Origin: Gemmatimonadota bacterium
GTDB taxonomy: Bacteria; Gemmatimonadota; Gemmatimonadetes; Longimicrobiales; Gaopeijiaceae
Direction of reading: 5' to 3'
DNA length: 49,002 bases
NCBI GenBank assembly: GCA_015664885.1
Contig: DQPL01000025.1
Span: 1 to 49,002 of the forward strand
A program made the translations under genes and the position numbers. Positions 1 through 49,002 of this stretch are shown piece after piece. Under the pieces are notes generated by a model. The model was not told the DNA's origin. It did not search any database and saw nothing but the letters and a program-made list of their open reading frames with translations. Each line of letters starts with the position of its first letter. The first letter of the stretch is position 1.

Positions 1-1051
1 ACCCGTACCATCTGGTGAAGACCTGCAGCGGACTGTCCGCCTCGATCTCCTCACCGTCCCCATTGAAGAGCAGTCCGTTCTCGATTCTTTCGCCGGTCGA
101 AAGATGCAGGACCCTGTCGTCCCACCAGACGCGGTCGGCGGTCGTGTAGTGTGCGATGAGCGCGTAGGCCGTCGGATCGTAATAGACCAGCACGGTTCGC
201 CCCTCGAACGTGTCGAGCAGCGCGCGGTCGTGCTCTTCCAGATTGGGCATCGCGTAGTACCTGGCCGCGGAGCCGTCCCAGATGCCGATCCCGAGCTCCA
301 TCGTCGGTCTGCGGTCGTCCTCTGCGCGGATCGTCCCCTTGAACTGCCCGCTAAGACCCCTCTCACCCAGGTTCGTCAGCCGTGAGAGCCACGTGCCAAC
401 CCGACGGCCAAGAGAGCGAACACCAGCGCCTCCGGGCGGACCAGATAGAGCGACCCTGGGGTGTTCGGAGATCGCCACGAGCGCTGCGTCATCTTGCGCG
501 AGTACCTGCCCCACCGTGCTATGCAGCACGTTGTAGAGCTCCAGCTTCTCGCCGGCGAGGGGCCCGTATATCGCCTCCCCCGTCATGTGATTCCAGTACG
601 TGCCGGTCTTCTCGTCGCTGAACAGGAAGAGCCCGTCGTACAGCCCGGCCAGCGCGAAGGAGCCGACCTCGTCATCGATGCGTGGGATCAGACCGATCCC
701 TGTATTGCAGATCACTCAGAAGGACACCATCCAGGGCTCTCCCCCCAGCTCTCCCTGAGCGATGTGGTGGTACGACATCTGTTCGGTCAGGAGGGCCAGA
801 CGCGTGTTGCCGCGCTTGAGGAGCAGGACGGCGGTGTCCTCGCCGACCCTCCCGTCATCGAGCGCGTCTTCGAGCGGCTCCATCTTCGTAATGGGGAACG
901 GATCGAACCCCCACACGTCACTGAGGATGGCACGGCCAGGCTCGAAGCCCGGGATTTGCTTCATCTCCTCTTGAGCCTCGGTGGAGCCGGCAAAGGCCAG
1001 CCCAGCCAGGGGGACCAGGAGAAGCGTGGAGCGGAGAGGCGTGATGCGGAT
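1..1051 (-). CDS. DUF3179-type exported protein, probable selenoprotein (3' end beyond window)
   Basis: The frame is open from about 1,130 to position 1 except for one TGA at 716-718. Before it the product reads LALLTEQMSYHHIAQ and GGEPWMVSF; after it VICNTGIGLIP, YWNHMTGEAIYGPLAGEKL, ELGIGIWDG and LQVFTRWYG. This follows the DUF3179 pattern, where the corresponding site is usually a CPLC-type CxxC, so the TGA takes the place of the first Cys and gives UxxC. The 5' end encodes a signal-peptide-like segment (RSTLLLVPLAGLAFAG) with no ATG, GTG or TTG in frame. I place the start at an ATC codon (1049-1051), which has GGAGG six bases upstream; the first in-frame ATG (964) would remove the signal peptide. 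Probably periplasmic and redox active; the family's function is not established. Only the extreme C-terminus seems to be missing. A decayed gene is the alternative, but both sides of the TGA are well conserved. Confidence 0.8.
684..718 (-). promoter_or_regulatory. Candidate Sec UGA codon with bacterial SECIS hairpin
   Basis: The TGA at 716-718 is followed, after 15 bases, by GGGATC-GGTCT-GATCCC (684-700). This is a perfect six-pair stem with a five-base GGUCU loop. The E. coli fdhF SECIS places the same GGUCU loop about 18 bases after its UGA, against 21 here, and SelB contacts that loop. The bulged U of the E. coli element is not obvious. The hairpin lies wholly inside the reading frame, as bacterial SECIS elements do. 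TGA is used as an ordinary stop by many other genes in the window, so general recoding of TGA is excluded. Confidence 0.75.
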
Positions 1052-1149
1052 GCGAGGCCTCCAGATGCTGGACGTACGGTGCGGTGCTGACGACCCATGA
1101 TGGAGGAGGCGACGGCGGAGGGCAACGTCGAATCAGTCCTCTTCAGACC

Positions 1150-2388
1150 TCAGGCCTCTTCGATGCGCACCTCGATGCGGGCGTGTGCGGCTCGCAGCGC
1201 GTTCTCTACGTGATCGGGGGTCTCCGCTCTGGCGAATAGGAATCCCAAGTAGCGTTTTCCCTCGGGAAGTGGGACGACAGTGTGGCCCAACGGGATGGTG
1301 ATCTCGAGTCCTTCGATGCCCGGCACCTCGAGCGCGGCTTCGAGCCCAACGACCTCGCGCAGGACTCCGGCCGCGGGGATTGGCAGCATCATGACCCCGG
1401 CAGCTCCGGGCTCTCGAAGAAAGTCGTCATGCGGCATGCCGAGCGAATGTCGCAGGATCAGCTCTTCCAAGCTTCCGCCGGGCTCGAACCTGAGGATTCT
1501 CGAGCAACGACCTCCGATGGAACGCGGGGCGATCTCGAGTAATGAGATGCGGTCGGCGTCCACACGCAACTCAGCGTGAATGGGGCCGTCACTGAGGCCG
1601 AGGTGCGCGGCGCACCGGCTGACCAGGGACACGATGTCCTCCTGGACTTGCTCCGGGAAACGCGAAGGAGTCACGAGGATGGTCTCCTCGAAGAATGGAC
1701 CGTCCATGAGGTCCGGCTTGTCCAGGACAGCCAGTGTGCGCAGCTCGCCCGCACTCACGATCCCTTCCAGCGCCACTTCCCGGCCCGGTAGGTAGGCCTC
1801 GATCAGGAGTTCCGACGCCAGCCGGCCGATGCGCCTGACCACGTCGTCTTGCTCCAGGATGCCGCGGATGCGCTGCCAAGCACGCACGAATTGCTCAGGC
1901 GTATCGACCCGAATCACACCGCGGCTGGCCGAGAGCGCGAGCGGCTTGAGTACACAGGGAAACTTGATCTTGGAAGCCACGGCGGCTGGCTCCTCGTCGA
2001 GCCGAGTCGTTCGGAACCAGGGCGACGAGAATCCGGCCTCCGAGAGTCGTTCCCGCATTAGGGCCTTGTTACGGGCGCACCGGACCGCCTGGCTCGGATG
2101 GTGCGTCAGCTCCAGGGCCTCGGACGCCGCCGCCGCCAGCGGCGTGAAGTCGTCCCCGGCGGCGACGATCGCCGCCAAGGGATAGTCAGCCGCGAAGCGC
2201 ACGATGGTCGCCGAAGATCGAGCGACGTCCCTGAAGCCGAGCGTGAGCGTGGCGCCTGGAGCGAAATCGGCCAGCGCCTGTCTGTGATTCGAACCGACCG
2301 TAACGTCTACACCAAGGCGCCGAGCTGCCTCGAGGAACGCCTCGGCTCGATAGGACGTGCGCGCGAAGAGGAGAAGAACCCTTGGCAA
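1150..2388 (-). CDS. ATP-grasp domain ligase of unknown substrate
   Basis: A 412-residue cytosolic protein. An N-terminal Rossmann-like segment (MPRVLLLFARTSYRAEAF) precedes an ATP-grasp core: FPCVLKPLALSASRGVIRV near residue 150 fits the nucleotide-binding lysine and loop, and HAELRVD with LLEIAPRSIGGR near 270-300 fits the metal-binding Glu/Asn-Arg region. Family members join a carboxylate to an amine or thiol through an acyl-phosphate, but nothing here fixes the substrates. The start is TTG, with GAGG six bases upstream. It begins 22 bases after nfuA and is probably co-transcribed with it. A carbamoyl-phosphate-synthase-like or carnosine-synthase-like ligase is possible. Confidence 0.85.
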   Translation of the reverse strand: MPRVLLLFARTSYRAEAFLEAARRLGVDVTVGSNHRQALADFAPGATLTLGFRDVARSSATIVRFAADYPLAAIVAAGDDFTPLAAAASEALELTHHPSQAVRCARNKALMRERLSEAGFSSPWFRTTRLDEEPAAVASKIKFPCVLKPLALSASRGVIRVDTPEQFVRAWQRIRGILEQDDVVRRIGRLASELLIEAYLPGREVALEGIVSAGELRTLAVLDKPDLMDGPFFEETILVTPSRFPEQVQEDIVSLVSRCAAHLGLSDGPIHAELRVDADRISLLEIAPRSIGGRCSRILRFEPGGSLEELILRHSLGMPHDDFLREPGAAGVMMLPIPAAGVLREVVGLEAALEVPGIEGLEITIPLGHTVVPLPEGKRYLGFLFARAETPDHVENALRAAHARIEVRIEEA

Positions 2389-2410
2389 ATCGCGCCTCTT
2401 CGAGTTTCCG

Positions 2411-3022
2411 CTACTTCTCCGAGGTGAAGTAGGGGCTATCGCCGGCTGAGTGATTGGTCACGTCTTCTATGCCTACGATTTCTGGCACCTGTTCTTTCAA
2501 AATGCGCTCGATCCCCTGGCTGAGCGTTACCGACGCCATTCCGCAGCCCTGGCAGCCGCCCCCCATCTGGAGGTAGACGATTTTGTCCCGCACCTCGACC
2601 AGCGTGACGTGCCCACCGTGCTGAGCCACTCCAGGGTTCACGTATTGTTCGATGACTTGCTGGACCCGGTCGGCAAGAGGGCCCTCCAGCGGCTTTGATC
2701 CAATGGGCGCCAGATTCGAGTTCTCCACCTTGAAGCCACTCTGCTGTAAGCTTTCGACCCAGTCGACGCTGGCACCATCGAGCAGCTTCGCGCTCTCCGG
2801 GTCCATCACCACCTCGAACCCTTGCTGGCCGAACACGAGATCCTCTTCGCACTTCTCCTGGTCGTCGATCAGAGTGATCTCGTAGCGAGGATCCAGCGGA
2901 CTCGGGCTGGAGACCTGGATGCGGACCGCGGGCGAGCTGTCACCGCCCATGTCGGCGAATCGCAGCACCGCGTCCCTCGCGAGGTCCGTAAACTTGATCG
3001 GTGACTGTGTTGTGTCGCTCAT
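2411..3022 (-). CDS. nfuA: NfuA-like Fe-S cluster carrier
   Basis: A 203-residue protein with two parts. Residues 1-105 resemble a degenerate A-type (HesB/IscA-like) domain (YEITLIDDQEKCEEDLVFG). Residues 113-195 are a NifU C-terminal domain with GGGCQGCGMASVTLSQGIE, giving the cluster-binding C157-x-x-C160. NfuA proteins accept a 4Fe-4S cluster and pass it to client enzymes in the cytosol. The length and domain order match E. coli NfuA. The gene starts six bases after the stop of the CDGSH gene, so the two are surely one transcript, which supports a shared role in cluster delivery or storage. Confidence 0.92.
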   Translation of the reverse strand: MSDTTQSPIKFTDLARDAVLRFADMGGDSSPAVRIQVSSPSPLDPRYEITLIDDQEKCEEDLVFGQQGFEVVMDPESAKLLDGASVDWVESLQQSGFKVENSNLAPIGSKPLEGPLADRVQQVIEQYVNPGVAQHGGHVTLVEVRDKIVYLQMGGGCQGCGMASVTLSQGIERILKEQVPEIVGIEDVTNHSAGDSPYFTSEK

Positions 3023-3028
3023 GGTGTC

Positions 3029-3676
3029 TCAGTCCGCCTCGAAGCCGATCGAGTTGTGGGTTCCGTCACAGAACGGCTTGTTCGCGGACCCGCCGCACCG
3101 ACAAAATGCACACGAGGCGCCCTCCGCGCTGGCCCCGTCGCTGCACAGGATCTTAACGGAACCTCGCACGAGCATGGGCCCATTGGCAGCGGGCGAGATT
3201 TCGAGAGCGTAGGTCTCGCCGCCCTCCGAGGGCTTGAGACGATTCTCTACGATCGTGCCGGCGTCAGCGAATCCGGCCTCGACGTGCGAGTTGTCGCAAA
3301 ACGGCTTGTCCTTCGAGTGCCCGCAGCGACAGAGCGCCACGCGCGTCTCGTCCAGCGTCTCGCCGCCGGGGAGAGCGATTCGTAGGCGGCCCGTGACATA
3401 GAGTGGTCCGTCGGCCTCGATGCACACGGTGTTGCTTGCCCTGGGCTGCTCCACCTTCCCATCCGTCCGGCGATAGTGCAAAGCGCCCGTGGGACAGCGC
3501 TCGATCGTGCGCATGAGGTCTGCCGCGCCCGCCTTGCTGGGATCGATCCACGGCCGGCGCTCCGCGTCGAACACGTCCGGCAGGCCGTGTATGCACTCCT
3601 CTGCATGGATGCAGCGCTTGAGGTCGTAATCGACGACCAACTCCTCGGCTTCGTAGGTGCGGATTTTTCGCGTCAC
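3029..3676 (-). CDS. Fer4_19 plus double-CDGSH iron-sulfur protein
   Basis: A 215-residue protein when started at the GTG (3674-3676) that precedes TRKIRTYEAEEL; the longer frame upstream crosses a terminator and is not credible. Residues 1-70 form a divergent mono-cluster ferredoxin domain with C22, C28 and C61. Residues 85-140 form one CDGSH domain (C116, C118, C127, H131) and 160-212 a second (C192, C194, C203, H207). The protein could therefore carry one Fe-S cluster and two 2Fe-2S CDGSH clusters. CDGSH proteins hold labile clusters with one His ligand and are linked to cluster transfer or redox sensing. It is the first gene of the run leading to nfuA. Confidence 0.9.
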   Translation of the reverse strand: MTRKIRTYEAEELVVDYDLKRCIHAEECIHGLPDVFDAERRPWIDPSKAGAADLMRTIERCPTGALHYRRTDGKVEQPRASNTVCIEADGPLYVTGRLRIALPGGETLDETRVALCRCGHSKDKPFCDNSHVEAGFADAGTIVENRLKPSEGGETYALEISPAANGPMLVRGSVKILCSDGASAEGASCAFCRCGGSANKPFCDGTHNSIGFEAD

Positions 3677-3704
3677 GTGGGGTCCTTTTCCTCGCGGCAG
3701 TGGC

Positions 3705-3743
3705 AAAAGAGAGCCCCGGCTCCCCATCGGGAAGCCGGGGCTC
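3705..3743 (-). terminator. Rho-independent terminator after the Cu monooxygenase gene
   Basis: An eleven-pair perfect inverted repeat (GAGCCCCGGCT / AGCCGGGGCTC, 3711-3721 and 3733-3743) with an 11-base loop. On the minus strand it is followed by TCTTTTG. It lies 18 bases beyond the stop of the gene at 3762-5096 and upstream of the CDGSH gene, so it separates the two units. Confidence 0.85.
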
Positions 3744-3761
3744 GGACATCTTACGCCGTGG

Positions 3762-5096
3762 TTACCGGCCTCTCCTGCCCTCCCTGGGGGTGGGGAAGTT
3801 CCCGTCACCCACTACGAAGGCGCTTTTCTCCATCTTGCGGAAGCTCATGTACCCTTGGGACATCTCCGCGTCCGTAGGCCGACCCCACTTCACGTCGACG
3901 GTCGGATCCGGATTGTTCGGGTTGTTCTCCGAGTTGTCCCACCAGAGCGTGAAGCGAAGCGTCGAGCCCGCCGGTATCTTGGGCGGCTCCGCGAACTTGT
4001 ACGTGTGCTGCCAGTTGAAAGCGTAGTTGGGCACGTGTAGCAGCGTCTCGTGCTTCCCATCCGGATACGTGATCTCGTAGAGGGCCGCCTTACCGCGCAG
4101 GTGCATGTGCGGCATGAAGCTCAGCAGCTCAACGTCCTCTTCGAACACGTACTCGCGAGATGCCGAGTGGCTACTGGCCCCGGCTGGGATCAAGAGGTCA
4201 CGGGGTGTGATGAAGAGATTGTCGCCGCCGGTGACGTGACGGATCTCCTCACCCGGCTCCTTGAAGATGATGCCTGCTTGGATGTTGGTGCAGACAGCGG
4301 TACCGGGGCCGGGCTCTTTATTGAAATGCATGTTGAACATGACGTCCCTCGGCCCTGCTCGTATCACCCGGCTATAACCGTCGTCATATACACGAGGCGC
4401 GGCGCCTGGAACCAGACCTCCGACCGCGGAAATGATGTGGTGGACCGCCGGTCCGTTGCGGTACTCGACCGACTTGATCCAACGATCCTCTGGAAGCATG
4501 TCGGCCGTGATCGTCGCGGGCAGGTCGACGTAGATGTCCCTGAGATCGTCGTCCAGGCAGTATTCTTCATTGAACTCGATGATGAGATCGGGCTCTCCGC
4601 GAGTCCAACCGTTCGATGCCGCGGCCGCGATGAGGAACCCCGGCACGGGCGGCGCGACAGCCGGATCTCCGGCCGGGGCGCCTCCCTCTGCCCACGCGAT
4701 CAACGTCGCCTTCTCGTGATCTTCGAGGATACGCTCGTTGGTGAACGTGCCCTTATGCATGTCCGCGGCAGACCAAGGCGGCATCCGGCCTTCCCTTACC
4801 GCCGACGCGATCATGCGGGCGCGTCGCCTCGCGTCGTCATATGTGAGCAGCGAGAAGGGCGCGACGTTTCCGCCCATGTTCATCCCCGAGTCCTGATGGC
4901 ACGTCGCGCAGTTCTCGTGAATGATGGGGAGAACCGCCCCGTAGAACGTGGGAGCGTCGCTCACCGCCGCTGCTTGATGGGCCGAAACGACTTGCGTCAC
5001 CTGGGCGCTGAGCGGTCCAGCCGAGGCCTGCACGACGAAGGCGAGAAGGATCAATAGAGCGAAATCGAGGGGTCTCGAACGGGTCGCAACTCGCAT
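3762..5096 (-). CDS. Secreted heme c-Cu2 monooxygenase (PHM-like)
   Basis: 444 residues from the ATG at 5096 (AGGAAGG upstream). A signal peptide covers about residues 1-32. A short cytochrome c domain follows with C63-x-x-C66-H67 and Met ligand candidates near M72/M74. The remainder resembles the copper type II ascorbate-dependent monooxygenase fold. The known PHM copper ligands can all be matched: HH at 219-220 and H257 for CuH, HxH at 330/332 and M412 (TDAEMSQGYMSF) for CuM. Such enzymes hydroxylate C-H bonds with O2 and two one-electron transfers. The fused heme domain suggests that electrons come from the respiratory chain instead of ascorbate. The substrate is unknown. A PAL-like lyase lies about 4.6 kb away at 9,691. 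Confidence 0.85.
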   Translation of the reverse strand: MRVATRSRPLDFALLILLAFVVQASAGPLSAQVTQVVSAHQAAAVSDAPTFYGAVLPIIHENCATCHQDSGMNMGGNVAPFSLLTYDDARRRARMIASAVREGRMPPWSAADMHKGTFTNERILEDHEKATLIAWAEGGAPAGDPAVAPPVPGFLIAAAASNGWTRGEPDLIIEFNEEYCLDDDLRDIYVDLPATITADMLPEDRWIKSVEYRNGPAVHHIISAVGGLVPGAAPRVYDDGYSRVIRAGPRDVMFNMHFNKEPGPGTAVCTNIQAGIIFKEPGEEIRHVTGGDNLFITPRDLLIPAGASSHSASREYVFEEDVELLSFMPHMHLRGKAALYEITYPDGKHETLLHVPNYAFNWQHTYKFAEPPKIPAGSTLRFTLWWDNSENNPNNPDPTVDVKWGRPTDAEMSQGYMSFRKMEKSAFVVGDGNFPTPREGRRGR

Positions 5097-5316
5097 CTCA
5101 GCACCTTCCTGTGGGGTGAGAGTCTGGTGTGCCGGCCAGGCGCCGCCAAAGCGTAGCAATGCCAACTTCAACCAATACCCACGGCGCGGCGCTGCCGCAA
5201 GGCGTCGAGGGGTTCTCACGTCGAACTGGCTAGACGGGCGGCAGCGCCACATATTCGCCGTGTGGGCCGGATTCGCAGGTTGTGAATCATGCCCGATCGG
5301 ACGACCGGAGGTGATC

Positions 5317-6348
5317 ATGAGATACTCGACTTCGCTGCTCGCGCTTTGCGTTGCGATTACGTCTCTCGCGACGGTTTCGCAGGCGGCGGCACAGGGCCCG
5401 GCAGCTGACGCCGGTCGTTGGGTCGTGCCGCGGACCGCAGAAGGGCATCCGGACCTGCAGGGGAACTGGACCAACGTGACGGTCACCCCGTTCCAACGCG
5501 CGGAAGACAAGGGCCCGGTCCTTACCTGGGATGAAGTAGCCGTGCTCGAAGGCAGGGCAGCGGCTCGAGTCGAAAGAGGCGCGCGCGCGAGCGACCCGGA
5601 CCGGGCGGCTCCGGCCGTCACCGGCAATACCGGCGGCTACAACAATGTCTATATCGATCGCGGCAAGATCGTGGCCATCGTCGACGGGCAACCCCGCAGC
5701 TCGCTGCTGACGACTCCCCCGGACGGGCGGATACCAGCTATGTCGCCGATGGGCGAGAAGCGCATGGAGGAGTACCGGGCTTTTCGTGCCCAGTTCGGCC
5801 CCTACGACAATCCGGAGACTCGGCCGCTCGGTGAGCGCTGCATGATGTCGTTCGGCTCGAGCGCCGGTCCCCCGATGATCCCCAACAATTTCTACAACAA
5901 CAACTACACGATCGTGCAGACCGCCGACTACGTGATGATCCAGACGGAGATGGTGCACGACACGCGGATCATCCGGTTGGGCGAGCCCGATCGGCTGCCC
6001 GAGCACATGCGTCCATGGATGGGCGACTCGTGGGGTCATTGGGAAGGCGACGTGCTCGTAGTCGAGACGACCAACATCAATCCGATGCAGACGTTCAGCC
6101 GCTTCCCGCCTTCGAAGGATCGCAAGGTGACGGAGCGCTTTTCCCGGGTCGACGAGGAGACTATCCTCTACGAGTTCACGATTGAGGATCCCGCGTATTC
6201 AGAGCTTTGGGGCGGTCAGATTCCGTTCAAGGCTTTCGACGACTTGCTGTACGAGTACTCTTGCCACGAAGGGAACTACGCGCTGGATAACATTCTCCGG
6301 GGCGCACGCTATCAAGAGAGGCAGGGAAACCAGCCCGAACAGAGGTGA
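5317..6348 (+). CDS. Uncharacterised exported protein (paralogue of 47,272 and 48,371)
   Basis: 343 residues from the ATG at 5317, which has GGAGG five bases upstream; longer upstream starts lack a signal peptide. Residues 1-25 are a signal peptide ending SQAAAQ. The mature protein opens with RWVVPRTAEGHPDLQGNW and has conserved blocks FYNNNYTIVQTADY, RPWMGDSWGHWEGD-LVVET and YEYSCHEGNYAL. The same blocks recur in the two proteins at 47,272 and 48,371. I do not recognise a named domain or an enzymatic motif. Similar secreted proteins with GHWEGDTLVVET-type motifs are common in Acidobacteriota and Gemmatimonadota. It begins a run with a DUF6152 protein, a c-type cytochrome and a PQQ dehydrogenase, so a periplasmic oxidative role is a reasonable guess only. 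A 220-bp divergent gap precedes it, in which I see no clear promoter. Confidence 0.85.
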   Translation: MRYSTSLLALCVAITSLATVSQAAAQGPAADAGRWVVPRTAEGHPDLQGNWTNVTVTPFQRAEDKGPVLTWDEVAVLEGRAAARVERGARASDPDRAAPAVTGNTGGYNNVYIDRGKIVAIVDGQPRSSLLTTPPDGRIPAMSPMGEKRMEEYRAFRAQFGPYDNPETRPLGERCMMSFGSSAGPPMIPNNFYNNNYTIVQTADYVMIQTEMVHDTRIIRLGEPDRLPEHMRPWMGDSWGHWEGDVLVVETTNINPMQTFSRFPPSKDRKVTERFSRVDEETILYEFTIEDPAYSELWGGQIPFKAFDDLLYEYSCHEGNYALDNILRGARYQERQGNQPEQR

Positions 6349-6353
6349 GAATC

Positions 6354-6809
6354 ATGCGATCAAGATCCGTTCTTTGCACAGCAGCAGTCGGCGCCTTGGC
6401 GCTTGTCATGTACGCGGTCCCGGCGGTGGCGCATCACGCCTTCGGTGCCGAGTTCGACGCGGACGCACCGATTCAGCTCACGGGTGAGATCGTGAAGCTT
6501 GAGTGGGTGAACCCTCACTCGTGGATTCACATCGAGATCACGAATGATGACGGCTCGAAGGAAGTGTGGATGGTCGAGGGCGGCACGCCGAATGTGCTCG
6601 TGCGACGCGGCCTCCGACGTGAGTGCTTGCCCCTCGGGACTACGCTCGTCGTCGACGGCTTTCAGACCAAGGACCTCACGCTCAAGCGTGCCAACGGCCG
6701 CGACGTGACGTTTCCAGACGGCAGGAAGTTCTTCCTAGGCTCGTCGGGAACCGGTGCGCCCGACGACGGGGCAGAGCAGCGGGGGCGCGGGACCGAGGGG
6801 AGATGCTGA
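6354..6809 (+). CDS. DUF6152 family exported protein
   Basis: 151 residues from the ATG at 6354, chosen over a GTG at 6345 because AGAGGTGAG sits at the right distance. The signal peptide ends near AVPAVAHHAF. The mature domain has the DUF6152 pattern: an early HH, LTGEIVKLEWVNPHSWIHIE, a GGTPNVLVRRG block and RDVTFPDGRKFFLGSSGTG. It is probably a small periplasmic beta-barrel or OB-like protein; function unknown. The tail is low-complexity (DDGAEQRGRGTEGRC). It starts six bases after the previous stop, so the two genes are co-transcribed, a pairing often seen between these families. Confidence 0.88.
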   Translation: MRSRSVLCTAAVGALALVMYAVPAVAHHAFGAEFDADAPIQLTGEIVKLEWVNPHSWIHIEITNDDGSKEVWMVEGGTPNVLVRRGLRRECLPLGTTLVVDGFQTKDLTLKRANGRDVTFPDGRKFFLGSSGTGAPDDGAEQRGRGTEGRC

Positions 6810-6837
6810 GGCACGCATCTGTAGGGACATCTATCGC

Positions 6838-7338
6838 GTGAGGCGTAGGCGCGGTACTGGGACCGGGCGAGCGGCAATCGCAGCGTCGATTGCCGTTCTT
6901 CTGGCCAGTGCCGCGCTTCCGTTTACTCTCGTGGCCCAGGAGCCGGAACCGGAGCCGGAACCGGAGCCGGATTCGGTGCCCTTCGCACGGCGTGTCGGCA
7001 CCATGAGCGACCTCATGGTGCAGATCATCTACCCGGCTTCGGACGCGATTTTCTACATCACCACGCGGACGCCCACCAGCTCCTCCGAGTGGACCGCGCT
7101 CGAGGGCACCACGCTGATGTTGGCCGAGTCGGCGAACCTGCTCATGATGCCGAGCCGGGCCAGAGGCCGCGAGCAATGGATGGAAGACGCCAAGCTGCTA
7201 CTCGAGGTCGGCGAGGCAGCGTTCTGGGCCGCCAAGGAACAGGACGTGGCAGCGCTCGAGGCGCTGAACGACCAGCTTTACCGGTCCTGCGTGCAGTGCC
7301 ACCGGAACTTTCGAACTGGCTACGGGAGACGTCGCTGA
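6838..7338 (+). CDS. Cytochrome c'-like periplasmic protein
   Basis: 166 residues from the GTG at 6838, which gives a basic start (RRRRGTGTGR) and a hydrophobic signal segment; upstream in-frame ATG starts would overlap the DUF6152 gene. After cleavage there is a Glu-Pro repeat and then about 120 residues with the helical pattern of a four-helix-bundle class II cytochrome. The heme motif C-V-Q-C-H lies near the C-terminus, as is usual for cytochrome c'. It may pass electrons from the neighbouring PQQ dehydrogenase, whose ATG lies two bases beyond this stop. The exact start is uncertain. Confidence 0.8.
   Translation: MRRRRGTGTGRAAIAASIAVLLASAALPFTLVAQEPEPEPEPEPDSVPFARRVGTMSDLMVQIIYPASDAIFYITTRTPTSSSEWTALEGTTLMLAESANLLMMPSRARGREQWMEDAKLLLEVGEAAFWAAKEQDVAALEALNDQLYRSCVQCHRNFRTGYGRRR
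6940..6969 (+). repeat. Short tandem Glu-Pro coding repeat
   Basis: A twelve-base unit, GAGCCGGAACCG, is repeated two and a half times and encodes EPEPEPEPEP right after the predicted signal-peptide cleavage site of the cytochrome c'-like protein. It probably forms a stiff spacer. The repeat length could vary by slippage in multiples that keep the frame. Confidence 0.8.
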
Positions 7339-7340
7339 TC

Positions 7341-9269
7341 ATGAGAGTCTTGCTCGCGCTCTGTCTTGCAGCGCTTCCCGCGACCCTATCCGCCCAGCAG
7401 GGCGCCCCTGACGGCCAGTGGCCCGTCTATGGCGGTGATGCTGGCAGCACGAAGTACTCGGCGTTGGATCAGATCCATGAAGGCAACGCGGATCAGGTAA
7501 GCGTCCTTTGGCAGTGGAACTCCCCGGACAATGCGTTGGCCGGCCTGAATCCGTCTCCCAGCTCCTCTGGTTTCGGGGCGAACTCGGGCCTCAGCGTCGC
7601 CGCCTTCAAAGCCACGCCGATCATGGTGGACGGCGTGCTCTACATCCGCACGTCGCTCAGCCTGGTAGCCGCGATCGACGCGGCTTCCGGCGAACAACTC
7701 TGGGCTTTCGACCCCAAGAGCTATGAGGCGGGTCGCCCCACGAATCTCGGATTCAACTCACGCGGCGTGGCGCATTGGTCCGAGGGCGCGGAGAGCCGGA
7801 TCTTCCTGGCCACGGGCGATTCTCGCCTCTGGGCGTTGGATGCCGCCACCGGCGTGCCCGTGGCAGGTTTTGGCGGTGACGGAAGCGTAGACCTCAAGAG
7901 TGGACTTCGCCGTGAGGTGGACGGACGTGCCTATCAGGTCATATCCCCGCCGCTGGTCGTGGGCGACGTAGTGGTCGTCGGGTCCTCGATCTTCGACGGT
8001 CCGCGCTACAAGACTGCGGATCCGGGTGACGTGCGGGCCTTTGATGTGCGCACAGGAGAGCTGCGCTGGGCCTTCCACACCGTGCCGCAGGCTGGGGAGC
8101 TCGGCATCGACACCTGGGAGGACGACTCCTGGCAATACACCGGCAATACCAACGTTTGGTCGATCATGAGCGCCGACTTGGAGCTAGGGTACGTGTACCT
8201 GCCGATCGGCACGCCGACCAACGACTGGTATGGCGGACACCGTCTCGGGGACAACCTCTTCGCAGAAAGCCTGGTGGCGGTCGAGGCTGCGACGGGCCGG
8301 CGGGTGTGGCACTACCAACTCGTGCACCACGGGGTTTGGGACTACGACATACCTGCGGCTCCGACGCTGATCGACATCACCGTGGATGGGCGGGCCATCA
8401 AGGCTGTGGCACAGGTGACCAAGCAGGGATTCGTGTACGTCTTCGATCGCGTGACCGGCGAGCCTGTCTGGCCCATTGAGGAGCGGCCGGTGCCGGCGTC
8501 GACCGTTCCGGGTGAACGACTGTCACCGACGCAACCGTTTCCCACGCGGCCTGCAGCGTTCGAGCGACAGGGGATCACTGTCGATGACCTCATCGACTTC
8601 ACGCCCGAGCTCCGTGCCGAGGCGGAGGCCCTTCTCGAGAACAACGATTATGGTGGGCTCTACCATCCGCCGTCCGAGCGGGGAACGCTCAATCTCCCCG
8701 GCTGGGCCGGGGGCGCGAATTGGCAGGGTGCGGCGGTCGATCCTACCAATGGCATGATGTACGTGCCTTCGCGCACGAACCCGATCACCGTGCGGCTGGT
8801 GGAGGCTGATGCGGCTCGGTCCGACTTCCGCTACATGAGAGGACGCGGCGGCTCCCCACTGGGCCCGCAACGGCTTCCGTTGGTGAAGGGCCCACACACA
8901 CGGCTGACCGCGATAGATCTCAACACTGGTGAGCACGTCTGGCAGATTCCCATTGGTGACGGAATCCGCTCGCGCGTGATCGACATGGGAATTCCGGATC
9001 CCGGGCCACAGGGCGGCGGCGCCTATACTGGCCCGCTTCTGACCGAGACGCTGCTCTTCATCGGTCACGGCGGGGCCCGAGACGGCGCCCAGGGTGGGCC
9101 GGCCATGCTCGTGCTGGACAAGGAGACGGGGGAGACTCTGCACACCATCGACCTTCCGTTCCTGCCGACCGGGACACCCATGACCTACATGTCGGGCGGG
9201 CGTCAGCTCATCGTGGTGGCGTTTGGCAGAAGCGAAGAGGCCGGCCTCCTCGCGCTGGCGCTCAACTAG
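7341..9269 (+). CDS. PQQ-dependent quinoprotein dehydrogenase
   Basis: 642 residues from the ATG at 7341; residues 1-18 are a signal peptide (MRVLLALCLAALPATLSA). The protein is a PQQ-type beta-propeller of the membrane glucose dehydrogenase-like group, with WPVYGGDAGSTKYSALDQI at the start, YQLVHHGVWDYDIPAAPTL in the middle, then LPGWAGGANWQGAAVDP and GGGAYTGPLL. Such enzymes oxidise alcohols or sugars in the periplasm and pass electrons to quinone or cytochrome. There is no membrane anchor and no heme motif of its own, which fits electron transfer to the cytochrome c'-like protein encoded directly upstream. The substrate cannot be read from the sequence, and no pqq synthesis gene is in the window. 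Confidence 0.92.
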   Translation: MRVLLALCLAALPATLSAQQGAPDGQWPVYGGDAGSTKYSALDQIHEGNADQVSVLWQWNSPDNALAGLNPSPSSSGFGANSGLSVAAFKATPIMVDGVLYIRTSLSLVAAIDAASGEQLWAFDPKSYEAGRPTNLGFNSRGVAHWSEGAESRIFLATGDSRLWALDAATGVPVAGFGGDGSVDLKSGLRREVDGRAYQVISPPLVVGDVVVVGSSIFDGPRYKTADPGDVRAFDVRTGELRWAFHTVPQAGELGIDTWEDDSWQYTGNTNVWSIMSADLELGYVYLPIGTPTNDWYGGHRLGDNLFAESLVAVEAATGRRVWHYQLVHHGVWDYDIPAAPTLIDITVDGRAIKAVAQVTKQGFVYVFDRVTGEPVWPIEERPVPASTVPGERLSPTQPFPTRPAAFERQGITVDDLIDFTPELRAEAEALLENNDYGGLYHPPSERGTLNLPGWAGGANWQGAAVDPTNGMMYVPSRTNPITVRLVEADAARSDFRYMRGRGGSPLGPQRLPLVKGPHTRLTAIDLNTGEHVWQIPIGDGIRSRVIDMGIPDPGPQGGGAYTGPLLTETLLFIGHGGARDGAQGGPAMLVLDKETGETLHTIDLPFLPTGTPMTYMSGGRQLIVVAFGRSEEAGLLALALN

Positions 9270-9300
9270 GAGTGGCGCTGGCCCTGGACACGCGGACGCC

Positions 9301-9642
9301 ATGACACACCCGCAGGGGTTCCAACCGGAGGCGTTCCGACCGGAGTCGTTGGCGACCTTCGATTCCGAGAAGATGGGGAAGAGCACGATCTTCAGGTCGG
9401 AGCGCGTGCTCGTTGGACTCAATGCTTTTGAGCCGGGGCAGGAGCATCGTCTGCACACCCACGAGGGCATGGACAAGGTCTATCATGTGCTCGAGGGTCG
9501 CGGGCTATTCGTGCTCGAGGACCGTGAATTGGAGATGGAAGCGGGCATGATGCTCGTGGCGCCCGAGGGCGTCCCGCACGGTATTCGAAATACGAGCGAC
9601 GATCGACTGTTGGTGCTCGCGATCATGGCGCCGGCCCCCTGA
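9301..9642 (+). CDS. Small cupin-domain protein
   Basis: 113 residues forming one cupin barrel. Motif 1 is HRLHTHEGMDKVYHVLEG, with H49, H52 and H54 as likely metal ligands, and motif 2 is PEGVPHGIRN with H93. There is no signal peptide. It follows the PQQ dehydrogenase by 31 bases and is probably the last gene of that unit. Such single-domain cupins act as dioxygenases, isomerases or metal-bound sensors; the substrate here is unknown. Confidence 0.88.
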   Translation: MTHPQGFQPEAFRPESLATFDSEKMGKSTIFRSERVLVGLNAFEPGQEHRLHTHEGMDKVYHVLEGRGLFVLEDRELEMEAGMMLVAPEGVPHGIRNTSDDRLLVLAIMAPAP

Positions 9643-9649
9643 ACTGGGC

Positions 9650-9683
9650 CTCCACCCGCGGGCGCGTCGGCCCACGGGCGGAG
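9650..9683. terminator. Hairpin between convergent genes
   Basis: Two fourteen-base arms (9650-9663 and 9670-9683), twelve of them paired, enclose a six-base loop between the convergent ends of the cupin and PAL-like genes. Neither side carries a clear U-tract, so it may block transcription in both directions without being a classical terminator. Confidence 0.6.
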
Positions 9684-9690
9684 CGTCGTC

Positions 9691-10878
9691 TCAGTCACGA
9701 CTCGGCCAGACGACCCCTTGGTCCCGAGGCGGTGAGCCCAGGCCCATGAACACGAACTTCTGCAGCCGTTTGCCCTCGTAGGTCTCCGTTGTGTAGAGGT
9801 TGCCCTGCGAGTCAGTCGCGACGCTGTGCACGCCGTAGAACTGGCCCGGCTGACGTCCTCCGTCACCGAACGTTGTGAGCACCTCGAGAGACGCACGATC
9901 CAGGACGTGGATCTTCTTGTTGGAACCGTCTGCCAGGTAGAGGAACCGCTGCTCGGCATCGCTCGAGAATGCGAGGTCCCAAGCCGAGCCCGAGCCCAGG
10001 GTCTCGGGCGCGACGAAGCCCTCGGTCACGTAAGTGCCGTCTCGCTGGAATACCTGAATGCGGTCGCCCGCCCGGTCACATACGTAGACCAACCCGTCGT
10101 GTGAGATCTGCGCGCAGTGAACCGGGCTGCGGAACTGTTGGGCTGGTGGATCGTCGGGACTATACGGCGGCAGAGGCGCGTCGTCCGGGACATTACCGTA
10201 TGCGCCCCAATGTCGTATGAACTCTCCGGTGGAAGCGTCGAGCACCGCGATTCTGCGATTACCGTACCCGTCCGCGACGTAGGCCTCGTTTGTTTCCTCG
10301 TCAATCGTCACCTCTGCGACCCGCCAGAAGTGCTCCCTGTCGTTGCTTCCCGCACGCATGCGAGGCTGGCCCACCTGCATGAGAAACGTTCCATCCCGAG
10401 TGAACTTCAGGATGTGCGAATCCTCCGCGCCGTTTCCGCCGATCCAGACGTTGTCCATGGCGTCGACCGTGATGCCGTGGTTGGACTGCGGCCAATCGTA
10501 GCCCTCACCCGGTCCGCCCCATGAGCCGACCAGATTCCCTTCCTGGTCGAACTCCAGAATGTTCGGCGCGGGCAGGCAGCACTCGGTGGTAGGCGGATCG
10601 AGTGTCGCTCCAAGCTCGTTGGCGGCGTTGAACGTGGTCTGTCGATGGATGATCCAGATATGGTCGCGCGAGTCCACCGACACACCGATCGTGGAGCCCA
10701 GAATCCAATGATTCGGTAGTGGCTTTGGCCACAAGGGATCGACTTCGAAGATCGGGACTTCGCCGCCCTCCGCCTGAGCCACCTCGGCGCGTTCGTCCAT
10801 GCATGCCGATGCCACGCCCAGCACGAAGATGAGCGCCACGCCCACGGCAACGATCACTACATCGCTTCTTCGAATCAT
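9691..10878 (-). CDS. PAL-like NHL-repeat lyase
   Basis: 395 residues from an ATG with GGAGG four bases upstream. The N-terminus is a signal or lipoprotein segment (VALIFVLGVASAC, Cys at 26). The rest is an NHL-repeat propeller of the peptidyl-alpha-hydroxyglycine alpha-amidating lyase family. The residues expected from rat PAL are present: H134 (SNHGITVD), Y205 (VADGYGNRRI), H254 (SPVHCAQIS) and H351 (YGVHSVATD), giving three zinc-ligand histidines and the catalytic Tyr. PAL cleaves an alpha-hydroxyglycine to an amide and glyoxylate. Many bacterial relatives have unknown substrates. It is probably transcribed after the gene at 10,900-13,053, with a 21-base gap. Confidence 0.85.
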   Translation of the reverse strand: MIRRSDVVIVAVGVALIFVLGVASACMDERAEVAQAEGGEVPIFEVDPLWPKPLPNHWILGSTIGVSVDSRDHIWIIHRQTTFNAANELGATLDPPTTECCLPAPNILEFDQEGNLVGSWGGPGEGYDWPQSNHGITVDAMDNVWIGGNGAEDSHILKFTRDGTFLMQVGQPRMRAGSNDREHFWRVAEVTIDEETNEAYVADGYGNRRIAVLDASTGEFIRHWGAYGNVPDDAPLPPYSPDDPPAQQFRSPVHCAQISHDGLVYVCDRAGDRIQVFQRDGTYVTEGFVAPETLGSGSAWDLAFSSDAEQRFLYLADGSNKKIHVLDRASLEVLTTFGDGGRQPGQFYGVHSVATDSQGNLYTTETYEGKRLQKFVFMGLGSPPRDQGVVWPSRD

Positions 10879-10899
10879 GGTTCCTCCTTCGTGATGGCT

Positions 10900-13053
10900 T
10901 TACCGCGCGAGCGGGTCGGGCCTCAGCTGAAAATGCACGACTTTGCTAGAAGTGCCCTTGCCGGTCTCGAGATGGAAGGGCGCCCGCGTGCTGTACGTCG
11001 CCCACACGCCCCTTCCTTTCCAGCCGGCGTCCGCATCGTCGATGCGGCCATCCATCCACTTGGTGTAAAACCCGAGCGGGTAGGGCACGCGCAGCACGAC
11101 CCACTCACCGTCCTGCAGCGCGAGCAGGCCTTCGGCTCCGTTGCCGGTGTTGATGGGCACGCCTTCGCCCAGCCCCAGAGTGTTGAACTGGTCCACCCAC
11201 GTGTAGTAGCTGGACTCGGCGCTGCCAGAGTCCGTCAGGCCCTTTAGTTGTGGCACGGGCTCCGGATAGAGGGTCCATCCCTCGGGGCAGTGAGGCCCAA
11301 TCGCCTTCGGTCCGTTGAGAGGCCCCAGGCACTTGGTGCGATCGAAGCTCGCCATGTGCCCGCTCGCTAAAGCGCTCCAGAAAACTCCGTTACGATCGAT
11401 GTCTCCGCCGCGCGGCGAGTAGCCCTGCACTGGAACGTCCGGGTTGCCCCAAGGTGGTTGGAAGAACTCCGTGAGACCGGTCGCCGGGTCGAAGCGAACG
11501 ACGCCTCCCGGGAATCCCAGAGACGTGCCCCAGATCGAGCCGTCGACGGGGTTGTAGGCCACAGCGTAGTAGCCCGACGTGATGCGCTTGTCCTTACTCG
11601 GGTCGATTGGCTCGTTCGGCTCGACCCACTCGTCCTGCTTGCCGTTGCCGTTGGTATCGAGAATGAGCGGAGACCAGCCCTGCGACGCTTCTTCGTCTCC
11701 GGTCTCGTCGTACATCTTGGTGTTCAGCCAACCGATGACCTGACCTCCGCCGCTCGTCCAGAGCGTGTTGTTGTCGTCTTCCGCGAACATCAGGTGATGC
11801 GTGCTGAAGCACGTGCTGATGAGCGAAAACTCTTCTGTGACCGGATCGAACATGGCGAGGTGTCGGCCGGTTCGTGTGGTCGGGAAGAGCTGCGCCGACG
11901 GATGGTCGGAGCCCTCCCGGCAGAACGCTGGATTCTGGAAGCCGCGAACCCTCGAGGTAATCCAGACGCGCGCGCGATGATCGAGCATGGGGTTGTGCAC
12001 GTTCGCACGGCTGTCCCAAATCGATTCGTCTCCCCAGTACGGCGACGACATCATCGGTGGCCCCGATGCGACCGGCGTGTCGGGATCGCGCACGGGCACC
12101 GGCACCTCGCTGCTGGCGTGACGCACCGGATCCAGGACAGGCAGGTAGTCCGCGCTGGCCTCGAGCGCGCCGTAGATCTTTCCGCCCGAGTTGACGGTGG
12201 GGTCGCGTTTGTCTGTGGACACCTCGTCGTGCAGATAAGCCTTGGGATCAGCCCAGTCCCATTGGGAGATCACGATGTTGCGCTCCACGCCCGACGGCCG
12301 CGGCGGTGCGGGCGGAACTTCGCCCGCGACGATTCGGTCCGTCCAGTCGGCGAACATGTCGAGCCCCGCCTCCAGGCCCATCCGGCTGAGCCCGCCGATC
12401 ATGCTGCCGCCGGCTTGTCCGGACTGGATGCGCCGTTCCCATCCGGCTGCGGTGGTCGCGAATTCACCGAGCTGCGACGGAATTTCCCGAGTAGCCTTGG
12501 TGCCGAGCTGGTGACACGCAGTGCAACCACCGGACTTGAGGTAGCGGATCCATTGGGCCTGGCTTTCCATGGCCGGAGAGATGCCGTTGCCTTCGGGCCC
12601 CGTGCCCGGGAATTGATCCTTTTCGGGTACGCTGATGAGCGAGAGCCAATAGCCTGCCGGGTAGTATTGAGCCGCGGCGTGCGGGTCCGGCGCGATGACC
12701 GCCGTGAGGTCATGCGTGTTTCCGGGCGTGACCGACTGCTTCTTCGAGTCGATGAGCCCATAACCCCGCACCCAGACGTCATAGGTCGCATCGGGCAGGT
12801 CCGGCAGTACGTAGCGGCCGTCGTCGTCCGTCACGACGATCCTGTTGAAGGTCGTGGGCAGGTCGGTAGTCTCCGCGATGACCCACACGCCCGCCTCGGG
12901 TCCGTTGGGACCGGTGACGACGCCACCGATGTCGTCGTCGTCGATGGCTACATCGCCGCCGGCCTGCTCACAGGCCGTCAGTCCCATCAGCGCCGCGCCC
13001 GCGACGAGCGCGATGCCGGCGATGCTTCTCCGAGAGCTGACTCTTCCCGTCAT
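10900..13053 (-). CDS. Lipoprotein with carboxypeptidase-regulatory-like, heme c and propeller domains
   Basis: 717 residues. The lipobox GLTAC places the lipidated Cys at 28. Residues 42-120 are a carboxypeptidase-regulatory-like beta-sandwich (GGVVTGPNGPEAGVWVIAET, DDDGRYVLPDLPDATYDVWV). A c-type heme site C177-x-x-C180-H181 follows, and the remaining 500 residues look like a virginiamycin-B-lyase/NHL-type propeller. It is probably an outer-membrane or periplasmic redox protein; no reaction can be assigned. It starts with GAGGAAGC before the ATG and is followed by the PAL-like gene, so both may belong to one exported pathway. Confidence 0.82.
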   Translation of the reverse strand: MTGRVSSRRSIAGIALVAGAALMGLTACEQAGGDVAIDDDDIGGVVTGPNGPEAGVWVIAETTDLPTTFNRIVVTDDDGRYVLPDLPDATYDVWVRGYGLIDSKKQSVTPGNTHDLTAVIAPDPHAAAQYYPAGYWLSLISVPEKDQFPGTGPEGNGISPAMESQAQWIRYLKSGGCTACHQLGTKATREIPSQLGEFATTAAGWERRIQSGQAGGSMIGGLSRMGLEAGLDMFADWTDRIVAGEVPPAPPRPSGVERNIVISQWDWADPKAYLHDEVSTDKRDPTVNSGGKIYGALEASADYLPVLDPVRHASSEVPVPVRDPDTPVASGPPMMSSPYWGDESIWDSRANVHNPMLDHRARVWITSRVRGFQNPAFCREGSDHPSAQLFPTTRTGRHLAMFDPVTEEFSLISTCFSTHHLMFAEDDNNTLWTSGGGQVIGWLNTKMYDETGDEEASQGWSPLILDTNGNGKQDEWVEPNEPIDPSKDKRITSGYYAVAYNPVDGSIWGTSLGFPGGVVRFDPATGLTEFFQPPWGNPDVPVQGYSPRGGDIDRNGVFWSALASGHMASFDRTKCLGPLNGPKAIGPHCPEGWTLYPEPVPQLKGLTDSGSAESSYYTWVDQFNTLGLGEGVPINTGNGAEGLLALQDGEWVVLRVPYPLGFYTKWMDGRIDDADAGWKGRGVWATYSTRAPFHLETGKGTSSKVVHFQLRPDPLAR

Positions 13054-13210
13054 GCTTCCTCCTCGTGACGTGCCGTTTCCGCAAGAGACAGTTCGAGCAG
13101 GGTGCGCACCAGGGTATGGGCCGTCTAGCGTCGCGTTCGTGGCTGGGGATCTGGAGCACGATCCCGACGCCGACGGCTGTCCATTCCTTCCAAGTCATGC
13201 CCGGCTTCTC

Positions 13211-13555
13211 CTAAAGAACGAGTGTCTGCCAACGTGGAAACGTGGCGAAGATCACTGCAACGACGGTTGCGATCCAAAGCACGACTTTCGTGCGGGAGCG
13301 TACCTCGGGCTCCGCGCACTGCTTTCCTGGAATGCAAGCGTTCCTCTCCTCTCAGTCGAGCAGCACGAAACCCAGGACCAGGAAAAAGGCGGTCGCCCCC
13401 AGGAAGTATGGTCGCAGCGGCTCAAATGCTGAGAGTCCCGCTCCAGAGACGCCGACGGTAACCGCGAGCACGGGCCCCGCACAGCAAAGCGCGGAGCCGG
13501 CGGCCGCGACGACGCCCGTCGCTCCCGGCAAACTCGCTCTCATCGAGTTCTTCAT
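13211..13555 (-). pseudogene. merT: MerT-like mercuric transporter interrupted by in-frame TGA
   Basis: The ATG at 13555 has GGAGG four bases upstream. The frame gives 67 residues with the MerT signatures SALCCAGPVLAV (vicinal Cys in TM1) and FEPLRPYFLGATAFFLVLGF (TM2), then TGA at 13352-13354. In the same frame it continues EERNACIPGKQCAEPEV and a third hydrophobic segment (VVLWIATVVAVIFA) to TAG at 13211. The 114 codons match the usual MerT length of about 116. So the gene is full length apart from one stop. The TGA does not fall on a family Cys, and I see no GGU-loop hairpin after it, so a nonsense change is the likeliest reading. Sec insertion, readthrough or a base error (TGG to TGA) remain possible. 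No merR, merP or merA is nearby. Confidence 0.7.
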
Positions 13556-13726
13556 TCGACCTCCGGCACGTCTTCGCATCAGGGGACCGACTTGGGCGGT
13601 CCGCGTCGACGCACCCTGGGCCTTGACGGTGCTCTCGTGCCCCCCAACTGTGGAACCCCCCAGCGTAGCCGGCGTGTTCTCAGGCCGGTTCAGGGCGTGA
13701 ATCAATCGCACGAGTGGAGGAACACA

Positions 13727-14269
13727 ATGAAGAGCTTCATCCTTGCCGTCGCCTGCCTGCTCACGGTCGCAGCGAGCGCAGAGGCGCAGAGCGCGATCGA
13801 CATGGCGTTGGCGGCGGCGCCTGCAAGGGCAAGGGAAGGCACCACGGTCATCAAGTGGAATGCCGACCACACATACGAGACCCTCCAGCAGGGTACCAAC
13901 CAGCTGGTTTGTTACGACCGGTCCTCGGAGCGTGGTCGCAGGCCTTTTGCCGTGCAGTGCACCAACCTGGCGAACCTCGACCGCGTTGCGCAGAACCGGC
14001 GCTTCCGGGCTGCCACGACCGACCGTGATTCGGAGACGGCCATGATCAGGGCCGCCGAGGCGAACGGCACACGGGCTGAGGTGGCGTACGGTTCGATGTT
14101 CATCGCCATGTCCGGTCCTGATATGGCGAGCGCAGGCACCCATACCACGATTGCCGTGCCGGGCGCGACCGCAGCATCCACCGGCTTCCCAACCTCGCGG
14201 GAGGGGGGCGGCGCCTATCTGATGGAGGCAGGCACGGGCGGTGCGCATATCATGGTACCTGGTCGCTAG
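13727..14269 (+). CDS. Secreted protein of unknown function
   Basis: 180 residues from the ATG at 13727, with GGAGG six bases upstream. Signal peptide MKSFILAVACLLTVAASAEA, then a mature region with two cysteines (LVCYDR, AVQCTNL) that may form a disulfide, and a Gly/Ala/Thr-rich C-terminus ending GGAHIMVPGR. I recognise no named domain. It stands alone between a divergent merT-like gene and a strong terminator, so it is a single-gene unit. In the 171-bp gap upstream I see no convincing operator. Confidence 0.8.
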   Translation: MKSFILAVACLLTVAASAEAQSAIDMALAAAPARAREGTTVIKWNADHTYETLQQGTNQLVCYDRSSERGRRPFAVQCTNLANLDRVAQNRRFRAATTDRDSETAMIRAAEANGTRAEVAYGSMFIAMSGPDMASAGTHTTIAVPGATAASTGFPTSREGGGAYLMEAGTGGAHIMVPGR

Positions 14270-14286
14270 CTCGAGCGGCATTTTCA

Positions 14287-14325
14287 GGGGCCCCGCGGCG
14301 GTTCTTTACGCGGCGGGGCCCTTTC
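14287..14325 (+). terminator. Rho-independent terminator after the secreted protein gene
   Basis: GGGCCCCGC (14288-14296) pairs perfectly with GCGGGGCCC (14313-14321) around a 16-base loop and is followed by TTTC. It lies 18 bases after the stop at 14269. The U-tract is short. The next gene is convergent. Confidence 0.7.
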
Positions 14326-14350
14326 GCGGCGTACCACCTCCAACGGGCTG

Positions 14351-15574
14351 CTAGACCAGCGGCCCCGCCGGCTCGAAGTTCTGCTCGAGGGATATTCTTA
14401 CGTCTTGGGCCGCAAATCCGTAGCTGCCATCGAGGTTGATACGCACCGGCAAGGGGCCGATCCTGGCTTGCCCGACGCCGATCGGTCCGCTGGACGGGGT
14501 CGACACACCAGCGGCCCCTCCACCCAATAGCGCCGACGCGGATTGTCCTTCCACGGGCAGTACGTTGCCCAGGACCTCGATGGGCCTGCGTCGGTTGTTT
14601 CCAGGCCGCGCCGGATAGGCGTTGGCTAGCTTGAAGGCCATGATCTCGGCCTCTCCAACCTCGTCGGGGCTCTCGAGATGGAACTGCGCGTGCGTGAGCA
14701 TCGTCAAGTGCGGGGGAGTGGCCAAAGGCGCGGTTCCTGTCAGCCCGACGCAGCGTGCGGCAGCCTTCGCCAGGATCCTGTCCAACAGGTCGACGGCAAG
14801 TCGCTTCGTCATTCCGATGCTGCCGAACCCCCCTCGCAGCTCTCCCTGGAAGTCGCTCTGGATGGCCGTTTCGATGGGAATCACCGAAGACCCGTCCAGC
14901 TGTTGCCATTGCAGCCGTTCGAGCGAGATCAGGAAGTAGCCTGGGTCGATCTCGTACACGCCTTCTGGGTTCAGCCGCACGCCTCCGGCGCGTCCGATCG
15001 GCCCCACCTCGACTTCCAAGTCAGGAAAGAACTTGCGCAGGTTCCGCGCGAGCTTGTCGATGACGTACTCGCCCTCGGGGAGGTCAGCCACCGGAAAGCT
15101 GTTGAAGCTGATCTCTGGGATAAACAGCTTGAAGCCCGAAATCTCGGGCATGAAGGGCCTCGAATAGTTACCGGAGACCTCGGTCACCACGCCATCCTTG
15201 ACCGAGAACTGAAAGGCGTGGGTCACGCCAAGACCGTCCCCTTGAGCCGGGTCCAGATTCTGGAGGTAGTTGGTGAACAGCTCCGGCTCGAATCCTGTTG
15301 GAATCTGGTCCTTTCGCAGGATCTTGAGATCGACCGGCGCGACGAATTGATTGTCTTGGGAGAAGTCGATGAGCGGTGTAAAGTTTACGATGTTCGTGAC
15401 TGCCCCGGGGCTGCTGGAGATCACGCCTACGAGGAGTATGCTCGAGTATTGGTCGAGGATCGCGATCCGCTCGAAGTACCCGTCCACGCCCACCTGTCTG
15501 TCGCCGATGACGTGGACGAGCGCGACTCCTCCACCCGACGCTGGGCAGCGACGCGACGCGCTCGCCGTAGCCAT
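14351..15574 (-). CDS. Hypothetical protein, N-terminus uncertain
   Basis: Up to 407 residues. From about residue 35 onward the sequence looks coding (DGYFERIAILDQYSSILLVG, then NFTPLIDFSQDNQF, RLNPEGVYEIDPGYFLISLE). There are no transmembrane segments, no signal peptide and no motif that I recognise. The first 25-30 residues are Ala/Ser/Arg-rich and overlap, on the other strand, a kelch-like fragment at 15,543-15,653. The true start may therefore be lower, or the gene may have lost its original 5' end by rearrangement. It ends in front of the terminator at 14,287-14,325. Confidence 0.6.
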   Translation of the reverse strand: MATASASRRCPASGGGVALVHVIGDRQVGVDGYFERIAILDQYSSILLVGVISSSPGAVTNIVNFTPLIDFSQDNQFVAPVDLKILRKDQIPTGFEPELFTNYLQNLDPAQGDGLGVTHAFQFSVKDGVVTEVSGNYSRPFMPEISGFKLFIPEISFNSFPVADLPEGEYVIDKLARNLRKFFPDLEVEVGPIGRAGGVRLNPEGVYEIDPGYFLISLERLQWQQLDGSSVIPIETAIQSDFQGELRGGFGSIGMTKRLAVDLLDRILAKAAARCVGLTGTAPLATPPHLTMLTHAQFHLESPDEVGEAEIMAFKLANAYPARPGNNRRRPIEVLGNVLPVEGQSASALLGGGAAGVSTPSSGPIGVGQARIGPLPVRINLDGSYGFAAQDVRISLEQNFEPAGPLV

Positions 15575-15653
15575 CGGAGACTCGCTCTACCTGATCAGCG
15601 GCACCGTGGCCGGCGAACCTACGACGCGGGTCGACGTGTTTACCGGGTACTAG
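15543..15653 (+). pseudogene. 3' remnant of a kelch-repeat gene
   Basis: The frame ending in TAG at 15651-15653 reads RRDALAVAIGDSLYLISGT followed by TRVDVFTGY, which fits the last blade of a kelch propeller (Arg, then a small-residue run, xYxxGG-like, then VDVF). Upstream of about 15,540 the frame loses all kelch character. It is squeezed between two minus-strand genes. I read it as the end of a gene cut by a deletion or rearrangement; with only 36 residues, chance similarity cannot be ruled out. Confidence 0.4.
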
Positions 15654-15667
15654 GCGCGAGACATCGG

Positions 15668-18271
15668 CTACCGGGTTTTCGGACGGTCCACCTGAAGTGG
15701 GATGATGTCCGCGTTCCACTCGTCGTCCCCCAGCAGATGCTTCACGAAATACTCAGCTCGTAGCCAAAACCAGTAGTCGCCCATATTGCCGTAGCCGTGC
15801 CGTTGGCCGGGGAAGACGAAGAAGTCGAAGCGCTTGTTCGCCTTGATCAGGGCCTCGGCCATCCGGAAGGTGCCCGCGTGGTGAACGTTGTTGTCGATAT
15901 CGCCCGTGGTGAGCAATAGGTGTCCCTTCAGGTTTGCCGCGAGGTCCGAGTTCTTTTCGATGTCGAACTCGAAGCTGACGTTCCCCTCGTCATCGACGAC
16001 CTCTTTCACGCCGTCGTGGGTCTCGGACCAGTTACGGTTGTACACGTCGTTGTTGTGGTTGCCCGAAGACGACACGGCGACCTTGAAGAAGTCGGGGTAG
16101 ACGAGCATGGCCGCGGTCGACATGAAACCGCCGCCCGAGTGCCCATAGATGCCGACGCGATCCAGATCGATGAAGTCGTGGCGGTCCGCGAGCTGCTCGA
16201 GCACGGCCTTTTTGTCATCGAGGCCGTAGTCCCGAAGGTCGCCATACCCGTAGTTGTGATACCACTTCGAGCGGTCCGGATTGCCTCCCCGGTTTCCGAG
16301 CGTGACGACGATCATGCCGAACTGCGACAGGGCCTGCTCTGACGGGTTCGTGCTGAAGAATTTCGATACCGACTCGGTCTGCGGGCCTGGATACACATAA
16401 GCCACGATCGGGTATTTCTTGCTCGGGTCGAAGTCGTAGGGCTTGTACATCACCCCATAGATGTCGGTCGAGCCATCGGCCGCTTCCGCCTTGAAGGGCT
16501 CCGGGAACTGATAGCCCGCCGCCAAGAGTGCGCTGAAGTCAGCTTCTTCCAGGTCCAGGACCTTCTGCCCTTGTGCGTTGAAGAGCGCCGAAGCCGGCGT
16601 AGTGTTCACGCGCGAGTAGCTGTTGACAAAAAAGCGGCGGGACTCGCCGCTGCTGAAGCGGTGCTCGAACTCTCCGGGGTTGAGCAGCGTGACACCCGAG
16701 CCGTCGAGGTTCACTCGGTACAAGTGCTGATAATACGGGTCCTCTCCGTCTTCCCGTCCTTGCCCAGTGACGAACAGGTAGCCGCGGTCCTCGTCCACTC
16801 CGACCATTCCGTCCACGTGCCAGGGCCCCTCGGTCAGGCGACCGACGAGCGTTCCCTCGGATGTGTACCGGTAGATGTGCGCCCAACCGTCGCGCTCCGA
16901 CCACCAGAGTAGATCGCCGTTGTCGAGCTGGATCGGTGTGCGCGTCTCCATGTAGGTATTGAGCCGATCCGCGATGACGGGCCTGACGGTACCGGTGGAC
17001 GTATTCGCGATCATCACGTCGGTGCGCTTTCGGTCTCGCGAGATCCGCGTGAACCAGAGCTCGTCCGAGTTGTCGGAGAGCCATTGAGACTGACGCGCTT
17101 CGTCCGAGTCGGGGTAACGGAACTGCTGATCGTTGATGATCGACATGAGCTGATCCTGCCAAGGATCGTCGTCGACCTTCACCATCGTGCGCTCGGCGAG
17201 ATCGTAGATCAGGATCTCACTCTGGGTGACGGTATCCTCTCCGGGCATGTCGTATTTGTACGTCTCGAGCTCCGGTCGCTTGTTCCCTGTGACGTGCACG
17301 ACCCAAAGGTCGCTAACCTCTCTCTGGTCGCGTCGAACGAGCGCAAACCGCTGCGAGTCTTTCGACCACGAGATCCCGGCGCGCTTGCGGTCGTCCATGT
17401 TCTCCTCGGAGGAGACGTTGGTCTCGCCGCGACCGCTCGAGTTGGCCGCGTAGCTGTAGTACGGCTCGCCGTCCGTCGTGAGCTGAACCTCCTCGACGTC
17501 GACGTCGTCTTCGGCGTCGTCGGCTTCATCGCCGCTTTCCCCCCGGCGGGCGTCGAGGATGCTCGCGTAGTCCTCCCCGGTCATCATCCAGAGATCGTGA
17601 TGCTTCACGAAGACCACGGTCTCGCCGTCCGGTGAGACGCTGGCCCACGAGGGGTGATCGTTCGGGGCCTCGTAGTCTTCCAGTTCTCGGAGGGTCTGCG
17701 TCGACACCGTGTACTCGAAGTGATGCATCCTCTTCTTCGTCTGCGGTCGCTCGGAGCGGTCCTCTTCCTCTTCCTGATCCTGCTCCTCGTCCTCCTCGTC
17801 CTCCTCCGCGTCGTCTTCGACGTCCTCGTCCTGGGAGGACTCGACATCGAAACGGAACGTGTCTTCGTCCATGAAGCGGATGCTGCGGATCGGTAGGTGC
17901 TGCCCATCCCAGGGATCTAGAGTGATGCGGGTGAGCTCGGCCGCGATGCGATCGTTATCGAAGAGCTGACTCTTGGTGCTGCGAACCGGATCCACGATGT
18001 AGTAGAAGGACCCATCGGCATTCTCCCACTCATACCAGAACTTCTCGCTGCCCTCGATCCAGCGCGGTGAAACGGTCGTGCTGTGAACCAGATCGCGGAT
18101 CTTGTACGGGGCGAACCGGGCCGCGAGATCGAAGTTCGCCGATCCTGGACCGCCCACGTAGATCGATCCGGCTTCCTGCGCCGAGGCCGGTAGCATGGGC
18201 ACGAGGACGAGTGCGAGGACCAATGACACTAGGCTGAGCCGCGAATGGGCGGTGCTTAGGGATGCGTGCAT
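15668..18271 (-). CDS. Secreted S9 family (DPP IV-type) peptidase
   Basis: 867 residues from the ATG at 18271. Signal peptide about 1-32 (LVLALVLVPMLPASAQ). An N-terminal DPP-IV-like propeller of about 580 residues precedes an alpha/beta-hydrolase domain with the catalytic triad: Ser in GIYGHSGGGFMSTAA, Asp in TTGDIDNNVH and His in PGQRHGYGNMGDYW. Such enzymes remove N-terminal dipeptides or cut short peptides. The propeller carries a long acidic insertion at about residues 143-174, nearly all Asp and Glu, and a shorter one near 285. It may be exported for peptide use together with the M19 and M28 peptidases further along. Confidence 0.93.
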   Translation of the reverse strand: MHASLSTAHSRLSLVSLVLALVLVPMLPASAQEAGSIYVGGPGSANFDLAARFAPYKIRDLVHSTTVSPRWIEGSEKFWYEWENADGSFYYIVDPVRSTKSQLFDNDRIAAELTRITLDPWDGQHLPIRSIRFMDEDTFRFDVESSQDEDVEDDAEEDEEDEEQDQEEEEDRSERPQTKKRMHHFEYTVSTQTLRELEDYEAPNDHPSWASVSPDGETVVFVKHHDLWMMTGEDYASILDARRGESGDEADDAEDDVDVEEVQLTTDGEPYYSYAANSSGRGETNVSSEENMDDRKRAGISWSKDSQRFALVRRDQREVSDLWVVHVTGNKRPELETYKYDMPGEDTVTQSEILIYDLAERTMVKVDDDPWQDQLMSIINDQQFRYPDSDEARQSQWLSDNSDELWFTRISRDRKRTDVMIANTSTGTVRPVIADRLNTYMETRTPIQLDNGDLLWWSERDGWAHIYRYTSEGTLVGRLTEGPWHVDGMVGVDEDRGYLFVTGQGREDGEDPYYQHLYRVNLDGSGVTLLNPGEFEHRFSSGESRRFFVNSYSRVNTTPASALFNAQGQKVLDLEEADFSALLAAGYQFPEPFKAEAADGSTDIYGVMYKPYDFDPSKKYPIVAYVYPGPQTESVSKFFSTNPSEQALSQFGMIVVTLGNRGGNPDRSKWYHNYGYGDLRDYGLDDKKAVLEQLADRHDFIDLDRVGIYGHSGGGFMSTAAMLVYPDFFKVAVSSSGNHNNDVYNRNWSETHDGVKEVVDDEGNVSFEFDIEKNSDLAANLKGHLLLTTGDIDNNVHHAGTFRMAEALIKANKRFDFFVFPGQRHGYGNMGDYWFWLRAEYFVKHLLGDDEWNADIIPLQVDRPKTR

Positions 18272-18329
18272 GTGTACAGGCTCCAGCGAGTGACGGGGGA
18301 CGACCGCAAGAGGGGGCCGCTGAGGCGGC

Positions 18330-18912
18330 TCGGCAATGGGCCATGGCGTCCTCTCGCACCTGCTCACGGACCTTCTTCGCGTCCTCTCGCACCGGCGCTC
18401 GCGCTTTCTTCGGCGGAGCCGGCGCGAGCTTTTCGAGATCGATCAGTCCCGCGTCGGGCGCAGCACCTGCGGGCACGTGTTCCGGCCCGGAGTCCGCCGC
18501 CAGCGTGTAGTGGATACGGTCGAAGTCCTGCTTCCAGAGCAGCGTGCCGAGGTCGTCCTCGTCCTCTGGGGTCAGTAAGCGAGCCCGGTGTACCACGGTC
18601 AGGAAGCGGGTAATCTCCTCGAGCTCCGCACCCGGCACGATGGTGAGCGATCGGATTCCTGCATCGGCGAGCGTGCCTACCAGGCCACGGGCCTGCTCCC
18701 TCGTGATGACCTGTTCCCCATCCCAATAGATGCCGTCGGCGCTGATCGCGAGCACCAGGTTAGGGAAGCCGAGCCCAGGTGGCGTACAGAGCCTGCCGCA
18801 GCTCATCCCACAGGGCCTTCGCTTCGGGAGCGTCCGCTGGATAGCGAGCGAGGACCTCGAGACCACGCTCGAGGTCCTGTGTGACCAATTGAACGACTGC
18901 GGATTCGCTCAC
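18330..18912 (-). pseudogene. Frameshifted and truncated HEAT-family protein
   Basis: A GTG at 18912 opens SESAVVQLVTQDLERGLEVL and continues to QALYATWARLP before TAA at 18760-18762. One base out of frame, the product resumes at once as NLVLAISADGIYWDGEQVI, LTIVPGAELEEITRFL and DLGTLLWKQDFDRIHYT. Removing one T from the CCCTAACC site restores a single protein. The pieces match the N-terminal domain of HEAT-repeat proteins that I associate with Gemmatimonadota. No HEAT repeats follow: the frame degrades into a charged tail near 18,350 and runs into the S9 gene. So it has both a frameshift and a 3' truncation. Confidence 0.7.
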
Positions 18913-19048
18913 TATGCCGATCGCCCGAGGGGGATCTAGGGACTCCGATCCTACAGCCTCGACGGGTTCGTTGGCAGTCGTAGCCTGGTGGCCTCCGCCA
19001 ACCCGACAGCCCAGGTTGTGGCTTTCACCAGCGCAGTGAGGATCAGGG

Positions 19049-20263
19049 ATGAGCCTACAAAAGCAGTATGCGGGGTATCGGTCTTTCTCCTACCTCGAGG
19101 CGGGCGTCGACTACGAGCCTTTCGAGCTAGCGGACGAGGTGGACCGGGTAGCGCCGTATCGCCTGCCACTCAGCGACGAAGAGGAAGCCCGTGTGCGCGA
19201 CCTCACGCAGCGCCTTCTGTTCGTGTCCATGCACGAGCACCTCGGCGTCTTTCCGGCTCGAATCGAGCAGACGCCGGAGTACGCCCGCCAGGGGCGTATG
19301 GTCACGGCGTTCGAAGGCCTGTCGCATTCTTATTGGGACTGCGTGTTCGACAACTTGATGGACGGGATCTGCAAGATCCACTCGTCCTCGGGCTGGCAGT
19401 GGGAGGACGTGCTGCACGACCTCGGCATGCGCCTCTGTGACCTCGCGCATCAAGACTTCGTCTTTCACTGCACCCGCGTGGACGACGTGCAGCGGGCGCA
19501 CGATGAGGGCCGTGTCGCGTGGGTCGCCACCATGGAGGGGGCGGCAATGATCGAGCACGACCTCGACCGCATCGACCTTCTTCACGGCCTTGGACTGCGC
19601 TCGCTCGGAATCACCTACTCGGAGTCCAATGCGCTCGGAAACGGGCTGAAGGAGGACCGCGACGGCGGACTGACCAAGTTCGGAAAGCGAGCGGTCGAGC
19701 GCATGAACAAGGTCGGTCTACTCATCGACTGCTCCCATTGCGGTGATGAAACCACGCTCGACACGGTGCAGTGGAGTGAGAAGCCCATCGTGCTTTCGCA
19801 CATCGGTGCGCGGGCGCTATGGGAATCGAGACGGCTTGCGCCTGATGACGTGCTCGAGGCGGTCGCGGCCAAAGGCGGAGTAATCGGGATCGAGTGCGCG
19901 CCGCATACCACCCTCACCAAGAACAACCGCGTCCATAATCTCGACGCGTTCATGGAGCACTTCGAGTACGTGAAAGCGCTGGTGGGAATCGATCATGTGG
20001 GCTTCGGGCCGGACACCGTGTACGGAGATCATGTCGGGCTGCACCACACGTACATGGCGGCGCTCTCGATCGAGGAGTCCAAGGGCAAGGGCCAGCCGGG
20101 GCAGGAGTACGACGAGGTCGAGTACGTCGAGGGACTGGAGAATCCGACCGAGGGTTCGCACAACATCGTGCGCTGGCTGGTGAAGAGCCGGTATTCGGAT
20201 GAGGACATCGAGAAAGTGATGGGCGGGAACGCGCTGCGCGTGATGAGAGAAGCGTGGGCCTGA
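19049..20263 (+). CDS. M19 family (renal-type) dipeptidase
   Basis: 404 residues without a signal peptide. The zinc-site pattern of membrane dipeptidases is visible: H62-E-H64 (family usually HxD), bridging Glu in ATMEGAAMIEHD, His in LIDCSHCGDETT and in PIVLSHIGAR, and Asp in VGIDHVGFGPD. These enzymes hydrolyse dipeptides, some D-amino-acid dipeptides or related amidohydrolase substrates. The HxH in place of HxD points to a subgroup with altered specificity. It heads an operon with three further overlapping genes, including an SSS symporter, which suggests that the dipeptide or its product is imported. Confidence 0.9.
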   Translation: MSLQKQYAGYRSFSYLEAGVDYEPFELADEVDRVAPYRLPLSDEEEARVRDLTQRLLFVSMHEHLGVFPARIEQTPEYARQGRMVTAFEGLSHSYWDCVFDNLMDGICKIHSSSGWQWEDVLHDLGMRLCDLAHQDFVFHCTRVDDVQRAHDEGRVAWVATMEGAAMIEHDLDRIDLLHGLGLRSLGITYSESNALGNGLKEDRDGGLTKFGKRAVERMNKVGLLIDCSHCGDETTLDTVQWSEKPIVLSHIGARALWESRRLAPDDVLEAVAAKGGVIGIECAPHTTLTKNNRVHNLDAFMEHFEYVKALVGIDHVGFGPDTVYGDHVGLHHTYMAALSIEESKGKGQPGQEYDEVEYVEGLENPTEGSHNIVRWLVKSRYSDEDIEKVMGGNALRVMREAWA

Positions 20264-20943
20264 GCAGGCTTCTGCTGGCGGCGGTCCTCGTCGCCGTCGC
20301 GGTGCCGGCCTCGGCGCAGACGAGCGTGCGCTCGGCGCACCTTTATGCCGATCTCAGTCCTGATGACGGGGGTGCCGAGGTCCGCATCGAGTATGTGCTC
20401 GACGTGCAGGGAGCCCCCGAAATGAGATTCGAGCTGCTCGGCTTCGGTTCCGCGAGCGCCGAGTCGTTCTGGCTCGGCGGGCAGCGCACGGGTACTCGCA
20501 TGCAGCTCGACGCTGAAACCGGCTCGATGCGGGCCGCGGCGTTCACGTTGACGCTTGCCGACACGAGCGAGCCCTACCACCTGGTCGCGGAGTATTGGAT
20601 CGCGAATGCGGTTGAGCGCGATGGGGAGGACGTGCGCGTGCGCGTCCCGGTTCTCTCACTCGGATTCCCGCCGGCCGACGGCGTCTCCGACGTCTTCCGC
20701 GCAGCGCTCGAGTTCCCGCCTGAATGGTCGATCTCAGAGGGCTTCCCCACGGGGCTCGAGGCCAACGAGCAGGGCGTGTACACGGTCGCTCTGCCAGTGG
20801 TGCCTTCCATGGTCAGCGCGCGCGGCCGCACGGACGGCACGCGGCGTCCGGGACTGCCGCTCGTGATCGACTTGCTGACTGCCGCGATCTTGCTCGCGTT
20901 CAGTTTTATGGGGTGGCGCCACCTCAAGAGGGCCGCGTCGTGA
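20254..20943 (+). CDS. Membrane-anchored exported protein of unknown function
   Basis: 229 residues starting at a GTG inside the last codons of the dipeptidase gene. N-terminal signal peptide (LLLAAVLVAVAVPASA), a beta-rich extracytoplasmic domain of about 170 residues, and a C-terminal membrane helix (LPLVIDLLTAAILLAFSFMG) with a short basic tail (RHLKRAAS). I recognise no domain. The overlap with the genes on both sides makes it translationally coupled to the dipeptidase and the small membrane protein, so it may be an accessory subunit of the symporter or a dipeptide-binding factor. Confidence 0.8.
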   Translation: MGLSRLLLAAVLVAVAVPASAQTSVRSAHLYADLSPDDGGAEVRIEYVLDVQGAPEMRFELLGFGSASAESFWLGGQRTGTRMQLDAETGSMRAAAFTLTLADTSEPYHLVAEYWIANAVERDGEDVRVRVPVLSLGFPPADGVSDVFRAALEFPPEWSISEGFPTGLEANEQGVYTVALPVVPSMVSARGRTDGTRRPGLPLVIDLLTAAILLAFSFMGWRHLKRAAS

Positions 20944-21041
20944 CCGGGCGACCCGGCTTGATGTTCTATGGCGTGTTCCTGTTGTGCGGCGCGATCGTCG
21001 TCGCATATGTGCTCTGGATGCGTTGGGAAGAGCGCCGGTGA
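20940..21041 (+). CDS. 33-residue single-helix membrane protein, probable symporter accessory subunit
   Basis: Opens with GTG overlapping the previous TGA (GTGA) and closes with TGA overlapping the GTG start of the symporter gene (again GTGA). The product has one hydrophobic helix (FYGVFLLCGAIVVAYVLW) and a charged end (MRWEERR). The double overlap shows that it is translated and coupled. Short one-helix partners are known for some sodium:solute symporters, so an accessory role is inferred from position and topology, not from a motif. Confidence 0.75.
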   Translation: MTGRPGLMFYGVFLLCGAIVVAYVLWMRWEERR

Positions 21042-22456
21042 ACCCGCAGATTTGGGTCTTTGTCGGCTACTTCTTCGTGGTTTTCGCGATCGGCTGGTAC
21101 AGCCTGCGAGCGACGCGCAACGAGCAGGACTACTGGATCGCGGGCGGCAACCTCGGCTGGTTCACCGGGGGCGCCACCATGGCCGCGACCCACACGTCGG
21201 CGGGCACGTTCATCGGTACCATCGGGGTCATGTACACCGCGGGCTGGTCGTTCGCGTGGGTGCTGCTCTCGATCCCACTCTCGTACTGGTTCATGGTGGC
21301 GGTGCTCGCGCCCCGCTTCACCAAGCAGAAAGAGCTGACGCTCCCTGCGTTCATCGAGACGAGGTACTACGGCAAGGGCATGCGAGGCCTCGCGGGCGGC
21401 ATCATCCTCGTAGCGACCGTCGTCTACATTCAAGCGCAGATCGTCGCGGCGGGGCTCATCGCGCACACGGTGTTCGGGATTCCGACCACCGCAGGCATGG
21501 TCGGCTTCACGCTCATCTTGCTGGTCTACACTGTGGTCGGCGGCATGATCGCCGTGGTGTATACCGACGCCTTCCAGCTCGTGGTCATGAGCCTGGGTGC
21601 GCTCTTCGCCGTCCCGCTCGCTCTAAGGCAGGTGGGCGGCTTCGGCGAGTTGCTCACGCTGGTCGAGTCCGCGCACCCGCTCGTCTTCACTTGGGAGACG
21701 ATGCCGGCGACGCTGCTGCTGACGATGGGCCTCTCGTTCTTCCTGGGCGGGATCGCGACCCCCGAAAAGCTGATCCGGCTATACGCGATGAAGGACATGG
21801 CCACCATCCGACGGGGAATCCTCTTCGCGATCATCATGATCCTCGCGCTGAACCTGCTGGTCTTCATGCTGGCTTTGTGCGCGATCGTGCTCTTCCCTGA
21901 GCTGCCGACCGGGGACCTGGCGATGCCGATGGTGGCCACCGCCGTTCTTCCGGTGACGCTGGGCGCGATCATGCTTGCCGCCATTACCGCGGCCATGATG
22001 TCGACCGTCGACTCGCTGCTCATCGTCGCCGGGTCCGCGCTGTCGGTCGACATCTACCAGAATCTCATCGATCCGGATGTAACGCCCGAACGCCGCATGT
22101 GGATTGGTCGTTTAGGGATTCTCGTCGTGGGATCGGTTCCGGTGATCCTTTTGCTGAGCGGTGTCGGGGAAGGCGAGCTCGTGCAGTTCATCGTCTTGCT
22201 ATTCACCGCGCTGATGGCTGCGGCGTTCGTCATGCCGGTGGTCGGGGGCGTGGTATGGCGGAGGGCCACGAAGCAGGGAGCAGCCGCGGCCATGATCGGA
22301 GGTGTGGCCGCCACGTTCTTATGGGAGCTGTTCGGCGCCGCGTCCGTCGAACCCGTGCTCTCGGGCTTCCTGGTGTCGGCGGCTCTGTTCGTCGGCGTGA
22401 GTCTGGTGACTGCGCCGCCCCCCGAACACGCCTTGCGGCCGTATTTCGACACCTGA
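21038..22456 (+). CDS. Sodium:solute symporter (SSS family)
   Basis: 472 residues from the GTG at 21038. About twelve or thirteen hydrophobic helices. The N-terminus WYSLRATRNEQDYWIAGG and the following GATMAATHTSAGTFIGTIG are typical of PutP/PanF-like SSS carriers, and TAAMMSTVDSLLIVAGSAL matches the conserved helix that contributes the sodium site. These carriers import amino acids, carboxylates or similar solutes with Na+. Coupling to an M19 dipeptidase suggests amino-acid or dipeptide-derived substrates; this is inference from context. Confidence 0.92.
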   Translation: MNPQIWVFVGYFFVVFAIGWYSLRATRNEQDYWIAGGNLGWFTGGATMAATHTSAGTFIGTIGVMYTAGWSFAWVLLSIPLSYWFMVAVLAPRFTKQKELTLPAFIETRYYGKGMRGLAGGIILVATVVYIQAQIVAAGLIAHTVFGIPTTAGMVGFTLILLVYTVVGGMIAVVYTDAFQLVVMSLGALFAVPLALRQVGGFGELLTLVESAHPLVFTWETMPATLLLTMGLSFFLGGIATPEKLIRLYAMKDMATIRRGILFAIIMILALNLLVFMLALCAIVLFPELPTGDLAMPMVATAVLPVTLGAIMLAAITAAMMSTVDSLLIVAGSALSVDIYQNLIDPDVTPERRMWIGRLGILVVGSVPVILLLSGVGEGELVQFIVLLFTALMAAAFVMPVVGGVVWRRATKQGAAAAMIGGVAATFLWELFGAASVEPVLSGFLVSAALFVGVSLVTAPPPEHALRPYFDT

Positions 22457-22546
22457 TCTACGGCCCGACGCCCGGCTTGACACATGAAGTGGGCGGGGCG
22501 AGGGTGCGTGCTCCTCAACCCGTACTGGAGCGATCCCTTGAATCGA

Positions 22547-23926
22547 ATGCCGCGTCGAACCTCGCATCGAGCGCCCATCCTGTCCGTGCTCCTGCTTGGC
22601 GCCGGCTTGCTCGCGCCCGAGTTCGTTCGATCTCAGGACATCGCCGACGCGTATCGTGACGACGCGAACCGACTGATCGATGCGGCGCTAGCGAACCACG
22701 ACGCCTATGCGCGTCTCGGCGAGCTCGTCGACCTTTTCGGCCATCGGGTTTCGGGGTCGGTAGCGTTGGAGCAGGCGATCGACTGGATCATGGAGCAGAT
22801 GGAGTCGGACGGTTTGGACAATGTACGCGGCGACATGGTGATGGTGCCGCACTGGGTTCGCGGTGAGGAGTCGCTCGAGATGACGCTTCCACGTCCGCGT
22901 TCGCTCCCCATGCTGGGACTTGGAGGCAGCATCGCGACACCTGTGGGCGGCATCCGTGCAGAGGTGCTCGTGGTGAGCAGCTTCGATGAGTTGGAGCGCC
23001 GCGCCGACGAAGCTCAGGGCAAGATCGTGCTCTTCGACGTGCCGTTTACGAACTATGGCGCGACGGTTCAGTACCGGAGTCAGGGTGCGATTGCGGCAGC
23101 CCGAGCGGGTGCGGCTGCGAGCATCATCCGTTCCGTGACGCCGTATTCTCAGCAGACACCGCATACGGGCAACATGGAGTACGCCGACGGAGTGCGCCGC
23201 ATCCCCCACGCCGCGATCACGGTCGAGGATGCCGAGATGCTGCACCGCATGCAGGACCGAGGTGAGCGCATCGAGCTCTTACTGAAGATGAACGCTCAGA
23301 TGCTTCCCGATGCGCCGTCACGCAACGTGATGGCGGAGATCATTGGCTCCGAGTTCCCGAACGAGGTCATCGTGCTCGGTGGACACATCGACTCCTGGGA
23401 CGTCGGCCAGGGTGCCATGGACGACGCTGGCGGTGTGGTCGCTGCCTGGGAGGCGGTGCGCCTCATGAAGGAGCTCGGCCTGCGGCCTCGACGCACGGTG
23501 CGAGTGGTCGGTTGGACCAGCGAGGAGAATGGAGGGCCTGGCGGCTCCGAGTACGCCAGGATGCACGCCCACGAGGACCACGTGCTCGCGATGGAGTCCG
23601 ACGGCGGTGTTTTCAAGCCGCTCGGCTACGGGTTCACGGGCTCCGATGCCGCGTTCGAGATGGTCACCGAGATTGGAACGCTGCTCGATCGCATCGGCGC
23701 GGGGCGCATCATGCGAGGCGGTGGCGGCGCCGATATCGGCCCGCTCATGCGTACGGGTGTCCCGGGCATGGGGTTCAGCGTCGATGGCACGCGATACTTC
23801 TGGTACCACCACACGGACGCCGACACCCTCGACAAGCTCGACCCGGACGAAGTGGCTCTCTGCGTGGCTACGTTCGCGGTGATGGCTTATGTGGTGGCGG
23901 ACATGCCTGTGCGGCTGCCTCGGTAG
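22547..23926 (+). CDS. M28 family (carboxypeptidase Q-like) zinc peptidase
   Basis: 459 residues from the ATG at 22547; a TTG at 22538 has the better Shine-Dalgarno distance (TGGAG) and adds three residues. Signal peptide (ILSVLLLGAGLLAPEFVRS), a PA-like insert at about 110-240, then the di-zinc core: GGHIDSWDVGQGAMDDAGG, TSEENGGPGGSEYA, and the final His in FWYHHTDADTLDKL. The family removes residues from dipeptides and short peptides in the periplasm or outside the cell. It follows the symporter by about 80-90 bases and fits the same peptide-use theme. The 224 bp after it hold no gene. Confidence 0.93.
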   Translation: MPRRTSHRAPILSVLLLGAGLLAPEFVRSQDIADAYRDDANRLIDAALANHDAYARLGELVDLFGHRVSGSVALEQAIDWIMEQMESDGLDNVRGDMVMVPHWVRGEESLEMTLPRPRSLPMLGLGGSIATPVGGIRAEVLVVSSFDELERRADEAQGKIVLFDVPFTNYGATVQYRSQGAIAAARAGAAASIIRSVTPYSQQTPHTGNMEYADGVRRIPHAAITVEDAEMLHRMQDRGERIELLLKMNAQMLPDAPSRNVMAEIIGSEFPNEVIVLGGHIDSWDVGQGAMDDAGGVVAAWEAVRLMKELGLRPRRTVRVVGWTSEENGGPGGSEYARMHAHEDHVLAMESDGGVFKPLGYGFTGSDAAFEMVTEIGTLLDRIGAGRIMRGGGGADIGPLMRTGVPGMGFSVDGTRYFWYHHTDADTLDKLDPDEVALCVATFAVMAYVVADMPVRLPR

Positions 23927-24150
23927 CTTTTTGGGGAGCGGGCTTGACCGAACCGCAGCTCTACGCGATTAGACGGTTCGCGATATCGCTGCGAGCGGCG
24001 GTCCAGTCCAGCCCTCTCGCCGGTGGCGGCTCGGAGGCCGCGGCGGCGTGTGGCACCACCTGCGCCGACACCCGGCCGTGGCTCCTTGTTCTGGCGGGTG
24101 CTTTCGTGATTCGGCACACTTAGGGACACACAAAATCTGGGAGCACCTAG

Positions 24151-24648
24151 ATGAGCGAGGGCGCGAGCTCCTTCGTTGAGCGGATGGTTGGGGCGACGTT
24201 CCTCAGCGTCGACACATTCGAAGAAGTCGAGCACGATGAGAATGCGACCGGGCAGGCGGCGATGGTGGTTGCCATCGTTGCTGTTGCGCGGGGGGTGGGC
24301 GCTTGGGGCGAGGGTCCGATGACTGCGTCGTTCGCGGCGGTGGGTGCGCTCGGTCATTGGGCGATTTGGGCCGGGATTTGCTACTTGGTCGGAGTCAATT
24401 TCTTCGGCGGAAAAGCGACTTGGGGCGAGCTGCTGAGGACGCTGGGTTTCGCGCAATCTCCCGGCGTCCTGTGGATCTTTGCCTTCATCCCGATCCTGGG
24501 CTGGCCTCTTTACGCATTGCTGCCCCTTTGGGTGGCGGTGGCGGGCTTTATCGCGATCCGGCAGGCGCTCGATATCGGCAATACCAAGACCGTGCTGACG
24601 ATCTTGGTGGCCCTCGGCGTGAGCGGATTTCTCGAGCTCTTCTTCTAG
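24151..24648 (+). CDS. YIP1 family membrane protein
   Basis: 165 residues with GGGAG seven bases before the ATG. After a short soluble lead (SSFVERMVGATFLSVDTF) come four or five hydrophobic helices, including IWAGICYLVGVNFFGG and GFAQSPGVLWIFAFIPILG. The pattern fits the bacterial YIP1 superfamily, whose role is not known. It lies four bases before fdhD, so it is probably co-transcribed with the molybdenum cofactor genes; no functional link is evident. Confidence 0.75.
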   Translation: MSEGASSFVERMVGATFLSVDTFEEVEHDENATGQAAMVVAIVAVARGVGAWGEGPMTASFAAVGALGHWAIWAGICYLVGVNFFGGKATWGELLRTLGFAQSPGVLWIFAFIPILGWPLYALLPLWVAVAGFIAIRQALDIGNTKTVLTILVALGVSGFLELFF

Positions 24649-24652
24649 CCTG

Positions 24653-25495
24653 GTGATTGGACAGGGGAGTCCCACACGCTCCGTGCGCGTCGCGCGGCAC
24701 CGCGACGGGCTCGTGGTTTCTGAGAAGGATGCGCTCGCGGTCGAAGAGCCACTCGAGATCCGAGTGTCCTGGACGGCGGGCGAGCGTCGCCGCATCGAAC
24801 CTGTCGCGATCACCATGCGTACGCCCGGCGACGACTTCGAGCTGGTCGCGGGTTTCCTCCACGGTGAGGGAATTGTGGGGACGGCGGGCGACGTTCAGGA
24901 ACTGACCTACTGTCGCGGGGACGAGGCCCAAGAGTACAACATCGTCGAGGCGCGTTTGCGGCCCGGGGTCCCGTTCGACGCGGACGCGATGCGGCGGAAC
25001 GTGTTCACGTCGTCGAGTTGCGGCATCTGCGGGAAAGCGTCGATCGAGGCCGTGCAAGCGACGGGGTGCTCGATGTTGGCCGACGGATTTGAGGTCCCCG
25101 GCGCGCTCCTGGCCGACCTTCCCGATCGACTCATGGAGGGGCAGGGCGTGTTCGCGCGCACCGGTGGGTTGCACGCGGCTGGTCTCTTCCGAGCGGATGG
25201 ATCCCTGGACGTGCTGCACGAGGATGTTGGCCGTCACAACGCCGTCGACAAGGTGCTCGGGCATTCGTTGCTCGCGAGAACCCTGCCGGCCCAGGAGCGC
25301 GTGTTGGTCGTGAGCGGACGCGCCTCCTTCGAGATCATTCAAAAGGCGCTCATGGCCCGAGTGCCGATACTCGTCGCGGTTGGCGCGCCGTCCAGCCTGG
25401 CCGTGGATCTCGCGAGCCAATTCCGCCAAACCCTCGTCGGCTTCGCTCGCAATGGTGGCTTCAACGTGTACTGCGGAGCCGAGCGCGTCATTTGA
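24653..25495 (+). CDS. fdhD: Formate dehydrogenase accessory sulfurtransferase FdhD
   Basis: 280 residues from a GTG. Conserved blocks EEPLEIRVSW, TPGDDFELVAGFLHGEGI and the catalytic loop TSSSCGICGKASIEAV, with C123 and C126 matching the two essential Cys of E. coli FdhD. FdhD moves sulfur from IscS to the bis-MGD molybdenum cofactor and so activates formate dehydrogenase-type enzymes. It overlaps mobA by four bases. No formate dehydrogenase is in the window; the client may be elsewhere. Confidence 0.95.
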   Translation: MIGQGSPTRSVRVARHRDGLVVSEKDALAVEEPLEIRVSWTAGERRRIEPVAITMRTPGDDFELVAGFLHGEGIVGTAGDVQELTYCRGDEAQEYNIVEARLRPGVPFDADAMRRNVFTSSSCGICGKASIEAVQATGCSMLADGFEVPGALLADLPDRLMEGQGVFARTGGLHAAGLFRADGSLDVLHEDVGRHNAVDKVLGHSLLARTLPAQERVLVVSGRASFEIIQKALMARVPILVAVGAPSSLAVDLASQFRQTLVGFARNGGFNVYCGAERVI

Positions 25496-26094
25496 AGCTG
25501 CTCGGCGCCGTGCTCGCCGGCGGGGAGAGCCGCCGCTACGGACGCGACAAGGCTATGGAGCTCGTCGCAGGCGTACCGATGCTGCACCGCGCGATCCGCG
25601 CGCTCGAACCCGTGACAGATGACGTCGTGGTCATTTCGTGCCACCACGTTCAGGTCCCCAAGGGGATCAGGGTGCTACCCGACGCGAGGCCCGGGCACGG
25701 ACCTCTGGGTGGGCTGCATGCGGCGTTGCTGGAGGCCGAGGCGCGCGAGTTGCACGGAGTGCTGCTACTCGGATGTGACCTCCCTCTCGTCGATGAACGC
25801 GTCCTCGCTGCGATCGTCGCACAATTAGGGACCTCGCTGGCCGCTTCGTCAGCGGCTGCGCCGAGTCGAACCGGTGGTGTCGAGCCCCTCTGCGCCGTCT
25901 ATGGATGCGTCGCGCTGCCGTTGGTGGCGGAACGACTCGATGGGACTGACCTTTCCATGCACTCCCTCTTCCGCGCGCTCGAGGGGCGGGAGCTCGACCT
26001 GGCATCGCTCGGTTTGCTGAACGACGAAACGTTCTTGAACGTGAACACTCCGGAGGACCTCGTGAAGGCTCGCCTCCACCAGAACCCGGAGTAA
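25492..26094 (+). CDS. mobA: Molybdenum cofactor guanylyltransferase MobA
   Basis: 200 residues from a TTG that overlaps the fdhD stop (TTGA). The N-terminal nucleotide-binding loop is GAVLAGGESRRYGRDKAMEL, followed by the metal-binding LLGCDLPLVDE. MobA joins GMP to molybdopterin to form MGD, the cofactor on which FdhD acts next. The two genes thus serve consecutive steps of bis-MGD enzyme maturation and are translationally coupled. Confidence 0.95.
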   Translation: MKLLGAVLAGGESRRYGRDKAMELVAGVPMLHRAIRALEPVTDDVVVISCHHVQVPKGIRVLPDARPGHGPLGGLHAALLEAEARELHGVLLLGCDLPLVDERVLAAIVAQLGTSLAASSAAAPSRTGGVEPLCAVYGCVALPLVAERLDGTDLSMHSLFRALEGRELDLASLGLLNDETFLNVNTPEDLVKARLHQNPE

Positions 26095-26096
26095 GC

Positions 26097-27257
26097 GTGG
26101 CTGAGACCGCGACCCTCGACGCGAGCCCCACGCCAGCCGCTTCGGTGCCGCCGTCCTCGTCTGCCCGTCTGGTCTCCCTCGACGCGTTCCGCGGTTTGAC
26201 GATCGCCGGCATGATCCTCGTCAACAATCCAGGGAGTTGGGCTTTCGTGTATGCCCCGCTCGCGCACGCCGAGTGGCACGGGTGGACGCCAACGGACCTG
26301 ATTTTCCCGTACTTCCTTTTCATCATGGGCGTGGCGATCCCGCTTTCCTTCCGACGCCGACTCTCGGAGGGTGTGCCGCGGACCGCGCTTTTTGGTCACG
26401 TCGTGCGTAGATCGCTGCTGCTCATCGCCATCGGTCTGCTCATGCGGGCGGTCCCCAGCTTCGACTTCGCGCAAATGCGATGGGCCGGCGTTCTTCAGCG
26501 AATCGGGCTCGTATACGTGGCCGCCGGCGGCCTATACCTGTGGTTGAAGCCGAGCGGGCGCTGGTCGGCCGCGGGAGGCCTGTTGTTGCTCTACTGGGGC
26601 TTGATGGTGCTGGTGCCGGTTCCTGGGTATGGCGCCGGTGACCTCTCTGTCGAAGGCAACCTCGCGGCCTACCTCGATCGCATGCTCATGGGTGGGCACC
26701 TTTGGCAGGAGACGTGGGACCCCGAGGGACTTCTCTCCACGATGCCCGCGGTTGTGACCTCCTTGCTCGGCATCTTCACGGGAGAGTGGCTGCAACGGGA
26801 CCACGAGGGATCGGCAAAAACCCGAGGCATGTTGCTCGCCGGCGTCGGGCTCGTCGCCGTGGGTCTGGTGTGGAATGTCGCATTCCCGATCAACAAGAGC
26901 CTTTGGACGAGCTCCTACGTGCTCTTTACCGCCGGCACGGCGCTGCTGCTCTTCGGGATCATGTATTGGGCCATCGACGTAAGGCGATGGCGTGGTCCGT
27001 GGCTCGTGCCCCTCGTGGTTTACGGCATGAACTCGATCGCCGTCTACGTGGCCTCCGGCATGGTCACAAAGACGATGGTGCGAGTCCGTGTCCGGGGCGA
27101 CGGTGGCACTTCGCTGTACGGATGGATCTACGAGAACGTCTTCCGTTCGTGGGCGGGGGACTACAACGGATCATTGTCCTTTGCTGTCTCCTATGTGATC
27201 CTCTGGTTGGCCTTGATGTGGATCCTCCACCGGCGCCGGATCTACATCAAGATCTGA
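26097..27257 (+). CDS. HGSNAT-like membrane acyltransferase (DUF5009-type)
   Basis: 386 residues from the GTG at 26097, two bases after the mobA stop. The opening RLVSLDAFRGLTIAGMIL and WHGWTPTDLIFPYFLFIMG are hallmarks of the heparan-alpha-glucosaminide N-acetyltransferase-like family; about ten membrane helices follow. The human enzyme passes an acetyl group across the membrane to an amino sugar; bacterial relatives probably acetylate cell-envelope glycans, with substrates unknown. The tight spacing to mobA looks like operon packing, not a shared pathway. Confidence 0.88.
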   Translation: MAETATLDASPTPAASVPPSSSARLVSLDAFRGLTIAGMILVNNPGSWAFVYAPLAHAEWHGWTPTDLIFPYFLFIMGVAIPLSFRRRLSEGVPRTALFGHVVRRSLLLIAIGLLMRAVPSFDFAQMRWAGVLQRIGLVYVAAGGLYLWLKPSGRWSAAGGLLLLYWGLMVLVPVPGYGAGDLSVEGNLAAYLDRMLMGGHLWQETWDPEGLLSTMPAVVTSLLGIFTGEWLQRDHEGSAKTRGMLLAGVGLVAVGLVWNVAFPINKSLWTSSYVLFTAGTALLLFGIMYWAIDVRRWRGPWLVPLVVYGMNSIAVYVASGMVTKTMVRVRVRGDGGTSLYGWIYENVFRSWAGDYNGSLSFAVSYVILWLALMWILHRRRIYIKI

Positions 27258-27331
27258 CCGGCCAGGACTCACTCGTCGGCTTGCCGGTTCGGCCCGTGAC
27301 GCAGCATCTTGGGACCTTCATTCTCACTCAA

Positions 27332-27823
27332 ATGGCAGAGACGATGATTTCATCCAAACCTCTGACGTTCGTAACGCTGTTGGCTCTCGCGGGTTGCGCG
27401 GGTAGCACCACGGCCGCTCAAGGACCTGGCCCGGCCGACGCCGCGGGCCCAGCTACGGTCACCGCGGAGCCGGCCGCTGCTGCGCCGGATGCCGCGCCCG
27501 CCTCGTCGGCGCTCGCTTTTTCAACGGTTCAAGCCGACCGGGGACGGAACGTCTTCCGCTCGACTTGTACCGAGTGCCATTACTCGAGCGAGTTCAACGA
27601 CCGCCAGTTCAAGTTCAAGTGGCGGCGGCGCACGGCGGGGGACCTCTTCGAGATGGTATCGACGCAGATGCCCGAGGATGCACCCGGAAGTCTGGAACTC
27701 GAGCAGTATGCGGACATCGTGGCCTTTGTGTTGCGGCTGAACGGGTTCGAGCCCGGCAGCGGTGAGTTGCCGGCTGATGCGGACGCGCTGGGGACGATCA
27801 GTCTGGCTCCGTTGGGTAACTAG
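27332..27823 (+). CDS. Lipoprotein c-type cytochrome
   Basis: 163 residues from the ATG at 27332 (a second ATG at 27344 is equally possible). Lipobox LALAGC, then an Ala/Pro-rich linker of about 55 residues, then a small class I cytochrome domain with CTECH and a Met ligand candidate in STQMPEDAPGSL. It lies directly before a Tat-exported FAD oxidoreductase, eight bases apart, so it probably accepts that enzyme's electrons at the membrane. Confidence 0.88.
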   Translation: MAETMISSKPLTFVTLLALAGCAGSTTAAQGPGPADAAGPATVTAEPAAAAPDAAPASSALAFSTVQADRGRNVFRSTCTECHYSSEFNDRQFKFKWRRRTAGDLFEMVSTQMPEDAPGSLELEQYADIVAFVLRLNGFEPGSGELPADADALGTISLAPLGN

Positions 27824-27831
27824 GAGACCTC

Positions 27832-29172
27832 TTGGGCATCGATAGACGCGACTTTCTGAAGGTCGCGACTGCCGGTGCCGGACTTGCCATAACGGGTACC
27901 GCGGCCGGTGCGCAGCAACTCCGAGCCGCACCCGTGCGCTCAGCGCTCGTTCGCTCCAGCCAGGCTCCCGACATTGTCGTCGTAGGAGCCGGCAATTTCG
28001 GCAACTGGACGGCGCTCCATCTGCAGAGGATGGGCGCTAAGGTCACGCTGCTCGACCAGTACGGGCCGGGCAACTCCCGCTCGGCATCCGGCGGCGAGAC
28101 TCGCGGTGTGCGCTCGAGCTATGGTGATGTCCCGCATGGTCTGCAGTGGGGCGGGTGGGCGCTGCGCGCGATTGAGAAGTGGAAGGCGTGGGACGAGCAG
28201 TACTCCGACGCGATGCTGCCCAAGCTCTACTACACTACGGGCGACATCATCATGCGGGACGAGATGACGCCCTTCCTCGAACAGACCGTGGCCAACTGGG
28301 ATGTGCTCGGAAGGGACTACGAGGTCCTCGATGCGGACGAGGTGCGGTACCGTTGGCCGATCTTGCACACGCCGGACGTCAACGTCGCGATCTACGAGCC
28401 CGAGGCGGGCGTGGTTCGGGCGAGGCGAGCGATGGAGTCCGTCGCTCGGGTTTTCCAGCAGGAGGGGGGAGAGATTCGTGTCGGGCGTGTCTCGCTGGGG
28501 CGGATCGATGGCCGCCGCATCTCGGACGTGGAGATCGAAGGCGCGGGTCGCATCAGCGGGGGCATCTTCATATTCGCGCTCGGTCCCTGGTTTCCGAAGT
28601 TCTTTCCCGCGCTCATGGGCAAGCGCTTGGGCATCAGCACGCTCGGGCACGTGTACTACTTCTCGACGCCTCCGGGCGACGAGTCGTATCGGCACCCCAA
28701 CTGTCCCAGCTACAACTTCCCGGGCGTAACCGGATGGCCGGCTCTCCCGGGCGACTCGCGCGGATTCCGAATTCGTGCAGGTGCTCACAGCGGCGACGAC
28801 CCCGATACGAGCATCCGTTGGGTCGACGAAGAATCACACGCCAGGCCGCGCAAAATCCTCGCCAAGTATTTTCCGGCGCTGGCCGAGCGCTCGATCAACG
28901 AGACGCGGGCGTGTCACTACACGCAGTCGGTGAGCCGAAATTTCATCATTGACGAGCATCCCGACTACGACAATGGATGGCTCGCGGGTGGTGGCTCGGC
29001 GGAGTCGTTCAAGCAGGGCCCTGTTCTCGGCGAGTACATCGCGGGGCGTATCATGGGTACCGAGAACGACCAAGAGCTCAACGACAGCTTCCGTCTTCTC
29101 GAAGAGGAATTCTCAGAGGACGAAGCTAGAGGGCGCCGAGGACGCGGGCGTGGGCGCGGGAACGACTTGTGA
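27832..29172 (+). CDS. Tat-exported FAD-dependent oxidoreductase (DAO/sarcosine oxidase-like)
   Basis: 446 residues from a TTG with AGGAGACC upstream. The twin-arginine signal is DRRDFLKVATAGAGLAI. FAD binding is shown by DIVVVGAGNFGNWTALHL and by the closing WLAGGGSAESFKQGP; the fold fits the D-amino-acid oxidase/sarcosine oxidase superfamily, including the RSASGGETRGVRSSYGD flavin loop. It probably oxidises an amine or N-methyl amino acid in the periplasm and passes electrons to the cytochrome lipoprotein upstream, avoiding H2O2 formation. The C-terminus ends in an Arg/Gly-rich tail (RGRRGRGRGRG). The substrate is not predictable. Confidence 0.88.
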   Translation: MGIDRRDFLKVATAGAGLAITGTAAGAQQLRAAPVRSALVRSSQAPDIVVVGAGNFGNWTALHLQRMGAKVTLLDQYGPGNSRSASGGETRGVRSSYGDVPHGLQWGGWALRAIEKWKAWDEQYSDAMLPKLYYTTGDIIMRDEMTPFLEQTVANWDVLGRDYEVLDADEVRYRWPILHTPDVNVAIYEPEAGVVRARRAMESVARVFQQEGGEIRVGRVSLGRIDGRRISDVEIEGAGRISGGIFIFALGPWFPKFFPALMGKRLGISTLGHVYYFSTPPGDESYRHPNCPSYNFPGVTGWPALPGDSRGFRIRAGAHSGDDPDTSIRWVDEESHARPRKILAKYFPALAERSINETRACHYTQSVSRNFIIDEHPDYDNGWLAGGGSAESFKQGPVLGEYIAGRIMGTENDQELNDSFRLLEEEFSEDEARGRRGRGRGRGNDL

Positions 29173-29258
29173 CGCTTCCCGCCGCGGAACCCGACTAGCC
29201 AGGTCGCGGTAGCACAGGTAGCCGCGGCCCGCCTCGGACCGCGTGAAGGGAGTCTTGC

Positions 29259-31070
29259 ATGAGCGCAACCCAGTCGGCAGTGGATCGCCTAACCGGTGGT
29301 CCGCGAAAGACCCGCGCCCGCATGGCACTCGCCTTGGTTGCGGTCGCGCTCATCGCGCTGGCGATCGTGCCCATCTATATCGGGCAACGCGCTACAGAAG
29401 CGCAGGAACAGATCACCGAATACCTCCAGCCGGCATTGCTTGCGAGCGCGAAGCTGTCGCTCGCGCAAGCAGATCTCGTTGACCTCCTGCAGCGCTTCCT
29501 GCTGGGCGGCGAGGGACTCTATCGCACGCAGTACAACGCCGCGGTGCTGATCGAAGACAGCCTCACAGGTGTGCTGAGCGACCATGTGCGCGGTATGGAC
29601 TTCGATGTGCGGGAGCGATTGGCGCAGCTATCTGCGGAGTCGGCGCGCTGGCACTTCGAGAACCGCAGGGTATTCGACGTGCTGGACGAGGCCGGCGACG
29701 CGGACGATGCCGAGGTCGCTGCAGAGCGCCAGGCGCTCGGCGAGCAGAGTCTGGCCGCGTTCGACAATCTCCGACGCGCGACGCGAGAGTTGGAACGAGT
29801 GATCAATAGCTATGTCGAGGAGGGCACACGCCAGACTGCCCGCACGATACGCTTCCAGTTCTGGATCACGCTCGGCCTGGCGCTCGTCGCGCTCGCTTCG
29901 ACCCTCGTGATCGGTCGAGTGAGTCGACGGCTTCGAGGCCTCATAGTGGAAGGCGAACAGCGTCGAACGGAGGCCGTGCAAGCTCGGCGCGAGATAGACG
30001 CACTGCTCGAGGCCACGGGAGACGGTGTCCTGGGCATTGATCTCGACGGCAAGTGCACGTCGCTGAACCGGGTCGGCTGTGCGCTTCTGGGCTGCACCGA
30101 TCGCCAAGTCCGGAGTCGCGATATGCACGACCTGCTCCATCATTCCACTACCGACGGAGATCCCCGCGACCGCGCGGATTCACCGATCCTTGCCGCGCTT
30201 CAGGCGGGTGGCCGTGTGGACTCCGACGACGACGACGTGCTGTGGCGCTACAACGGGACGCCGTTCGCGGCGCGTTGGTCGCTGCATCCCCTGGTCGACG
30301 GTGCGGAGCTGCGCGGCGCAGTGCTGACCTTCGCGGACATCAGTGAGATTCGCGAGAAGGAGGCCGCGCTTCGTCTCGCCATTCACCAACGCGAGGAGGT
30401 GGTGTCGATCGTCTCTCACGACTTGCGCAATCCCCTGGGCGTCGTAGCGGCCGCCGCCGACCTGCTCGTCGATCTGCCCCTGGATGACGATGAGCGGCGT
30501 AAGCAAGCGCAGATTATTGCGCGATCCGCGGGCCGCATGGGTCGGCTTATCGAAGCGCTGCTCGACGTGGCGCGCATCGAAGCAGGAGCGTTCGTCGTGC
30601 GTCCTTCTGCCGAGAGCGTGCGCCCGATTCTGGAGGAGGCCAAAGAGCTCTTCGAAGGACAGGCCGAGTTGGCGGGAGTGGAGCTGTTGGTGGAGGTCGC
30701 TGAAGACGTGCCCCAGGCCAGAATGGACAGGGACCGCATGCTGCAAGCGCTTGCGAACTTGCTCGACAACGCGCTGCGGTTCACGCCGCCCGGGGGCTCT
30801 GTGACGCTAGCAGCCACGGAGCACGACGGCCGAGTCGTGCTTTCGGTGTCCGATACCGGCGCAGGGATCGCGCACGAGGCGCTCGACCGGCTCTTCGACC
30901 GTTTCTGGCAGACCGACGGGCACGGTGGCGTAGGCCTCGGCCTCGCGATCGTTCGCGGCGTGATGGAGGCGCACGGCGGCGTCGTCGAAGTGGACTCGCA
31001 GCTGGAGAAGGGGACCACATTCCGGATGCTGCTCCCCGTGGCTCGGGTCTCGGCTGAGACGAGCGTCTAG
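29259..31070 (+). CDS. Membrane sensor histidine kinase with PAS domain
   Basis: 603 residues. TM1 about 22-42, an extracytoplasmic helical region 43-198 (four-helix-bundle-like), TM2 about 201-219, a short HAMP-like linker, a PAS domain 245-365, then HisKA with H387 in VVSIVSHDLRNPLG. The HATPase domain has N504 in LANLLDNALRF, VSDTGAGIAHE, the F-box LFDRFWQTD and GVGLGLAIVRG. It autophosphorylates in answer to an extracytoplasmic or PAS-bound cue. No response regulator is adjacent, so the partner is unlinked. It may sense something related to the oxidoreductase upstream, but this is only positional. Confidence 0.93.
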   Translation: MSATQSAVDRLTGGPRKTRARMALALVAVALIALAIVPIYIGQRATEAQEQITEYLQPALLASAKLSLAQADLVDLLQRFLLGGEGLYRTQYNAAVLIEDSLTGVLSDHVRGMDFDVRERLAQLSAESARWHFENRRVFDVLDEAGDADDAEVAAERQALGEQSLAAFDNLRRATRELERVINSYVEEGTRQTARTIRFQFWITLGLALVALASTLVIGRVSRRLRGLIVEGEQRRTEAVQARREIDALLEATGDGVLGIDLDGKCTSLNRVGCALLGCTDRQVRSRDMHDLLHHSTTDGDPRDRADSPILAALQAGGRVDSDDDDVLWRYNGTPFAARWSLHPLVDGAELRGAVLTFADISEIREKEAALRLAIHQREEVVSIVSHDLRNPLGVVAAAADLLVDLPLDDDERRKQAQIIARSAGRMGRLIEALLDVARIEAGAFVVRPSAESVRPILEEAKELFEGQAELAGVELLVEVAEDVPQARMDRDRMLQALANLLDNALRFTPPGGSVTLAATEHDGRVVLSVSDTGAGIAHEALDRLFDRFWQTDGHGGVGLGLAIVRGVMEAHGGVVEVDSQLEKGTTFRMLLPVARVSAETSV

Positions 31071-31579
31071 CAGCCTACTGGGCTTCTCGGGCTGCTACGA
31101 AGCCGGTAGTCAGCGTACATCTGGTAGCCTTCCAACTCGGCGGCCTTTCGTGCCTCGTCCCAGCCCAGCAACGACCCCATGATCTCGGCAGCCTCAATGG
31201 CGCCGGCGAGTCCGAAGTCGGGGGGAAAGAGCAGTAGCACGCTGCGCCGATCCATGAAGTCGATGAGTTTCGAGGCCATCTCACATTCCACCGCGAGCTT
31301 CACCTCGCCCCGGACGGCGGGTACGCCGGGCCCGAGCGGCTCCATCCACCCGGGGTCCGACTCCGCCAGGGCAAGCAGTTGATGGAGTTGACGACCATAG
31401 AGCCACACCAGCCGCTGGATCGTCTGCTCGGACAACCCGGCCGCCTGGAGACGCTCTGTTACCCGGAACTTGAAGTCCACCAAGTCGCCTTCGGGGGCTC
31501 CGGGAAGCGGGATGGCGTCGGTCCGGACCTCGTCGCGTGCGAAGCCAACACACCCCCCCCGCCGGCATTGACGAACCAC
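31067..31579 (-). pseudogene. glpD: 3' fragment of a glycerol-3-phosphate dehydrogenase gene (glpD)
   Basis: Only the C-terminal helical domain (DAO_C) of GlpD is present: IPLPGAPEGD, IQRLVWLYGRQLHQLLALAE, EVKLAVECEMASKLIDFMDRR and SLLGWDEARKAAELEGYQMYA. The FAD domain of about 370 residues is missing. The first dozen residues of the frame (31,546-31,579) do not look like GlpD and run into a tract of eight C at about 31,552-31,560. The fragment lies between the convergent histidine kinase end and the stop of the APH-type kinase gene. It is a deletion relic, probably not expressed. Confidence 0.75.
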
Positions 31580-31693
31580 AGCTTACGACAATCCCGTGCG
31601 AGGCGGACAAGAAAGGCAATTTCGAGCCTGCCAAGTCGGACGGCTCCAAGAAGGCGATCGGGAAATCCCGGCTTTGTTAGTCGCGCAGCAACC

Positions 31694-32782
31694 CTAGAAC
31701 AGCCGGTCGATACGCGCTTTCTGCACCGATTGCCACGCGACCTGACTCAGCGCCCGCACGCCATCCATGAGGTTCGCGAATCGCGGATCAGTAGTGTGGC
31801 CGGCCACGTACCGTGCATAGAGCTGTTGCACGATCACGGCCACCTTGTAGAGCCCGAACGCATAGTAGAAGACGACGTTCTGCACGTCGTTGCCGCTCGC
31901 GCGAGCGTAAAGTTCCACCACGTCGGCTCGACTCGGGGTACCCGGTAGCAACGTGGGACTCAGACGTGCCTCGATCAGTTCTGGGGGGTCTTCCGGCTGG
32001 GTCCAGTAGGCCAGCAACACGCCGAAATCCATGAGCGGGTCGCCTAATGTGGCCATCTCCCAGTCCAGGACGGCGATCAAGCGCGACCAGTCGTCTCCAT
32101 CGAGTACCACATTGTCGTGCTTGAAGTCGTTGTGGATCAGCGCGGCCCCGCTCTCGGGCGGCATCGAGTCGAGCAGCCAGTTGCCCAACAAGTCCATCTC
32201 TCTGACGTCGTCGGTCTGCGACCGGGCGTATCGCTTGGCCCAGCCCTCGACCTGGCGACGCACGTACCCCTCGGGACGGCCCAGCTCACCTAACCCGGCG
32301 GCCTCGTAGTCGACGGCGTGCAGTTCGGCGAGCGAGCCCACGAGCGTGGCTGTGATGCGGGCGGTCAGTTCGGGGGCCGGAGTCATGGCCTCGGGCATTT
32401 CTTTGCGCAGAATGATGCCTTCGACGCGCTCCATGAGATAGAACGGCACACCCAACACGTCCTCGTCTTCGCAGAAGACCAGCGGCTCGGGCACCTTGGC
32501 CCACACCGGATGGAGATGGGAAAGGATCCGGTACTCGCGACCCATGTCGTGAGCCGTCTTGATCTTCACGCCGAACGGTGGACGCCGCAGCACCACGGAC
32601 CGGTCCCCGACCGAAACCAGGTACGTGAGGTTGGAGTACCCCTTGGCGAACTGCTCGACCCTGACCTCTCCGCTGCCGAAGTCCGGCAGAACCGTTGGCA
32701 GGTACTCCGCCAAACGATCGTTATCGAGCTCCTCTCCGTCGCGCTGAGCGCCGGGCCTATCGAGCCAGTTCGGTGCGTTCAT
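31694..32782 (-). CDS. APH-family phosphotransferase (ACAD10/11 kinase-domain type, LvaA-like)
   Basis: 362 residues from the ATG at 32782. Kinase-like fold: FAKGYSNLTYLVSVGDRSVV for the glycine-rich region, catalytic loop LIHNDFKHDNVVLD and metal-binding LDWEMATLGDPLMDFG. This subgroup resembles the kinase domain fused to an acyl-CoA dehydrogenase in animal ACAD10/ACAD11 and the LvaA kinase of Pseudomonas putida, which phosphorylate 4-hydroxyacyl-CoA. Its direct neighbour upstream is an acyl-CoA dehydrogenase 25 bases away, the same pair that is fused in animals. Last gene of the minus operon. Confidence 0.88.
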   Translation of the reverse strand: MNAPNWLDRPGAQRDGEELDNDRLAEYLPTVLPDFGSGEVRVEQFAKGYSNLTYLVSVGDRSVVLRRPPFGVKIKTAHDMGREYRILSHLHPVWAKVPEPLVFCEDEDVLGVPFYLMERVEGIILRKEMPEAMTPAPELTARITATLVGSLAELHAVDYEAAGLGELGRPEGYVRRQVEGWAKRYARSQTDDVREMDLLGNWLLDSMPPESGAALIHNDFKHDNVVLDGDDWSRLIAVLDWEMATLGDPLMDFGVLLAYWTQPEDPPELIEARLSPTLLPGTPSRADVVELYARASGNDVQNVVFYYAFGLYKVAVIVQQLYARYVAGHTTDPRFANLMDGVRALSQVAWQSVQKARIDRLF

Positions 32783-32807
32783 CCGTCCCGTGGAGTCGAG
32801 ATCCCTG

Positions 32808-33995
32808 CTAAGAGATCCGGAGCCCGTAATTCCGGAGGATCCTTCGGGCGACGCGACTCTTGTGCACTTCGTCCGCGCCATCGTAGATGCGCGATCCGCG
32901 TTCGTGGCGCACCCAGAAGGAGAGCAGCGTCCCGTCGGTCATGCCGAGCGCTCCGTGCGTCTGCAGCGATCGATCGAGCACCGTGTCGAGCACTCGCGCG
33001 ACGAAGAACTTGATCAGCGAAATCTCGATGTGGACCGCATCGGGCCCTGATTCGTCGATCCTCTTCGCCGTATCGAGCACCATTAGGCGCGCCGCGTCGA
33101 TGTCCGCGCGACTTTCGGCGATCCAGTTGTGAATCGTCTGCTTGCTCGCCAGTAGTCCGCCCGCGACCTCACGAGTGGCGGCCCTCTCGCACATCATCTC
33201 GAACGCGCGCTCACAGATGCCTATCCAGCGCATGCAGTGATGGATGCGACCGGTGGCGAGACGTTCTTGGGCGATCGCGAAGCCCTTGCCCTGTTCGCCG
33301 AGCAGGTTCGTTACCGGGACGCGACAGTCCTCGTAGAGGATCTCGGAATGGCTTCCCCATCCCTCGCCCTCGTCTCCCATGACGTTGATGTTGCGCACAT
33401 TCGTGAAGCCGGGAGTATCCGTCGGAACGATGATCTGACTCGCGCGGGCATACGGGCTCTCCGCGTCCGGGTCGGTGACGGCCATCACGATCGCGAACGC
33501 TGCGCCGTCCGCGGCTGATGTGAACCACTTGTGGCCGTTGATGACATAGTCGTCCCCGTCCCGCACGGCGGTGGTGCTCATGACGACCGGGTTGGAGCCC
33601 GCGTGCTCGGGCTCGGTCATGCTGAAGCAGCTCCGGATCTTCCCCGCGAGCAGCGGACGCAGGAAACGCTCCTGCTGCTCCTCCGTGCCCTGCGTGGTCA
33701 GCACTTCGATGTTGCCCGCATCGGGCGCGTTGCAGTTGAAGATGAAGAGTCCGTACGGGCTCCTGCCCAGCACCTCGCTCACTTGACCGAACTCCCAAAG
33801 CGAGAGGCCGAGGCCACCCCACTCTTTGCTTACGGCCGGTGTCCAGAGCCCGAGATCCTTCACCTTCTGTCGCTTTTCCTCAAGTACCGGCAGGATGGAG
33901 TAGAACTCCTTGCGGCCCCCATCCTCAATGGGGTAGACGTCGGTTTCCATGAAGGAGCGGACCCGATCGACAATGCCTCCAATGCGGTCAGACAT
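32808..33995 (-). CDS. Acyl-CoA dehydrogenase, ACAD10/11-like
   Basis: 395 residues, the usual length. FAD and substrate blocks CFSMTEPEHAGSNP, YVINGHKWFTSAADG and QTHGALGMTDGTLLSFW are present, and the closing RGSRIYDGADEVHKSRVARR corresponds to the region that carries Glu in many ACADs but DGxDEVH in ACAD10/11-type enzymes. In that group the enzyme helps remove phosphate from a 4-phosphoacyl-CoA. The start overlaps the end of the phosphatase gene by eight bases, with GGAG in that overlap. The three genes, phosphatase, dehydrogenase and kinase, are one coupled block. Confidence 0.9.
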   Translation of the reverse strand: MSDRIGGIVDRVRSFMETDVYPIEDGGRKEFYSILPVLEEKRQKVKDLGLWTPAVSKEWGGLGLSLWEFGQVSEVLGRSPYGLFIFNCNAPDAGNIEVLTTQGTEEQQERFLRPLLAGKIRSCFSMTEPEHAGSNPVVMSTTAVRDGDDYVINGHKWFTSAADGAAFAIVMAVTDPDAESPYARASQIIVPTDTPGFTNVRNINVMGDEGEGWGSHSEILYEDCRVPVTNLLGEQGKGFAIAQERLATGRIHHCMRWIGICERAFEMMCERAATREVAGGLLASKQTIHNWIAESRADIDAARLMVLDTAKRIDESGPDAVHIEISLIKFFVARVLDTVLDRSLQTHGALGMTDGTLLSFWVRHERGSRIYDGADEVHKSRVARRILRNYGLRIS

Positions 33996-34719
33996 ACGTG
34001 ACTAGCTCCACTGAGCTGAAGCGCGGCTGCGCGTTGAACGATTTGAGCGACAAACGGTCCTCCCGGAAGACGAACTCTGTAACGGTGGTATTCTGCACGG
34101 CCCAAGCAAACTCCATGGCCTGCTTGTCGTCCAGCCCCAAGACCGAAGCGACGGTCGAGCCGATCGGTCCGCCGGATGTGAAGACGCCCACCGTGGAACC
34201 GTGGCCGGCCTCCTCGACGATGCGGTCGACGCCGCGTTCGACGCGCGCGCGAAAGGCTTGCCAACTCTCCTCCACGGCCACTCCGGAGGGCAGTTCGCCG
34301 CGCGCCCAAGTCCGCATGATTTGGCGAAACGCCGCGAAGTAGGCACGTGCGCGCTGCCTGCTGTCGGAGTCCGGCGCCTGAATCGCGTCGTGTAGCTGTG
34401 CGTACTCCGGCCGAGAGAGCGCCTTCTCCACTACCTGCGCACCGCTGTGCTCCTCAAGCTGTTTGACATTCACCGGATCAGGCCAGATCAGGTCGTTGCG
34501 CGCGTACGCCGAAGCGACCGCATCGGCGCTCTGTCCATGCCGATGCGCGGGTCCGACGAAGACGTGATCGAAGACGACTCCGGAACGAACGAACTCATCA
34601 CCCAGTGCGTCGGCCTGTTCCAGCCCCAGTGGCGAGAGCTGGTCGTAGTTGTCGAATGCGACGGATGGATCTACCGAGAACGACGCCTGCGCATGACGCA
34701 CCATGATGATCCGGCTCAT
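33988..34719 (-). CDS. Histidine phosphatase family protein
   Basis: 243 residues of the phosphoglycerate-mutase superfamily. The catalytic RHG-like motif is IIMVRHAQASF with the phospho-accepting His at 8; the second Arg/His sites are FVGPAHRHGQSADAV and VGVFTSGGPIGS. The second catalytic His is less standard (SGGP where many have SHG), so activity should be regarded as likely but unproven. It may hydrolyse a phosphorylated intermediate of the neighbouring kinase and dehydrogenase, much as ACAD10 carries an extra phosphatase-like domain. Confidence 0.85.
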   Translation of the reverse strand: MSRIIMVRHAQASFSVDPSVAFDNYDQLSPLGLEQADALGDEFVRSGVVFDHVFVGPAHRHGQSADAVASAYARNDLIWPDPVNVKQLEEHSGAQVVEKALSRPEYAQLHDAIQAPDSDSRQRARAYFAAFRQIMRTWARGELPSGVAVEESWQAFRARVERGVDRIVEEAGHGSTVGVFTSGGPIGSTVASVLGLDDKQAMEFAWAVQNTTVTEFVFREDRLSLKSFNAQPRFSSVELVTYV

Positions 34720-34740
34720 GCTAAGGGCGTACCACGGTCG

Positions 34741-35985
34741 CTACTCCGACCCTTCCAGCCGACGGATGGCCTCCTCGATGTCGATTCCGGAGTCGATCCA
34801 GTCGGTGAAGCGCTCGGGGGTTCCGTCGTCGAGGGTTCGCACAAGGAACGTGGCTCTCGTTCCCTGGCGGCTCGTGGGGGTGAACGTGAGTGGGGCACCG
34901 ACACCTTGGAAGCCGTCGAACGTCTCCAAGGCCGCGATGAATGACTCGGTCGTCAAATCTCGTCCGGCGCGCCTGAGCCCCTCAACCAGCGGCTCCGCGT
35001 AGCGGAAGCCGGATAGGAAGAACTCGCTGACGCGCTCGTCTGGGGCAATGCGCGCGGTTGCCTCCCGATACTTCTCCATGAGTTCACTATCCGAGTTGTA
35101 CAGCTCGCCGATCGCGGCGAAGATCACGCCCGCCCACGCGCCTTCGGTCAGGTCGTACAGGTTGACCACGTCCGCGAGCACGGAGCTCGCGAGCCACTGC
35201 GTCTCGTAGCCGAGCCTGCCGACCGCGCCGACGATGATCGTCGCGTGCCGGGGCGTGAGCCACATGATGACCGCCTCGGCCCCAGACTCGCGCAGCCTCA
35301 CCGCGTGCGAGTTCAAGTCGGTGTCTCCAACCTCGACCGAAGCGGACTCGACCACGTTGAGCCCGTGCTGTTCGAGCGCTAGCTGAGCACCGATGAGCCC
35401 GCTCTGGCCGAAGTCGTCGTTTTGATAGATCACGGCGACCTTGGTGAAGCCCAGGTCGTTCACGACGTGGTCGACCAAGACCGCGGCCTCGTCGAAGTAC
35501 GGCGTGTATTGGGCGAAGACATACTTTTTCGCCGGCCAAGCCCAGTGCGTCGCCCCGGTCGCGGGCGAGACCATCACGACCTCGTTCTCAATGAGGTAGT
35601 CCATCACCGCACGCGTCGTGGCGGTTCCAACGCCGGCGACCACTGCGAAGACCCGGTCTCGCTCGACCATCTCACGCACCACTGCCACGGTTCGGGAGGC
35701 GTTGTACGCGTCGTCGCGCAGGATGAATCGGATCTTTCTTCCGTGGATGCCTCCCTCTTCGTTGATCATGTCGAAGTAGGCCGCCGCGCCCCGACCGACC
35801 GAGCCCCACAGCGCTGCGGGTCCCGTCTGCGGGCCCCACCCGCCGATCACGATCTCGTCGTCCGTAACCCCGCGAACTCCGCCCTCGTCGACGGGTTCCG
35901 CACAGCCGTACGCCATGCCGAGCGTCATCGACAGAAGGATCCCCTTCTTGGCGTATTCGATTCCCTTCATCCAGTTCGGCCTCAC
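34741..35985 (-). CDS. livK: Branched-chain-type ABC substrate-binding lipoprotein
   Basis: 414 residues from a GTG that overlaps the livF stop (GTGA). A signal with lipobox MAYGC is followed by a type I periplasmic binding fold: EIVIGGWGPQTGPAAL, FDMINEEGGIHGRKIRFI and VAVIYQNDDFGQSGLIGA. LivK-type proteins bind branched amino acids, short amides or aromatic and aliphatic acids. The placement among acyl-CoA genes favours a carboxylic acid ligand. It is encoded after the two ATPases. Confidence 0.9.
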   Translation of the reverse strand: MRPNWMKGIEYAKKGILLSMTLGMAYGCAEPVDEGGVRGVTDDEIVIGGWGPQTGPAALWGSVGRGAAAYFDMINEEGGIHGRKIRFILRDDAYNASRTVAVVREMVERDRVFAVVAGVGTATTRAVMDYLIENEVVMVSPATGATHWAWPAKKYVFAQYTPYFDEAAVLVDHVVNDLGFTKVAVIYQNDDFGQSGLIGAQLALEQHGLNVVESASVEVGDTDLNSHAVRLRESGAEAVIMWLTPRHATIIVGAVGRLGYETQWLASSVLADVVNLYDLTEGAWAGVIFAAIGELYNSDSELMEKYREATARIAPDERVSEFFLSGFRYAEPLVEGLRRAGRDLTTESFIAALETFDGFQGVGAPLTFTPTSRQGTRATFLVRTLDDGTPERFTDWIDSGIDIEEAIRRLEGSE

Positions 35986-36749
35986 GTTCCGCTTCCCGAT
36001 TGTGGTGATCGTGTCTGCACACCCATGTATAGCGCCTCGACCTCATCGTTGTCGATCAGATCCGCCGCCGGCCCCTGGATGACCACGGAGCCATTCTCCA
36101 GCACGAGCCCCTCGTCCGCGATGGAAAGCGCCATGCGGGCATTTTGCTCCACGAGCAGGATCGTGACCCCTTCGTCCCGAATCCCCTGGATGATGTCGAA
36201 CACTTGTCGCACGAGGATGGGCGCCAAGCCCAACGAGGGCTCGTCCAACAGCAGCAGTCGGGGGCCGTTCATGAGCGCCCGCGCGATCGCCAGCATCTGT
36301 TGCTCGCCGCCCGAGAGTGTGCCCGCGGGCTGGGACAGACGCTCGGACAAGAGCGGAAAGAACTCGTAGACCTGTTCCAGCGTGCGCCGAGTCGCGGCGC
36401 GATCCCGCCTTATGTAGCCGCCGACGGTGAGGTTCTGACTGACGCTCAGCTCTGGGAAGAGTCGTCGTCCCTCCGGCACATAAGAGATGCCGGCCCGCAC
36501 GATCTTTTCCGTGGCCATCCCGTCGATGGCGAGGCCGTCGAATTCGATTGAGCCCTGCCGGGGCTGGCCATCGAGAACGCCCAGGATCGTGCTCAGAAGC
36601 GTGCTCTTGCCGGCACCGTTGTTGCCTAGGATCGCGGTGATCGCACCCTCGGCCACCGTGAGCGAAACTCCCCTCAGCGCCTGCAACGGTCCGTAGAAGG
36701 TCTCGACTCGATCGAGCGCCAGCAGAGGCTGGCCGGGGTTCTTATCCAC
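35982..36749 (-). CDS. livF: ABC transporter ATP-binding protein LivF
   Basis: 255 residues from a GTG. Walker A GNNGAGKST, signature LSGGEQQMLAIARAL, Walker B LLLLDEPSLGLAP and switch His replaced by the LivF-typical VEQNA. It hydrolyses ATP to drive the LivHM permease together with LivG. It begins five bases after the livG stop. Confidence 0.94.
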   Translation of the reverse strand: MDKNPGQPLLALDRVETFYGPLQALRGVSLTVAEGAITAILGNNGAGKSTLLSTILGVLDGQPRQGSIEFDGLAIDGMATEKIVRAGISYVPEGRRLFPELSVSQNLTVGGYIRRDRAATRRTLEQVYEFFPLLSERLSQPAGTLSGGEQQMLAIARALMNGPRLLLLDEPSLGLAPILVRQVFDIIQGIRDEGVTILLVEQNARMALSIADEGLVLENGSVVIQGPAADLIDNDEVEALYMGVQTRSPQSGSGT

Positions 36750-36754
36750 CGCCC

Positions 36755-37525
36755 CTATCCATCGCCTAAGTACGCCTTCACGACTTCGGGGTGGCTCTGC
36801 ACTTCATCGGGCGGACCCAGCGCGATCGGCCTCCCGAAGTTGAGCGCTAGGACACGGTCGGCGAGGCCGATCGCCAGTTGCATGTGGTGCTCGATGAGGA
36901 GAATGGTCAGACCCAGGTCGTCGCGAAGCTTGCGTAGCCGCTCACCGATATCCGCACGCTCTTCAGGGTTCATCCCTGCCGTGGGCTCGTCCACCAGCAG
37001 CAGCAGCGGCTCCATCGCAAGGGCCCGGCCGAGCTCCACGCGCTTCTGCGTTCCGTACGGAAGTTCACTCACGGGGCGGTTGCGCACGGCCTCGAGCTCG
37101 AGGGTCTCTAGCACCTGTTCGACGTGCTCCCGGTTTTCGATTTCCTCCCGGGCCGCCCACGTGCGCCGGCCGAGCATCGCCATGCCGCGCCACAAGCCCG
37201 TGCTCATATGCTGATGACGTCCGAGCATCAGGTTGTCGACGGTGGTTTCGCTCGCGAATAGCTCGATGTTCTGGAACGTCCTCGCCAGTCCCATGCGTGC
37301 GATGCGACTGGGGCTGAGCCCCGAGATCTTGTTACCCTGGAAGTGGATGCTGCCCGCCGTCGGCTTGTAGATCCCGTTGATGCAGTTGAAGGCCGTGGAC
37401 TTACCAGAGCCGTTGGGCCCGATCACGGAGAAGATCGACCCCTTTTCGACCTCGAAGGACACGTCGTCCAGGGCGGTTAGTCCCCCGAAGCGTTTGGTCA
37501 GGCCCTGCACCGAGAAGAACGACAT
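36755..37525 (-). CDS. livG: ABC transporter ATP-binding protein LivG
   Basis: 256 residues from the ATG at 37525, which overlaps the livH stop by one base; a TTG one codon earlier is possible. Walker A GPNGSGKST, the LivG-type signature ELPYGTQKRVELGRAL, Walker B LLLLVDEPTAGMNPEE and LIEHHM. Pairs with LivF. The order livM-livH-livG-livF-livK differs from the E. coli order but is common elsewhere. Confidence 0.94.
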   Translation of the reverse strand: MSFFSVQGLTKRFGGLTALDDVSFEVEKGSIFSVIGPNGSGKSTAFNCINGIYKPTAGSIHFQGNKISGLSPSRIARMGLARTFQNIELFASETTVDNLMLGRHQHMSTGLWRGMAMLGRRTWAAREEIENREHVEQVLETLELEAVRNRPVSELPYGTQKRVELGRALAMEPLLLLVDEPTAGMNPEERADIGERLRKLRDDLGLTILLIEHHMQLAIGLADRVLALNFGRPIALGPPDEVQSHPEVVKAYLGDG

Positions 37526-38397
37526 CAAACTTTCCGCGGTGGCTTACGTCCGAACAGCCCGACCGGCCTGAACCACAGCACGATGACGATGATCAGGAAG
37601 GCCACCGCGGACTTGAACTCCACGGAGACGTAGGCTCCGAACAGATTTTCCACGATGCCCAGCAAATAGCCGCCGAGCACGGCGCCAATGGGGGTATTCA
37701 TTCCGCCCAACACAGCCGCCGCGAAGCCCTTGAGCAGCGGATCCCACATCAGAGTCGGGTCGAGGGTGATGAGTGGCGCCGTAAGTAAAGCCGCGACCGC
37801 GCCGATCACGGAGCTGATGCCGAACGTGAGCGCCACGACTGCGCGCGCGGGTACACCGTTGATTCTCGCCGCCATCGCGTCCTGCTGCGTCGCTTGCATA
37901 GCCACGCCGAGCTTGGTGAAGCGGAAGAACGCGAAGACCGCGGCCATGAGAACGAGCGCGATGGAGATCGTCGCGAGGCTCAGCGTGCTCACGGTGACAT
38001 TGCCGAAGTGGACGACTTCGTTGGCGGAGACGGGGAAGGGGAACCGCCTCTGGTCGGCGCCCCACCTCCAACCCGCCAGCCCGAACAGTGCCAGTTGAAA
38101 GCCGAGCGTCATGATGATGAGGTTGAGGTGCGTCGGATTCTTCGTGCGTCGCAGGAAGACGCCCTCGAATCCGATGCCGAGTACGAACGCGAACACGAGC
38201 GCTGCGCCGAAGGCCACCACGAAGCCGACGTTGTAGTCCACGATCAGTACGTAGGCGACGAATGCCGAGAACATCGCCATCTCGCCCTGGGCGAAATTGG
38301 GAACCCCGGTGGTCTTGTAGGTGATGACGAGCGCCAACGCCACCAGCGCGTAGATGCTTCCTGAGGAAAGCCCGCTTGCGACGATCTGAAGCAGCAT
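37525..38397 (-). CDS. livH: ABC permease LivH
   Basis: 290 residues, about eight membrane helices. Starts GLSSGSIYALVALALVITYK and PNFAQGEMAMFSAF, both typical of LivH, and ends with GGMNTPIGAVLGGYLLGIVE before a short basic tail (GRKPPRKV). Forms the membrane channel with LivM. It begins three bases after livM. Confidence 0.94.
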   Translation of the reverse strand: MLLQIVASGLSSGSIYALVALALVITYKTTGVPNFAQGEMAMFSAFVAYVLIVDYNVGFVVAFGAALVFAFVLGIGFEGVFLRRTKNPTHLNLIIMTLGFQLALFGLAGWRWGADQRRFPFPVSANEVVHFGNVTVSTLSLATISIALVLMAAVFAFFRFTKLGVAMQATQQDAMAARINGVPARAVVALTFGISSVIGAVAALLTAPLITLDPTLMWDPLLKGFAAAVLGGMNTPIGAVLGGYLLGIVENLFGAYVSVEFKSAVAFLIIVIVLWFRPVGLFGRKPPRKV

Positions 38398-38400
38398 GCC

Positions 38401-39489
38401 TCAGCCGGTTCCCGCCGCTGGGCCATCCGACGCACCACGTCGCCGCAGCCATCGCACACCGTCTTCGATGCGGAGCCAGACGCCGTATAGACCACGCGGC
38501 TCGAACATGATCGTGAGCATGATCATGGAGCCGGTGAGGACCCACCCCACGTTGGGAAGCCCGCTGGGCGACATATAAGCGTCGGAGAAATTCTGGAGCA
38601 TCGGGCCGAAGATCGGGATCTCCTGCACTGCGTCCATCCTCAGGTTCACGTACCCCATCACCAGGCTGCCCAACACCGCTCCGGCGATGGAGCCCAGACC
38701 ACCGAAGACGACCATCGCGAGGAACATCAGCGAGAGAGTGACGGAAAAGACGCCTGGGCTGATGAAACCGTTCATGAGCGCGAGCAGGCTGCCTGCGATG
38801 CCTGCGAAAGCGGCGCTCACCGTGAAGCTGAGCGTCTTGTAGTAGGCCACGTCGACACCCATGGTCTCCGCGGCGATCGGGCTGTCGCGGATCGCACGGA
38901 ACGCGCGCCCGACTCGGGTGACACTGAGGTTGCGCGCGGCGAGGGCCAACACTACGGCGATGCCGACGATCAGGAAGTAGTGGCTGATATCACCCGACAG
39001 AGGTATCGGGCCGAGGTATGCGTCCGGAACGACGAGTCCCATGTGGCCACCAAAAAAGGACCCATGGCCGATGATCAATGTCACCGCGAGCCCGAACCCC
39101 AGGGTCGCGATCGCCAGGTAGGGTCCGTCGAGACGGAGCGCCGGCAGCCCCAGCAAGAAGCCGAAGAAGGCGGACACGAGTCCTGCGGCAGGCAGCGCAA
39201 TCAGGAAGGGCGCACCCAATTCGGTCATGGCGAGCACGCTGGTGTACGCGCCTATGGCCATGAAGCCAGCATGCCCGAGCGAGACCTGCCCGGTATCACC
39301 CACCAGAATACTCAGGCCCAGGCCCACGATCACGAAGACCGCCATGTAGTTGAGCGTGAAGATCCGGTAGCCGGGCACCACGAACGGCAGGACTGCAAGC
39401 ACGGCGAGCAGTACCACGAGCTTGGCTATCGCGGCTTTTCCCGGGAGGAGTTGGACGTCCGCGTAGTGGTCCAACTCCCTCGGCGTCAC
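38401..39489 (-). CDS. livM: ABC permease LivM
   Basis: 362 residues from the GTG at 39487-39489, which overlaps the stop of the upstream acyl-CoA dehydrogenase gene (GTGA). A longer frame reaches 39,579 but lies inside that gene. About nine helices; SILVGDTGQVSLGHAGFMAI and FRAIRDSPIAAETMGVD are LivM signatures. The direct overlap ties the transporter to an acyl-CoA dehydrogenase in translation. Confidence 0.92.
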   Translation of the reverse strand: MTPRELDHYADVQLLPGKAAIAKLVVLLAVLAVLPFVVPGYRIFTLNYMAVFVIVGLGLSILVGDTGQVSLGHAGFMAIGAYTSVLAMTELGAPFLIALPAAGLVSAFFGFLLGLPALRLDGPYLAIATLGFGLAVTLIIGHGSFFGGHMGLVVPDAYLGPIPLSGDISHYFLIVGIAVVLALAARNLSVTRVGRAFRAIRDSPIAAETMGVDVAYYKTLSFTVSAAFAGIAGSLLALMNGFISPGVFSVTLSLMFLAMVVFGGLGSIAGAVLGSLVMGYVNLRMDAVQEIPIFGPMLQNFSDAYMSPSGLPNVGWVLTGSMIMLTIMFEPRGLYGVWLRIEDGVRWLRRRGASDGPAAGTG

Positions 39490-41288
39490 GTCATCGATGC
39501 CGGGAGCCCCCCGATGTCCAGGACCGAACGGGCAACGAAGGCACGCGTTTCGATGAGGCCCGCCGGCAGCGGCAACCACTTCGAGATATGGTCGAGGTGC
39601 GACCGCAGATCACCATGCTCAGCCAACGCCGACAGGATTTCGTTCGCCTCGCTCCCTATGCGTTCGACCGAGCGCTGGAAGCAGATTCGGGCGAGCGCTT
39701 CGGCCAGGTCCGAGCCCGGGGCGCCCGCCAGCTTGTGCTTGGCGACTCGCAGGTAGGTGCTTTCCGCGCCGAAGATCTCGATCGCGACGTCAGCGAGGCT
39801 GGCCATGTACTGCTGGTTGTCCGCGTCGAACATGCGGTCCTTCTCTATGCCCTCGGACACGGCCTGCACGAGGTAGAAATAGATCTTCTTCAGGTCACGA
39901 ATCCCTGAGGCGATGGGCTCGAACCCCCAGTTGGAGTCCGCGTGCTGCAAGGCCTCGAGGCCGCCGTTGGGGGCTTCCGCCGAAAGCGCTTCGATTGCGC
40001 TGTCGAAATCCAAGTCGCCTTTCCAGGCCCGCCTCAGCATCGCCCTCTGCGCGTACAAGCGGCAGATCTCGTTGGTGCCCTCATAGATGCGCGTGATCCG
40101 AGAGTCACGGTACATGCGCGCGGGGGAGTACTCTTCGCTGAAGCCGTATCCGCCGAAGACCTGAAGCGCCTCGTCTGCCAGCGCGTTGTACGCTTCGGAC
40201 GTAAACACCTTGGCCATCGCGCACTCTGCCGAGAACTCGGTGAGCGTGTTGAGCTTGTCGTCCAATGTCGGGGGCCCCATGCCATCGGTGTCCTCGAGCG
40301 CATGATAGACGAGCCCGGAAGTGCGATAAGCGACAGACTCCGCTGCATAAGCGCGCGAGGCCATGTCGGCCAGCTTGCGCTGAATCAGCCCGAAGTCTCC
40401 GATCGGGCGTCCGAACTGGATACGCTCAGCCGCATATTGCGCGGCGACCTCGACGGCCTTCCTGGCGCCGGAGGCGCTGTTGGTCGCGAGCTTGAGACGG
40501 CCCACGTTGAGTGTGCAGAACGCGACTTTGTGACCCTTGCCCACTTCGCCGAGCACGTTTTCGACCGGGACCTTCACGTTGTCGATCGACATCGCGTTGA
40601 TCGAAGCACCGTGTTGGCCCAAAAGGCGCTCATCAGCTCCGATGCTCAGGCCCTCGCTATCGCGATCCATGATCAACGTGGAGAAGTGCTCCCCGTCGAC
40701 CTTCACGAAGAGGATGAAGATGTCCGCCCACGCCGCGTTGGTGATCCATTGCTTGCCGCCGTTCACGACGTAGTGGCTGCCGTCGTCGCTCAGTACCGCG
40801 CTGGTCGTGATGTTCATCGCGTCCGACCCGGTTCCGGGCTCAGTGAGCGCAAACGCGGACAGCATCTCGCCGTTCATGCAAGGAACGAGGTAGCGCTCGC
40901 GCTGGTCTTCGGTCGCGAAGTTGATGAGCGGCAACATGCCGATGCCCTGATGCCCGAAGATGAGCGAGCCGAGGCTGCCCAGCTTGGCGCGAATCGAGCA
41001 CATGCCGGTGACGGCAAGCACGTTGAGGTCGAGGCCGCCGAACTCCTCGGGGACCTCGGCCATGAAGATTCCCAGCTCAGCGGCCTTCTTAAACAACTCC
41101 ATGCCGACGCCACCGGACCCCTTCTCCAATTCCTCGAGGTGGGGCGCGACCTCCCGGTCCGCGAAATCCTGGAACGCCTGCATGATCATGCGCTCCTCGT
41201 CGCCGAGGTCCTCGGGGGTTACGACCTCGTCGGGCTCCGTCTCATGTATGAGGAAGCTGGCACCGAAATGGCGTGTTTTGGACGTCAT
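39486..41288 (-). CDS. Long acyl-CoA dehydrogenase (VLCAD/ACAD9-like)
   Basis: 600 residues from the ATG at 41288. The N-terminal 400 residues form the dehydrogenase: AFALTEPGTGSDAMNITTSA, GGKQWITNAAWADIF, QVFGGYGFSEEYSPARMYRD and the catalytic Glu in ITRIYEGTNEICRL. A further 180-residue C-terminal helical domain, as in VLCAD and ACAD9, may serve membrane or dimer contacts. It oxidises long or branched acyl-CoA at C2-C3, passing electrons to ETF. First gene of the minus operon of nine genes. Confidence 0.93.
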   Translation of the reverse strand: MTSKTRHFGASFLIHETEPDEVVTPEDLGDEERMIMQAFQDFADREVAPHLEELEKGSGGVGMELFKKAAELGIFMAEVPEEFGGLDLNVLAVTGMCSIRAKLGSLGSLIFGHQGIGMLPLINFATEDQRERYLVPCMNGEMLSAFALTEPGTGSDAMNITTSAVLSDDGSHYVVNGGKQWITNAAWADIFILFVKVDGEHFSTLIMDRDSEGLSIGADERLLGQHGASINAMSIDNVKVPVENVLGEVGKGHKVAFCTLNVGRLKLATNSASGARKAVEVAAQYAAERIQFGRPIGDFGLIQRKLADMASRAYAAESVAYRTSGLVYHALEDTDGMGPPTLDDKLNTLTEFSAECAMAKVFTSEAYNALADEALQVFGGYGFSEEYSPARMYRDSRITRIYEGTNEICRLYAQRAMLRRAWKGDLDFDSAIEALSAEAPNGGLEALQHADSNWGFEPIASGIRDLKKIYFYLVQAVSEGIEKDRMFDADNQQYMASLADVAIEIFGAESTYLRVAKHKLAGAPGSDLAEALARICFQRSVERIGSEANEILSALAEHGDLRSHLDHISKWLPLPAGLIETRAFVARSVLDIGGLPASMT

Positions 41289-41418
41289 GAGTTCTCTGTC
41301 GTTGAGTTGCACAATCTGGACGCGGTTGCCCCGCATCCGACTCCATGCTATCCCAATTCCGGCTTAAGTTCCACACCGGCCGTCCCCATTCATCGCCCCA
41401 ATCGCAGGAGCCCGTCGT
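41289..41418. promoter_or_regulatory. Divergent control region between the two catabolic operons
   Basis: This 130-bp gap must hold the promoters of both the nine-gene minus operon and the four-gene plus operon. Read by eye there is a weak -10-like TAGCAT on the minus strand about 55 bases before the ATG. I found no clear inverted repeat that would mark an operator, and no regulator gene of the TetR or FadR type lies nearby. AGGAG at 41,403-41,407 serves the plus gene. Confidence 0.4.
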
Positions 41419-43536
41419 ATGCCCGACCCGGACCACCTCGACCGCAGAGGTGCCGTAGGCGTCATCACGCTCGACAACCCACCGGTCAACGCCCTCTCCC
41501 TGTCCTTGCGCGTCGCTTTGCAGGACGCGTTCGAGGCGGGTCTGGAGGATCCGGAGATCGAAGCGTTCGTCATCCATAGCGCCGGTCGCATGTTCAGCGC
41601 GGGCGCCGACATCCGCGAGTTCGACTCGGGCGCGGCGGGTGAGTCGCCGACCCTGGGGGAGCTGATCGCGATGATCGAGGCGTCACCCAAGCCTGTAGTG
41701 GCAGCGGTGCACGGTGCGGCTTTCGGCGGAGGCTTCGAGCTCCCTCTGGGCTGCCACGCACGGGTATCGGTCCCCGGGACCCGGGTCGGCCTGCCGGAGG
41801 TGACGCTGGGCATCGTTCCGGGGGCAGGAGGCACGCAAAGGCTCCCGCGCTTGATCGGTGTACCGGCCGCGCTCGATGCCATCGTATCCGGGAAGCCGAT
41901 GAAGGCGGAGAAGGGTTATGAGTTGGGGCTGATCGACGAAATGGCGTCGAGCCTGGACGATCTGGTCGACGTCGCGGTGCGTCTCGCCGAGAAGCTCGCG
42001 GCGGAGGACGGCCCGCCCCCCAAAGTCAGAGACCGCGACGACCGGCTTGCCGAGGCTCGGGAGAACCCGGGGCTCTTCGACGATTTCCGCGCGAGCATCG
42101 CGCGGCGGGCACGAGGCTTCGAAGCGCCCTACGCGTGCATCGAGTGCATCGAAGCGGCAGTGGAGAAACCCTTCGACGAGGGCCTCGCGTTCGAGCGCGA
42201 GACCTTCACGCGCTGCCGCAACTCACTTCAGTCCAAGGCTCAGCGACATGTGTTCTTCGCGGAGCGCGAGGCGCGACGCGTGCGCGGCGTGGAGAAGGCC
42301 ACGCCCAAGGCCTCGATTTCGCAGGCCGCGGTGCTCGGCTGCGGCACCATGGGGGGCGGCATCGCCATGTGCTTTGCCAATGCGGGCATCCCCGTCCGGG
42401 TGACCGAAACCGAGCAGGGCGCGCTGGACCGAGGCATGGACAAGATCCGAGGCAACTACGCGTCCACGGTATCGAAGGGAAGACTTTCCGAGGCTGACGC
42501 TGAGGCGCGCCTGGCGCTCATCGAGCCGACGCTCGACTTCGACAGCATCGCGGACGCGGACATCGTCATCGAGGCGGTGTTCGAGGACATGGCGCTCAAG
42601 AAGGAGATCTTCACCCGCCTCGACGCGATCTGCCGTCCCGACGCGATCATGGCCACGAATACGTCATCGCTCGACGTAGACGAGATCGCCGCCGTGACGT
42701 CGAGGCCAGAGCAAGTGGTAGGATTGCATTTCTTCAGTCCTGCCAACGTCATGCGCCTGCTCGAGATCGTGCGTGGCGAGAAGACTTCGCCCGAGGTTCT
42801 GGCCTCGGTGATGGCTATGTCCGGGCGAATCGGCAAGGTAGGCATCGTCGTGGGGGTGTGCGACGCCTTTGCCGCTAACCGCATGCTGTATCCCTATGCA
42901 CAACAGGCCGGTTTCCTCATCGAAGAGGGCGCGTTCCCTGAACAGGTGGATCGAGTGATCTACGAGTTCGGATTCCCCATGGGGCCATTCGGCCTCGGGG
43001 ACCTCGCTGGTCTCGACGTGGGCTGGCGGGTGCGGCAACACAGGGAGCCCACACGTCCCAAGGACCTTCGCTACTCGCCCATCGCGGACCGCCTCTATGA
43101 GATGGGACGCTACGGTCAGAAGACCAATAGGGGTTGGTTCCGGTACGAGGAGGGAAGCCGCACGCCAATTCCCGACCTCGAGGTCACGGAACTCATCGTG
43201 CGCACTTCGGAGGAGCTGGGCATCGAGCGCCGCGAGATCTCGGACGAGGAGATTCTGCAGCGTTGCATGTACCCGCTCATCAACATGGGCGCACGAGTGC
43301 TCGAGGAGGGCATCTCGGAGCGCTCGAGCGACTTGGACCTGGTCTGGCTCTACGGCTACGGTTTCCCGCGCTATCGCGGGGGGCCGATGTTCTACGCCGA
43401 TTCCGTCGGGGTCGACCACGTCTACGAAACGATGAAGCGCTTCCACGAGGTGCACACAGACTGGCTGGAGCCCGCTCCGCTACTGGAGCGGCTGGCGCGC
43501 GAGGGCGGCACCTTCGGCGACTGGAGCGCGTCTTGA
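41419..43536 (+). CDS. Bifunctional enoyl-CoA hydratase/3-hydroxyacyl-CoA dehydrogenase (FadJ/FadB-like)
   Basis: 705 residues. The N-terminal crotonase domain has SAGADIREF, AAFGGGFELPLGCH and GIVPGAGGTQRLPRL, including both catalytic Glu regions. A linker leads to the NAD-binding domain (LGCGTMGGGIAMCFANAGIP, then LHFFSPANVMRLLEIVRG) and two C-terminal dehydrogenase domains with GFPMGPFGLGDLAGLDVG. It hydrates 2-enoyl-CoA and oxidises the L-3-hydroxyacyl-CoA formed. Its stop overlaps the ligase start. Confidence 0.94.
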   Translation: MPDPDHLDRRGAVGVITLDNPPVNALSLSLRVALQDAFEAGLEDPEIEAFVIHSAGRMFSAGADIREFDSGAAGESPTLGELIAMIEASPKPVVAAVHGAAFGGGFELPLGCHARVSVPGTRVGLPEVTLGIVPGAGGTQRLPRLIGVPAALDAIVSGKPMKAEKGYELGLIDEMASSLDDLVDVAVRLAEKLAAEDGPPPKVRDRDDRLAEARENPGLFDDFRASIARRARGFEAPYACIECIEAAVEKPFDEGLAFERETFTRCRNSLQSKAQRHVFFAEREARRVRGVEKATPKASISQAAVLGCGTMGGGIAMCFANAGIPVRVTETEQGALDRGMDKIRGNYASTVSKGRLSEADAEARLALIEPTLDFDSIADADIVIEAVFEDMALKKEIFTRLDAICRPDAIMATNTSSLDVDEIAAVTSRPEQVVGLHFFSPANVMRLLEIVRGEKTSPEVLASVMAMSGRIGKVGIVVGVCDAFAANRMLYPYAQQAGFLIEEGAFPEQVDRVIYEFGFPMGPFGLGDLAGLDVGWRVRQHREPTRPKDLRYSPIADRLYEMGRYGQKTNRGWFRYEEGSRTPIPDLEVTELIVRTSEELGIERREISDEEILQRCMYPLINMGARVLEEGISERSSDLDLVWLYGYGFPRYRGGPMFYADSVGVDHVYETMKRFHEVHTDWLEPAPLLERLAREGGTFGDWSAS

Positions 43537-45158
43537 TCTTCCGGAGCCCCTACCCCGACGTCGTCATTCCCGACATCTCCGTCGTGGACTACGTGCTCCA
43601 GCGAGCGCCCGAGTTCGGTGAGAAGGCCGCGCTGATCGACGGCGTGACGGGCACTACCTTGTCCTATGACGAACTCGCCAGCGGAATTCGCAGGGCGGCA
43701 GGTGGCCTAGCGCAGCGGGGCCTCGCCAAAGGTGACGTGCTCGCGATCTACAGTCCGAACACGCTCTACTACCCGGTCGCCTTCCATGGCGCGGCCTACG
43801 CGGGCGGTGTTGTGACGACGGTGAACCCTCTCTACACGTCGGGTGAGCTGGCGAAGCAGCTACGTGATGCGCGGGCGCGGTTTCTCATCACGGCCGGTCC
43901 GTTCGTCGACAAGGCCCGGGAAGCCGCGGCCGAAGCCGGCGGCATCGAGAAGATCTTCACCTTCGACGGCGCCCCTGGCACGACACCGTTCTCCGCGCTG
44001 CTGGATTCCGAGGAGCTGGAGAACCCTCCTCAGATCGACCCGGCGACTGACCTCGTCGCACTCCCGTATTCCAGCGGCACGACTGGTCTTTCGAAGGGCG
44101 TCATGCTAACGCACCGGAACCTGGTCGCGAACATGGCGCAGTTGCTCGGGACCCGTAGCCTCGTCCGGGAGCTCAAGAAAGACGATACGCTGATCGCCGT
44201 GCTGCCCTTTTTCCATATTTACGGGCTCCTGGTGATCATGACCAACGCACTGTCCCGTGGCGCAGCGATCGTCGTGCTGCCGCACTTCGACCTCGAGCAG
44301 TTCCTCAAGGCGGTCCAGGACTACGGCGTTACGTTCGCGCATCTCGTGCCGCCTATCGTGATCGCCCTCGCCAAACATCCCATGGTGAGCGAATACGATC
44401 TGTCCAGCATAGAGGGCATCAACTCCGGGGCGGCACCGCTGGGCGGCGAGCTCGCGCGTCAGTTGGAAGAGCGCCTGGGATGCGTGGTCTCGCAGGGATA
44501 TGGGCTGACCGAGACCAGCCCCGTGACGCATGCCGCGCCCAACAAGAAACGCGGCGATTCTTCGCATTCCACGATTGGGCCCTGCTTGCCCAATACCGAG
44601 GTGAGAATTGTGGACACCGCGACGGGTGAAGATCTCGGACCGGGAGATCGCGGGGAGGTCTGGATTCGGGGGCCTCAAGTGATGGCAGGTTACCTGAACA
44701 ACCCGGAAGCCACCGCGGAGACGATCGACGACGAAGGCTGGCTGCACACCGGCGACATCGGATATGTGGACGAAAACACTTACTGCTACATCGTCGATCG
44801 CGTAAAGGAGCTCATCAAATTCAAGGGCTTCCAGGTCGCGCCCGCTGAGTTGGAGGCGCTCCTGCTCACCCACCCGCAGATCCGGGATGTTGCCGTCGTC
44901 AGGAGTCCTGACGAAGAGGCTGGCGAGGTGCCCAAGGCTTTTGTGGTCGGCGACGAATCCTTGTCTGCCGACGAAGTCATGAGTTTCGTGGCCGAGCGTG
45001 TGTCTCCACACAAGAAGGTTCGCCGCGTCGAGTTCGTCGATCAGATCCCGAAGGCCGCGTCGGGCAAGATCCTCCGGCGCGTGCTGATCGATCAAGAAAC
45101 AGCCCGGGTGTCGGCAGAGGCCGGGGCCGCATCAGCAAAGAGCAAGGTGGTGTCATGA
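43533..45158 (+). CDS. Acyl/aryl-CoA ligase, 4-coumarate-CoA ligase-like
   Basis: 541 residues from a TTG that overlaps the previous stop (TTGA); longer upstream starts fall within the FadJ-like gene in another frame. Adenylate-forming motifs: [59 protein letters not shown] and the adenylation/thioesterification Lys in [11 protein letters not shown]. It activates a carboxylic acid to its CoA ester, which then feeds the dehydrogenases and hydratase next to it. The overall type matches 4CL and medium-chain ligases. Confidence 0.93.
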
Positions 45159-46336
45159 GAGAAGCTGTCATCGTTTCGACCGCGCGTACCCCCATCGGGA
45201 AGGCGTTTCGTGGCGCCTTCAACAACACCCATGGCGCGACCATGGGCGGGCATGCGATCGAGCACGCCGTGAGTCGAGCCAGAGTGGATCCGGGGGAGGT
45301 CGAAGACGTGATCATGGGGTGCGGCCTGCCCGAGGGTGCGACGGGCAAGAACATCGCGCGCCTCTGCGCAGTGCGAGCTGGCCTTCCGGTGAGCGCGGCC
45401 GCCACGACGGTGAACCGCTTTTGTAGCTCGGGCTTACAGGCCATCGCCATAGCGGCGAACCGAGTCGTTCTGGATGGCGTGCCGGTCGCGGTCGCGGGCG
45501 GTCTGGAGTCGATCAGCCTGGTGCAGAACAATCTCAACCAGCACCGAGCCGACGAAGCGTGGCTGAACGAGCACAAGCCAGATCTCTTCATGAGCATGCT
45601 CGAGACCGCGGAAGTGGTTGCGGAGCGGTACGGGGTCTCGCGTGAGGCGCAGGACGAATACGCGCTCGTGAGTCAACAGCGTTGCGGAGAAGCGCAGGCG
45701 GAGGGGCGACTCGACGACGAGATCGTGCCGCTACCGACCATCAAGCTCGTGCAGGACAAAGAGACCGGCGAGATCAGCGAGCAGGAGGTCACGCTCGCCA
45801 AGGACGAAGGCAACCGACCGGGTACCACCGCCGAAGGCCTCGCCGGGCTCAAGCCAGTGGTGGCGGAGGACAAGACCATCACCGCCGGCAATGCCTCACA
45901 GCTGTCCGATGGCGCGTCCGCGTGCGTAGTCATGGACGCGAAGCTGGCGGAGCAGCGTGGCCTGGAGCCGCTGGGCATTTTTCGTGGGCTCTCGGTTGTG
46001 GGCCTTGAGCCGGACGAGATGGGCATCGGTCCAGTCTTAGCGGTGCCGCGTCTGCTTGAGAGGACCGGCGTCAGCATGGACGACATCGACCTCTGGGAGC
46101 TCAACGAAGCCTTTGCGGTTCAGGTCGTGTACTGTCGCGACCAGCTCGGTATCCCCATGGAGCGGCTCAACGTGAGCGGCGGCTCGATCGCCATTGGGCA
46201 CCCCTATGGGATGACCGGCGCCCGGCTCACGGGGCATGCGTTAATCGAGGGGCGCCGGCGCGGTGCCCGCTATGTGGTAGTCACGATGTGCGTCGGCGGC
46301 GGCATGGGAGCGGCTGGTCTTTTCGAAATCGCATGA
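45155..46336 (+). CDS. Acetyl-CoA C-acyltransferase (thiolase)
   Basis: 393 residues, starting ATGA over the ligase stop. The nucleophilic Cys is in [14 protein letters not shown], the His in [17 protein letters not shown] and the second Cys in [14 protein letters not shown]. It splits 3-ketoacyl-CoA with CoA to release acetyl-CoA or propionyl-CoA, the last step of the beta-oxidation turn whose earlier enzymes are encoded on both sides. Confidence 0.95.
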
Positions 46337-46352
46337 CAATCCGGAGGAAGGC

Positions 46353-47120
46353 ATGAGCCTCGAAGGACGTGGCGTTGTGGTTACGGGCGGTGGAAGGGGC
46401 ATCGGGCGGGCCGTCGCGCGTCGTCTGGCCGAGAACGGCGCGGCGGTGGTCGTGTCTGCCCGCACCACCGACGAGATCGAAAGCGTAGCCGAAGAGCTGC
46501 GAGCTGATGGGCTGACGGCACATGCGGTCCGCTGCGATGTCGCGGACGAAGCGAGCGTTGCCGCGATGGCGGAAGAGGCCATCGAGCTGTTGGGCAGCGT
46601 GGACATTCTGGTCAACAACGCCGGCATTGCCCGCTCCGACCCGGTAAAGCGCCTTCAGCTCGAGGACTGGAACCAGATCATGGCGGTCAACGCGACCGGC
46701 ACCTTTTTATGTACGCGCGCTTTTCTCCCGGGGATGCTTGAGCGCGGGTGGGGCCGGGTCATCAACGTCGCCTCGGTAGCCGGGCTGCGCGGAGGCCGGT
46801 ACATCGCGGCGTATGTGGCGTCCAAGCATGCTCAGATTGGCTTCACCAAGGCGTTGGCGGCTGAAGTGGCTTCTGCCGGTATCACGGCCAACGCGATCTG
46901 CCCGGGCTACGTGGACACGCCGATGACAGACTTCTCGGTGTCCAACATCGTAGAGAAGACCGGAGTGACCCCCGAGGAGGCCAGGGCACACATTGTCTCG
47001 TTGAGTCCGCAGCAGCGACTGATTCGACCCGAGGAGATCGCCCACGTCGCGCTCATGCTGGCCGGCGATGATGGTGAAAGCATCAACGGCGACACGATCG
47101 TGCTGGGTAGTAGCCGCTGA
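46353..47120 (+). CDS. Short-chain dehydrogenase/reductase
   Basis: 255 residues with GGAGGAAGGC before the ATG. Classical SDR: VTGGGRGIGRAVARRLAENG, NNAGIAR, catalytic Ser in NVASVAGL and YxxxK in AYVASKHAQIGF. The family includes 3-oxoacyl-ACP reductases and 3-hydroxyacyl-CoA dehydrogenases. In this operon it may oxidise a hydroxyacyl-CoA or reduce a keto acid ester such as a 4-ketoacyl-CoA, by analogy with LvaD of levulinate catabolism. Last gene of the plus operon; the 150 bp after it show no gene. Confidence 0.9.
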   Translation: MSLEGRGVVVTGGGRGIGRAVARRLAENGAAVVVSARTTDEIESVAEELRADGLTAHAVRCDVADEASVAAMAEEAIELLGSVDILVNNAGIARSDPVKRLQLEDWNQIMAVNATGTFLCTRAFLPGMLERGWGRVINVASVAGLRGGRYIAAYVASKHAQIGFTKALAAEVASAGITANAICPGYVDTPMTDFSVSNIVEKTGVTPEEARAHIVSLSPQQRLIRPEEIAHVALMLAGDDGESINGDTIVLGSSR

Positions 47121-47262
47121 GGCGGGGGAGGAAGCGAGGGGACCATCTCAGGCAGACGCGGAAGGGCCGCTCGTCTCGAGGATTTCGAGTGCGGGAAATT
47201 GGCGGACGCGTTAGAATGTCTTCGAGTCGCTGCTGCAGGGTTTTGTGATAACAATCTGTTTA

Positions 47263-47281
47263 GGAGGGGTGATGAGCCTCC
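47263..47281 (+). promoter_or_regulatory. Shine-Dalgarno/start-codon hairpin (first copy)
   Basis: The Shine-Dalgarno GGAGG (47263-47267) can pair perfectly with CCTCC in the first codons (47277-47281), which would leave the ATG in a nine-base loop. The same arrangement recurs before the next paralogue. Five pairs are few, so the effect on translation is uncertain. Confidence 0.45.
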
Positions 47282-48330
47282 GGTCTCCGAGTCTGCTCTT
47301 GGCGCTATGCGCCGTGGTTATCCCGCTCATAATCGCGGCGCCCACGACGGCTCAATCCACCGATGGTAGGTGGGTCATGCCGCGCACCGCTGATGGCCAT
47401 CCGGACCTACAGGGGAGCTGGACCAACGAGACCCTGACTCCGATGTCGCGTCCCGACGGGCAGGACCAGGCGCTAGCGCTCGACGTGGCCGCCCAAGGGG
47501 AGAAGAGACGTGCAGACATCGCCGCGTTCCTCGCCCGACCCAGCGACCCCGATCGCGAGGCGCCACCGGTCGGAGGCGATGGTTCTACAGCCGGCGGATC
47601 GGGCGGAGTGGGTGGTTACAACTATTTCTACATCGACTCGGGGGACAACTACGCGGTCTTCAACGGGGAGATCCGTAGCTCGCTGATCATCGATCCGCCG
47701 AACGGCCAGAGGCCGCCGCTTACGGAGGAGGGCCAACGTCGCACCGAGGAACGCCGCGAGTTCCGAAGCCAGTTCGAGGAGTACGACAACCCCGAGAACC
47801 GGCCGCTCGGCGAACGCTGCATGATGTCCTTCGGCTCCAACGCTGGTCCGCCGATGCTGCCCAACTATTTCTACAACAACAATTACACCATCGTGCAGAC
47901 GGCCGACCACGTGATGATCATGACCGAGATGGTGCATGATGTGCGCATCATCAAGCTCGGCACACCCGATCCTCTGCCCGAGAATGTGCGTCCTTGGATG
48001 GGCGACTCGTGGGGGCACTGGCAGGGCGACACCCTCGTGGTGGAGACGGCCAACATCAATCTGCAGCAGACGCTCGCGGGCTATCCCCCGGTGGCCTTCG
48101 CTCCCTCCGAAGCCGCCAAAGTGACGGAGCGCTTCACGCGGGCCGACGAGAACACGATCAACTACGAGTTCACCGTCGAGGACCCCACCATGCTCAGTGG
48201 TTCATTCAGTGGTGAGGTACCGTTCAAGACGCTGGATGGGCTCGTGTATGAGTATTCGTGCCACGAGGGGAACTACGCGCTGCATGGCATTTTGAGTGGG
48301 GCACGTGCGTTCGAGAGAGGCAACAACTAG
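47272..48330 (+). CDS. Uncharacterised exported protein, tandem copy 1
   Basis: 352 residues from the ATG at 47272, preceded by AGGAGGGG. Signal peptide to about residue 32 (VVIPLIIAAPTTAQ). It has the same conserved blocks as the protein at 5,317: VMPRTADGHPDLQGSW, GERCMMSFGSNAGPPM, YFYNNNYTIVQTAD, RPWMGDSWGHWQGDT and YEYSCHEGNYALHG. A Gly-rich insert (GGDGSTAGGSGGVGGYN) distinguishes it and the next copy from the protein at 5,317. Function unknown. The next copy starts 40 bases downstream, so the two are probably co-transcribed. Confidence 0.88.
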   Translation: MSLRSPSLLLALCAVVIPLIIAAPTTAQSTDGRWVMPRTADGHPDLQGSWTNETLTPMSRPDGQDQALALDVAAQGEKRRADIAAFLARPSDPDREAPPVGGDGSTAGGSGGVGGYNYFYIDSGDNYAVFNGEIRSSLIIDPPNGQRPPLTEEGQRRTEERREFRSQFEEYDNPENRPLGERCMMSFGSNAGPPMLPNYFYNNNYTIVQTADHVMIMTEMVHDVRIIKLGTPDPLPENVRPWMGDSWGHWQGDTLVVETANINLQQTLAGYPPVAFAPSEAAKVTERFTRADENTINYEFTVEDPTMLSGSFSGEVPFKTLDGLVYEYSCHEGNYALHGILSGARAFERGNN

Positions 48331-48361
48331 CGTCGGCTAAAGACAACACCCGTTTCATCTA

Positions 48362-48380
48362 GGAGGGGCGATGAGCCTCC
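48362..48380 (+). promoter_or_regulatory. Shine-Dalgarno/start-codon hairpin (second copy)
   Basis: GGAGG (48362-48366) pairs with CCTCC (48376-48380) around a nine-base loop holding the ATG, as before the previous paralogue. One loop base differs (C for T). The arrangement may be kept by selection or simply inherited from the duplication. Confidence 0.45.
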
Positions 48381-49002
48381 GGTACTCGAATGCGCTTCTG
48401 GTGCTCTGTGTCGTGATTACGGCCCTGGTGGTCGCCGCGCCCGTGACGGCACAGTCGACGAATGGCCGATGGGTCATGCCCCGCACGGCTAATGGTCATC
48501 CGGACCTGCAGGGCAATTGGAGCAATGCGACGCTCACCCCGATCCAGCGGCCGCGCGACCAGAGTTTGGTGGTGAGCCTGGAGGCGGGGGTAGCACGCGC
48601 CCAGGAGCAAGCCGACTACGTCGCTAGGCGCGCCGCGCCCAGTGACCCGAACCGATCCGCTCCGCCGGTGGGGGGTGACGGCAATAACAGGCCCGGTGCG
48701 GGCGCTGTGGGTGGATACAACGACTTCTACATCGACCGGGGCAGCGAGTTCGCGATCTACAACGGTGAGATACGTAGCTCGCTGATCGTCGATCCGGTGG
48801 ACGGTCGTTATCCAGCGCGGACAGAGGCGTCAAACGCCAGGCGCTCAGAGGCCAGGCGGTTGCGCGGCGCGGCGGGCATCGGCCAGTACGACAACCCGGA
48901 AAACCGTCCGCTCGCCGAACGGTGCCTCAAGTCCTTCGGATCGAACATGGGTCCGCCCATGCTGCCCAACTATTTCTACAACAACAACTACACCATCGTA
49001 CA
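48371..49002 (+). CDS. Uncharacterised exported protein, tandem copy 2 (truncated by window end)
   Basis: The first 210 residues of a third family member, from the ATG at 48371 to the window edge, with no stop. Signal peptide MSLRYSNALLVLCVVITALV and onward to APVTAQ; then RWVMPRTANGHPDLQGNW, GGYNDFYIDRGSEFAIYNGE and YFYNNNYTIV. Compared with copy 1 the Met-Met before SFGSN is Leu-Lys (ERCLKSFGSN) and GERC is AERC. These changes and the diverged middle show that the duplication is not recent. Confidence 0.9.
   Translation, partial: MSLRYSNALLVLCVVITALVVAAPVTAQSTNGRWVMPRTANGHPDLQGNWSNATLTPIQRPRDQSLVVSLEAGVARAQEQADYVARRAAPSDPNRSAPPVGGDGNNRPGAGAVGGYNDFYIDRGSEFAIYNGEIRSSLIVDPVDGRYPARTEASNARRSEARRLRGAAGIGQYDNPENRPLAERCLKSFGSNMGPPMLPNYFYNNNYTIV

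Follow-up and report, generated by a model that had tools for sequence, protein, structure and literature searches.

A predicted DUF3179 selenoprotein gene in a Gemmatimonadota bacterium and its clade of UGA-containing relatives

The window, that is, the whole 49,002-nucleotide stretch of DNA analysed here, is the entire contig C45, part of a genome of 3.96 Mb (136 contigs, 99% complete). At one end its minus strand carries a DUF3179 gene which, translated from 1051 to 2, is interrupted by one stop only, a TGA lying within the motif WMVSF-U-VIC-NTG, just as claimed by the original prediction of a single TGA in an otherwise open frame of about 350 codons. This TGA aside, the frame is open from about 1132 down to base 1, where the contig ends, and the length of the missing 3' end was gauged from a paralog in the same genome (Table 1). 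The family-like sequence said to flank the TGA is indeed there, as the Pfam model DUF3179 (PF11376) spans residues 68-298 and hence both sides of it (E 1.3e-18; 67.9 bits, above the curated cut-off of 27), while no NCBIfam model matches the protein. Furthermore, the codon-position bias is strong before and after the TGA (0.43 and 0.47), forming the strongest such pair among all TGAs of the window with long open flanks.

The span from 1 to 1051 originally given to the gene holds for the open frame on the minus strand, but not for an ordinary start codon near 1051, since the first ATG, GTG or TTG that the frame offers after the upstream TGA (1133-1135) is the ATG at 964; a start around 1051 would thus be a non-ordinary codon. 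At this very place, the ATC at 1051 with which the signal-peptide-like stretch begins, a GGAGG lies six bases ahead. This stretch of the gene has one of two explanations: a rare AUC start, or an error in the sequence.

Table 1. Features of the DUF3179 locus, in coordinates of the window
Feature	Position	Strand	Remarks
DUF3179 selenoprotein gene	2..1051	-	350 codons; 3' end (~13 codons) lost at contig end; start uncertain
UGA almost certainly read as selenocysteine	716..718	-	residue 112, first position of UxxC
Cys115, proposed resolving cysteine	707..709	-	second UxxC position; invariant in two alignments
His95	767..769	-	invariant in DUF3179; faces UxxC turn in predicted beta hairpin
Signal-peptide-like stretch IRITPLRSTLLLVPLAGLAFAGSTEAQ	971..1051	-	matches signal peptides of relatives; begins without ATG/GTG/TTG
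First repeat	482..832	-	residues 74-190; bears Sec
Second repeat	17..304	-	residues 250-345; without CxxC
SECIS-type hairpin	684..700	-	6-bp stem GGGAUC/GAUCCC; apical loop GGUCU (690-694)

Ordinary DUF3179 genes are frequent in the same class, with more than 150 matches listed, two of which contain a stop. When such genes were aligned, the first Cys of CPLC, or of a variant of it, came to lie at the TGA column, which bears out the proposal that the TGA-Val-Ile-Cys of the window gene replaces the first Cys of a CxxC motif. The window gene therefore has an in-frame UGA at the Cys column of its homologs followed by conserved coding sequence. The DUF3179 alignment has seven invariant columns, including His95, Cys/Sec112 and Cys115, and all of those tested in the window protein (H95, U112, C115, G136, D146 and W153) carry the expected residue. 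A 61-row tree groups the window protein in a clade made up entirely of Sec forms (support 100), which a branch of 2.04 separates from ordinary DUF3179. Sec/Cys changes in this tree amount to two in all, and as it is midpoint-rooted with long branches, we do not claim their direction. A second, small Sec group (L052 and L054, ATFUTLC; consensus ATF/Y-U-T-L-C-H-T-G) was placed elsewhere among the Cys forms.

The source genome holds a second DUF3179 gene, complete and on contig C114 (L014:2335-3492:-), whose product is 42% identical to the window protein and has a TGA at the same column (SFUVVC). Searching the 295 genomes of the class with both proteins returned 27 full-length strong matches, all with the TGA; one of the 27 also had a TAA just outside the conserved part, which disappeared with a better profile. 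This profile, built from 24 members, was run against the phylum (395 genomes) and picked out 28 matches above 445 bits, each with exactly one TGA; the next matches scored at most 188 bits. Together with G122 and with L059, the only relative found in a scan of genome contigs, exactly one TGA is present in 30 of 30 strong subfamily matches, and the clade shares the motif GEPW-M/L-V-S/T-F-U-x-x-C-N-T/S-G. Unrelated residues in close relatives, which the original prediction had named as contrary evidence, were not encountered: TGA stands at this column in all those that were read. A Cys form of the clade was not found among the genomes searched, and the gene neighbourhoods of the subfamily loci showed no widely recurrent partner, hence no pointer to a substrate. 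Two loci differ in their arrangement: L044 (G042:C23) has two adjoining Sec DUF3179 genes, head to tail, and L065 (7854-8345) is a Sec DUF3179 remnant lacking the first half, including the Sec site, in the same surroundings as L064.

The source genome is equipped to make and insert Sec, as all four components whose search the original prediction had proposed were found above their cut-offs: tRNA-Sec (67.9 bits; anticodon tca according to ARAGORN), SelA (545 bits), SelB (327 bits) and SelD (381 bits). Across the class, tRNA-Sec occurs in 21 of 21 genomes with a full-length member versus 221 of 295 overall (hypergeometric p 0.0018, a value to be taken as a guide only, as the genomes are related and not independent). 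A counterpoint is the relative L059, from a metagenome-assembled genome titled Chloroflexi, in whose assembly SelA is present and tRNA-Sec was not found, the best matches being tRNA-Ser. The selD gene of the source genome (L025, G000:C51) has an in-frame TGA of its own, at GTGUACK, the position where Sec-type SelD carries Sec; SelD is apparently itself a Sec protein, so that at least one further gene in this genome appears to use Sec. The tRNA-Sec gene is preceded, at a distance of about 91 bases and on its own strand, by a shortened DUF3179 gene with CPLT in place of CPLC (CxxT; L013 10240-10878, G000:C118:27239-27877), the second half of which is unlike DUF3179 and, by eye, looks like the terminal part of an outer-membrane protein.

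A hairpin with a GGUCU loop had been predicted downstream of the TGA, and it is seen as GGGAUC-GGUCU-GAUCCC, beginning 15 nt after the UGA. The rules for bacterial SECIS elements require a loop of 3-9 nt, a stem of 4-16 bp, a G in the first two loop positions, a distance of 16-37 nt from the UGA and an MFE of -7.5 kcal/mol or lower (PMC13188914), and the window hairpin agrees with all of them (5 nt, 6 bp, GGUCU, 21 nt from UGA to loop, and -13.6 kcal/mol for a 53-nt stretch). No Rfam family matches it. Taken alone, its fold does not stand out from chance (z -0.61), and full pairing also results from 14% of the synonymous recodings of the window stem; its significance comes instead from the family data. 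In 28 distinct sequences of 48 nt each, which align without gaps over the hairpin, the six-pair stem is paired in 167 of 168 cells (99.4%), compensatory changes occur at three stem pairs, some of them synonymous (GGG/GGC with ACY/ACG), and a G is found within the first two loop positions in 28/28. As this stretch is also coding, every sequence was synonymously recoded as a control: 27 of 28 sequences have full stems, whereas 2000 recodings yielded 5.4 on average and never more than 13. The SECIS check put forward at the outset speaks for the element, the stem of which covaries.

The Cys column, the conserved TGA, the Sec machinery and the covarying hairpin all agree with the claim that the window gene encodes a selenoprotein, and on these grounds Sec is almost certainly inserted at UGA 716-718. 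Our explanation as a whole, which we regard as likely, is that of an exported DUF3179 selenoprotein acting as a selenol/thiol oxidoreductase by its UxxC. SelB with charged tRNA-Sec would bind the hairpin past the UGA and insert Sec; once folded, the protein would have Sec112 and Cys115 at the turn of a beta hairpin beside the invariant His95, where Sec112 could attack and Cys115 could resolve via a selenenylsulfide bond. The place of work would be extracytoplasmic, because the starts of the relatives are signal-peptide-like, and export itself is very probable. Redox use of the UxxC, as judged from the sequence, is favoured with less assurance.

The fold was examined in two AlphaFold2 models, one for the window protein (mean pLDDT 81) and one for a canonical relative (94), and in each a single succession of strands occurs twice over. 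The two halves of canonical DUF3179 (e.g. L100:1489-2526:-) also match each other by profile (hhalign 99.1%, E 1.1e-18, 120 columns), so the family derives from a tandem duplication with CxxC in the first half only; within the Sec clade alone, profile comparison did not reveal this repeat. When the sequence was searched against solved structures, no match fell below E 0.1. In the VIA structural list, all 50 rows for both models are Rieske-type domains, which in the canonical model fall on either half. Foldseek probabilities to Rieske-type domains reach 0.98, with nothing at E <0.001 for the whole models, and the Z values of the Rieske matches, 5-8, are of the size that this tool also returns for models lacking any clear counterpart. 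The repeats of DUF3179 may have a Rieske-like fold, which we treat as a lead and not as conclusive. A likeness between CPLC and the CPLH loop of Rieske proteins was considered as homology and dropped; since the two are not in register by the aligned ranges, it is treated as coincidence.

The main rival to selenol/thiol redox is a metal site: the protein would still be a selenoprotein, of Rieske-like fold, in which Sec112, Cys115 and His95 hold a metal or metal cluster. The invariance in the DUF3179 alignment of His95, Sec/Cys112, Cys115 and Asp146 would suit such a site, as would the uniformly Rieske-type structural list and the Foldseek probabilities of up to 0.98. Yet the Z values are those of models without a clear match, the UxxC, by the aligned ranges, is off register with the Rieske ligand loops, no CxH...CxxH is conserved (the only invariant Cys/Sec positions being 112 and 115), and the second Cys is replaced by Thr in some DUF3179 forms (UxxT in reviews; CPLT in L010). 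We therefore consider a metal site unlikely, though it deserves to be taken seriously. In the window model, Sec112 ends a strand and Cys115 is part of the turn, and the strand register puts His95 across from them within this hairpin, an arrangement to which the preferred redox reading, by Sec112 and Cys115, also appeals. It is equally doubtful that DUF3179 as a whole is a duplicated Rieske-fold domain which lost its Fe-S ligands, gained a His plus Cys/Sec-x-x-Cys site along a different edge and became Sec-only in one clade; if this is true, the clade would have a redox enzyme built on a Rieske scaffold, whose Sec does not readily give way to Cys.

Readings without Sec fare far worse. One might suspect a broken gene, with the TGA a true stop or an assembly error, since the gene sits at a contig end and has no ordinary start ahead of its signal-peptide-like stretch. 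But base-by-base reading of 29 distinct sequences, from many genera, shows the TGA at the same column in every one, and protein and selection are kept beyond it: dN/dS is 0.06-0.30 after the TGA versus 0.11-0.31 before, so purifying selection downstream is as strong as upstream, which renders breakage extremely improbable. Just as improbable are two genes, the second restarting at the GTG that directly follows the TGA in the window, as this restart codon is not conserved among relatives (GTG, GCG, CCC or ATC), while the hairpin and protein motif are. Reading of TGA as an ordinary amino acid throughout the genome would also leave the frame open across it and can be dismissed as the least credible of all, given that TGA is the commonest ordinary stop (17 of 28 long coding frames of the window) and that tRNA-Sec, SelA, SelB and SelD are present.

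Selenoproteins of this family are already known: two reviews of prokaryotic selenoproteomes (PMC9312934, PMC13188914) include DUF3179 with UxxC/T, and the latter (2026) cites Zhang and Gladyshev 2007, on the Olavius algarvensis symbiont, for it. The window gene is a well-supported further member. In the literature searched, with partial coverage, we found neither a report of a DUF3179 clade with the Sec form only nor a description of the internal duplication or of the likeness to the Rieske fold. What our analysis adds to this family of unknown function is a firm selenoprotein gene, along with its paralog and about thirty relatives, and in the predicted duplicated fold a concrete lead on its role. 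As no Cys form of the clade was found among the genomes searched, this position offers a good test of why proteins keep Sec. On a practical level, gene callers that take every TGA as a stop would split such genes in two.

With regard to known systems, the window protein shares PF11376 with the catalogued DUF3179 selenoproteins, as well as Sec as the first residue of UxxC (UVIC in the window). Canonical DUF3179 (CPLC) agrees with it in the invariant columns (H-x16-C-x2-C, D, W and G) and in having two repeats, but differs by Cys in place of Sec and by an identity of only about 17-20% to the Sec clade. The predicted fold of each DUF3179 repeat recalls, over about 90 residues, the Rieske [2Fe-2S] domain, from which it departs in that the CxH...CxxH ligands are not conserved, in a match that is not statistically clear. 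In the SECIS element of E. coli fdhF, a GGUCU apical loop caps a short stem close behind the UGA. The window hairpin likewise combines a short stem and a GGUCU loop soon after its UGA, whereas within the clade this loop is shared by only part of the relatives, the others having AGUNU or AGGNU loops.
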